From an uncultured Geobacteraceae bacterium (lineage in GTDB: Bacteria; Desulfobacterota; Desulfuromonadia; Geobacterales; Pseudopelobacteraceae): a DNA stretch of 36,905 bases. The notes under the pieces were generated by a model. The model ran no database searches. It had not been told where the DNA came from and worked only from the letters and a program-made list of their open reading frames with translations. A program made the translations under genes and the position numbers. This document shows positions 1-36,905 of the stretch, piece after piece; position 1 is the stretch's first letter; the number at the start of each line of letters is the position of its first letter. Location of the stretch: the NCBI GenBank assembly GCA_903901875.1, contig CAIUSO010000005.1, positions 1 through 36,905 on the forward strand, in the 5' to 3' direction.

Positions 1-39
1 ACTGTAGCGCGGAAAATGATTTGGCAGTGATTGCGGAGC

Positions 40-61
40 ATTTGACAGTGAAGCACTTCAA
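40..61 (-). promoter_or_regulatory. Third late-promoter-like dyad, directed out of the window
   Basis: GTGAAGCACTTCAA at 48-61 matches the dyads at 19705-19718 (TTGAAGGGCTTCAA) and 28236-28249 (TTGAAGTGTTTCAA), in the same orientation and again directly after an intrinsic terminator. On the minus strand the position of the -10 box reads TGTCAA, poorer than the TAGAAT and TAGAAC of the other two. By position it could be the equivalent of Mu Pmom, driving genes to the left of the window. That role is inference. Confidence 0.45.
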
Positions 62-105
62 AATAAAGGGGCATTTAAGAGGGTTTTACAGCCCTTAAAT
101 ACCCC
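61..105 (-). terminator. Intrinsic terminator after the methylase gene
   Basis: GGGG at 68-71 pairs with CCCC at 102-105, and ATTTAAG at 73-79 pairs with CTTAAAT at 94-100. The stem is followed on the minus strand by the T-rich run complementary to 61-67. It lies 7 bases beyond the methylase stop codon and closes that transcript. Confidence 0.8.
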
Positions 106-111
106 TTCAAT

Positions 112-882
112 TTACCAGTTTTTATAGATCAATTCCCGCCTGTTTTTACCTTTACCGCCCCCGCCGATTGTGTAGTTGATTTCGACCGTTTCAACAGCAA
201 AACCTTCGAACACTTTCCGCATCTCCGGGTGGTCATTTATGGTCACTACCGCCGACCCTTTCATAGTCCTCATTGCCTCTGCAATCAGATAGTATTCCTC
301 AATTGGAAATGGCACTCCATAGCCCTCGGTCTCCCAGTATGGGGGATCCATAAAGTGAAGAGTATAATCACGATCATACTTATTCAGGCAGGTCAACCAG
401 TCCAGATGTTCAATCCAGACCCGCGATAGCCTTAAATGTGCCTGGCTCAGATCCTCCTCCAGTCTGAGTATGTTAAACCGTGGTGGAGAACTGGGTGAAT
501 AGCCAAAGGTCTGGCCTGTAACTTTACCGCCAAAGGATAGCTTCTGTATATATAGATAGCGAGCAGCCCTCTGTATATCAGTAAGCACTTCTGGAGGCGT
601 CTCCTTTGACCATTCAAATAGCTGCCTACTGGCCAGTGCACTTTTGAACTGCCGCAAAAACTCTTCAAGGTGATTTTTAACGACCCGGTAAAGGTTGATT
701 ACATCCCCATTTACATCATTAAGTACCTCGACATGTGCAGGGTCTCTGAGAAAGAACATACTGCCGCCACCAGCGAATTCTTCAACATAACACGTGTGCG
801 GGCGACCGGTGATAATAGGGATAAGATTCTTCGCCAGGCGACGTTTTCCGCCTGGCCATGCCAATATGGGATAATGTTTCAT
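112..882 (-). CDS. D12-class adenine-specific DNA methyltransferase (Dam-like)
   Basis: 256 aa. This is an N6-adenine DNA methyltransferase of the D12/Dam class. Visible motifs are the N-terminal WPGGK, the SAM-binding FAGGGSMFF (motif I, about residues 37-45) and the catalytic DPPY (about residues 180-183). The length suits the family. The ATG at 880-882 has a GAGAGG Shine-Dalgarno at 889-894. It occupies the place of mom in Mu, so it most likely modifies phage DNA against host restriction late in infection; the target site cannot be read from sequence. Its leader is strongly folded and contains an 8-nt complement of the ribosome-binding region, suggesting translational control. A terminator follows the gene. 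Confidence 0.93.
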   Translation of the reverse strand: MKHYPILAWPGGKRRLAKNLIPIITGRPHTCYVEEFAGGGSMFFLRDPAHVEVLNDVNGDVINLYRVVKNHLEEFLRQFKSALASRQLFEWSKETPPEVLTDIQRAARYLYIQKLSFGGKVTGQTFGYSPSSPPRFNILRLEEDLSQAHLRLSRVWIEHLDWLTCLNKYDRDYTLHFMDPPYWETEGYGVPFPIEEYYLIAEAMRTMKGSAVVTINDHPEMRKVFEGFAVETVEINYTIGGGGKGKNRRELIYKNW

Positions 883-1005
883 TGTGAGCCTCTCAGTTTT
901 GTGATAGGTTCCCCGTGCTCTGATCAGAGCGGGGCAGCCTTCGGTTGGCTCACAGCCACTACTGTGGGTCGTCGGCCGGATGGTGTTCTAGCACCACCCG
1001 GCCGC
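883..1005 (-). promoter_or_regulatory. Highly structured leader upstream of the methylase
   Basis: Four stem-loops occur in about 95 nt: 911-934 (CCCC/GGGG plus GCTC/GAGC around TGATCA), 936-950 (AGCC/GGCT), 951-966 (CACAG/CTGTG) and 973-1004 (CGGCCGG/CCGGCCG plus TGGTG/CACCA). In addition 883-890 (covering the end of the Shine-Dalgarno up to the ATG) is perfectly complementary to 947-954. That long-range pairing uses the same bases as the second and third hairpins, so the folds are mutually exclusive. No T-run follows, so this is not a simple terminator. Mu controls mom through a leader stem opened by Com; a similar switch is inferred here, though no Com-like gene is seen in the window. Confidence 0.55.
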
Positions 1006-1016
1006 TGCCTCCTACG

Positions 1017-1214
1017 CTATATTATAATGTTGCAGCATCCTCGACGGATCAATGCCAACCTCGGCAAACCCAATCCGTTCGTCCGTTCGCAACCGAAGTT
1101 GTCCACTACCATAATTTCGGTGGCGGTCAGATCGTGGAACATACGGAGGGCTTGTACGGTAAACCATACATCGTGGTAATTGTTGTATGCGGGTATGCCG
1201 ATGGTCAGTTTCAT
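1017..1214 (-). pseudogene. Family-2 glycosyltransferase, N-terminal remnant
   Basis: 65 aa. The opening MKLTIGIPAYNNYHDVWFTV and the following EIMVVDN are the first beta-alpha-beta of a GT-A family-2 glycosyltransferase, where the nucleotide sugar binds. Such enzymes normally exceed 200 residues. Here the family match ends near residue 46, before the DXD motif, and the frame ends in unrelated residues. A neighbouring frame over the same bases reads RIGFAEVGIDPSRMLQHYNI, perhaps a displaced C-terminus. The start overlaps the upstream stop by ATGA. It is probably a non-catalytic leftover of a cargo gene after a deletion. Confidence 0.6.
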
Positions 1215-3304
1215 GACGTAACCACCGCGCTGTTGGCTATTGAGATAATGCCTGCATCGGTGTTGAGTTGCAGGGGGCCGGTGCCTATATTCAGGAAGTA
1301 TTTTTGGCCGGAGAGGTAGAGGCGCACGGGGCCGGAGGTTACCGGGTTGATACGATAGTGTTTCGTTGGTGATGATGTTGTCCCTGACTGAGTTGTTGAA
1401 CTGGTCGTGGTAACTGAGCCTTCATAAAACGAATCCAGCATTGTTAGTATTGCGGCATTCCAACCATAGACCGGATTGTAACTGGTACCCAATCCCCAAT
1501 GACTACGGGAATCTATGCTTAATGTATCAAGACTTTCGTGTGAAACGGGATTAACAGCTAATTCCGTTGCCGCTCTTGTTTCCCACGCTGATAGTAGTGT
1601 AGCGGTAGATTGTAAACCGTGAAATTTAGCCACATAGAAACAGCAGAAATCCAACCATAACCAGACACCGCCATTTTGGTATGTCCCCGCCGATCCTGCC
1701 GCTGTACCCCATCCGCTTGTGATATAACTACCATCAAGATTAGAAATGCACTTGAACCCGTTATATACTTTGCCAGCCTGTAATGCAGACCACTGCGCTG
1801 AGACGACAGAAGTGCCAAGGCATGATTCGTTAAACCAGCAGTTATAGAAGGCTTCACCCATAAGGGTTGCAGAATCCAACCGTAATACCGGTGACCCATC
1901 AATGCTTGCGGTGTCAATATGGGGGATAGCATCACTTGGTCGCCAAAAACTTAGATACGCAGTCTTTGCCTTGGCAATATCAGCATCTGTTACACTTGCC
2001 CCCATTTCCTTGGCAGACCGCAACGCAACACATAACCATCCCTGATTGTAGGCAGTTTCGTTATAATTAGTTCCTGTTCCAAGTGCATCATGGAAGGAAA
2101 TATTAAGAGCATTTGTCCCCGGCGCTCTCCATGTCCGGTATCTGTTAAATGTGTTGAGGTTGTCTACCAGTACACCAGAAAGAAAATTTACTTCGGATAC
2201 CGTCAAGGCAGTGATATTGAATTTACGTTTTAACCAGTATGCCCACGACAGAAAATGCAGTGGGGTGTCATCCATAATGATACCCCATCTATTCCCAGTG
2301 TCCTGTATTGCTCCGCAGACTGCACCAGTCCCCCAATCAACCGCAATATTCTTCATTGTGTTAAACAGCGAGAGGCACAGATCACCATCATCCAGACCCA
2401 TACTTGTCCAGAACCCATCCCTCATCCACTGTGCAACACTCCAATACCATGAGGGTTCAATCCATGATACCTGAGAAGAAACGCTCTGGGTTCTGAGGTT
2501 TGCGCGCGCAGTATACCAAAGAACCTTTTTAAATACTTCTGAATCTGAATAAGGGCATCCCTTCGCCGTTGCCCAGTTTAATTGTGAATATAACTTGAAA
2601 TTATAAGTATCGACAGGCGTAAGTGAATAAATAAAATTAAGCACTTGGGCCGCATTAGCGGTAACTATAAGCGATGGATTATTTCCGGTATCAAGTCCAT
2701 AATTAATCATGGAACCGTTGGTAAATAAATCCGTGACGCTGTTATTAGGGGAATCAATACCAAGATTCCAGCGAGCACTCCAGCCATCATCTGGCATAGA
2801 CACAAATAGATTATTTGCGTCTATTTTTAAACCAACAGATTGCATGTAATCATACTTAACCGCAGATGACCCGCCCCATGCGTTATTGGTATGAGCAGGT
2901 ACTGTGCCTGAATCGGGGTTGAGGTAGGTATAATATGAGAGGGGAGACCCTGATACCTTACTTGTTAATGATATGGATTGAGTAGATGCGGAGGTTATAG
3001 AAACCTCTTTAACCCATACAGTGCTAGTTTTCCTACGGAGTATTGTAACTAAATTTATTGAACTTTTACCCGTTACTGGAATTGTGACCGCAGTGAATAT
3101 CAGGGTATCCGCATCAGGCTGGGTATATCCGGAGTATGTAATATTGGTGGTTTCTATACCGTCGCTGGCATTCCACACTTTCAGTATGAGATCACTATTG
3201 GAGGTAGAAGCCAGCACCTCGACCGAGTTTAATTGGATCGAGGTGCTATAGTTCCCACCACCTATTGCTTTAGGCAGTATTGATAAGATGCTGACAGGCA
3301 TCAC
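1211..3304 (-). CDS. Tail-associated protein with (alpha/alpha)6 glycosidase-like domain
   Basis: 697 aa. Residues about 1-140 are Ser/Thr-rich beta sequence like a tail-fibre attachment domain. From about 230 to 610 the sequence is rich in Trp and aromatic helices. The motif SWYWSVAQWMRDGFW, near residue 290, resembles the first catalytic helix region of six-hairpin glycosidases, and further WAYW, NETAYNQGW and HWGLGTSYNP motifs fit helix-pair repeats. The C-terminal 80 residues contain a Ser/Thr linker and a small beta domain. It is translationally coupled (ATGA) to the upstream lectin-like gene, so it is probably a tail spike or fibre with polysaccharide-cleaving activity against a capsule or O-antigen. 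Catalytic acids and family number cannot be assigned by eye. Confidence 0.6.
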   Translation of the reverse strand: MMPVSILSILPKAIGGGNYSTSIQLNSVEVLASTSNSDLILKVWNASDGIETTNITYSGYTQPDADTLIFTAVTIPVTGKSSINLVTILRRKTSTVWVKEVSITSASTQSISLTSKVSGSPLSYYTYLNPDSGTVPAHTNNAWGGSSAVKYDYMQSVGLKIDANNLFVSMPDDGWSARWNLGIDSPNNSVTDLFTNGSMINYGLDTGNNPSLIVTANAAQVLNFIYSLTPVDTYNFKLYSQLNWATAKGCPYSDSEVFKKVLWYTARANLRTQSVSSQVSWIEPSWYWSVAQWMRDGFWTSMGLDDGDLCLSLFNTMKNIAVDWGTGAVCGAIQDTGNRWGIIMDDTPLHFLSWAYWLKRKFNITALTVSEVNFLSGVLVDNLNTFNRYRTWRAPGTNALNISFHDALGTGTNYNETAYNQGWLCVALRSAKEMGASVTDADIAKAKTAYLSFWRPSDAIPHIDTASIDGSPVLRLDSATLMGEAFYNCWFNESCLGTSVVSAQWSALQAGKVYNGFKCISNLDGSYITSGWGTAAGSAGTYQNGGVWLWLDFCCFYVAKFHGLQSTATLLSAWETRAATELAVNPVSHESLDTLSIDSRSHWGLGTSYNPVYGWNAAILTMLDSFYEGSVTTTSSTTQSGTTSSPTKHYRINPVTSGPVRLYLSGQKYFLNIGTGPLQLNTDAGIISIANSAVVTS

Positions 3305-4239
3305 AATCCATCCACCATATCGTCAATCCAACAGTTTCCACTGGACGAGGTCCCATATCCACCAATACATAAATACATTGAGGTACCGTGTATATTGCCA
3401 TAATTGCAGTTATTCGCCATCAGACTCGTCAACCGCGTACCGGTTGAATTATATACCTCTAAATCATAGTTATCAGTGGTTCCAAGATGTAATGTCACCA
3501 CCAATCTATACCAAGTATTCGGCGATAAAACCGATTCCGACATATTATGCGCACCCCACCCATTCGTATAGGTGCTAATTTTCCCATTATCTATGGCCCC
3601 CGAATGTACCAAGCACATTGCGCCAATCTGAGCTTGAGCGGCAGTAGTGCATATGGACCATGGAGTTAGATTGGCCGCAGGTGTTGCTGCTTCATAACGG
3701 AACCATCGCTCAAAGACATAATTGCCACTCGCAGGGAGAGTTATAGCCTTATTGATCCTCGCATACGGACCGGGGGCCACGGCGGGTAGAAATTTAGCTG
3801 AATGTGTACCGGAATGAAATTGATCGGTAGCTAGTGATACCAATGTTGCCTGTTCATTGGTATATGGGCCGAAATTGGTTTCAAATGTTATAGTAGTCGT
3901 CACCGCACCCGCGACAAAGGATGTCGGAGTTGACCATGCACCAGTTTGAGTGCCTCCACCCGATTTATTTTCAGTGATTCTTACCGAACCCCAATAGGTA
4001 GTACCCTGAACTAAATTGACAGATATTAGTTGATATCCCGCCAAAGTAGGGGCTTGCCCAGCGACGGTAGTCTGCGAGAAATTAGCCTTATCCACGTTAG
4101 AAGTTAACGTGATACCTCTACCTACGGCAGCAGCCGTCGATTCAACCTCGACTGAGCTTGTTTTCCACACGATCTCAATCTGATTAATAGAATCTCCCCC
4201 ACCAATACCGCTAACTGTACCGTTTACTTGAGCTTGCAT
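3301..4239 (-). CDS. Tail fibre protein with LamG/concanavalin-like domain
   Basis: 312 aa. The N-terminal 110 residues are Thr/Ser/Gly-rich and contain a fibronectin-III-like stretch. The C-terminal 190 residues (from TITFETNFGP, through WFRYEAATPAA and TWYRLVVTLHLG, to CWIDDMVDGL) look like a jelly-roll LamG/concanavalin-type carbohydrate-binding domain. The ATG follows a clear AAGGAGATATT Shine-Dalgarno located directly after the stop of the broken upstream reading frame. The downstream glycosidase-like gene overlaps it by ATGA. The pair probably acts together in sugar recognition at the tail tip. The fold call rests on pattern, not alignment. Confidence 0.6.
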   Translation of the reverse strand: MQAQVNGTVSGIGGGDSINQIEIVWKTSSVEVESTAAAVGRGITLTSNVDKANFSQTTVAGQAPTLAGYQLISVNLVQGTTYWGSVRITENKSGGGTQTGAWSTPTSFVAGAVTTTITFETNFGPYTNEQATLVSLATDQFHSGTHSAKFLPAVAPGPYARINKAITLPASGNYVFERWFRYEAATPAANLTPWSICTTAAQAQIGAMCLVHSGAIDNGKISTYTNGWGAHNMSESVLSPNTWYRLVVTLHLGTTDNYDLEVYNSTGTRLTSLMANNCNYGNIHGTSMYLCIGGYGTSSSGNCWIDDMVDGL

Positions 4240-4248
4240 AATATCTCC

Positions 4249-4482
4249 TTATTGAATGCTCATATAATTTATTGATGCTATGTTTCCTACGTTATTCGCA
4301 AATAATGTTCCCGCCGAGTACCATAATGGATATGTACCGAATGCTTTAACCAGTGACCAATTCATCCAAGCTGATTGCTGAATAACCGTTGCACCGTCGG
4401 CTTGATAGAGAGTTACCCGCCACTGGGTTGTAGTGGATTCAAACTTGAATACATACTCCGTACCAGCAGTTACGCCATGAAG
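4249..4482 (-). pseudogene. Displaced 3' part of the frameshifted tail gene
   Basis: 77 open codons with no start codon or ribosome-binding site. The translation opens LHGVTAGTEYVFKFESTTT and continues with WRVTLYQADG and ends NYMSIQ, a typical beta-rich tail-protein sequence. Its stop sits immediately before the Shine-Dalgarno of the next gene, where the original gene would have ended. Restoring one C in AACTTCATGG (around 4478-4480) would join it in frame to the upstream 111-aa ORF, giving about 186 aa. It is therefore a frameshift product, or a sequencing error, rather than a gene of its own. Confidence 0.6.
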
Positions 4483-4805
4483 TTAGAGAATACAATCGTT
4501 GAACTTGGAGTTGGATTTGCTGTCGTGGTTGTCGGCACCTGATCATTCAAATCCGTACGGACAACAATCAAATAACCTTGGGAGAACAATTGCGTTTCTT
4601 CAGCCAAATTTGCTGCAATTCCGATTAACCGCCCATAGCCGGAGTACGGTAAATTATTCCACGGAGTGACACCATCACCGGTTTTTCGTTTACCGGTATC
4701 TGTTTCATAGCCGTCCTCTCCGCTGGCTAAAACCGGATTAGTACTCGACCATTCTGCTGCGGTTCCCTGAGCCAACTGCAATTTTGTCGGTATTGTAAAG
4801 CTCAT
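4470..4805 (-). CDS. Tail protein with Mtd-type N-terminal domain (frameshifted)
   Basis: 111 aa from the ATG at 4803-4805, which has an AAGGGGA Shine-Dalgarno. A longer in-frame start at 4853 would overlap the upstream gene and is not favoured. Residues about 5-60 (KLQLAQGTAAEW, then NPVLASGEDGYETDTGKRK and GDGVTPWNNLPY) match the N-terminal domain found in major tropism determinant and many tail-fibre proteins, where it trimerises and attaches the fibre. The ORF stops soon after, and the natural continuation lies in another frame down to 4249. If the shift is real, the distal domain is lost or made only by frameshifting. Confidence 0.65.
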   Translation of the reverse strand: MSFTIPTKLQLAQGTAAEWSSTNPVLASGEDGYETDTGKRKTGDGVTPWNNLPYSGYGRLIGIAANLAEETQLFSQGYLIVVRTDLNDQVPTTTTANPTPSSTIVFSNFMA

Positions 4806-4815
4806 ATAATCCCCT

Positions 4816-5691
4816 TTATTGGCGTGCTGAAACATCGGTGGGACTGCCACCATATAAATAAACGTAATTAACTGTATTGATAATTTCGACTAATTCAAGC
4901 GGCTGTGAAGTCACCCCAAAGAATGGATAGGCCAACGGATCAGTTGTGCGCATGGTTGCTAAAAACGATTCCATAATCATGTCAATCGGCTGGGCAGCAC
5001 TATTCATCACGTAGAGCAGTTCTCCCAATTTGCCTAAAGTCTTTTGCATCAGCAGTGCCTGCTGTTTTTCCGTACCTACCAGTGTTTCGAATGTCACCGT
5101 CGCAACTCGGCGTGGGGTTTTTGAAACACCCAACATATTACCTCCGAGCGATTCGACAACCACATCACGGGACTCGTAAACAAGTGAAGAGCCATATGAG
5201 ATTGATGTAGCTGGTGCCAGGGTACCTTCGCCGATCCAGAGCCTGCCGAATTCAATCCAACCATTCAGGTTACCGGTATCAACAATCGTAAACTTCCAAT
5301 AACGAGCAGTTTTAGGAGTAGCAAAGGCGAATATCCAGTTGTCTGGGTATTGCTGGGCCATCTCTGCAGTCAGTGTTTGTGGATATGCGTACATTATTCC
5401 ACTATCTGCTCCCGGAACCAATGCAGTACAGGCACTGTTTGAATATCCTTGGGCACGGATACTGCCTGCAAAAGAAATGTTATGGCTGAGAATTGCGAGA
5501 CAGCTAACGGCACGAGGGGTTGCACCCAGGTCAGCGATCACGATGGTCGAGGTTGTCAGCGCGTTGGTTGACCGTGCTTTCTGCTTCAACTCGGAATTTT
5601 TGAGCATGGTCAGCGGATAAGCACTCTGCCATGATCCACCAGATAAGGTCGCTCCAAGTGTCAGGTCAGGATATGAAAGGATTGTGCCCAT
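4816..5691 (-). CDS. Distal tail protein, siphovirus Mu-like type
   Basis: 291 aa. It begins two bases after the hub gene stop, with GGGGATAAC before the ATG. The first half (SYPDLTLGATLSGGSWQ, then LADLG-like strands and FATPKTARYWKFTI) has a discoidin/galactose-binding-like beta pattern; the second half (VTFETLVGTEKQQALL, then GKLGELLYVMNS) is more helical. I recognise it as a conserved tail protein of long-tailed Mu-like phages but cannot assign a proven function. Its position after the hub suggests a tail-tip component. Confidence 0.55.
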   Translation of the reverse strand: MGTILSYPDLTLGATLSGGSWQSAYPLTMLKNSELKQKARSTNALTTSTIVIADLGATPRAVSCLAILSHNISFAGSIRAQGYSNSACTALVPGADSGIMYAYPQTLTAEMAQQYPDNWIFAFATPKTARYWKFTIVDTGNLNGWIEFGRLWIGEGTLAPATSISYGSSLVYESRDVVVESLGGNMLGVSKTPRRVATVTFETLVGTEKQQALLMQKTLGKLGELLYVMNSAAQPIDMIMESFLATMRTTDPLAYPFFGVTSQPLELVEIINTVNYVYLYGGSPTDVSARQ

Positions 5692-5692
5692 G

Positions 5693-8023
5693 TTATCCCC
5701 AGATAGATAATGTTGATTCGGCGGATTCGTAATCAGATGTTACACCGAGGATTACGAACAGCTTTCCCGAGTTGTAACCAAAACGTGGTATCTGTACTTT
5801 AATTGTTCTTCCGAGAAGCTCCGCAGGCAGCTGATCAGACGGAACAACGACAGTCAGATAATCCCTGTCGATGGCATATAATGCCAACCTGCGATCGGAT
5901 TCAGTATTCGCATCGGAGTAGTTCACCAAGAGCGTATTCAGAGTAAGTTCACCGCCCGTTGGGTGTTTGGTTAGAGTAACCGGATTCGTTGAGGTTATTG
6001 TGCGAAGATCCTTGTTGAGGTAGGACAAGCGGGTTGAAGACAGCATGTTGTTAAGGTAAATGCTGGTATTTGTAACAATCAACATACCATCAACCATGCA
6101 CATTCCTGGTATACCGAGGGCCGTAGTTGACAGCACATGTAAATCCCAGTTAATAGTGTCAGTAGAGGTGGCGATGTAGAGTGAGTCAGCGGTAATAGCT
6201 ATATATACGCCATTATTGGCAACAACCTTTTTCCAATTATAACTGTTCGTAAACGAAATGGCCGCCAACCCCCATTTTATACCATCCGTACTCGATATAA
6301 TTACTCCTGAGCTTCCTACCGCAACATACGTCCCCAACCAGTAAACAACCGAATATATCGGATATATTCCATAGATGGTGTCAGATATCTTCATGCCTTG
6401 TAGGGTCCACGCAGCCCCATTGGCCGATAGTGCGCTGGTATTTGTATCAGCTATCGCCAAAAATCCAGAAGAAGTGGCTGTTATTGACCTCCAGTAGCCA
6501 GTCAAACTCACGGTGTTCCAAGTGACGTTGTTGATGCTGTAATAGATACTTCCTGTGCCAGCTATGACAGTGACCCCATTGCTGTATGCAATGTCATGTT
6601 GCCCGGTAGCCACCGCTGTGGTAGATGTCCAATTGATCCCGTCTATGCTATGCCAGATTGCTGACAAATCGCCCACAGCAATAAATTCAGTACCGGTGTA
6701 GCAAATGGATAATACCAACGACAATCCGGTCGGTATTGCATGGTCCGTCCAATTGACGGCATCCGGACTCGTGAAAAGACGGTCGCCGATCCCGACATAT
6801 ATCCCTGCCCCATAGCCCAATACGCGAACACCAGTTGTCGCTGCCGGGAAATTGCCGTGAATAAATTGTGGGTTCGCAAGTCGCGTTGCCAAGTCGACAG
6901 GTTGTTGCACCGTATAATTTTTTGCATATCCAAGGTTAATCTTATATGGTGGTACTCCCCGGCCTGCATCATTAGTTGCTTGACGTTCAATAGTCTTGAT
7001 CATTGAACGTGTCAGAGTAACAACAGGTGTGCCTCCTGGAGCATCAAGGCGGCCCATTCTCAAATTCCCCAGCGGATCAAATCCGTACCATGCTCCGACA
7101 CTGTTAGCAACTTCATCCATGACAGCCTGGATAATACTTTCCCCGTTAACATATATGCCAATTACCGAGCTGTTCAGGCCATCAAGTGTCGTAATATCTG
7201 TGGCACTAATTTCACCAGCGGTGATACCGCGCAGGGCTGCGCGTTTTAGGATCTGAGCAGCGGTACGATCAGCGGCAGTCGCTCCCTCCAGGCCATCGCA
7301 GGTGATCTGCCCTGCAGGGGTTGAGCCGAGTCGAAACATGCCACATGCAGGATAAACCCGGTATGTCCCCGATGCTGGAGCATTGGCCATCATATCGGAG
7401 GTGCTGCTATAGTCGGTACCCCGATTAAGTGCCAAACCTTTGTCATAGACATTCGGAAAATCACACATGCTTTCATGCGCCTGGTAGATTAACCGGGACG
7501 TATTGACGCATACCGGTGTGGCATTGGATACCTGACCGAATAGTAGCGGCTTTGGTTTCCCCTGAATATCGGCTATTCCCTCTACCCCGGATGGAAGCGC
7601 ATTGGTACCGGCATATTTAGTCGGCTGGATTGCAATCTGAAACAGCAACTGTTTATCTTTAATCCTGATCGGCAGGGTGTCCCACGTCGGTACCGGTTGC
7701 TCCATGGCGCAGGTCATTAATATGGTCGCAACGCCATCGACTATCCGACGCAAGACAATCGGTCGGCCATCAAAACCATAACGAATTAGCCCGTCCAGGG
7801 CACCATCGGTGTTGATTAATATTATTTCTCCGAATCCGGTTTGTGATGCGCCTCCGGTAGTACCGTCGGAAAATACGGTCTGTTGGAAGTTGCCCGGCTG
7901 TTGTAGTCTGGGCTCGTACCAGTTGCCACTGTAATTGATCCTGTCAGTGGCAAAATACTTGGTAACCAGGCCAATGCCGGGCACATAGATGGTCATATCA
8001 ATGGCGTAGACAGGTTCACTCAT
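5693..8023 (-). CDS. Tail hub protein with inserted Asp-box beta-propeller
   Basis: 776 aa, starting by ATGA overlap with the tape measure gene. Residues 1-370 and 665-776 look like one conserved tail-tip hub protein: an opening MTIYVPGIGLVTKYFATD and a close LALYAIDRDYLTVVV, then PAELLGRTIKVQ. Between them, about residues 385-655, lie repeated units ending in SPDAVNW, SIDGINW, SINNVTW, SANGAAW, STDGIKW and STDTINW, each preceded by a GTYVAVG- or GTEFIAVG-like strand. That is the signature of Asp-box (BNR/sialidase-type) propeller blades. The insert splits the hub after its DLATRLA segment and may bind a surface glycan. Hub identity is by position and pattern. Confidence 0.7.
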   Translation of the reverse strand: MSEPVYAIDMTIYVPGIGLVTKYFATDRINYSGNWYEPRLQQPGNFQQTVFSDGTTGGASQTGFGEIILINTDGALDGLIRYGFDGRPIVLRRIVDGVATILMTCAMEQPVPTWDTLPIRIKDKQLLFQIAIQPTKYAGTNALPSGVEGIADIQGKPKPLLFGQVSNATPVCVNTSRLIYQAHESMCDFPNVYDKGLALNRGTDYSSTSDMMANAPASGTYRVYPACGMFRLGSTPAGQITCDGLEGATAADRTAAQILKRAALRGITAGEISATDITTLDGLNSSVIGIYVNGESIIQAVMDEVANSVGAWYGFDPLGNLRMGRLDAPGGTPVVTLTRSMIKTIERQATNDAGRGVPPYKINLGYAKNYTVQQPVDLATRLANPQFIHGNFPAATTGVRVLGYGAGIYVGIGDRLFTSPDAVNWTDHAIPTGLSLVLSICYTGTEFIAVGDLSAIWHSIDGINWTSTTAVATGQHDIAYSNGVTVIAGTGSIYYSINNVTWNTVSLTGYWRSITATSSGFLAIADTNTSALSANGAAWTLQGMKISDTIYGIYPIYSVVYWLGTYVAVGSSGVIISSTDGIKWGLAAISFTNSYNWKKVVANNGVYIAITADSLYIATSTDTINWDLHVLSTTALGIPGMCMVDGMLIVTNTSIYLNNMLSSTRLSYLNKDLRTITSTNPVTLTKHPTGGELTLNTLLVNYSDANTESDRRLALYAIDRDYLTVVVPSDQLPAELLGRTIKVQIPRFGYNSGKLFVILGVTSDYESAESTLSIWG

Positions 8024-11000
8024 GCCGTTACCTTCAGTCGGGCTTTGTTGATATCTGCAGTTGATGCGCCACTTTTTTCAACGGCCTTGATTGTTCCGGA
8101 GTGTCCTTTTTTTGATACGTTCAGCAACTCCATCAGCAACCGGTTCTGCTGTTTCAGCTCGGCAACGGCTTCTTTCAGTTCCGCTATGGATTCCCTATTA
8201 TCAGCCCCGCCGGTCATTTTCACCGGGACAGTACGACCGTCAGGTAATGGTATGATTGCCTCCGGATACATGCCTTCACCTGCGATGGATGGGCCGGACG
8301 TAATACCGCCATTGGCGAACGCTGGAAGCCCAAGCGATGACCAATGTGCGTGACCCAATCCTAATTGAATCCATGTCAATATATCGTCATTTCCTATCTT
8401 TCCATCGAGAATACGCACACCATTTTGGGTTGCAATGTCGTATCTGGTATCATACGGGAGAGCACCGTTTGCCATCTGCATCGCTTTCCATGATGCAGAA
8501 TTATGATCAGACAAGCTACCGGCACGTATTTGCATCAGCTCATCATCGGTTAATGTCGTTGGAGGTGCCGAAATTGAAGTCACGCCCAATTTGGTGGCGG
8601 CAGCGTATGCGCTACTTACCGGTGCATACGCTGCCGCATCCTTATTTTTGTAATTATCAGCGGACATTGTCCCTGTAGCGAATTGTGACATCAGGCCGAC
8701 CTGTGCAGATTGGTAGGTACCTAACGCTTTGGCATACGTTTGGGTTGCCGCATCCTGCTGTGCGTTTTTTGTCGATTCATTAAACGCTGCCATCAGGGTT
8801 GCAAGAGTATTAATCCCATAGAGTAGCGAATCAGTGCCTGTTCCGTTTATGGCATTTTTGAGATCAGTCAGCGTGGTGATATCGGACGAGGTATTGCCAC
8901 TGGATGATATGCCAGCCGTTCCCATCTCCTGTAATGCCGCAGTGACCGCATAATAATCAGCCTGATACGTCGCTCCGGAGGCGTTGAACGCTCTTGATGC
9001 GGTCAGCAGGGCAGTAGATGCGGAAGATATTGTGTCGTAATTTTTGGCGGCATAGGATGTTTGGAATGCGGTTACCGCTTGAGTGTACGCCGCTTCCGGA
9101 GAGAGGTTATCAGAAGCCGACTTGATGCCATTAAGAGTGTTGAGAATTGATAATTGCTTATCAATCTGAGCGGAGGCGGCAGAGGTTGCCGAGGCGAGAG
9201 TTACAACACTATTACTCACCGCATTGGTTGCTTTCGCTACCGCTGCTGCCCATTCGCCATTTTGGACGATTGCGAGGCGTTGCGTGTCCATACCACCTGA
9301 TATAGCGTCTTTCATCTCCTGTTCCTGCTTTACCCTGAGGGCAAACAGAGTGGTGTCTTTACCAGCCAGGGCCATTTGGCGAGTGGTAAGGTCATTGTTA
9401 AATGTGGTGACCGCCTCCACCTGCTTTGTGATCTCCGCAAATGTTGGGCCTAATTGGGTCAAAGCGACAATAAGGGCAGGATCAGTAACACTATTCCTAA
9501 GGGCATTGAATTCCTCGGCAGTTTTCGGAACTTTCAGCCCCATTTCCATAAACGCAGAAGTAATCGTCGTTGTAGCATATGCTGCTTTCATGGCAGTTTG
9601 TTCTGTATTGCTATACATCGAAGTGAAGTAATCATCCATGTCGGTTGCCATTTTATCGGCACCACCAAAGAGTTGTTGTAACCCATACGCAGCATTAGCA
9701 CCATCAATTCCGATCATTGTGATCGTTTTACCAACTAACGAAAATTGTGCAGTAACATCCATAAGGGCTGCTGCCAGGCGATAATAGGTGTCAGTGGCAG
9801 TCTCCGCAGAACTGATTGCGTAGTCAGCTATCTTGGGTATTGCCTGAGTGATAATCTGATTCGACATCGTTACGAATGCGGCACCGATGTCAGTTGATAT
9901 TTGTTCGCTGGTTCGACCTGCCGTAGCGATCCTGCCAAGGCCAAGGGTAGTAGAATTGATTGCATCATCCATCTTTGATGTACTCATACCCATTGCGACA
10001 GTGCTTACCCGTAAACCTTCCTGGAGATGAGCCAATTCCGCATTGAGTTTCGTAACGAACTGGCTATCAGAATCAGTTACAGTGGTATTGTGCCGGTCAG
10101 AGGTAAACCACCCCCCCTTACTCACACTGTCAACATAGTTTTGTGAATAAAGCTGTCCGTTTGCCATCTGCATCTGGATACCGGCTCCGGTCTGAGTCCA
10201 CGCTCCGTGTCCGAACATACTCTGATACGCGCTGGTAACGTAACCGGCATATGCACCAGCTATGGCACCGGGGATAGTGCCAAAAATTGCACCCAGGGCA
10301 GTACCTATTACAGCCCCAATCTTTGCACCATCACCGATATTACTTGCCCACCCAACACCGTTGGTAGCGTCACCGACTGTAGTATACTGGTTTGGAGCAC
10401 CTACACCAATTGATGAACCTGTGCCACTTTTAAATGACTCCGCAATACGGTATAGGCTGTCAGCGGATTTACCCATTGCAAGGGCCGCGTTCCCGATAGT
10501 ATCGGCAATAACCTGTAACTGGCGAGATGTCTGCTGATCCTGAATAGATGTAATAGGTGCGCCAACTGCGGAACCGGTGGATACGGATCCCCCTCCACTT
10601 GCGCCTCCTGATGCGTATGAACCGGATGGAGCGGAAACTGAGCCACTTCCGCCTCCAAACGTAGTTGATGCAATTTTGGCAATCTGAATGGCACCGGTTG
10701 CAGCGGCAAGTCCAGCGGCGATAGGTGCCATGGGCCATGGCATGGTAGCAAAGGCATTCATTACGGCAGCGGCGGTGGACATGATAGCAGAGGCAATGTT
10801 CAATGATTTCGCGGATTCAAACCCCGCACGACTGGATTGATCTTGAGTGGAAGCGAGGGACGTGAATAACTGGCCTGCCATACCGGTATATTGTGAGGCC
10901 GCTGATAGCTGGGAGCGGTAGGCGGTTGTGGCAATCACTTTGCTATCGATTACTGCCTTATCGATGGTAAGTGCCTTCTCTTTTTCCTTCTCGGTGATCT

Positions 11001-13725
11001 GATCTGCTGCAGCTGCAGCAATAAGAGTCCCCTTTGGCATGAGATCATACAGCCTCTGGTATGCCGCTATTTCAAGATTAATCTGTGCAATTTTGGCATC
11101 TGATGCGGCTTTCATCGTAGCCAGGTCATGGGCATACTGATCATCAATATTGCCGGTCTGGGCATTTCGGCCAACCATGTCGGCGGACATTTGGGCGTTT
11201 TGCGAATACAGCTGCGAAAGAGTTGTCTGTGCGGAAATAAGCCGGGTTTTGGCGTCTTCCTGCTGTTTCAAAAGATCATTGGATCGCTGCAGCCCAATTT
11301 CATCAGCTGTGTAACCCTTTTTTCTGAGATCTGAATATTTGAGCTCGTTTTGTGCATTTTCAGCTGCACGTGTGTGGCCCTGGACCTGAAGACGCTGAAT
11401 TGCCATTTCATCGGCAAAATGCTGCATATCGGAGATATGTTTTGCATCGTCGCGGGGCTTCTGATTCTGAATCGCGGTTATTTTGTCGGCGATTGCTTGT
11501 GCTTTCCCATACGCTTCCTCATATTTTTTCAATTCCTGATCCGCAATAACCGAGTCGGTACCGGGTTTATCCCATTGTTTTGAATAAGCAACATACGCTG
11601 CATTCGCGACTTTGTTTGCCTCTGCCAACTCTTTGGTGTATGTGGTCTTTTCAGCAGTAAATTTTGCATCAAGATACTGTTGAGTTGTCTTCAGCCCCAT
11701 ATCTTTTTCATAAGCAAATTGTGCAAGTCTATCTTTTACGGCTGCGTCATCATGAGCCTTTTCATTTACGCGGTATTGCTCTGCCAAGGCTGCTCTGGCA
11801 TCAAGTACCTGCTTATCGTATTTAGCCTGTTTCTCAGGGTCGACACTGCCTGCCGGTTTAGTGGTTTTCATTGCATCACGCAACGTGGCCTGCTTGGCAA
11901 GTGCTAATGTCATCTCGTTATTGATCTGGGTGCCGTATTTAATAAGATTGTTATTGTCCGTGATTTTGGCGTTCACCTTGTCCCACTCGGTTAGCTTGCC
12001 GCTGAATGTATTTTCCGAACGGGTGGCATTACCGCTTTTTATAAGGACTTGCCGTTGTTGTTCCAGCTCGATATTGTTTTTAACTGCCTTATTGATTTTA
12101 TCCTGCATTTCGGCTGCATTTGACTTCGCCTGTTCTGCCGGTGATTTTTTGGCGTCTTCCATCTGTTTGTTGAGTTTTTCAATCTCTTTAAGCTTTTGAA
12201 GAGTCTGAGAAAAGTCGCCCTGATTTTCAAATGCATTGAGATTGCGCTGCGCCTCGTTTGCCCTATCGAGAAACTTGATAATTTCATACGTAACTGTAGC
12301 AATCCCAATTGCAATCATGCCGATAGGACCGCCCACCAGCGACATCACAGTGTTCAACCCACTAACTACCCCGGTCATAACCCGGCCTGCAATCGATGCC
12401 TCGTACTGCGCTACAGTTAATGCAGATGAAGCTGCGGCAGCTTCTGTCTCTGCTGCTGCCAACGCCGTTTCTGAAGCAGCTAAAGCAATAGCGGCATTAG
12501 TTCGTGCGACATCAAAGGCAATGAGCTTTTCATCAGCAGCGGCACGGCCCCACGCTCTGGCTGCCGATGTAAATTCTGCCTGGCTCTCGGCAATGTACGA
12601 ATTAATCGACGCGATGCGTGCCTGATTTGCAGCCACTTTGGCATTTGTTTCGGCTACCGTCGCTGCTGTACTTGCCGCTAATGCTTCAGCATTAAAAATG
12701 GTGTTCATGCGGAGAGCTTGCGATTGTTGCGACGACAAAGCCACAGAAGCAGCAAAATCGAGAGACTTGGATGTGGCGATGCCCAGGAAAGTAATTAGAC
12801 TACCCGTTGCAAGCGTGCTTGCAACCGAACTTATTTCTTCAAAGTTTTTGGAAATGGTTTTAAGAGAATTCGTAATGAGTGAAACCAATGTGAACAACGG
12901 ACCTTGGCCCATACTGCCAATTTTCACCATCAGGTCGTTGATATAGCGGGGCATGGATGTCAACTGTTTGCCGACAGTGCCCATGGCGGCTTCGTAACTC
13001 CCGGCAATTCCGGCACCAGCACGGATTACCTCATTTACCCTGATCTGCGCTTTTTCTGAATTGGTCAGATCATTCGCTGTTTTGCCAACTGCATGAGCAG
13101 CATCGAGGTACGCCTGCTCAAAATTGGTCATCAATCCCAGGTGATGCATCAGAATCGATTGTCCTGTTGAAAGTCCGGTCATCATCCGGTTAAACGCCTC
13201 GGAGCTGTTGATATTTCCGATAACAGCAGCATCCTGCGCAATGCGGGCAAGTTTTGAGGAATTGGCAAAGTCTATCTGTGCCTGGGCCATGAGAGCCAGG
13301 CCTTGGCGAGATTCAATGGCAGATATGCCGGTTTTCTGCAATCCAGCCTGAAAACCATCCATTTGCGACTGCGTGTAACCGGCGTTTTTGCCGACTACAT
13401 TCATAACGACACCCAGGGTTTCATAACGAGCTGCCAGCATCATGGTGTCCTTGGCAAACTCTGCAACTTTAAATAAGCCGAAAACTGCGAGTGCTTTTTC
13501 GACGTATCCAATGACGGCATCAACTGAATATCCGAGTTTGTTCAGTCCAGCCGCCATACGCCCTGAAGCGGCATCGGCATCTCCCATCCCACCGGCCATG
13601 CGCCCAGTGGCGGCTGCTGACTTGGAGCCCATGTTATCCATGGCACTCTCAACCTGGTTAAGCCCCCCGGTGACCTGGGGGACTCCGTCCAATCCGATGC
13701 TTATTTTCAGTGCATAATCAGCCAT
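8020..13725 (-). CDS. Tail length tape measure protein
   Basis: 1,901 aa from the ATG at 13723-13725; upstream in-frame starts would overlap the tail chaperone frame. The N-terminal 300 residues (MADYALKISIGLDG, then Gly/Ala/Met-rich helices) fit the tape measure N-terminal domain. About residues 500-1000 are Lys/Glu/Ala/Gln-rich coiled coil. Hydrophobic stretches (GGPIGMIAIGIATVTYEI; NIASAIMSTAAAVMNAF; KIGAVIGTALGAIFGTIP) are typical of tape measures that insert into the membrane during DNA delivery. The C-terminus carries FANGGITSGPSIAGEGMYPE followed by AIIPLPDGRTVPV, a common tape measure ending. Its length implies a long non-contractile tail. Confidence 0.92.
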   Translation of the reverse strand: MADYALKISIGLDGVPQVTGGLNQVESAMDNMGSKSAAATGRMAGGMGDADAASGRMAAGLNKLGYSVDAVIGYVEKALAVFGLFKVAEFAKDTMMLAARYETLGVVMNVVGKNAGYTQSQMDGFQAGLQKTGISAIESRQGLALMAQAQIDFANSSKLARIAQDAAVIGNINSSEAFNRMMTGLSTGQSILMHHLGLMTNFEQAYLDAAHAVGKTANDLTNSEKAQIRVNEVIRAGAGIAGSYEAAMGTVGKQLTSMPRYINDLMVKIGSMGQGPLFTLVSLITNSLKTISKNFEEISSVASTLATGSLITFLGIATSKSLDFAASVALSSQQSQALRMNTIFNAEALAASTAATVAETNAKVAANQARIASINSYIAESQAEFTSAARAWGRAAADEKLIAFDVARTNAAIALAASETALAAAETEAAAASSALTVAQYEASIAGRVMTGVVSGLNTVMSLVGGPIGMIAIGIATVTYEIIKFLDRANEAQRNLNAFENQGDFSQTLQKLKEIEKLNKQMEDAKKSPAEQAKSNAAEMQDKINKAVKNNIELEQQRQVLIKSGNATRSENTFSGKLTEWDKVNAKITDNNNLIKYGTQINNEMTLALAKQATLRDAMKTTKPAGSVDPEKQAKYDKQVLDARAALAEQYRVNEKAHDDAAVKDRLAQFAYEKDMGLKTTQQYLDAKFTAEKTTYTKELAEANKVANAAYVAYSKQWDKPGTDSVIADQELKKYEEAYGKAQAIADKITAIQNQKPRDDAKHISDMQHFADEMAIQRLQVQGHTRAAENAQNELKYSDLRKKGYTADEIGLQRSNDLLKQQEDAKTRLISAQTTLSQLYSQNAQMSADMVGRNAQTGNIDDQYAHDLATMKAASDAKIAQINLEIAAYQRLYDLMPKGTLIAAAAADQITEKEKEKALTIDKAVIDSKVIATTAYRSQLSAASQYTGMAGQLFTSLASTQDQSSRAGFESAKSLNIASAIMSTAAAVMNAFATMPWPMAPIAAGLAAATGAIQIAKIASTTFGGGSGSVSAPSGSYASGGASGGGSVSTGSAVGAPITSIQDQQTSRQLQVIADTIGNAALAMGKSADSLYRIAESFKSGTGSSIGVGAPNQYTTVGDATNGVGWASNIGDGAKIGAVIGTALGAIFGTIPGAIAGAYAGYVTSAYQSMFGHGAWTQTGAGIQMQMANGQLYSQNYVDSVSKGGWFTSDRHNTTVTDSDSQFVTKLNAELAHLQEGLRVSTVAMGMSTSKMDDAINSTTLGLGRIATAGRTSEQISTDIGAAFVTMSNQIITQAIPKIADYAISSAETATDTYYRLAAALMDVTAQFSLVGKTITMIGIDGANAAYGLQQLFGGADKMATDMDDYFTSMYSNTEQTAMKAAYATTTITSAFMEMGLKVPKTAEEFNALRNSVTDPALIVALTQLGPTFAEITKQVEAVTTFNNDLTTRQMALAGKDTTLFALRVKQEQEMKDAISGGMDTQRLAIVQNGEWAAAVAKATNAVSNSVVTLASATSAASAQIDKQLSILNTLNGIKSASDNLSPEAAYTQAVTAFQTSYAAKNYDTISSASTALLTASRAFNASGATYQADYYAVTAALQEMGTAGISSSGNTSSDITTLTDLKNAINGTGTDSLLYGINTLATLMAAFNESTKNAQQDAATQTYAKALGTYQSAQVGLMSQFATGTMSADNYKNKDAAAYAPVSSAYAAATKLGVTSISAPPTTLTDDELMQIRAGSLSDHNSASWKAMQMANGALPYDTRYDIATQNGVRILDGKIGNDDILTWIQLGLGHAHWSSLGLPAFANGGITSGPSIAGEGMYPEAIIPLPDGRTVPVKMTGGADNRESIAELKEAVAELKQQNRLLMELLNVSKKGHSGTIKAVEKSGASTADINKARLKVTA

Positions 13726-13736
13726 GATGGTTTCCG

Positions 13737-14560
13737 TTATGATGGGCAAGTACTGCAGGCCTGTTCCAGGTAATTCCCAAACTGTTTTCGACACTCGTCG
13801 ATTGATTTATTCTGGCAATATTCCCCAAGTGCCTGGCCGGATCTAGCTTGTTGCTTGCCGTTATTGACGGCGGACAAATAGGTGATATCCAGGTTTCTCA
13901 AACAACTCCGTTCAAACTGATTCAATCGATAACCACTTACCGTGATCCATGCAGCTATTTCCTGATAAGTGACAGGTGCTGCTTGGTGTATGATTTGACT
14001 TCCCATCCCGGTGGAAACAACAACGGTATGTTTGCCCCTTGTGTGGGATAATTCCAAAAAGATGCACCAGATATGTAAACCAGCGGGGTGACAGAGCACC
14101 CCACTGGCATCTTCCTTATGCAGGGCCAATCGTGCAGCACATTCGATGAGAGATGTGCTTATTTGGGCAAAAAATTGGCACGGTCCCTGATGGCCTCGTC
14201 GACCTGATCAAGTAACCAACCATACCCACGATCTCCAAAGATACGTATTTTGTTCTCGGTAGTACACTCCAGCTCCGTACCATCTTCGGAAAATCCTTCC
14301 CATTTCACAACACACCCGGAGATGGCGGAAATACGCTCATCACGAATATCTGAAGCAGTACGAGCTGTTTTCTTACCCTTGGCCATATCTTTCAAGACTG
14401 TGTTCAGCGAAGCATCGGAAACCCGCTGGTATGCATCGGAGTCAGCACCGAGGATGGTAATGGACAGCGGTAACTTTGCATTCGTTTCCGGGTGTCGGAT
14501 ATTGAAGCTGATACCTGCGTCGGATGTTACAGCGGTATTTAATGTTTTCAAATCGAGCAT
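13737..14560 (-). CDS. Tail assembly chaperone, -1 frameshift fusion (lambda GT-like)
   Basis: Predicted fusion of the 133-aa upstream frame and a second frame ending at 13737. The first ORF ends AAT TTT TTG CCC AAA TAA, containing the -1 slippery heptamer T TTT TTG (14168-14174) 6 bases before its stop. After a one-base backward slip the frame is open without interruption, reading AQISTSLIECAARLALHKED and then the recognisable domain PVTYQEIAAWITVSGYRL, followed by LRNLDITYLSAV. The second frame has no convincing start of its own (a TTG at 14129 without Shine-Dalgarno). In long-tailed phages such a fusion is made at low ratio and loads the tape measure; the gene lies directly before the tape measure, as expected. 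Confidence 0.75.
14159..14560 (-). CDS. Tail assembly chaperone, short form (lambda G-like)
   Basis: 133 aa. The ATG is preceded by AAGGAG. The protein is small, soluble and charged (MLDLKTLNTAVTSDAG, then KKTARTASDIRDERISA), and its place between the tail tube and tape measure genes is that of the short tail assembly chaperone. Its final codons form a -1 slippery site, so part of the ribosomes should produce the longer fusion. Sequence alone would leave it hypothetical; context and the slip site support the call. Confidence 0.75.
   Translation of the reverse strand: MLDLKTLNTAVTSDAGISFNIRHPETNAKLPLSITILGADSDAYQRVSDASLNTVLKDMAKGKKTARTASDIRDERISAISGCVVKWEGFSEDGTELECTTENKIRIFGDRGYGWLLDQVDEAIRDRANFLPK
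14168..14174 (-). promoter_or_regulatory. -1 ribosomal frameshift site T TTT TTG
   Basis: On the minus strand the zero-frame codons AAT TTT TTG contain T TTT TTG, a perfect X XXY YYZ heptamer. The stop of the zero frame follows after CCC AAA. The -1 frame continues open for 144 codons to 13737. I did not identify a clear downstream stimulator structure. Confidence 0.75.
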
Positions 14561-14594
14561 CGGTTAAACTCCTTGTTTAAGTTGTGTTAAATGG

Positions 14595-15548
14595 TTATTT
14601 GGGCATCGTTATTACAAATTCGTCATCACCGGTATTCATAGTCAGGGTTGCCTGGATATCGTAGGTATAGATACCACTCCGGTCACCTTCGCCAACCTGG
14701 GTGTAGGCACATTTTGGTGCGGCAATAGAGAACTTGTTATAGTTGGCCGTACCAAACGGTCCGATTGCAAGTGACCCCACGCTGCCAGACCGCCATTTTC
14801 CAAAGATATCATAGGTGGAAACTGACCCGGCCTCGGGATCACAACCAAGAACCGGTTTACGGTCAGCAATGCGTGCATAGGCCCAGCCTTCAGCACTATT
14901 CATCGATGGCACAAGTTCGACCTTGTTGCCGAGGTCAATGGAAAACTTACTGATTTTTAAGCTCTGACTGTCCAGGGTAAACGACGCCGAAAGCATCCAG
15001 GGCGGTGTGGACATTTCATAGTTAACTGTTGGTAGTGCCAGATCAGCAACGCCGGCAAATACTCCACTAAATTCCCAAGACAAAAAGGCCGGCTCACCAA
15101 TATTCGCTTCCAATTTGACGTTGCCGGCACAACCATAGAGCTTCTTGATTTCACCGTCCAAGGCACTCCATATGGTCAATGTCGGTATGGAGTTTGATGC
15201 AACCTGATAGGTAATAGATTCGGACCCGACTGTGGTGACGATGGTTTCACCCAGTCCGCAGGCGCGGGCAAAGGCTGAAAAAGCCGGTTTGACCGTGGCA
15301 GAATATGCTGTGCCTGGGCCTTTCAATTCGGTTTTAAAGGTGAATTTACCGGAACGCGCTCCGGGAAGCGGTGCTAATGGCGATAAGGTCACCATTTGCG
15401 GATTTCGCTCAAACATTTTAATATCAGGAGTGAACTTGACGTCGTATGCAATGATTCCCACGACATCAATTCCGGTGAGTGCTTCCATGGTTCCTGAAAC
15501 GCTCTCTATCTTTGCATAAATAGCGCGTTTACGCGTGTACATCGACAT
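14595..15548 (-). CDS. Major tail tube protein (siphovirus type)
   Basis: 317 aa from the ATG at 15546-15548, eight bases from AGGAGG; in-frame ATGs at 15554 and 15542 are possible alternatives. The protein is beta-rich and mostly acidic-neutral, with SGKFTFKTELKGPGTAYSAT followed by VKPAFSAFARACGLGET, and later LEANIGEPAFLSWEFSGVF. These are features shared with tail tube proteins of long-tailed Mu-like and lambda-like phages. It precedes the tail chaperone and tape measure genes. No sheath gene is found next to it, which argues for a non-contractile tail. Confidence 0.75.
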   Translation of the reverse strand: MSMYTRKRAIYAKIESVSGTMEALTGIDVVGIIAYDVKFTPDIKMFERNPQMVTLSPLAPLPGARSGKFTFKTELKGPGTAYSATVKPAFSAFARACGLGETIVTTVGSESITYQVASNSIPTLTIWSALDGEIKKLYGCAGNVKLEANIGEPAFLSWEFSGVFAGVADLALPTVNYEMSTPPWMLSASFTLDSQSLKISKFSIDLGNKVELVPSMNSAEGWAYARIADRKPVLGCDPEAGSVSTYDIFGKWRSGSVGSLAIGPFGTANYNKFSIAAPKCAYTQVGEGDRSGIYTYDIQATLTMNTGDDEFVITMPK

Positions 15549-15807
15549 TATCATTTCCTCCTGTCAGTTCTTCGCGACGCTTTGTGATTGCGGCCAATAC
15601 AGTGGTTCTGGTCTCACCGATTTCCAATGCAACCAGATCTTCGGCGGTAGCTTTCAGTATCGATGCGATCGCCTCGGCAGCTGTCGTCCGGTGTATCGGC
15701 TTACCGTTACCGGACTCTTCTTCACCCTTATTCGGGTAGTCCTCTATTACCACTCCGTCCACGATGGTTACTGCGCTACGGGTGGTTACTTCTGTCAAAT
15801 GGCTCAT
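15529..15807 (-). CDS. Small hypothetical protein of the head-tail region
   Basis: 92 aa with GGAGG before its ATG. The N-terminus is beta-like (SAVTIVDGVVIEDYPNKGEE). The C-terminus contains EAIASILKATAEDLVALEIG then ETRTTVLAAITKR, which resembles the C-terminal half of the gp35-like protein at 16677-17000 (DSAGLAALTEGETRKGVMDA then IAKR). The two may share one helical interaction module. The gene overlaps the tail tube gene slightly. Function unknown. Confidence 0.6.
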   Translation of the reverse strand: MSHLTEVTTRSAVTIVDGVVIEDYPNKGEEESGNGKPIHRTTAAEAIASILKATAEDLVALEIGETRTTVLAAITKRREELTGGNDNVDVHA

Positions 15808-15816
15808 GAAGCCTCC

Positions 15817-16239
15817 TTATTCGGTTACTACCGGCTGATAGAGCTGGGTGCGGTAGATGTGGGTGTATTCGATCATGCCTTCGCTGTCGTCATAATCGGT
15901 ACATCTGCGTGATACGCAGGTAAACGGTTTGATGTCGGGGATCCCCAACGTCTTACCCCGGATTTTTGACCTGACCAGATCATTCAAGGTATAGGCATCG
16001 TTAGCGGCAAGATTCTCACCCGCCATATTTTGTACTTGAATAACAATTTTGAAATCGATGCTATCCACCGGACGGGGATGAGTAGCAACTGCATCATCAC
16101 CATCAAAAAATACGAAACATGCCGGGTAATAAATTGTCTCTGGCAGTACCTTGCGCCCGGCACTTTGGACCATGGTCCAGCAGTTCAGATCGGTGATCAC
16201 ATCCAGGAGCGTATCTTCTATAGTGATAACTGTCGTCAT
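15817..16239 (-). CDS. Mu gp37-like head-tail joining/tail completion protein
   Basis: 140 aa, coupled by TAATG overlap to the gp36-like gene upstream. It has the outline of the DUF1834/gp37 family of Mu-like phages: an N-terminal TIEDTLLDVITD helix, then VLPETIYYPACFVFFDGD, FKIVIQVQNMAG and NDLVRSKIRGKTLG strands and helices. Members follow gp36 and probably act as tail terminator or head-tail connector proteins. The family call comes from pattern plus order. Confidence 0.7.
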   Translation of the reverse strand: MTTVITIEDTLLDVITDLNCWTMVQSAGRKVLPETIYYPACFVFFDGDDAVATHPRPVDSIDFKIVIQVQNMAGENLAANDAYTLNDLVRSKIRGKTLGIPDIKPFTCVSRRCTDYDDSEGMIEYTHIYRTQLYQPVVTE

Positions 16240-16673
16240 TACCAGCCGTCCAGACTACCAGGAGTAAATGTTCTCCGACCAGGGCTTGTATGAGGGGTAT
16301 ATGCTTCATCCATCGAAATGGCTTTTCCCGTCGGAGTTACGCCGATATCCAAATTTCCATCGCGAATATCGTTCAAATCCTTGAGTGCCTTGGCGTACTG
16401 TTTATCGATCGCTTCCGGCATGGCCAGACGTTTTTTGAGGTTATACAGGTACCACCTGGCGATGGCAGCAGCAGCGAGGCGCACCATAGATGGCGGATCA
16501 TCAATCACACCCGGATATTTGGCAGTTAATCGCGCACCAACCTCCATGTCGGCATTTGCTATCGCCTTATCAACCTCATCCATGTTGACAGTAGTGGGAG
16601 GGACTGAAGAGTCGGTAAGCTGAATCAGATCTTTCTCGTTCAGTCCTATATCGGTCAAGATGCAACTGGGCAT
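16239..16673 (-). CDS. Mu gp36-like head completion protein (DUF1320)
   Basis: 144 aa. The N-terminal half has the DUF1320 pattern: NEKDLIQLTD, then VDKAIANADMEVGARLTAKY, then PPSMVRLAAAAIARWYLYNL. The protein belongs to the helical head-completion/adaptor group that closes the portal and receives the tail. It follows gp35 and precedes gp37, the Mu order. The start ATG at 16671-16673 lies four bases after the gp35 stop and has only a weak Shine-Dalgarno. Confidence 0.82.
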   Translation of the reverse strand: MPSCILTDIGLNEKDLIQLTDSSVPPTTVNMDEVDKAIANADMEVGARLTAKYPGVIDDPPSMVRLAAAAIARWYLYNLKKRLAMPEAIDKQYAKALKDLNDIRDGNLDIGVTPTGKAISMDEAYTPHTSPGRRTFTPGSLDGW

Positions 16674-16676
16674 GGC

Positions 16677-17000
16677 TTACTCCGGTGTGCAGAGTTCTAC
16701 GGTACGTTTGGCAATGGCATCCATCACGCCCTTGCGCGTTTCACCCTCGGTCAACGCAGCAAGTCCAGCGGAATCAGCAGCCATGACAAGTTTTATGGTT
16801 TCGGCAACATTACGCTGGGGCTTGCTATCATCCACTGGCGGGATCTCTTCCAGAATCTGACAGACCAGCAGCGACTCTTTCTGGATCTGTTTCAATTGGT
16901 CTGCATCGACCGTAATAGTGGTTGCCTCACGCGTGAAGGCAAATCCGGCGCGTCGAAAGCCTTTCTCGGGGATGGCTGTTACTTTGACTAAATATTTCAC
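16677..17000 (-). CDS. Mu gp35-like protein
   Basis: 107 aa starting with GTG behind GGAGG. N-terminal beta strands (KYLVKVTAIPEKGFRRAGFA, then TITVDADQLKQIQ) fit the gp35/HI1506-type protein found after the capsid gene of Mu-like phages. The C-terminal helix pair (ETIKLVMAADSAGLAALTEG then ETRKGVMDAIAKR) is shared with the 92-aa protein at 15529-15807. It may be a head-neck accessory protein; no role is proven from sequence. Confidence 0.65.
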   Translation of the reverse strand: MKYLVKVTAIPEKGFRRAGFAFTREATTITVDADQLKQIQKESLLVCQILEEIPPVDDSKPQRNVAETIKLVMAADSAGLAALTEGETRKGVMDAIAKRTVELCTPE

Positions 17001-17044
17001 GTACTACCTCCAGAAAACGTTAAGTGATAAATCAGAACAATAAG

Positions 17045-17079
17045 TGCTGAGGGTTAAGAAGTGTTCTCAACCCTCAGCA
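17045..17079 (-). ncRNA. Strong hairpin downstream of the major capsid gene
   Basis: TGCTGAGGGTT (17045-17055) pairs with AACCCTCAGCA (17069-17079), and inside it AGAA pairs with TTCT around a GTG loop. On the minus strand it lies 4 bases after the gpT stop and is followed by only a weak T-rich stretch. A candidate structured RNA named Mu-gpT-DE has been described downstream of gpT genes; I cannot test the match here. It could stabilise the capsid mRNA or attenuate read-through into gp35. On the plus strand the hairpin is followed by five Ts. Confidence 0.6.
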
Positions 17080-17083
17080 GTTT

Positions 17084-18094
17084 TTATGCCAGCCAGGCTA
17101 CTTTGAGTGGTTCTGCGGTACCGGCCCATTCATTGGTGGCACCAGCGTCATTACGGTCATTGACCAGCAGTTTACGAGCCGCACCTTCCAGTGCTGGGGG
17201 GAATACGAGCAGATTTGGATTAATTCCCAAAGGTCTGCCGTGATCATTGGTCAGTGATCCCATAGCGGCACGAGCGGCGGCGTAGTTTTCGGCATTGAGA
17301 GGGGCGGTAGAACCGAATGCCATCTGCCACATGCCAAATCCGACATTGTCACGGCACTTGACGCCATAGACATATTCGTCCCGAAAAAAGACATTAGGAT
17401 CATTGGGATTGTCCAGAGCATTGAATTCGGGTGTTTCGCGTTGCTGGAATATCAGCGGCTTTACGGCCCGTGAGGTATCAAGCAAAAACCAGGCAGGTCC
17501 GCTTCCGGACTGCATGTTACTGACCGATTGATCGCCGACCGGATGATCGGTATCGAAGAAGTATTGACCATCATAGCAGGCACGGCTGAATCCGAGTTTA
17601 AGGGCGGCAAAGACGGTCTCGTCCGGGTGAGCGGCTGTAGAACGGCCCATTTCCTGGAAAAGCGGATTATAGATTCCCAGCTGGTCATCCTTGATGTCGT
17701 CGCCCTTGACACCAACGGTATTCTCATATTTCTTGTTCTTGATAGCGTAATCATGTAGCACCAATTGCTGAATGATACGGTCGCCAACCCATTCCCGCAT
17801 GGATGACAACTGGCCGAGCCATGGATAACCCTGCTCTTTACCGGTAGATGGCACCAGAGATGCTACCCGCATCCAGAGTGGCGTTACCCCGTTAAATGCG
17901 TCCTGAAAGAGCACTTTGTAGCTCTTGTAGAGTGCCTGCAATGTTCCAGAATTAACGATCAGACCGCCGATGCCGATAACGGGCAGGGTATGGGTAGCTG
18001 AATCTTGAGCCAGTGCGGCCCCATGAGGACAGAGGAGAACCATCACCACCAGGCTTAACAGCCATCCACCCATAATTACAAAAAAACTTTTCAT
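17084..18094 (-). CDS. T: Major capsid protein, Mu gpT-like, with signal-peptide-like N-terminus
   Basis: 336 aa from the ATG at 18092-18094, which has a textbook AAAGGAGAG Shine-Dalgarno; the longer TTG-started frame is not favoured. The core (SMREWVGDRIIQQLVLHDYA, then DDQLGIYNPLFQEMGRS and FSRACYDGQYFFDTDHPVG) matches Mu gpT, the HK97-fold shell subunit. Oddly, about 40 residues precede the usual N-terminus. They begin MKSFF, continue with a hydrophobic run of about 20 residues and end PHGAALA before QDS, a classic Sec signal peptide with a signal peptidase I site. A cytoplasmic shell protein should not carry this. It may be cleaved, anchor assembly at the membrane, or be removed by the phage protease. 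Confidence 0.93.
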   Translation of the reverse strand: MKSFFVIMGGWLLSLVVMVLLCPHGAALAQDSATHTLPVIGIGGLIVNSGTLQALYKSYKVLFQDAFNGVTPLWMRVASLVPSTGKEQGYPWLGQLSSMREWVGDRIIQQLVLHDYAIKNKKYENTVGVKGDDIKDDQLGIYNPLFQEMGRSTAAHPDETVFAALKLGFSRACYDGQYFFDTDHPVGDQSVSNMQSGSGPAWFLLDTSRAVKPLIFQQRETPEFNALDNPNDPNVFFRDEYVYGVKCRDNVGFGMWQMAFGSTAPLNAENYAAARAAMGSLTNDHGRPLGINPNLLVFPPALEGAARKLLVNDRNDAGATNEWAGTAEPLKVAWLA

Positions 18095-18141
18095 ACTCTC
18101 TCCTTTACTCAAATTTAGTCCCCAGAGGGACAACGTGGACC

Positions 18142-18549
18142 CTAGTTAAATCTGACCCAGACGCCATCCGCTTCAACATCGAAAACGGTGCCTGCTACAG
18201 ATCTGGTGTTAGTGCCGCTGGTTTTGGCCACGGTCTGATCGTCGACCATGTAGCAATCGTTGTCGATGTCGGCCGCTGTAATCGTATCGTCCGCCGAGTT
18301 GGCATATTTGAAGATACCTTTGCGGATGTCGACGCCCTCAGATCCCGCAACTCCGTTACTGTTGTCAACGTAAGCCTCAACCCGGCCCACGCCCCGCAGG
18401 TTTGTTGCAGTTGCACCCGGAGTTGCGTTACCCGAAGCATCACGAGCGGCCAGTGCTCCGGCAAAGAATTTTTTACCGGCTGCAGCAGGTAGAGTGATGG
18501 TATTTCCGGATCGCTCTACAGTAGCCCTGTCCCTAGTCAAAGCTCCCAT
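18142..18549 (-). CDS. Head decoration protein (DUF2190-like)
   Basis: 135 aa, TAATG-coupled to the protease/scaffold gene and placed just before the capsid gene. It is small and beta-rich, with Gly/Ala/Thr strands: TLPAAAGKKFFAGALAARDA, then NLRGVGRVEAYVDN, and DDQTVAKTSG near the end. This fits capsid-stabilising decoration proteins of the DUF2190/gpD kind. About 48 bases separate it from the capsid start. Direct homology to a named Mu gene is not claimed. Confidence 0.65.
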   Translation of the reverse strand: MGALTRDRATVERSGNTITLPAAAGKKFFAGALAARDASGNATPGATATNLRGVGRVEAYVDNSNGVAGSEGVDIRKGIFKYANSADDTITAADIDNDCYMVDDQTVAKTSGTNTRSVAGTVFDVEADGVWVRFN

Positions 18550-19166
18550 TATTGGTCTCCCCCTTCTACAATGTGTTTGTTAAAGGTCTCTGTGGATATC
18601 CCCATCATCTTGTTAATCTGCAACTGCAGGTCGTCAGAAATGGATCCGTTATCTTTGCGACCGCCGTTAACCTGTCCGATAGGCACAACAATTGGGGCCT
18701 TGGCGATAAACATTTCGAATCCCTTTGGGTCGCGGGTGGCATATTCCTTGGCCCACGGCTCCTGGGCCGGGGTAATCTTGCCGGATTTCATCGCCATTGC
18801 CACAACTTCATTGGAATCCTTTTCGGCCAGCTTGGTGCGTAATGAGGCAACCTCTCCGGACAGAGTTTCCAAAGCAGTGGCACCCTGTTTCATCGCCAGA
18901 ATCGTGGCGGTTGCTTCGGATACACTGGCACCGGTGGCCAGTCCCAAGGCCGTCAGGACGTCCTTGTTGGTCATAATGGCCGCCTGATCCTTCAGGGTGG
19001 TGACTGCCGAAACGGCGGCTCTTTCGTCAGCTTCCGTGCCGAGTCCCAGGGTGGACAGAACTTTATTCGCCATGGCACCTGATTGGAGCAGCTTGTTGAC
19101 GGCGATGCAGACTTCGCCCTCAGTTGCTGTCTCGGGGAGACCGAGCAGCTTAAACAGTTTTTTCAT
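18549..19166 (-). CDS. Z: Scaffold protein nested in the protease gene (Mu gpZ-like)
   Basis: 205 aa, in frame with the protease gene and sharing its stop. The internal ATG at 19164-19166 has GAGGAGG at ideal distance, stronger than the site of the full-length GTG start. The product (MKKLFKLLGLPETATEGE at its N-terminus) is helical, with a coiled-coil-like segment LSGEVASLRTKLAEKDSN and a C-terminal helix LQLQINKMMGISTETFNKHI. In Mu the I gene contains the scaffold gene Z as an internal restart; this is the same arrangement, with excess scaffold made independently of the protease. Confidence 0.8.
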   Translation of the reverse strand: MKKLFKLLGLPETATEGEVCIAVNKLLQSGAMANKVLSTLGLGTEADERAAVSAVTTLKDQAAIMTNKDVLTALGLATGASVSEATATILAMKQGATALETLSGEVASLRTKLAEKDSNEVVAMAMKSGKITPAQEPWAKEYATRDPKGFEMFIAKAPIVVPIGQVNGGRKDNGSISDDLQLQINKMMGISTETFNKHIVEGGDQ

Positions 19167-19643
19167 ATCTACCTCCTCGTTTTGTTGGTCCCGCTTGTTG
19201 ATCATCGGCACCATGCCGTCGATATTGGGTTGATTGGTAAGAGCAACGTTGAACAGGTCGACCACGCGTCGGTCAGATGCCCGCACCAGAAACACCGGAG
19301 AGACATAGCGGTACTCTCGGTTTGTAATGTATGCCTTGGCTTTGTCGGTCCACTCGACGCCAATAGCCCAGATGCCGTCCGCGCCTCGATCTTCCAGCCC
19401 TTTCATCGCCTTGATCCAGCCAGAGGCTGGGGCTTCGCTGCCGTTTAGAGTCTGATGCTCATAATCGATCACCATGTCGTTCTGACGATTGGCAAAGGCC
19501 GACAGGATCAGGGATGAACTTTCGGCGTCACAGAGAAAGTCGCCCTTTGGCGTGGTATGATGACCGGCCGGTATTACCTGGATATCGGTAGGTACGACAC
19601 CGTCAAGGTTTTTACAGGCAAGAGCGATCAGTCCGGTTTTCAC
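18549..19643 (-). CDS. I: Prohead protease with C-terminal scaffold (Mu gpI-like)
   Basis: 364 aa starting at GTG 19641-19643 behind AAGGAGG. The N-terminal 155 residues are the Mu I-type phage protease: KTGLIALACKNLDGVVPTD, then MVIDYEHQT, ASGWIKAM and NREYRYVSPVFL. The remaining part is the scaffold. The protease would mature the prohead by removing scaffold and perhaps the N-terminal extension of the capsid protein. The gene opens a new late transcription unit: an intrinsic terminator and a dyad/-10 element lie just upstream (19698-19751), exactly where Mu has promoter PI. Confidence 0.9.
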   Translation of the reverse strand: MKTGLIALACKNLDGVVPTDIQVIPAGHHTTPKGDFLCDAESSSLILSAFANRQNDMVIDYEHQTLNGSEAPASGWIKAMKGLEDRGADGIWAIGVEWTDKAKAYITNREYRYVSPVFLVRASDRRVVDLFNVALTNQPNIDGMVPMINKRDQQNEEVDMKKLFKLLGLPETATEGEVCIAVNKLLQSGAMANKVLSTLGLGTEADERAAVSAVTTLKDQAAIMTNKDVLTALGLATGASVSEATATILAMKQGATALETLSGEVASLRTKLAEKDSNEVVAMAMKSGKITPAQEPWAKEYATRDPKGFEMFIAKAPIVVPIGQVNGGRKDNGSISDDLQLQINKMMGISTETFNKHIVEGGDQ

Positions 19644-19697
19644 TGTGGCCTCCTTGTGATTGTGTATGGAGGCATAATAGGGGATTAGGGGTGGTGG

Positions 19698-19718
19698 ATT
19701 CTATTTGAAGGGCTTCAA
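19698..19718 (-). promoter_or_regulatory. Late promoter candidate upstream of the protease gene (PI-like)
   Basis: Perfect dyad TTGAAG-GG-CTTCAA at 19705-19718, followed on the minus strand one base later by TAGAAT (19698-19703), five of six matches to the -10 consensus. No -35 hexamer is needed if an activator binds the dyad. The Mor/C-family protein at 29267-29614 is the obvious candidate. Mu places PI here. The -10 and activator assignments are inference. Confidence 0.6.
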
Positions 19719-19751
19719 AAAAAAGCCCCGCTCCTGGAAAAGGAGAAGGGC
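19717..19751 (-). terminator. Intrinsic terminator ending the G transcript
   Basis: GCCC/GGGC and CTCC/GGAG stems (19725-19734 with 19742-19751) with a short internal loop, followed on the minus strand by eight Ts (19717-19724). It lies about 210 bases past the gpG-like stop and directly in front of the PI-like promoter, so the last Ts touch the dyad. Confidence 0.85.
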
Positions 19752-19821
19752 CGAAATTTGATTTTTGCCTTATGACACGAGCAGGTTTTTATGTCAATAG
19801 GCTGAAGGGATGTTGGATTGT

Positions 19822-19959
19822 TTAATTGGTGGCGGTGAACCAATTTGTAACCGCGTTAAAACCATCTTTAAATTCCGTTATACGGGGAAAACGATTACTG
19901 TACTGGGGGTCACAGCGTACTTGTATCCGGTCGCCCTGTACGGGGCGAATTTCGCGCTT
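19822..19959 (-). other. 45-codon open frame directly after the gpG stop
   Basis: This lies in the 316-base gap between G and the protease gene. Continuing in frame after the TAA of the gpG-like gene, 45 codons are open and read like protein (REIRPVQGDRIQVRCD, then FKDGFNAVTNWFTATN). There is no start codon or Shine-Dalgarno, so expression would need stop-codon read-through. It may be a decayed C-terminal extension or chance. A TCGCCC/GGGCGA hairpin lies within it at about 19931-19948. Confidence 0.25.
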
Positions 19960-20508
19960 TTACTGTTTTCCAGTAAAGTACTCCAGCAGGGCTGCCTGAA
20001 TCTCAGTCAAATCTTCCGGTTGCAGCATCATAAATTCTCGTTTTGGCATCTTGATCGTGTAGGCTTTGCCGGCCACCTTCATCCCGAACTTGGCCTGGCG
20101 AGACCGGGCAAATTGAATCGGACTGTTTTTCCTGCGGCCATCTTTCGGTGCAAAATGTAACACCCGCTCCCTGGCTGGGTGTCTGATCTCTCCCCCCTGG
20201 TTGTGAATGCGGGCGTAGGTCACGTTAGTGCCTATATCAACATAATCTCTGTGTGGGTCGGGCACTATCGACTTGGATAGTCGGGTACTTTTGGTAAGAG
20301 TACGTCCGCCTTCTTTGAGAGCTCGCCTTGACTTTGTCCAGGGAATAGGGCGACCCTCGGATTCAAAATTTTTGACGATCGATGTTCGTGCAATCTCACC
20401 GATGATCTTCATGGCTGGGGTAGTGTTTTCGCCACGCGACCTCAACTCCAGCAGTAACGCCCTTGCCGGACCAGTTTGTAGATCTATTTTGATTGATAAA
20501 CCGGCCAT
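19960..20508 (-). CDS. G: Virion morphogenesis protein, Mu gpG-like
   Basis: 182 aa from the ATG at 20506-20508, behind GAGG and just after the stop of F; the longer frame upstream overlaps F. The sequence has the gpG family pattern: RTSIVKNFESEGRPIPW, then VDIGTNVTYARIHNQGG with a following EIRHPARERVL, and C-terminal EFMMLQPEDLTEIQAALLEY. The family joins head and tail during assembly (tail-completion type). It is the last gene of the transcription unit that begins at lysis. Confidence 0.85.
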   Translation of the reverse strand: MAGLSIKIDLQTGPARALLLELRSRGENTTPAMKIIGEIARTSIVKNFESEGRPIPWTKSRRALKEGGRTLTKSTRLSKSIVPDPHRDYVDIGTNVTYARIHNQGGEIRHPARERVLHFAPKDGRRKNSPIQFARSRQAKFGMKVAGKAYTIKMPKREFMMLQPEDLTEIQAALLEYFTGKQ

Positions 20509-20510
20509 AT

Positions 20511-21326
20511 TTATGCCTCTCCCAGATCTTTTAACAGCTTCCAACTGAGTTCTTTCGGCATTGATGTGGCACTATCCTTGGCCACGGCCAAGGCATGGCC
20601 GACCTGATCCTTGCCGGGGTTATATGCCCAACCGGGATCGATGCCGTCAGGCACATATAGTACCTTGCCGGTTTTTGGGTTTGTCCAGGGACGCAGGTTC
20701 TCAGCAGGCATGTCTGATATTTTGAGACCATCCCTCTGAATTTCACGCATCGACATTGAGACGACCATGCAGCGGCAGTTCCAGCCGTTAGGTGGATAAT
20801 GGGTGTCCCACCAGGGGGAGTCGGCCGGAAGCACCGTACCGTTCCAGAACTTGTGAATCGGGCGGGTATGGGCGTCCATGACCGCTGAATAACGCCAGAA
20901 GGGCCGTGCCTTTAATACGTCTGGATCGGTCATTGCCTGGTAATGGCCAACCTGAAGAGAAGTCTGAATGTTGACGTTGAAGATGGTCTTAAGGCGATAC
21001 TGACTGCCGAGTTGAACAATACTCATTTCGCCAGTCGCAGTATCAATAGCTTCCTGTTTACCCCACCACCCTTTTTGTTGAAGCGTCGGGATCAGATCCT
21101 TTTTAAACTGTTCAAACGTGGTACCATCTGCCATGGCTTTTTTTACTGCATCAAAAATATCCTGGAGGATATCGGCTTTGGTGACCTTAGCTACGGTGAA
21201 TTTACTGGCATGTACTTCCTGCCACATCTCGGCCCAGTCCCAGGAGAACTGAAACCCTTTTGCCGTAAACCAGGCAATGGCTTTTTCCGGAGGCAGCGGG
21301 GTTATGTCAAGTGCCTGGTCAATCAT
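20511..21326 (-). CDS. F: Minor head protein, Mu gpF/gp30-like
   Basis: 271 aa, ATGA-coupled to the portal gene. It contains the Mu F/SPP1 gp7 domain: FNVNIQTSLQVGHYQAMTDP, RPFWRYSAVMDAHTRPIHKF and the signature YPPNGWNCRCMVVSMS with its conserved Cys pair. The protein binds the portal and remains in the head, where it helps DNA delivery. The order portal-F-G-protease is that of Mu. Confidence 0.92.
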   Translation of the reverse strand: MIDQALDITPLPPEKAIAWFTAKGFQFSWDWAEMWQEVHASKFTVAKVTKADILQDIFDAVKKAMADGTTFEQFKKDLIPTLQQKGWWGKQEAIDTATGEMSIVQLGSQYRLKTIFNVNIQTSLQVGHYQAMTDPDVLKARPFWRYSAVMDAHTRPIHKFWNGTVLPADSPWWDTHYPPNGWNCRCMVVSMSMREIQRDGLKISDMPAENLRPWTNPKTGKVLYVPDGIDPGWAYNPGKDQVGHALAVAKDSATSMPKELSWKLLKDLGEA

Positions 21327-22942
21327 GGTGTGCTGTCAATTCTCCCCGCAATTTGCGCCGAAAAGCAGGCCTGTGCTAAGAGTTCTGCCAGATCAGTTTC
21401 ATCCATAGCATCGTAAGCCACCGCCAGATGTGCCAGTGCTTCCTCATAAGATGATGCTCCCATGATGATATCAACTGTCTGCTTGAGCATGCCGATCATT
21501 GCGTCATCGGATTGAGCGAATGTGGTGATCTTCAATTTTTCGATGGATTGCTGCACGGGAGTAAACTGAACTGTCGAAGAAGTAGGTAGGGCGATTTTAT
21601 TAGCAACCGTCATATCAGCCCCACTGCCTATTGATCCAGCTTTATCGGACGGCAGGGTAGGTCCGCTCCCTGGCAATGGGAAACTTTGGGACGGCTGCAC
21701 AGTTGCTTCTCCAGCTTTGGCAATAGGGATACCGAAACGCTCGTGGATGTGTGCAACAGGAATGCCGCCAAAGCCAACGTCCTTGACCAGGGTGCCGTAA
21801 ACCTTGGCAATTTTTTCTTGATCTTCTTGCGGCTCGTAACGGAACTTGAATTTCGGTACGCCGACATCCGGACCTTTATTGTATGTGATCCAGGGTTTTA
21901 AAAGCTGGAATTTGATAGTCTTTGCCAGTGCTTTGGCGTCGTATTCAATCAGATCCTGGCGAACGTCCTTGGCCTCTTGTTCGCCGCCGAGTTTACCGGC
22001 CGTGCTTTCGGCACTACCCGTGTGGCCCAGGACGACCTTGCTCATCGCACGTTCGCAGTAATCGGCCAGTGACTGGAATGCCTGGGCATCGCCCCGATTC
22101 TTTGCTTCAAGCAGTTCAATGATGGTCGAGTCAGAGATCATTGCGGCAGCATCAACTCCCAAGGCATGCAAGGCACGCTTTAATGCGTCTTTTTCTTCCT
22201 TGCCTGACGCGCTGTTGTATTTGCCGACCCGCATCGGAACCGAATAGAGGCTGTTGAAGATAACCCAGTCTTTGACGTCATAATTTACGAACAGATACAT
22301 GTAGGTACAGGGGCGTAACAGGCCGCCACGCGAAGTAGCACCGCTTCGAGCCAGATGTCGATGAAAGATGAATTTATTTGGCAGCAGTTCCTCGCCGTAA
22401 ACCGGGTTCTCATCGGTGATCAGGTGCGGTACGTCCAGAACATGCAGGCCTTCAGGAGTGATGAAAGTGAAATCCTTCTGGTGCCACCATTTCACGCTCT
22501 TACACCAGACTTGTTTCCCGACAATCTCCCACATGATCTCGTTGACTGACCAGCCCTTTCCAACCGCGTCCATGATGTTCAGGATCCCATCTTCCCAATT
22601 CTCGATATATTCGATAAACTCTTTGGCCTCATCCGCATTTTTCTTGTCCTCAACCGAACTGGAAGCAGGTAGAATCTCCCAGTCGAGGCCGCATGGAGCC
22701 AGTTTCCGTGTACCCAATACACAACCCAGATGGCAATTTTTCTCTTCCATCTCTTCGAATAATTCAGCCTGACGCAGCATATTACCCTGGTCAGCTTCGC
22801 GCAATATCTTTGCCAGACGCTCGGGGGTGAGCCCGTTGGAGGGATATGAGGAAAATCGACTATGAACGGCCTGAATAGCGATTTCGTTCAGGACCGGTTT
22901 GTTGTGTTTGATTTCGTTTCCGTACTGGTCGAGCAAGTTCAT
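21323..22942 (-). CDS. Portal protein, Mu gp29-like (DUF935)
   Basis: 539 aa. The opening MNLLDQYGNEIKHN, then LTPERLAKILREADQGN, CHLGCVLGTRKLAPCGLDWE, and the later RALHALGVDAAAMISDST and HTGSAESTAGKLGGEQE are characteristic of the DUF935 portal family. The ring formed by this protein is the vertex for DNA packaging and tail attachment. The start at 22942 follows AAGG. A 77-base gap separates it from the terminase stop; no gene is seen in that gap. Confidence 0.93.
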   Translation of the reverse strand: MNLLDQYGNEIKHNKPVLNEIAIQAVHSRFSSYPSNGLTPERLAKILREADQGNMLRQAELFEEMEEKNCHLGCVLGTRKLAPCGLDWEILPASSSVEDKKNADEAKEFIEYIENWEDGILNIMDAVGKGWSVNEIMWEIVGKQVWCKSVKWWHQKDFTFITPEGLHVLDVPHLITDENPVYGEELLPNKFIFHRHLARSGATSRGGLLRPCTYMYLFVNYDVKDWVIFNSLYSVPMRVGKYNSASGKEEKDALKRALHALGVDAAAMISDSTIIELLEAKNRGDAQAFQSLADYCERAMSKVVLGHTGSAESTAGKLGGEQEAKDVRQDLIEYDAKALAKTIKFQLLKPWITYNKGPDVGVPKFKFRYEPQEDQEKIAKVYGTLVKDVGFGGIPVAHIHERFGIPIAKAGEATVQPSQSFPLPGSGPTLPSDKAGSIGSGADMTVANKIALPTSSTVQFTPVQQSIEKLKITTFAQSDDAMIGMLKQTVDIIMGASSYEEALAHLAVAYDAMDETDLAELLAQACFSAQIAGRIDSTP

Positions 22943-23019
22943 ATCTTGGCCTTTTTTCGCCCGGCTTCATCGAGCAATTGAATACCCTCACTTTTTATGC
23001 GAGGGATAAAGAATAGTTG

Positions 23020-24672
23020 CTACCAGGCTCCTCTCTGCTGACCGAAGCCGATTTCCCGAGTGTCAATGGATTCGTAAGATACGGCCTGAACCGGTTTGTT
23101 TCGCGCCTCTACTGCCAATGCCTTAGCCCAGAAATGATCGGCATGGCCGATATTCTCATCGCGGTCCGCATCAAAACGGAAGTTGCCCGCCGCTGTTGCG
23201 ATCTTCTTGACTGTATGCAAGCTCAGACGGATAGTTGAATCGGGTGGAATTGCGTCCTTGCGGCTCTCGAAACTCTTTTTGATACCCACGGCCAGTGCTT
23301 CTTTGCTGGCATTGCTGAATGTGACTCCCTCTGCTCGGCTGCCGAAAAGGGTTACAGCTTCTTCGGCCAGTTGAGCACCGAGTCCGGTCTGGTCGATACA
23401 GATACGACGCATTCTGGGGTGTTTGAGTAAAGCGAATAGAACCAGTTTTTGCACGCCAAACGGCTGTTTGGTCAGGTTAGCTACGCCACGACAACGGGCG
23501 GTCTCACCGACCATCTCATCAAGCCAGATCAACGACATATCGCGATGGCGGGCCACGTCAAAACCGCCGTACAGATCACCACCGATCATTGCTTTGTCCA
23601 GGATATATCCGACCTCAAATGCAACCGGTGGTCGTTCAACGGTTTTCCACTGTTCGTGATACTGCACAGCCTCTGAAATCAGTTCATCCAGCCAGGCCGG
23701 AGAGGCATCAAGGCGAACATCCTCGACGGTCTCGATCAGGTCATACGGAAGCCATGCGGTAGACTCATCAATGAACTCGCAGAGATATTCCTGATGCCAG
23801 GCTTCGTCATCGGCCAGACCGAGGCGCAGGTATTCCGGGTCAGTGGTAACATTGAAATCGTCATCGTATAGTTCCAGTCCCATGGCTACCGCATCATGAA
23901 TGGTAACCTTGTGCTTGGACCAACCGCCTTTATCGCCGACGTGCTTATATTCAACGCCGTCCCAGATCTGAAGCGTCAGGCCGGTCCACAGCTCGTAGAA
24001 TTTGTTTTTCTTGCCGAGTGGAGTACTGATAACGCGGATTTTGTACCCACGGGTGATCGATGGGTAGAGTGCCGTCCAGATGGCGCGGGAATCTTTATGC
24101 AGCGCAAATTCGTCCAACAAAATATTTGCGGAATGACCACGTGCGGTGGCCGGGTTAGCCGGAAGACCGATAATACGGCTACCGTTCGGAAAGATGATTT
24201 CAAGCTGTTTGTATTCAGTCCTGACGTCGTTTTCATCCTTGAAGGTGTCGGTGATCTCCAGGACCATCAGATTCATGGCCTTGGCATGCATGGCAGCCTT
24301 GGCCATCAACTCTTTGGACTGGCGCTCTCCTGCAGACAGGAATACCCAGGTGGTTTTGCGCTTGAAACAGTCAATAACGGCTTCAAGTGCTGTTCCGAAC
24401 GATTTACCGCCTTGACGTGACATCATGCCAATCTTCAGGCGTGAATCATCCTGGACCCAGCGTTGCTGATAGAGGGTCAGCGGGATCAACGGACCGGCAA
24501 TCGTGTCTACGTTTGACGGGATCGTATTATCACCGGTAGGGATATGAGTAGGGGTACCGGATGTATCGGGATATCGGTTGGCCAGGGCAAGACCCGGACT
24601 ACTCAGCCAGATCAGGATGGTTATCGCCAGGGACAGCAACAGGATATGAATATTATTTCGACTTAAGTCCAT
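23020..24672 (-). CDS. Terminase large subunit, Mu gp28-like, with signal-like N-terminus
   Basis: 550 aa from the ATG at 24670-24672, overlapping the gp27-like gene by 20 bases. The longer open frame upstream is a shadow of gp27. The ATPase carries SRQGGKS (Walker A-like) and NILLDEFAL (Walker B). The nuclease half shows GGDLYGGFDVARHRDMSLIW and RICIDQTGLGAQLAEEA with the expected Asp residues. It packages DNA by headful. The first 32 residues are unexpected: a short polar start, a hydrophobic stretch of about 20 residues and PGLALA before NRYPD, resembling a Sec signal peptide. The ribosome-binding site is weak, but no better downstream start exists before the ATPase domain. Confidence 0.92.
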   Translation of the reverse strand: MDLSRNNIHILLLSLAITILIWLSSPGLALANRYPDTSGTPTHIPTGDNTIPSNVDTIAGPLIPLTLYQQRWVQDDSRLKIGMMSRQGGKSFGTALEAVIDCFKRKTTWVFLSAGERQSKELMAKAAMHAKAMNLMVLEITDTFKDENDVRTEYKQLEIIFPNGSRIIGLPANPATARGHSANILLDEFALHKDSRAIWTALYPSITRGYKIRVISTPLGKKNKFYELWTGLTLQIWDGVEYKHVGDKGGWSKHKVTIHDAVAMGLELYDDDFNVTTDPEYLRLGLADDEAWHQEYLCEFIDESTAWLPYDLIETVEDVRLDASPAWLDELISEAVQYHEQWKTVERPPVAFEVGYILDKAMIGGDLYGGFDVARHRDMSLIWLDEMVGETARCRGVANLTKQPFGVQKLVLFALLKHPRMRRICIDQTGLGAQLAEEAVTLFGSRAEGVTFSNASKEALAVGIKKSFESRKDAIPPDSTIRLSLHTVKKIATAAGNFRFDADRDENIGHADHFWAKALAVEARNKPVQAVSYESIDTREIGFGQQRGAW

Positions 24673-25255
24673 AAAGCACCGTAGTGACGTAATCGAGCGT
24701 TTCGGGATCGTACTGGAAGTTACCGCCAATGGGTGTTTTGGAGGTTGCTTCTTTGATAGCGTCCGCAGCCTCCTGCAGAGCCTTCTCACGTTCCTGTTTT
24801 CGGATGACATCCTCACGTTTGACATTGTTGGTCGCTGCCGATTCAAGTCGCTGTACGGCCAGGGCCAGACTTTTAACCTGATCGATGGTAGCAGCCATAG
24901 TTTCAGGATTATCCAGATCAGCATCAAGCAGCTTCTCCGACAGTTCACAGGCCATGGTGCGCAGAATCTCGTTAATCGCAAGGCCAGTTTGTCCCTGGGG
25001 CGCAGCACCAACTTTGGCGATAAACATCTCGCCGATTTCGCGGGTCTGCTTGATACGATCACCAATACGTTTCCACCGCATTGCGGCCCGGCCTACGGCA
25101 GATTTACTGAGACGCTCTTCGTGCCCTTCCTCTTCGAGAATGTCATTGATCCGGGCGGTGGCGTCCAGAATTGAGACGCGGGGATCCTGGAGTAACATCT
25201 GCAGTTGCAAACGTATATCATCAGGAATTCTATCCACGGTCGACGGCATGGGCAT
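24653..25255 (-). CDS. Terminase small subunit-like protein, Mu gp27 (DUF3486)
   Basis: 200 aa. The N-terminal helices (DRIPDDIRLQLQMLLQDPR then LSKSAVGRAAMRWK) form the DNA-binding HTH of DUF3486, followed by a long helical region (LAINEILRTMACELSEKLLD, LALAVQRLESAATNN). It stands just before the large subunit, overlaps it by 20 bases and is thought to select phage DNA for packaging. The start ATG follows AGGGGA. Confidence 0.88.
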   Translation of the reverse strand: MPMPSTVDRIPDDIRLQLQMLLQDPRVSILDATARINDILEEEGHEERLSKSAVGRAAMRWKRIGDRIKQTREIGEMFIAKVGAAPQGQTGLAINEILRTMACELSEKLLDADLDNPETMAATIDQVKSLALAVQRLESAATNNVKREDVIRKQEREKALQEAADAIKEATSKTPIGGNFQYDPETLDYVTTVLYGLKSK

Positions 25256-25257
25256 GC

Positions 25258-25563
25258 TTATCCCCTGCCTGGACTGGGACGCTGCACACCTGGATTGGTT
25301 GCTGATCCGTTTGCCACATCAAGACCACGTTCTGTCAATGTAACGCGTTGGGCTCCAGTTTCCCCCAATGGTACCGACGTGACCAACCCTTGCTCGGTAA
25401 ACCATGCCAGTTCAGTCCGGACCCGATCTCGGCTGAGTTTATGACCCCATTTTTCCAGAACCATCTGCAGCACGCTGTCGTTGCTGGTGTAGCCGTTCGT
25501 ATCCATCAACTCACGCAGGATGATCAGGCGTATATTCGCAGTGAATGCATCAATAAAAGCCAT
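25258..25563 (-). CDS. Mu gp26-like winged-helix protein
   Basis: 101 aa from the ATG at 25561-25563, preceded by GGAGGG. One winged-helix domain is visible: RLIILRELMDTNGYTSNDSV, then KLSRDRVRTELAWFTEQGLV, then RVTLTERGLDVANG. This is the conserved small phage protein in the gp26 position of Mu-like genomes, always next to gp25 and gp27. It probably binds DNA; no role is established that I can state. Confidence 0.75.
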   Translation of the reverse strand: MAFIDAFTANIRLIILRELMDTNGYTSNDSVLQMVLEKWGHKLSRDRVRTELAWFTEQGLVTSVPLGETGAQRVTLTERGLDVANGSATNPGVQRPSPGRG

Positions 25564-25564
25564 G

Positions 25565-25954
25565 TTATTTCCCTCCACTGATAAGATGCTGATTGACGAG
25601 ATCCATGGAATTGGTCAGTGCCTTGACGCCACCGCATAGTTCACGAATATCTCCGTGTAACTCATCAAGCCGTTTGGAAATATTTTTGTCATTTTCCTCC
25701 ATGCGCTGATGATTATTACAGGTCACCTTGTGTGCAAATTCCAGTCGGATAGCCGCCATTTCGTCGGCAGCGATCTGCTTGGCCTTCGCTACCGAATCCA
25801 GTGCCGTTGCTGCCTTGCCGTCAGCCTCTGACAGTTTGGTTTCAAACCGCGATACTTCACGGGATATCAACCACCTGATAGCGGACAATAGTAGTCCGTT
25901 CCAGGCAAAAAATAAGCCAATGGCCCATGCGAACATTTGAAAAGTAATCGTCAT
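25565..25954 (-). CDS. Mu gp25-like membrane-anchored coiled-coil protein (DUF2730-like)
   Basis: 129 aa. A single N-terminal membrane segment (MFAWAIGLFFAWNGLLLSAI) is followed by a long charged coiled coil (SRFETKLSEADGKAATALDS; MEENDKNISKRLDELHGDIR). This is the architecture of the DUF2730/gp25 family in Mu-like phages. It lies between the lysis and packaging genes. A lysis-related role such as holin regulation is possible but unproven. Start behind GGGAGG. Confidence 0.7.
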   Translation of the reverse strand: MTITFQMFAWAIGLFFAWNGLLLSAIRWLISREVSRFETKLSEADGKAATALDSVAKAKQIAADEMAAIRLEFAHKVTCNNHQRMEENDKNISKRLDELHGDIRELCGGVKALTNSMDLVNQHLISGGK

Positions 25955-26182
25955 CTACAAAAACCTCCCGTGGGATAAAAGTTCAAATTCTTCCTGACAT
26001 GTTATGCATCGGGAGCAGCCTGGCATGGCCCGACGCCGATCAACAGGTATTTCCTCATCACAGTCGATACATTCTGTAGATGTGCTGGCTGATCTAAGGC
26101 GAGATCGCCTGAAGCGTTCTCCCAAAGCATATTCCAAAAGTCGTTCACTGATCTCCTGGGCAATGTCCGCAACATCAGGCAT
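25955..26182 (-). CDS. TraR/DksA-type zinc finger protein
   Basis: 75 aa. The C-terminal half holds the C4 zinc finger: CIDCDEEIPVDRRRAMPGC then CITCQEEFE. It lacks the long DksA coiled coil, as do plasmid and phage TraR proteins. These bind in the RNA polymerase secondary channel and change promoter choice as DksA-ppGpp does. It is coupled (TGATG) to the preceding small gene. Confidence 0.88.
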   Translation of the reverse strand: MPDVADIAQEISERLLEYALGERFRRSRLRSASTSTECIDCDEEIPVDRRRAMPGCSRCITCQEEFELLSHGRFL

Positions 26183-26454
26183 CAGTCAGTCTCTGTCTCG
26201 GCGGCACGCGCCTCAATTTCCAGCGGGTGATTGTGATAGCCGTAGAGTACCCGATACCAGAGGTAGAGGATTGCGAAGCCTATGTACCAGTAACGTCTCC
26301 ATTGCTGTTTATGCCGATCCTCGTGCCGCCGCCAGGCAGGTGTGACCTGTTCTCGTGGGGTTGAATAGAATGTAACCTGTCCCAATGTTATCGCCCAGTC
26401 ACGCGACCCGTTTAACGCAAATAGCCTTGCAAATCGTGAGTTGTAGATGTCCAT
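26182..26454 (-). CDS. Small HExxH-containing phage protein in the lysis cassette
   Basis: 90 aa from the ATG at 26452-26454, overlapping the Rz1 stop (TGATG) and preceded by AGGAGA. The central HEDRHKQQW is an HExxH motif, followed by an aromatic hydrophobic segment (YWYIGFAILYLWYRVLYGY) and NPLEIEARA, whose Glu could be the third zinc ligand. This layout is seen in many small phage and bacterial hypothetical proteins with a minimal metallopeptidase-like core. Activity is not demonstrated by sequence. Location after the spanins hints at a role in lysis or envelope remodelling. Confidence 0.65.
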   Translation of the reverse strand: MDIYNSRFARLFALNGSRDWAITLGQVTFYSTPREQVTPAWRRHEDRHKQQWRRYWYIGFAILYLWYRVLYGYHNHPLEIEARAAETETD

Positions 26455-26723
26455 CAACGTTTCTCCTGTTTATAACCATTCAACAATGTCTCCAGTCGCT
26501 CCGCATATCCTATTAGGATTTCCAGGCTTGATTCAATTGCCCGGACGTACTGGTCAGGCGTGGGAGTTGTCGGCAGTGATGCTATCGGCAAATGTGGCCG
26601 AGTGATCGGAGGCGGCTCCGGGCACTGGACCGGAACCGGGATTTTGACAACCGATGGCATGGTGACAGCGGGAGTGCAGGAACAGAGTAAATAAGCGATA
26701 ATTAGTAATATGACCGTTTTCAT
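26454..26723 (-). CDS. Outer-membrane spanin lipoprotein, Rz1-like
   Basis: 89 aa. The N-terminus MKTVILLIIAYLLCSCTP is a lipoprotein signal with a lipobox ending at Cys16 (or Cys14). The mature part is Pro-rich (VPVQCPEPPPITRPHLP, LPTTPTPDQY) as in o-spanins, with a short C-terminal helix (LEILIGYAERLETLLNGY). It overlaps the Rz-like gene by ATGA. With Rz it spans the periplasm and fuses the two membranes in the last lysis step. Confidence 0.82.
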   Translation of the reverse strand: MKTVILLIIAYLLCSCTPAVTMPSVVKIPVPVQCPEPPPITRPHLPIASLPTTPTPDQYVRAIESSLEILIGYAERLETLLNGYKQEKR

Positions 26724-27124
26724 GGCTTTTCATCCTGCCAGTGCTTTCCGATCTCAACAGCATGTTCCGCTCCCCAGGTAACCGCCTCAGGGCAGGTAGC
26801 CGGTATTGCGGCCCGTTCAACATATTGAACTCGTTCCTCGGTAATAACCTGAATCTGGCCAGCCCGCTTTTCGGCTACCCGTAGCCGATCCTGCTGGGCA
26901 GCTGCATTGGCAAGTAGTTGATCAACGGCATTGTTTTGCGCGACAGTCTTTTCGCCAAGTATCTCCAACTCTACAGAGAGGATGGCGTTATTGGAATTGA
27001 CGGTGTCAAGGCGGGTACGCAGGGATCTAACGGTCACGTCTAATCCGATGTTGATGATCAGGATTAATGCGCTCATGATCAGTAGGGTACGGGTACCAAT
27101 TATGTTGATTATGCCATCTATCAT
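26720..27124 (-). CDS. Inner-membrane spanin, Rz-like
   Basis: 134 aa from the ATG at 27122-27124, TAATG-coupled to the endolysin stop. One N-terminal membrane segment (TLLIMSALILIINIGLDV) is followed by a periplasmic coiled coil (LDTVNSNNAILSVELEILGE, AAAQQDRLRVAEKRAG). This is the i-spanin arrangement, and the Rz1-like lipoprotein gene follows directly. Confidence 0.85.
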   Translation of the reverse strand: MIDGIINIIGTRTLLIMSALILIINIGLDVTVRSLRTRLDTVNSNNAILSVELEILGEKTVAQNNAVDQLLANAAAQQDRLRVAEKRAGQIQVITEERVQYVERAAIPATCPEAVTWGAEHAVEIGKHWQDEKP

Positions 27125-27690
27125 TACCAGTTCACCCTTGAAAGCCAACTTTTGAGGTACTTTTCCATCTTGGGGTTATGGTCAACAATGTCGATGTAAC
27201 GACCGAGTTGATAGCCGTTGAGCAGTTTGTAGATTTGCAATCGCCGGGACTTCTCTGCTGTATAAAAATTGAGCCAGCGAATGGTTTCGCTGGTCAACCT
27301 CCCATCTACGGGATAATCACGTCCCCGTCCGTTCAGATGATTGCAGACTTTTTGTACGATTCGTGCTGATGTCCCGACGCCGCAATTAACGGCGGTATCG
27401 AACACTTCCGTAGCCAACCCCTGCGATTTAAGCTCAGTCAGATGCAGTGGATTCCAAAAGTCCTGCTCGTACAACCAGGCAGCGCGTTTGAGGGTGAGGT
27501 GTTTTATATCCTCATGAGGATAGGAATGTTTGGAGATACCGTATTTTGTTTCCCCACCGGGATCGATTGGATCGTTGACGTAGCCACCTTCATGACCAAA
27601 GATGACAACCAGAGATTTACTGATGTCGGCGGCATGGGCCGGAACGCAGATGATAAGAGTAAGCAAGCTGATGAGAAGATATATGCGCAT
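27124..27690 (-). CDS. Secreted endolysin, GH108 N-acetylmuramidase
   Basis: 188 aa from the ATG at 27688-27690 behind AGGAG; upstream codons are leader sequence. Residues 1-20 (MRIYLLISLLTLIICVPAHA) are a Sec signal peptide. The catalytic region FGHEGGYVNDPIDPGGETKY includes the conserved Glu of the EGGY motif. Further family segments are LYEQDFWNPLH and EVFDTAVNCGVGTSARIVQK. The enzyme cleaves peptidoglycan after export. No separate holin is evident nearby, which fits a Sec-exported endolysin. Upstream lies a damaged tandem copy of this gene and a shared folded leader. Confidence 0.92.
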   Translation of the reverse strand: MRIYLLISLLTLIICVPAHAADISKSLVVIFGHEGGYVNDPIDPGGETKYGISKHSYPHEDIKHLTLKRAAWLYEQDFWNPLHLTELKSQGLATEVFDTAVNCGVGTSARIVQKVCNHLNGRGRDYPVDGRLTSETIRWLNFYTAEKSRRLQIYKLLNGYQLGRYIDIVDHNPKMEKYLKSWLSRVNW

Positions 27691-27705
27691 GGTAACTCCT
27701 AAAAT

Positions 27706-27761
27706 GGACCGGGGCATGGTAGAGGCCATACCTGGTGTCAACGGGTAAACGCTGCCGGTCC
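27706..27761 (-). promoter_or_regulatory. Folded leader in front of the endolysin ribosome-binding site
   Basis: An outer stem GGACCGG/CCGGTCC (27706-27712 with 27755-27761) encloses an inner hairpin (GGCATGG 27713-27719 with CCATACC 27726-27732, loop of 6). The 3' edge of the RNA structure lies 4 bases before the AGGAG of the endolysin. The second copy at 28056-28111 has the same fold, and its only inner-stem difference changes a G-U wobble to a G-C pair. It may time endolysin translation. Function is inference. Confidence 0.45.
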
Positions 27762-28040
27762 TTTGTTTGAGTGGGACTTCTCTGCTGTATGAAAATTGAG
27801 CCAGCGAATGGTTTCGCTGGTCAACCTCCCATCTACGGGATAGTCACGTCCCCGTCCGTTCAGATGATTGCAGACTTGATGCAGTGGATTCCAAAAGTCC
27901 TGCTCGTACAACCAGGCAGCGCGTTTGAGGTTGAGGTGCTTTATGTCCTCATGAGGATAGGAACGTTTGGAGATACCGTATTTTGTTTCCCCACCGGGAT
28001 CGATTGGATCGTTGACGCTGATGAGAAGATATCTACGCAT
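27738..28040 (-). pseudogene. Duplicated endolysin copy with two in-frame deletions
   Basis: 100 aa with the same Shine-Dalgarno and leader as the intact gene. Compared with it, one deletion removes 29 residues: most of the signal peptide, the start of the mature enzyme and the catalytic EGGY, so MRRYLLIS runs straight into VNDPIDPGG. A second removes about 30 residues between NPLH and VCNHLN. Both keep the frame. The C-terminus ends at the duplication junction with unrelated residues. The product cannot be an exported muramidase. The two leader/start copies are 350 bases apart. It is either a decaying duplicate or a small non-enzymatic product. Confidence 0.75.
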
Positions 28041-28125
28041 GGTAACTCCTAAAATGGACCGGGGCATGGTAGAGGCCATGCCTGGTGTCAACGGGTTAAC
28101 GCTGCCGGTCCTTTGTTTAAGCGGA
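27777..28125. repeat. Tandem duplication of endolysin 5' region (second unit)
   Basis: The stretch starting ACTTCTCTGCTGTAT near 27776 repeats the sequence from about 27249 up to the leader ending CCGGTCCTTTGTTT near 27766. Identity is high outside the two internal deletions, with scattered point differences. Gene-internal and leader sequences are duplicated together, consistent with an unequal tandem duplication followed by loss of two internal pieces. Confidence 0.7.
28056..28111 (-). promoter_or_regulatory. Second copy of the folded endolysin leader
   Basis: Same outer stem GGACCGG/CCGGTCC and a fully paired inner hairpin GGCATGG/CCATGCC. It precedes the ribosome-binding site of the damaged endolysin copy. 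Further upstream, about 28122-28137, a GGAGG/CCTCC palindrome is the only other structure seen before the late promoter candidate. Confidence 0.4.
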
Positions 28126-28228
28126 GGAATTCCCTCCTAAGTATGCGGGCTCGGGCAGGATCACGGAGACTGCCGTCAACACCCTCTTGGGTTTTAATAA
28201 TGTGGATAGTACGGGATGCAGCGGGTGG

Positions 28229-28249
28229 GTTCTATTTGAAGTGTTTCAA
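28229..28249 (-). promoter_or_regulatory. Late promoter candidate upstream of the lysis genes (Plys-like)
   Basis: Dyad TTGAAG-TG-TTTCAA at 28236-28249 (one mismatch), followed on the minus strand one base later by TAGAAC (28229-28234) as a possible -10. The surrounding ~110 bases are a diverged repeat of the PI-like region at about 19690-19800. It lies after the Mor/C region and before the lysis genes, as Plys does in Mu. A leader of about 180 nt separates it from the first ATG. Confidence 0.6.
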
Positions 28250-28287
28250 AAATAAAAGCCCCACTCCATGGGGGTTGGAGAAGGGCT
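28250..28287 (-). terminator. Intrinsic terminator before the lysis transcript
   Basis: AGCCC/GGGCT and CTCC/GGAG stems (28257-28267 with 28277-28287) followed on the minus strand by TTTATTTTT. It ends the transcript carrying the Mor/C-like gene and abuts the Plys-like dyad. Between it and the upstream 110-aa gene, an AGCGGA/TCCGCT hairpin at 28350-28367 overlaps that gene's stop. Confidence 0.85.
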
Positions 28288-28365
28288 CGTGTGATTTATC
28301 GCCTTATATCGTGGTGGGTTCATAATGTCAAATTTATAACTTTCGATGCAGCGGATTCCACTCCG

Positions 28366-28698
28366 CTACCAACCAAGTGCTGTGCGTCTCGCGGCTTTCA
28401 CTTTTTCAAAATCTCCGGTCTTTATCGCTAAAATAAAAATATCGACAAGCTCTTGAGATGTTTTTAAGTTCCAAAATTCATAGATAAATAGCGTCGTATA
28501 TGTTCCATTTGTTTTAAATACAGTTATTTCAAAGTTAAATTCCTCACTCATGAAATTTGCGGTGACAGCAACATGCAATGTATTCTGCTTTAAATTAGAA
28601 ACCTTTGTTAAAATATTGCGGTACATATTTAATAGCTGTTTGTGTTTATCTTTTTTTACCAACTCTTCATATCTTGTATTTAACATATAATCTCCCAT
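28366..28698 (-). CDS. Hypothetical protein
   Basis: 110 aa with AGGAGG before the ATG. The N-terminal half is Lys-rich and helical (YEELVKKDKHKQLLNMYRNI); the middle is beta-like with a FNFEITVFKTNGTYTTLFIY strand pair, and a helical end follows. It is more AT-rich than its neighbours. I do not recognise the family. It lies last in the activator transcript, directly before a terminator, a common place for late-acquired cargo genes. Confidence 0.65.
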   Translation of the reverse strand: MGDYMLNTRYEELVKKDKHKQLLNMYRNILTKVSNLKQNTLHVAVTANFMSEEFNFEITVFKTNGTYTTLFIYEFWNLKTSQELVDIFILAIKTGDFEKVKAARRTALGW

Positions 28699-28758
28699 GG
28701 AAAACCTCCTGATAATTATGTCAACTAAAGTTTTGTGTCATTTCTGCCACAACTTTCA

Positions 28759-29256
28759 TTACGGTCTTACAGAATCAACGTAGTGCATAATCTCTTCTGC
28801 AGCTATTGCCTGTTTTACCGTGGCATTCGATCCTTCTTGCAAAAGTGCTGGAATACAAAAATTACAAAGTTCAGCCAATCGACCAAGTGATTTCGAATAT
28901 TGCTTTTCCAAGTTCAGCCAATTGGCCTCAGCATCTTTCAACTGCTGCTGTAATTCCGAAATTTTATTGCGCCTCATTGCCTCATTACTGGTTGTCACGG
29001 CAATATCAGGAGTATAGTTCACCATCTGATGCATGAAATTAACCGGCACATACTTTCTGGCAAACAATTCAACCTGGAGAACCGGGATTGCCTTGGTAGT
29101 CTCTCCGTTGTTAAAATAGTTCGGGTGTTCATCAATCTCGGCCTGTGAATAGATCCCCGCTTCTTCCAATAAGCGGGTGTATCCGGCACAGTTACTACGC
29201 CACCAGATACAGACGTCCCCTTTTTTCGTTTTCAGGTCCAGAATGTGATATTTCAT
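28759..29256 (-). CDS. Hypothetical phage protein with C-terminal coiled coil
   Basis: 165 aa from the ATG at 29254-29256, behind GGAGG; an upstream in-frame extension overlaps the Mor/C gene and is not favoured. The N-terminal domain contains KKGDVCIWWRSNCAGYTRLL and a following EEAGIYSQAEI. The C-terminal half has a coiled coil (RRNKISELQQQLKDAEANWL) and a Cys-containing end. I recall similar WWR-x-N-x-x-GYT proteins in phages but no function. It lies between the activator gene and the 110-aa hypothetical. Confidence 0.65.
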   Translation of the reverse strand: MKYHILDLKTKKGDVCIWWRSNCAGYTRLLEEAGIYSQAEIDEHPNYFNNGETTKAIPVLQVELFARKYVPVNFMHQMVNYTPDIAVTTSNEAMRRNKISELQQQLKDAEANWLNLEKQYSKSLGRLAELCNFCIPALLQEGSNATVKQAIAAEEIMHYVDSVRP

Positions 29257-29266
29257 TCGACCTCCA

Positions 29267-29614
29267 TTATTCAAATAGCCTGCCCTGTTTGGCCCTGAAA
29301 TTTGCATCGCGTATCTTTTCTATAATTTGTCGGATTCGGCGTGTAGTAACTCCAAATTCATCTGATAAATTTTCTACGGAAACACCGGCTTGCCAACGTT
29401 TATGAATGCGGCGGGCCGTTTCACTCTTTTCCCAGAAAAAACCCATGCTGATGTAAATATTATCTCCCCCAAACTCCTCTTGCAGTGTATGCGCAGCTAA
29501 TCCGGCAAGATGCTCGCTTTCTTCATCTGTTTTTCCCTCGACCTCTTTGAGGTTTTCAATATATTTCCCCATAAACTGCATAATATGATCATTATGCCGC
29601 TGTGTATTATCCAT
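29267..29614 (-). CDS. Mor/C-family transcription activator
   Basis: 115 aa. The dimerisation region includes EEFGGDNIYISMGFFW, the Mor-family GG-x-x-x-YI beta motif, followed by the DNA-binding HTH (ENLSDEFGVTTRRIRQIIEK). In Mu, Mor switches on the middle promoter and C the late promoters. Only one such protein is visible here, so it may do both or serve as C. The dyads at 19705, 28236 and 48 are candidate binding sites. The start ATG follows GGAAGGTGA. Confidence 0.88.
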   Translation of the reverse strand: MDNTQRHNDHIMQFMGKYIENLKEVEGKTDEESEHLAGLAAHTLQEEFGGDNIYISMGFFWEKSETARRIHKRWQAGVSVENLSDEFGVTTRRIRQIIEKIRDANFRAKQGRLFE

Positions 29615-30116
29615 GGTTCACCTTCCGTTCCTTCTCATTCAACAGGTCTAAAATCTCCTGCAACCGTTCCCCGTCTGCCGATGTATCTATATCAGGCTCC
29701 TCTGCCGCCTTTACCTTTGGTGATGACGGTGGTGGCGTCCGACGTGGCAGGGCGTTCAATAACTCCGCCGGTTGCGGCCACCATTTAATGGTACGATAGA
29801 GCTGTTTAAACCCGGATTTAATCCGTTCGCGATCAAGCTGCTCGGTCATGCCTTCGCCGATGGTTTCTACCCATGATTCGGCGGTGAATGGCAGCATTTC
29901 TACTGCCGGTGTATTGCCCAGGCGCATGCAGAGAAACTGCTTGAAGCCGATGCAGATTTCCATACGCAGCCAGAGGTTGTCGCCACCGATCTGAGCATAT
30001 TGCCATTTACTGACAATCTGTAGTGCCTGGATACTGCGCGGTACATAAGAGGCATTTCCAGGTGGATTCGGTCTGAGAAAGCCTCCCACATGTCGCTGGA
30101 TGTTATGGGGTTCCAT
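29607..30116 (-). CDS. Conserved phage hypothetical protein
   Basis: 169 aa. It overlaps the GemA-like gene by 14 bases and the activator gene by 8. It has a central helical region (LQIVSKWQYAQIGGDNLWLR, then KQFLCMRL), a RIKSGFKQLYRTIKWWPQPA motif seen in several phage proteins of this region, and a Pro/Lys-rich tail. Function not known. Position between GemA and Mor suggests an early accessory role. Confidence 0.65.
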   Translation of the reverse strand: MEPHNIQRHVGGFLRPNPPGNASYVPRSIQALQIVSKWQYAQIGGDNLWLRMEICIGFKQFLCMRLGNTPAVEMLPFTAESWVETIGEGMTEQLDRERIKSGFKQLYRTIKWWPQPAELLNALPRRTPPPSSPKVKAAEEPDIDTSADGERLQEILDLLNEKERKVNHG

Positions 30117-30792
30117 AGGTCTGTGTCTCCCAGATTTTGTAATTAGTCAGCAAGTAGAAGCCAGCAGACCCGAGACGTTCAATGGCACTATTTTTTGGAT
30201 GTTCACCAATGCGCAGTCCGCGCAATACTAAGCGAATTTCACCAGCCAAAGAGTCAGGCAGATGAACCCCGTTGGTCTCAAGACACCATTGGTACATCAG
30301 CTTGAGAGTGTGGCGGGCTCTCATATCCTTCAGGGCCTCGATGACGACATATTTTTGATTATCATTGCACCAGGACAGGTCACTGACCTTGGTCATGCGC
30401 TTGACGAAGCTATTCAGGGCCTTCTCGCTTGAGTCGCGAACTTCACCCAGGGTGTGAAGATCAATCCAGATACCGCGGCACATTTTGCTTTGATAATCAT
30501 CTGCCAGTCGACGACTAGGGCGATCCGCTGCAGGCCGCGCACCTTTGGCGGGAAGAGGTTTCCAGCCCAGCTCTTCAAAGCGTTTCAGCACTGCCATGCG
30601 GCCACGCCAGTCCAGATCGGTGCAACTGCGCTTTTTGCTCCCGGCTTCCTGAAGGAGGTCGCGGTAGGTGTCGTCATCAAAACCGCCGAGATTATCGACG
30701 GCCCAGCGTTTAGCAATCTGAATTTTTTTGATTTCGGCATCGCGGTGTTTATTGACTCCACGTGGTGTCGGTTTGCGGGCTGGGTTGGTCAT
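30103..30792 (-). CDS. GemA/gp16-like regulator (DUF1018)
   Basis: 229 aa from the ATG at 30790-30792; the longer open frame upstream overlaps the zinc-ribbon gene. Two family segments are clear: KKIQIAKRWAVDNLGGFDD followed by DTYRDLLQEAG (N-terminal domain) and IWIDLHTLGEVRDSSEKALN followed by SFVKRMTKVSDLSW. GemA of Mu alters host gene expression and DNA supercoiling during infection. The extra C-terminal 70 residues are helical. Confidence 0.88.
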   Translation of the reverse strand: MTNPARKPTPRGVNKHRDAEIKKIQIAKRWAVDNLGGFDDDTYRDLLQEAGSKKRSCTDLDWRGRMAVLKRFEELGWKPLPAKGARPAADRPSRRLADDYQSKMCRGIWIDLHTLGEVRDSSEKALNSFVKRMTKVSDLSWCNDNQKYVVIEALKDMRARHTLKLMYQWCLETNGVHLPDSLAGEIRLVLRGLRIGEHPKNSAIERLGSAGFYLLTNYKIWETQTYGTP

Positions 30793-30793
30793 G

Positions 30794-31360
30794 TCAGGCC
30801 TCCGCAATGGTTTGATCAAGTCGATAGAGAATTTCTCCGGCCAAAGTACGACGATTTCTGCGGGCGGCCTGGATAATGAGGTCGAACAAATCTCTATCTT
30901 CTGAAAACAATTTATTCTCCAAAGAATCCATTTTATCAACCGGAAGCTTAGAAACTTGCTCGGGGTTGGTGCTAACTACCTTATTATTGATAGTCGCAGC
31001 TGCTTTGACGGGAGTAGGATGATCGTGGGCACGAAAGACAGGTGTTGACTCCCCGGTGATAACATCAACGCCTCTCTTGATTCTGTCGTAACAACGCGAA
31101 CATTTAGGGCCCGGCATTAAGACATCTTCTCTATTGCAACTGGGACAATTTCCTCGTTTTGTTTCACTCACGGTAGCCTCCGTTTTTGCTACAGGAATAG
31201 TTACGGTGGTGACCGTAACGGATTGATCAATAATTGGTTTGTCGCGGTGTTTTTCCCAACCGCATAAAATACATTTGACTCGCTCGGGGCCGAGGATATC
31301 AGCCGGTTCGTATTTGAGCAGCCCTTTGCATTGTGGGCATCGTGGATGATGTTCACTCAT
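30794..31360 (-). CDS. Double zinc-ribbon protein
   Basis: 188 aa, ATGA-coupled to the HTH gene upstream. Two CxxC...CxxC ribbons are present: CPQCKG...CILCGW (about residues 8-35) and CPSCNR...CSRCYD (about 72-91). The rest is a Val/Thr-rich linker and a C-terminal helical part (DLFDLIIQAARRNRRTLAGE). It probably binds DNA or RNA as an early regulator. I do not recognise a named family. Confidence 0.72.
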   Translation of the reverse strand: MSEHHPRCPQCKGLLKYEPADILGPERVKCILCGWEKHRDKPIIDQSVTVTTVTIPVAKTEATVSETKRGNCPSCNREDVLMPGPKCSRCYDRIKRGVDVITGESTPVFRAHDHPTPVKAAATINNKVVSTNPEQVSKLPVDKMDSLENKLFSEDRDLFDLIIQAARRNRRTLAGEILYRLDQTIAEA

Positions 31361-31647
31361 ATTTCTCCTCGATCTGCCGCGTCAACACGGTCTCCTATGC
31401 CATTTGTCCATTCCCGATCGGCGTTATGCTTCTCGCGGATCCGCGAAGCCAGTTCGGCCGGGATGCCTCTTTTTCCCGCTTCATAATCCTGATAGGTGCG
31501 GCGTGAAAGTTTAAACTGATCACACATGTCGCGGGGCTCGTGTTTCATATCTTTACGAATCCAGCGGAGCATTTTTGCACACATATATTGCGTGCGTTTT
31601 TGCTGTTTTTTTACGTTTTTTGTGTCGTTTTGCACGCAGTTCCCCAA
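31357..31647 (-). CDS. Small helix-turn-helix regulator
   Basis: Up to 96 aa. The HTH (DMCDQFKLSRRTYQDYEAGK then RGIPAELASRIREKH) is XRE-like. The start is uncertain: the longest form begins with TTG at 31645-31647 and has a Lys/Gln-rich N-terminus, while the ATG at 31582-31584 removes that part; neither has a clear Shine-Dalgarno. A possible -10 (TATAAC on the minus strand, complement of 31663-31668) lies just upstream, so a shorter start is plausible. Confidence 0.7.
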   Translation of the reverse strand: MGNCVQNDTKNVKKQQKRTQYMCAKMLRWIRKDMKHEPRDMCDQFKLSRRTYQDYEAGKRGIPAELASRIREKHNADREWTNGIGDRVDAADRGEI

Positions 31648-31686
31648 CTCGAATTGACTGAGTTATAATTTGGCTGCTCATCAGTA

Positions 31687-31738
31687 CCGGGCCACCACGC
31701 CCGGAAGACGAACTATTGGAGATTTTCCAATAGTTCGT
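31687..31738 (-). promoter_or_regulatory. Two adjacent perfect hairpins between early genes
   Basis: CCGGGC-CACCAC-GCCCGG at 31687-31704, and a 13-bp perfect stem (arms 31708-31720 and 31726-31738, loop GATTT). They lie directly after the 55-aa gene stop. No long T-run follows on either strand, so they may be an operator, an mRNA-processing or attenuation site, or a weak terminator separating two early units. Confidence 0.55.
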
Positions 31739-31745
31739 TTCGCTG

Positions 31746-31913
31746 TTACTGAAACTCCATATGACGTCCCGCTAGCGGGTCTACGTACACTCGCACATTC
31801 AAAAGCTCACCTACCGCATCAGAAACCGGCATTTGCGGTGAAACCTGTGACAGCAGCGCAATCAAATCTCCAACCGTTTCAACATCCATTTCCAAGATTA
31901 ATTGTGTTTTCAT
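31746..31913 (-). CDS. Small acidic hypothetical protein (55 aa)
   Basis: The ATG at 31911-31913 follows GGGGGAGC. The 55-residue product starts MKTQLILEMDVETVGDLIAL and ends GRHMEFQ. It is acidic and looks like one beta-alpha-beta unit. It stands 12 bases after the DUF3164 gene and before a hairpin pair, so it closes that early cluster. Family unknown; the good ribosome-binding site and spacing support expression. Confidence 0.6.
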   Translation of the reverse strand: MKTQLILEMDVETVGDLIALLSQVSPQMPVSDAVGELLNVRVYVDPLAGRHMEFQ

Positions 31914-31925
31914 TCATGCTCCCCC

Positions 31926-32768
31926 TTAGAGTGCCGCGATATCGAGCGGGATGGCGATGTATTCGCCCTGCTCGTCGCGTTCATAGAGTCTGATCTGCTT
32001 CTTGCTGCTGATTACGATGATCGCGGCATCTATGATCAGCATGGCCTCATTCCAGGTTGTATTGCTGATATTGTAGCTACGCAGCCGGAGGATCTCCGAG
32101 ACACGCAGTTTACCGTCTACCAAGGTAAAGGCTCCAGTTACGATAGTTTTCAGATCGGAAGCGTTTTCAGTATCCACCGGTGCCATTTCTTCTACCGCCT
32201 CCTGCAGTTTGGCCTGGGCGGCCTGAAGCTCGGGGCCGAAGTCGATTTTTTTCTGAATAGCGATAGAGAGCTTGAAACGGCGGTCAAAGGTAAAGAACTG
32301 CATGTTGCCCTGCCTGCCGCCCCGCTCGACGCCGTATTTCTCGAACAGCAGGCCCATGACGGCGGTGATGTCCTGGAAGTTGTATTGCTTGAATCGCTGG
32401 ATTTTTCCCGAGAGACTTTTCCAGATCACGGTGATACCCAGTACCAGGTCGTGATAGAGCAGGTCGGTTTCGTGGATGTTGCGCACCAGAACCAGCGAGT
32501 CGTTGCCGTCCAGCATGCGGCCGTCAACCATCTGAGGATGTTCGGTCTCGTAGGTCAAGCGGAGCTGGTTTTTCAGGGCATAACCGGCCTCTCCGGTAGA
32601 TACGGCGCGCTCGGTTACTTCGCCCCAGGTAATGGTGTTCATAATGTCAGCTTCGGTGATTCCGTTATGGACAAATGTGCGGATAGCTTTTTCGGCGGCC
32701 GCTTTGGCTTCCGCACCGGTGGCGTGGTACTGCATGCCTGTATTGAGTGAGTGGCTGAAATAGTTCAT
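31926..32768 (-). CDS. DUF3164 early protein with N-terminal extension
   Basis: 280 aa. Residues about 78-280 match the DUF3164 family common in Mu-like early regions: FEKYGVERGGRQGNMQFFTF, then FTLVDGKLRVSEILRLRSY, and the C-terminal RLYERDEQGEYIAIPLDIAA. Family members I know of are about 200 residues and begin close to the VDGRMLDG segment. The first ~75 residues here (from FSHSLNTGMQYHATGAEAKA) are additional. Function of the family is not established; association with early Mu replication genes suggests a role in DNA metabolism. Start behind AGAGGAAAG, ATGA-coupled upstream. Confidence 0.82.
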   Translation of the reverse strand: MNYFSHSLNTGMQYHATGAEAKAAAEKAIRTFVHNGITEADIMNTITWGEVTERAVSTGEAGYALKNQLRLTYETEHPQMVDGRMLDGNDSLVLVRNIHETDLLYHDLVLGITVIWKSLSGKIQRFKQYNFQDITAVMGLLFEKYGVERGGRQGNMQFFTFDRRFKLSIAIQKKIDFGPELQAAQAKLQEAVEEMAPVDTENASDLKTIVTGAFTLVDGKLRVSEILRLRSYNISNTTWNEAMLIIDAAIIVISSKKQIRLYERDEQGEYIAIPLDIAAL

Positions 32769-32971
32769 TTGTGTGCTTTCCTCTCTTTGGTTATGGCATT
32801 TTGCCGATTCATAAAATTTGTTGTGCAGTCGATGCAGCAGAAATAGTTGTGACCGCGCTGGCCAAATTGCTTACAGGCCCATGCAGGGCCATGTCCGGGT
32901 ATTTCGTCGTTATTGTTGGCTCCCATGGAGCGACAAAGGGCGGCATCTGCGGTCTGAGCGATGGAGTTCAT
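32765..32971 (-). CDS. Small Cys/His-rich protein
   Basis: 68 aa, joined to neighbours on both sides by ATGA overlaps. It has ACKQFGQRGHNYFCCIDC, a possible zinc knuckle (C..H..CC..C), and a basic tail. Chained overlaps in an early operon support translation. Function unknown. Confidence 0.6.
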   Translation of the reverse strand: MNSIAQTADAALCRSMGANNNDEIPGHGPAWACKQFGQRGHNYFCCIDCTTNFMNRQNAITKERKAHK

Positions 32972-33063
32972 CGTGCGTACCTCGTTGCCCGTCTACGGAG
33001 CCAAAACTTAAACAGCTCGGAATTTATGGCGGTGACAATTTGTTTGAAAATTCTCCTAATCAT
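32968..33063 (-). CDS. 31-aa basic peptide gene
   Basis: The ATG at 33061-33063 has GGAGG at good distance, and both ends overlap adjacent genes by ATGA. The product begins MIRRIFKQIVTAINSELF and ends in an Arg-rich tail, an amphipathic basic helix. Its perfect coupling to the genes before and after makes it a real translated unit or at least a ribosome relay. Family unknown. Confidence 0.5.
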   Translation of the reverse strand: MIRRIFKQIVTAINSELFKFWLRRRATRYAR

Positions 33064-33416
33064 GGTTTTCCTCCATTCTGCGGGCATTTTTTACACATCT
33101 GTCTCTGTCTGACATATTCGGCACTGGGAGCGATTCCACTCGGCTTATCGCGTTCATCAGAGCAATCCAGTAGTGGAATTGTGCCCAAGGCGGGGCACTG
33201 TACCGTCTCATTGCCAAAGAGCTCTACAATACGTCGATACCATTTACCCTTGCTGGATTCGGGATAATCTCTTGACTGCAACTGGCAGACAAGACTGGGA
33301 CTGGTGCCAAGTTCTCTAGCCACAGCCGATTGGCCGCCGGTTCCGGTTTTCGGATTGTTTCGAGCTGAAATCGCACGCTCCAGCAGGGGAAGAACGTACT
33401 CATCGGGATATGACAT
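33060..33416 (-). CDS. XRE-like transcriptional regulator of Mu-like phages
   Basis: 118 aa, TAATG-coupled upstream. The HTH (GGQSAVARELGTSPSLVCQL, then QSRDYPES) is followed by the typical CPALGTIPLLDC and a C-terminal CKKCP, giving the four-Cys pattern I associate with small regulators in transposable phage early operons. It probably binds DNA; target unknown. Confidence 0.75.
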   Translation of the reverse strand: MSYPDEYVLPLLERAISARNNPKTGTGGQSAVARELGTSPSLVCQLQSRDYPESSKGKWYRRIVELFGNETVQCPALGTIPLLDCSDERDKPSGIAPSAEYVRQRQMCKKCPQNGGKP

Positions 33417-34006
33417 TACTCACCCCCTTCAACGCTGATAATTCCGATATCGGCAATGGCACCAGTATTGGGATCAAAGGTGCGCCGTATCCGCTGGATC
33501 TGGACGGGGCGTGGCCCAGTCCAATTTTTAGCCAACATTTTGTACTTAGTCAGGGTACCCGGCCTACTGGGCACGGCAACGATTAGATGGCCACCATGAT
33601 GCAGACAGAGGCAGTAATGTTTCGCGTCTGATTCTGCCGCAAGTGGTGACACTGCCGTCAGATCGCGAACGGTGAACGCTGTCCCTTTTTGGGCAAACAT
33701 GCCCATTGCCCCCCATAATTGTTCCCGTGCCAGACCCTGAGTTACTGGGCTTCCATCCGTGCGCACCCTGGGGGCTTCCATTCCGGTATCTCTGAGCAGC
33801 GTATATTCACGACATCTGGTTGTCTCGGTCCGTGCCATATATTTGGCAGCTGTCAGGCCATTCAGATAGTCTCGAACGGTGTCAAGCCCCAGATGGATCT
33901 CTTTCGTCACAGAAACGGCCATTACTGTTTTATCGCGACGAATAATATTCCAGATTGCTTGTCTGGTCTGATCTGGACGCAGTTTGTCGGCTGGTTTTCG
34001 GCTCAT
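33416..34006 (-). CDS. Winged-helix early protein
   Basis: 196 aa from the ATG at 34004-34006, which overlaps the MuB stop by ATGA; a longer frame within MuB is not favoured. Two winged-helix-like parts are seen: TRQAIWNIIRRDKTVMAVSV then DTVRDYLNGLTAAKYMART, and REQLWGAMGMFAQKGTAFTV then RDLTAVSPLAAESDAKHYC. Probably a DNA-binding early regulator. Exact family not assigned. Confidence 0.7.
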   Translation of the reverse strand: MSRKPADKLRPDQTRQAIWNIIRRDKTVMAVSVTKEIHLGLDTVRDYLNGLTAAKYMARTETTRCREYTLLRDTGMEAPRVRTDGSPVTQGLAREQLWGAMGMFAQKGTAFTVRDLTAVSPLAAESDAKHYCLCLHHGGHLIVAVPSRPGTLTKYKMLAKNWTGPRPVQIQRIRRTFDPNTGAIADIGIISVEGGE

Positions 34007-34791
34007 TTCAGGTTCCTCACTTTGGGCGGTTCCCCGGTATTTAAAGCCTTGGTACCCCATTCAGCCAAACCTATGCTGGTGATACCCAATGACGCCGCCT
34101 CCAGAGCAAAAGCAGCCTGGTTCATACATATACGCCGGGTGACGCCGAAACACGCGTGTAAGGTTTTTTCCAACAGATCGTCGCGTATTTCCAGATCAGG
34201 GTAGTAATGTCTCGCCAGGATCCGACAGTCATTCAGGTCTGATGTTACCGCCTGAATCCAGTCATAGACGCAGTTGTGGAACTTTTCGTGCCGTTTCAGT
34301 TTAATTCCCAGATTCTCCTCCCCCACGAGCAGGATTGCACCACCAGAACGCTTGGCTATGTTGAGAATAAGCAATAACATTTCATCGGCACCATATTTGC
34401 GGTCTACGAGCTGGTCAAATTCATCCAGCACCAAGGGGCGGCCACAGACAGACAGTTCGGCAATTACTGCTTCGACACAGGCGGTCAGATCCATACCTTT
34501 TTCTGGTCTGATTCCCATCTGGTGCATGATATTCTGCAATAAATCTTTTTTGCGCCAGTGCGCCATAATTTCCAGGTAATAACCCCGGTATTGTTGCTTG
34601 GCATAGCCGACGGCTTTGCTTTTACCCAGCCCAGAATGGCCGGTAAAACAGACCATACCCGGAAGTTCACTCCGGTGGCCGAGGGCTACCTCAATTGCTT
34701 CTAGTGCCAATGACACATTGAGTAGGTTGGCGGTAAGCGGGTTAAGGGTTACTACATTCTCGGTATTGCTTTGTGGCTGTTTTTGTGGCAC
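34003..34791 (-). CDS. B: MuB-like AAA+ transposition target ATPase
   Basis: 262 aa. Walker A GHSGLGKS at residues 51-58 and Walker B VLDEFD at 121-126, followed by sensor-like LLVGEENLG. It is shorter than MuB because the N-terminal DNA-binding domain is nearly absent. The C-terminal helices (RRICMNQAAFALEAASLG) fit the MuB/TniB group. It forms ATP-dependent filaments on DNA, recruits the transposase to target DNA and prevents self-integration. It follows the transposase gene as in Mu. Confidence 0.93.
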   Translation of the reverse strand: MPQKQPQSNTENVVTLNPLTANLLNVSLALEAIEVALGHRSELPGMVCFTGHSGLGKSKAVGYAKQQYRGYYLEIMAHWRKKDLLQNIMHQMGIRPEKGMDLTACVEAVIAELSVCGRPLVLDEFDQLVDRKYGADEMLLLILNIAKRSGGAILLVGEENLGIKLKRHEKFHNCVYDWIQAVTSDLNDCRILARHYYPDLEIRDDLLEKTLHACFGVTRRICMNQAAFALEAASLGITSIGLAEWGTKALNTGEPPKVRNLK

Positions 34792-34806
34792 GATGTAACC
34801 TCCTTT

Positions 34807-36894
34807 TTATTTGGCGTGGCTGTGAAGTCCGCCGAGATTTAAACCCCTTCCGGTGGCCTCCGGGAGGGGTTCCTTATTGGCTGCCTGTTGCAGCATGTTG
34901 AAACTCTTCCATGTGGGAGAATTACGAAAACTGCTGTAAAACTGCATTTCCTTGTCTGATAATTCATCCATTTCTACAAGCCGTTCGTGCAGCTGGTTCC
35001 AGTACATCCATCTTTCACGCCGCCCCTCGGGGAACTCTGGTGCTACTGGTTGGGCCAGTTGAATTATTTTTCGGGTGGGTTCAACGCTGCTAGTTACTAC
35101 CACTTCTGGTGCGGACAGCCGCTTGATCTGCATCGCTTCAGGATGTTCGACGACAACCGCCTTCCGTTTGGATGCCTCGATCATGTCGATATCCCGCTGC
35201 TTGCGCTTCAGCTGACCGTCAATGCGCTTGTCAGATTCCTGGTCGACCTTTGATTTTGGGATGCCATATATCCTGTTTCCATTCCAGGTGGCTTGGCAGA
35301 TCAGCCGCCCATCAAGAGTCGTCACCCACACGTGGTTGGCGTCATGAATGTCAAAGGCGGCAATCATTTCTTCCTCATGATGCGTTTCCAGCTCATACGC
35401 GTGGTACCGGTTTCCGTGCAGCGTGAATTCTCTGCGGTAGATGTTAATCCGCTCCTGCGGCATGAACAGGTGGTCAAGCATATCCTCCTTCAGTTGGACG
35501 CTTTTTGGATCCCATCCCTCGGCGATCCGGTGTGCCAATTCCTCCAGTGGAGTCCGATGACGACGTCGACCATTTTCGTCGGTTATTTTGGGCAAGGCAC
35601 TATGCGGCGTATTATTATATTCGTTGACCCAAATCTCCAGGGCCTCCAAAAATTGACGCCATGACAATACCAACTTGGAGGTTTTTTCGACTTTCCCCAG
35701 TTCCCCGGCCTTTTTAACGCACTTTAGATCCTGTTCAAGCTTGGTATAAATTTTCTTGCGCACGCTTCTATCCATATCCTTGCCAGTGTAGGTTGGCAGC
35801 ATTTTGGCACCACGAATCCAGATGGATTGGTTGCTCCGTTCAATTCCACCATGACCCTGTGGGTTCCCGGCAACTTCTGGAAAGAGCAATTCGGTGCCGA
35901 TCATGGCAAATAGTCCTATCTCTGCATCCGAATTAACTTTTGACTTATTTCCTGCACCGAGATCTGCTTCAATATATCGGTATACTCCACCTACCGGTTT
36001 CTTGTCGTTGACCGTGCATGAATGGCGAAACGCGTCCGATACCGTTCGCCAGCTCTCCGCTAGACCGGCACTGAAGCCTGTGCATATTTTTGTGGTCATA
36101 TCGACAATCCCGCAGACTTCTGGGTGAAAATGCGCCCCACTGACCGGGTGAGCAACATAAGCCTTGAAACTGTGGCCGTCGATCTGGCCGCAAGTAAAAG
36201 GGTCAAATTCGTTCCAAACCCGACGGTTAAAACCCATAATTGATTTTAACTCTGCACCCGTCCGGCGACCTTTTTCGATGTAAACCGCCGGGATCTTGTT
36301 GAAAAGATGCCGCACCTGGCCATAGGTCGGCATTTCTATCTGGCTGGGCATGGTGCGACTCATGCTGCGGATAGCATCAGTAAGGCTGGGTTTTTGTGGT
36401 TGGCGGTACGCGGTCAAGAAGTATGGTACCCATGCTGGAACGGTAGCAGGAAGCATCCCGGTATCCTTGAGAGTTCCAAAGTCGCGGGCAAACGCAACTA
36501 GGTCATTTTCATTTTGAATGCGCTGTACATCACGATCGTTGGGGGCCAGGGTGGTGGGTTTTCGACCGCTGGCTTGCCACGCAGACCAGTATCGAACCAG
36601 GGTACGTTTGGATATCAGCTTATTACCATTTTTCCGTATGCGGTCGTTGGCCAAGGCCGCTTGGCCAACAAAGGGCTGCACTTTCATATCTATCTGATCA
36701 ACTACATATTTAAGAGACTCCTCCAAAATGTGTCCCAGTGCCATGTCGCTTTCCAGTGCTTTCATCAACCAAACCCGCGCGTTCATGACTTGATGCTGGT
36801 GGCCGGTTAGTTCGCTGATGGACCTAATCAAGACAATCTCTGCCGGAACTGGTGCTTCGGCCTTGACTGTTGGAAGATAGATAACTTCAGCCAA
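34807..36894 (-). CDS. A: MuA-like DDE transposase
   Basis: 695 aa. The catalytic triad is seen as D239 (CGQIDGHSFKAYV), D311 (YIEADLGAGNKS) and E352 (GHGGIERSNQSIW), in the order and spacing of MuA. N-terminal helices (SKRTLVRYWSAWQASG, PTYGQVRHLFNKIP) are DNA-binding; the C-terminal domain would contact MuB. It performs integration and replicative transposition. The apparent start is TTG at 36892-36894 without a Shine-Dalgarno, and the frame is still open at the window edge, so the true start may lie outside. Confidence 0.95.
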   Translation of the reverse strand: MAEVIYLPTVKAEAPVPAEIVLIRSISELTGHQHQVMNARVWLMKALESDMALGHILEESLKYVVDQIDMKVQPFVGQAALANDRIRKNGNKLISKRTLVRYWSAWQASGRKPTTLAPNDRDVQRIQNENDLVAFARDFGTLKDTGMLPATVPAWVPYFLTAYRQPQKPSLTDAIRSMSRTMPSQIEMPTYGQVRHLFNKIPAVYIEKGRRTGAELKSIMGFNRRVWNEFDPFTCGQIDGHSFKAYVAHPVSGAHFHPEVCGIVDMTTKICTGFSAGLAESWRTVSDAFRHSCTVNDKKPVGGVYRYIEADLGAGNKSKVNSDAEIGLFAMIGTELLFPEVAGNPQGHGGIERSNQSIWIRGAKMLPTYTGKDMDRSVRKKIYTKLEQDLKCVKKAGELGKVEKTSKLVLSWRQFLEALEIWVNEYNNTPHSALPKITDENGRRRHRTPLEELAHRIAEGWDPKSVQLKEDMLDHLFMPQERINIYRREFTLHGNRYHAYELETHHEEEMIAAFDIHDANHVWVTTLDGRLICQATWNGNRIYGIPKSKVDQESDKRIDGQLKRKQRDIDMIEASKRKAVVVEHPEAMQIKRLSAPEVVVTSSVEPTRKIIQLAQPVAPEFPEGRRERWMYWNQLHERLVEMDELSDKEMQFYSSFRNSPTWKSFNMLQQAANKEPLPEATGRGLNLGGLHSHAK

Positions 36895-36905
36895 TTTGTT
36901 TAGAT

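What the first reader, a model, noticed from the sequence alone, without database searches (positions are those of the whole stretch)
17084..18094. Major capsid protein starts with a cleavable-type Sec signal peptide
From the best start (ATG 18092-18094, AAAGGAGAG site) the gpT-like shell protein begins with a Lys, a hydrophobic run of about 20 residues and PHGAALA before QDS, then about 15 residues before the usual Mu gpT N-terminus. I know of no signal peptide in Mu gpT. It could anchor prohead assembly at the membrane, serve as a cleaved delta-like domain, or be a captured host sequence.
Basis: partly seen in the sequence, partly recalled or inferred. Interest (0 to 1): 0.8.

Follow-up and report, generated by a model that had tools for sequence, protein, structure and literature searches.

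The report
Phage shell protein with export signal
This Mu-like prophage makes its main head-shell protein with a bacterial export signal on its front end, a feature that recurs in scattered relatives and suggests that some phages build their heads in contact with the cell membrane.

Summary
The 336-aa Mu gpT-like major capsid protein (17084-18094, minus strand) begins with a textbook Sec-type signal, then a 15-residue linker and the normal gpT body. It has the best start site and is the only gpT found in this genome.

Extended gpTs recur: 54 of 186 fetched proteins (by length) and at least 30 of 344 distinct loci, in searches biased towards them. A signal grammar of mine passes 52 of 54 and 27 of 27, against 19 of 20 E. 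coli Sec substrates, 9 of 25 inner-membrane proteins, 1 of 76 cytosolic proteins and 1 of 132 short gpTs. Charge is positive before the hydrophobic run (76 of 81) and not positive after it (80 of 81); glycine precedes the body in 74 of 81. The trait changes at least 14 times on the gpT tree; relatives 85% identical differ by its presence.

So the signal is real and probably selected. Its job is inferred: most likely the shell protein is brought to the inner membrane, heads form there, and the signal is removed. No call shows export, cleavage or location. My searches of an open-access library listed no paper describing it. New variant of a known family.

The parts
17084..18094 (-). Major capsid protein gene (Mu gpT-like, 336 aa) with N-terminal extension
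   Evidence: PF10124 at residues 52-335, E 2.1e-119; phrog_371 major head protein; best PDB fold match JBD30 procapsid
18098..18106 (-). Ribosome-binding site AAAGGAGAG
   Evidence: read directly
18008..18094 (-). Signal-peptide-like segment, residues 1-29, ending A-L-A
   Evidence: grammar test; helix 2-21 in the AlphaFold2 model
17963..18007 (-). Linker, residues 30-44, one acidic and no basic residue, ending Gly-Gly
   Evidence: read directly; Gly just before the body in 74 of 81 extended gpTs
17960..17962 (-). CTG codon (Leu45) where plain gpTs have their start codon
18142..18549 (-). phrog_1731 virion structural protein (putative decoration protein), directly upstream of gpT
   Evidence: directly upstream in 26 of 26 extended loci with data and 210 of 284 others
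18549..19643 (-). gpI-like head maturation protease with C-terminal part (possible scaffold)
   Evidence: PF10123, phrog_328
21323..22942 (-). Mu-type portal protein
   Evidence: PF06074, phrog_113

Best explanation
Shown by sequence: this gpT carries a Sec-type signal module (positive n-region, long hydrophobic core, usually an A-x-A site, then a linker almost free of positive charge). The module recurs in the family and, where the body lacks a start codon, must be on every gpT copy made. Inferred: the signal takes the nascent shell protein to the inner membrane and inserts; the folding, assembling body stays on the cytoplasmic side, so the head forms in contact with the membrane together with portal, scaffold and protease. 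The signal is then removed, by host signal peptidase at A-x-A or by the phage protease near the Gly-Gly junction, leaving an ordinary gpT shell free to expand and take in DNA.
For: Signal grammar passes 52 of 54 and 27 of 27 extended gpTs versus 1 of 132 short ones; A-x-A in 43 of 54 and 19 of 27. Charge before the hydrophobic core +1 or more in 76 of 81, linker at or below zero in 80 of 81, as in E. coli Sec substrates (19 and 18 of 20). Core length median 19, like inner-membrane proteins. No usual start codon at the body in 27 of 29 loci; a single gpT in the own genome and in 6 of 6 extended genomes or records. Recurrence on the tree and close pairs with and without.
Against: No call shows export, insertion, cleavage or place of assembly. 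The charge pattern predicts that what follows the signal is translocated, which for the capsid body would prevent assembly; that the body stays in the cytoplasm is my assumption. Extended loci have the same protease length as others, no convincing partner gene was found, and most relatives do without the signal. N-termini of HK97-type proheads usually face inwards (recalled), which fits a membrane tether poorly. Some extended gpTs lack A-x-A.
Confidence: 0.45

Rival explanations
1. Delta-domain-like scaffold: the hydrophobic N-termini cluster inside the prohead, drive assembly, and are cut off by the gpI protease at the Gly-Gly junction. The membrane is not involved.
For: Gly before the body in 74 of 81; a gpI-like protease gene is present; the Mu portal is probably cut by protease I (passages).
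Against: Does not explain positive n-regions, A-x-A enrichment or the linker nearly free of basic residues; the C-terminal part of the protease gene is not shortened.
Confidence: 0.2
2. Real export: part or all of gpT goes to the periplasm and has a second role there, for example at the cell surface or by blocking the translocon late in infection.
For: Signal and linker look fit for export; both disulphide-site cysteines found in 22 of 81 extended, 52 of 315 plain loci and 25 of 132 short proteins.
Against: gpT is the only copy found and only the extended form can be made in 27 of 29 loci, so full export would leave no shell; the cysteine difference is small.
Confidence: 0.15
3. Tolerated passenger: a signal-like tail acquired by recombination, kept uncleaved or trimmed, with little effect on the phage.
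For: Looser constraint in the extension than in the body; frequent gain or loss; a recombinant pair L075/L240.
Against: The signal design is held across 81 gpTs while the letters drift; it is found in far relatives.
Confidence: 0.12
4. Misread start: translation begins downstream and the upstream frame is not used.
For: One extended locus (L283) has ATG with a ribosome-like site at the body; the short label of P0151 beside extended P0079 may be a matter of start choice.
Against: CTG at the body here, no ATG/GTG/TTG there in 27 of 29 loci; a good ribosome site at the upstream ATG; the same design in many separate records.
Confidence: 0.03

Closest known systems
Mu gpT / JBD30 gp38 major capsid proteins (PF10124; PDB 9jod, 8rkc, 8rkx)
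   Same: Same family by sequence and fold, same protease - structural protein - capsid gene order as many relatives
   Different: These solved proteins begin at the body; the window's has 44 extra residues with a signal design
Class I Sec signal peptides (for example E. coli OmpA, MalE, LamB)
   Same: n-region, hydrophobic core, A-x-A and low-positive mature start
   Different: Longer hydrophobic core; the cargo is a phage shell protein; export and cleavage unproven
HK97 capsid protein delta domain (recalled)
   Same: An N-terminal extension of an HK97-fold shell protein that may be removed
   Different: About 100 residues in HK97 (recalled) against 38-62 here; hydrophobic, signal-like design
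Filamentous phage pVIII coat protein (recalled)
   Same: A phage's main coat protein made with a cleavable signal sequence
   Different: pVIII is a membrane protein extruded through the envelope; gpT forms an icosahedral dsDNA head

Membership tests
Mu gpT major capsid protein (PF10124) | Sequence match over the body | tested here: met
   residues 52-335, profile 1-289 of 289, E 2.1e-119
Mu gpT major capsid protein (PF10124) | Mu/JBD30 shell fold | tested here: met
   AlphaFold2 mean pLDDT 75; 8rkx_L TM 0.75, 9jod_A TM 0.64
Mu gpT major capsid protein (PF10124) | Gene lies in a Mu-type head cluster after protease I | tested here: met
Mu gpT major capsid protein (PF10124) | N-terminus starts at the body (usual, not obligatory) | tested here: not met
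   44 extra residues; CTG at the usual start. A variant within the family, as in other members
Sec signal peptide (signal peptidase I type) | Positive n-region, hydrophobic core, small residues at -3/-1 | tested here: met
   with E. coli controls
Sec signal peptide (signal peptidase I type) | Directs export or membrane insertion | not testable with these tools
   needs fusion or fractionation
Sec signal peptide (signal peptidase I type) | Cleaved by signal peptidase | not testable with these tools
   needs N-terminal sequencing
HK97-type delta domain | Long (about 100 residue, recalled) N-terminal assembly domain | tested here: not met
   extensions are 38-62 residues in 81 gpTs
HK97-type delta domain | Removed by the phage head protease | not testable with these tools
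   protease gene present; cleavage not observable

The most novel reading that the evidence does not exclude
A scattered set of Mu-like phages builds its dsDNA heads on the inner membrane by giving every copy of the shell protein a Sec signal, with host translocon and signal peptidase acting as head-assembly and maturation factors. The signal is a portable module at the junction of the structural-protein and capsid genes, gained and lost by recombination.
Probability: 0.3. Interest if true: 0.92.

Novelty: new variant of a known kind. Interest (0 to 1): 0.74.

Why it matters
Shell proteins of tailed phages are taken to be soluble cytoplasmic proteins. A recurrent export signal on one, kept in design across many lineages, would link head assembly to the membrane and the Sec machinery. 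It bears on the old question whether proheads start at the membrane (as reported for T4, recalled), and can be settled by N-terminal sequencing and simple fusion tests.

Tried and rejected
Partner gene: ORFs within 7 kb of gpT in 13 extended against 199 plain loci; the strongest enrichments listed came mostly from one clade (L117, L224, L354, L355), plus one ORF with hits in 6 of 13 and 5 of 199; many look like unlikely frames in GC-rich DNA; nothing convincing. Lost scaffold: protease ORF length does not differ (23 extended, 282 plain, p 0.43). Periplasmic disulphide signature: weak at best, 22 of 81 extended against 52 of 315 plain loci and 25 of 132 short proteins. Hairpin with a second membrane span: only 11 of 73 measurable have a later 19-residue window above 1.6 on Kyte-Doolittle, so not general. 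Signal borrowed from the phage's own endolysin: that gene also has a signal-like start, but the two look different by eye. Literature: nine searches listed no paper that I could see reporting a signal on gpT; five papers were seen as passages only, the rest as listings. Phage collection: the rows listed (40 of 215 records, 30 of 215) align from the body only, but tblastn would hardly align a divergent signal, so this does not show absence in cultured phages. Host name: not sought further.

Full report
THE OBSERVATION. The minus-strand ORF 17084-18094 encodes 336 residues beginning with K2, an uncharged hydrophobic run, then P-H-G-A-A-L-A (23-29) and Q-D-S. The ATG at 18094 has a strong ribosome site (AAAGGAGAG, 18106-18098). 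PF10124 (Mu-like gpT) covers 52-335, and solved relatives JBD30 and Mu align from residues 46-48, so residues 1-44 are extra. The codon at residue 45 is CTG. The surroundings are those of a Mu-like prophage: portal, gpF, head-completion protein, gpI protease, phrog_1731 structural protein, gpT, tail genes, endolysin, Mor, GemA and transposase, with spanin-like genes by eye. The own genome gave one gpT match.

NOT ALONE. Of the 120 best proteins listed by the first search, 32 (the query among them) have 320 or more residues with a similar start; 88 are shorter. After a second search 186 proteins were in hand, 54 of them of 318 residues or more; both lists were capped at 120. Six viral scans and one genome scan plus the window's own locus gave 507 loci with 344 distinct gpT bodies: 27 extended by rule, 2 more by eye (L371, L436), 315 not. 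One of the 315 (L283) proved extended on inspection. These searches were aimed at extended queries, so the counts are not prevalences. In draws by taxonomy the trait is rarer. In the window's phylum 35 of 395 genomes match, and only the window's own match reaches the start of the signal; one more begins at residue 31, with a stop inside. None of the phylum loci that were fetched and could be tested was called extended, but some matches had no locus. In the order of the Rhodocyclus genome 17 of 300 genomes match, and 3 were called extended. Four extended gpTs are far relatives, 33-46% identical in the body to the queries used (L564, L565, L651, L657). Hosts named by record titles include Rhodocyclus tenuis, Rhodoferax sp. 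OV413, and Rhodospirillales, Rhodocyclaceae and Nitrospirota metagenome genomes.

IS IT A SIGNAL? A simple grammar (positive n-region, uncharged hydrophobic 9-mer, small residues at -3/-1) was run on E. coli genes as controls: 19 of 20 Sec substrates, 9 of 25 inner-membrane proteins and 1 of 76 cytosolic proteins pass. It passes 52 of 54 long gpTs, 27 of 27 extended loci, 1 of 132 short gpTs and 1370 of 8100 shuffled extensions. A-x-A occurs in 43 of 54 and 19 of 27, against 11 of 20 Sec substrates, 2 of 25 inner-membrane proteins and 25% of shuffles. Limits: I wrote the grammar; the E. coli classes were assigned by me from gene and product names; the 27 loci had been picked by a related, looser rule; and the gpT rows overlap and are related, so they are not independent trials. 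Charge before the hydrophobic core is +1 or more in 76 of 81, and the linker is at zero or below in 80 of 81. Sec substrates give 19 and 18 of 20; inner-membrane proteins 17 and 15 of 25. The hydrophobic core is longer (median 19) than in Sec substrates (14) and equals inner-membrane proteins (19). That suggests strong, membrane-type signals, and some may be uncleaved anchors. One protein (P0150) has a lipoprotein-like L-A-A-C instead.

A SECOND CONSERVED POINT. Just before the residue equivalent to the usual initiator Met stands Gly in 74 of 81, preceded by Gly in 46 and Ala in 15 (the position was found by pattern in the database proteins). In DNA that residue's codon is CTG 17, ATC 6, CTC 3, TTG 1, ATT 1, ATG 1 of 29, so in 27 of 29 no usual start is available there and only the extended form can be made. 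Six of six extended genomes or records gave one gpT match each, and 29 of 29 extended loci one match.

EVOLUTION. On a FastTree of 407 bodies (71 labelled extended, database proteins by length alone) the label needs 37 changes, at least 14 forced by well-supported branches, against 66 for shuffled labels. Some short labels on database proteins may be start-call errors (P0151 beside P0079). Close relatives differ: L249 and L246 (without) are 85% identical in the body, L325/L334 84%, L243/L111 83%. For L249/L246 the flanking DNA aligns and the extension is a clean insertion or deletion; the other three alignments are less clean. Of twelve pairs tried for dN/dS, seven informative ones gave 0.25, 0.39, 0.47, 0.52, 0.54, 0.58 and 1.01 in the extension against 0.08-0.29 in the body; the other five were saturated or nearly identical. 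Loose constraint on letters with a held design is usual for signal peptides (recalled). L075/L240 have an extension far more alike (pS 0.18) than the body (0.69), which points to recombination.

STRUCTURE. AlphaFold2 on 32 extended sequences gives a helix at 2-21 (first two blocks pLDDT 82-83), a low-confidence linker at 25-42 and the shell fold (mean pLDDT 75; residues 95-121 also low). The best PDB matches are the JBD30 procapsid (TM 0.75) and the Mu capsid (0.64). In JBD30 the N-terminal arm (6-25) is a helix in the procapsid and unfolds on expansion, and the scaffold is cut by the protease (passages, PMC11445458). In Mu the portal C-terminus may be cut by protease I (passages, PMC11915804).

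MECHANISM. Shown: a signal-type module, recurrently gained or lost, held in design, and in most loci necessarily on every gpT copy. Inferred: membrane targeting. The charge pattern predicts N-in with the linker outside. The body must stay in the cytoplasm to enclose DNA, so I propose that the signal inserts as a loop while the body folds and assembles, with later cleavage. That step has no direct support; real export and a purely internal scaffold role are live rivals. The junction glycines could be a protease site or just a hinge. The phrog_1731 gene lies directly upstream in 26 of 26 extended loci with data and 210 of 284 others (p 0.001, not corrected for kinship).

LITERATURE. Nine searches of an open-access library listed no paper that I could see reporting a signal on gpT. 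A Tistlia exoproteome paper lists gpT among proteins changing with salinity and predicts a Sec signal for a protein-I-like gene (passages, PMC4545795). The Tistlia gpTs met here are short: P0103 has 297 residues and L126 starts at the body.

VERDICT. New variant of a known kind, interest 0.74.

Noticed in passing
window 27124-27741 and 27738-28091 (minus): Two neighbouring ORFs start almost alike and both match endolysin family phrog_315; the second is shorter and lacks the signal-like stretch and the residues after it.
   Followed up: no
P0150 residues 1-21: One extended gpT has a lipoprotein-like L-A-A-C at the end of its hydrophobic run instead of A-x-A.
   Followed up: no
L283: An extended gpT with a GTG start that also keeps an ATG with a ribosome-like site at the body, so two forms might be made.
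   Followed up: no
L075 and L240: Extension far more alike (pS 0.18) than the body (pS 0.69), a sign of recombination at the front of gpT.
   Followed up: partly
window 14595-15554 (minus): Relatives of this tail protein were found in 88 of 224 plain loci but 0 of 16 extended ones; the window itself has both.
   Followed up: no
PMC4545795 (Tistlia consotensis): An exoproteome paper predicts a Sec signal for a Mu protein-I-like gene and reports gpT among its proteins (passages).
   Followed up: no
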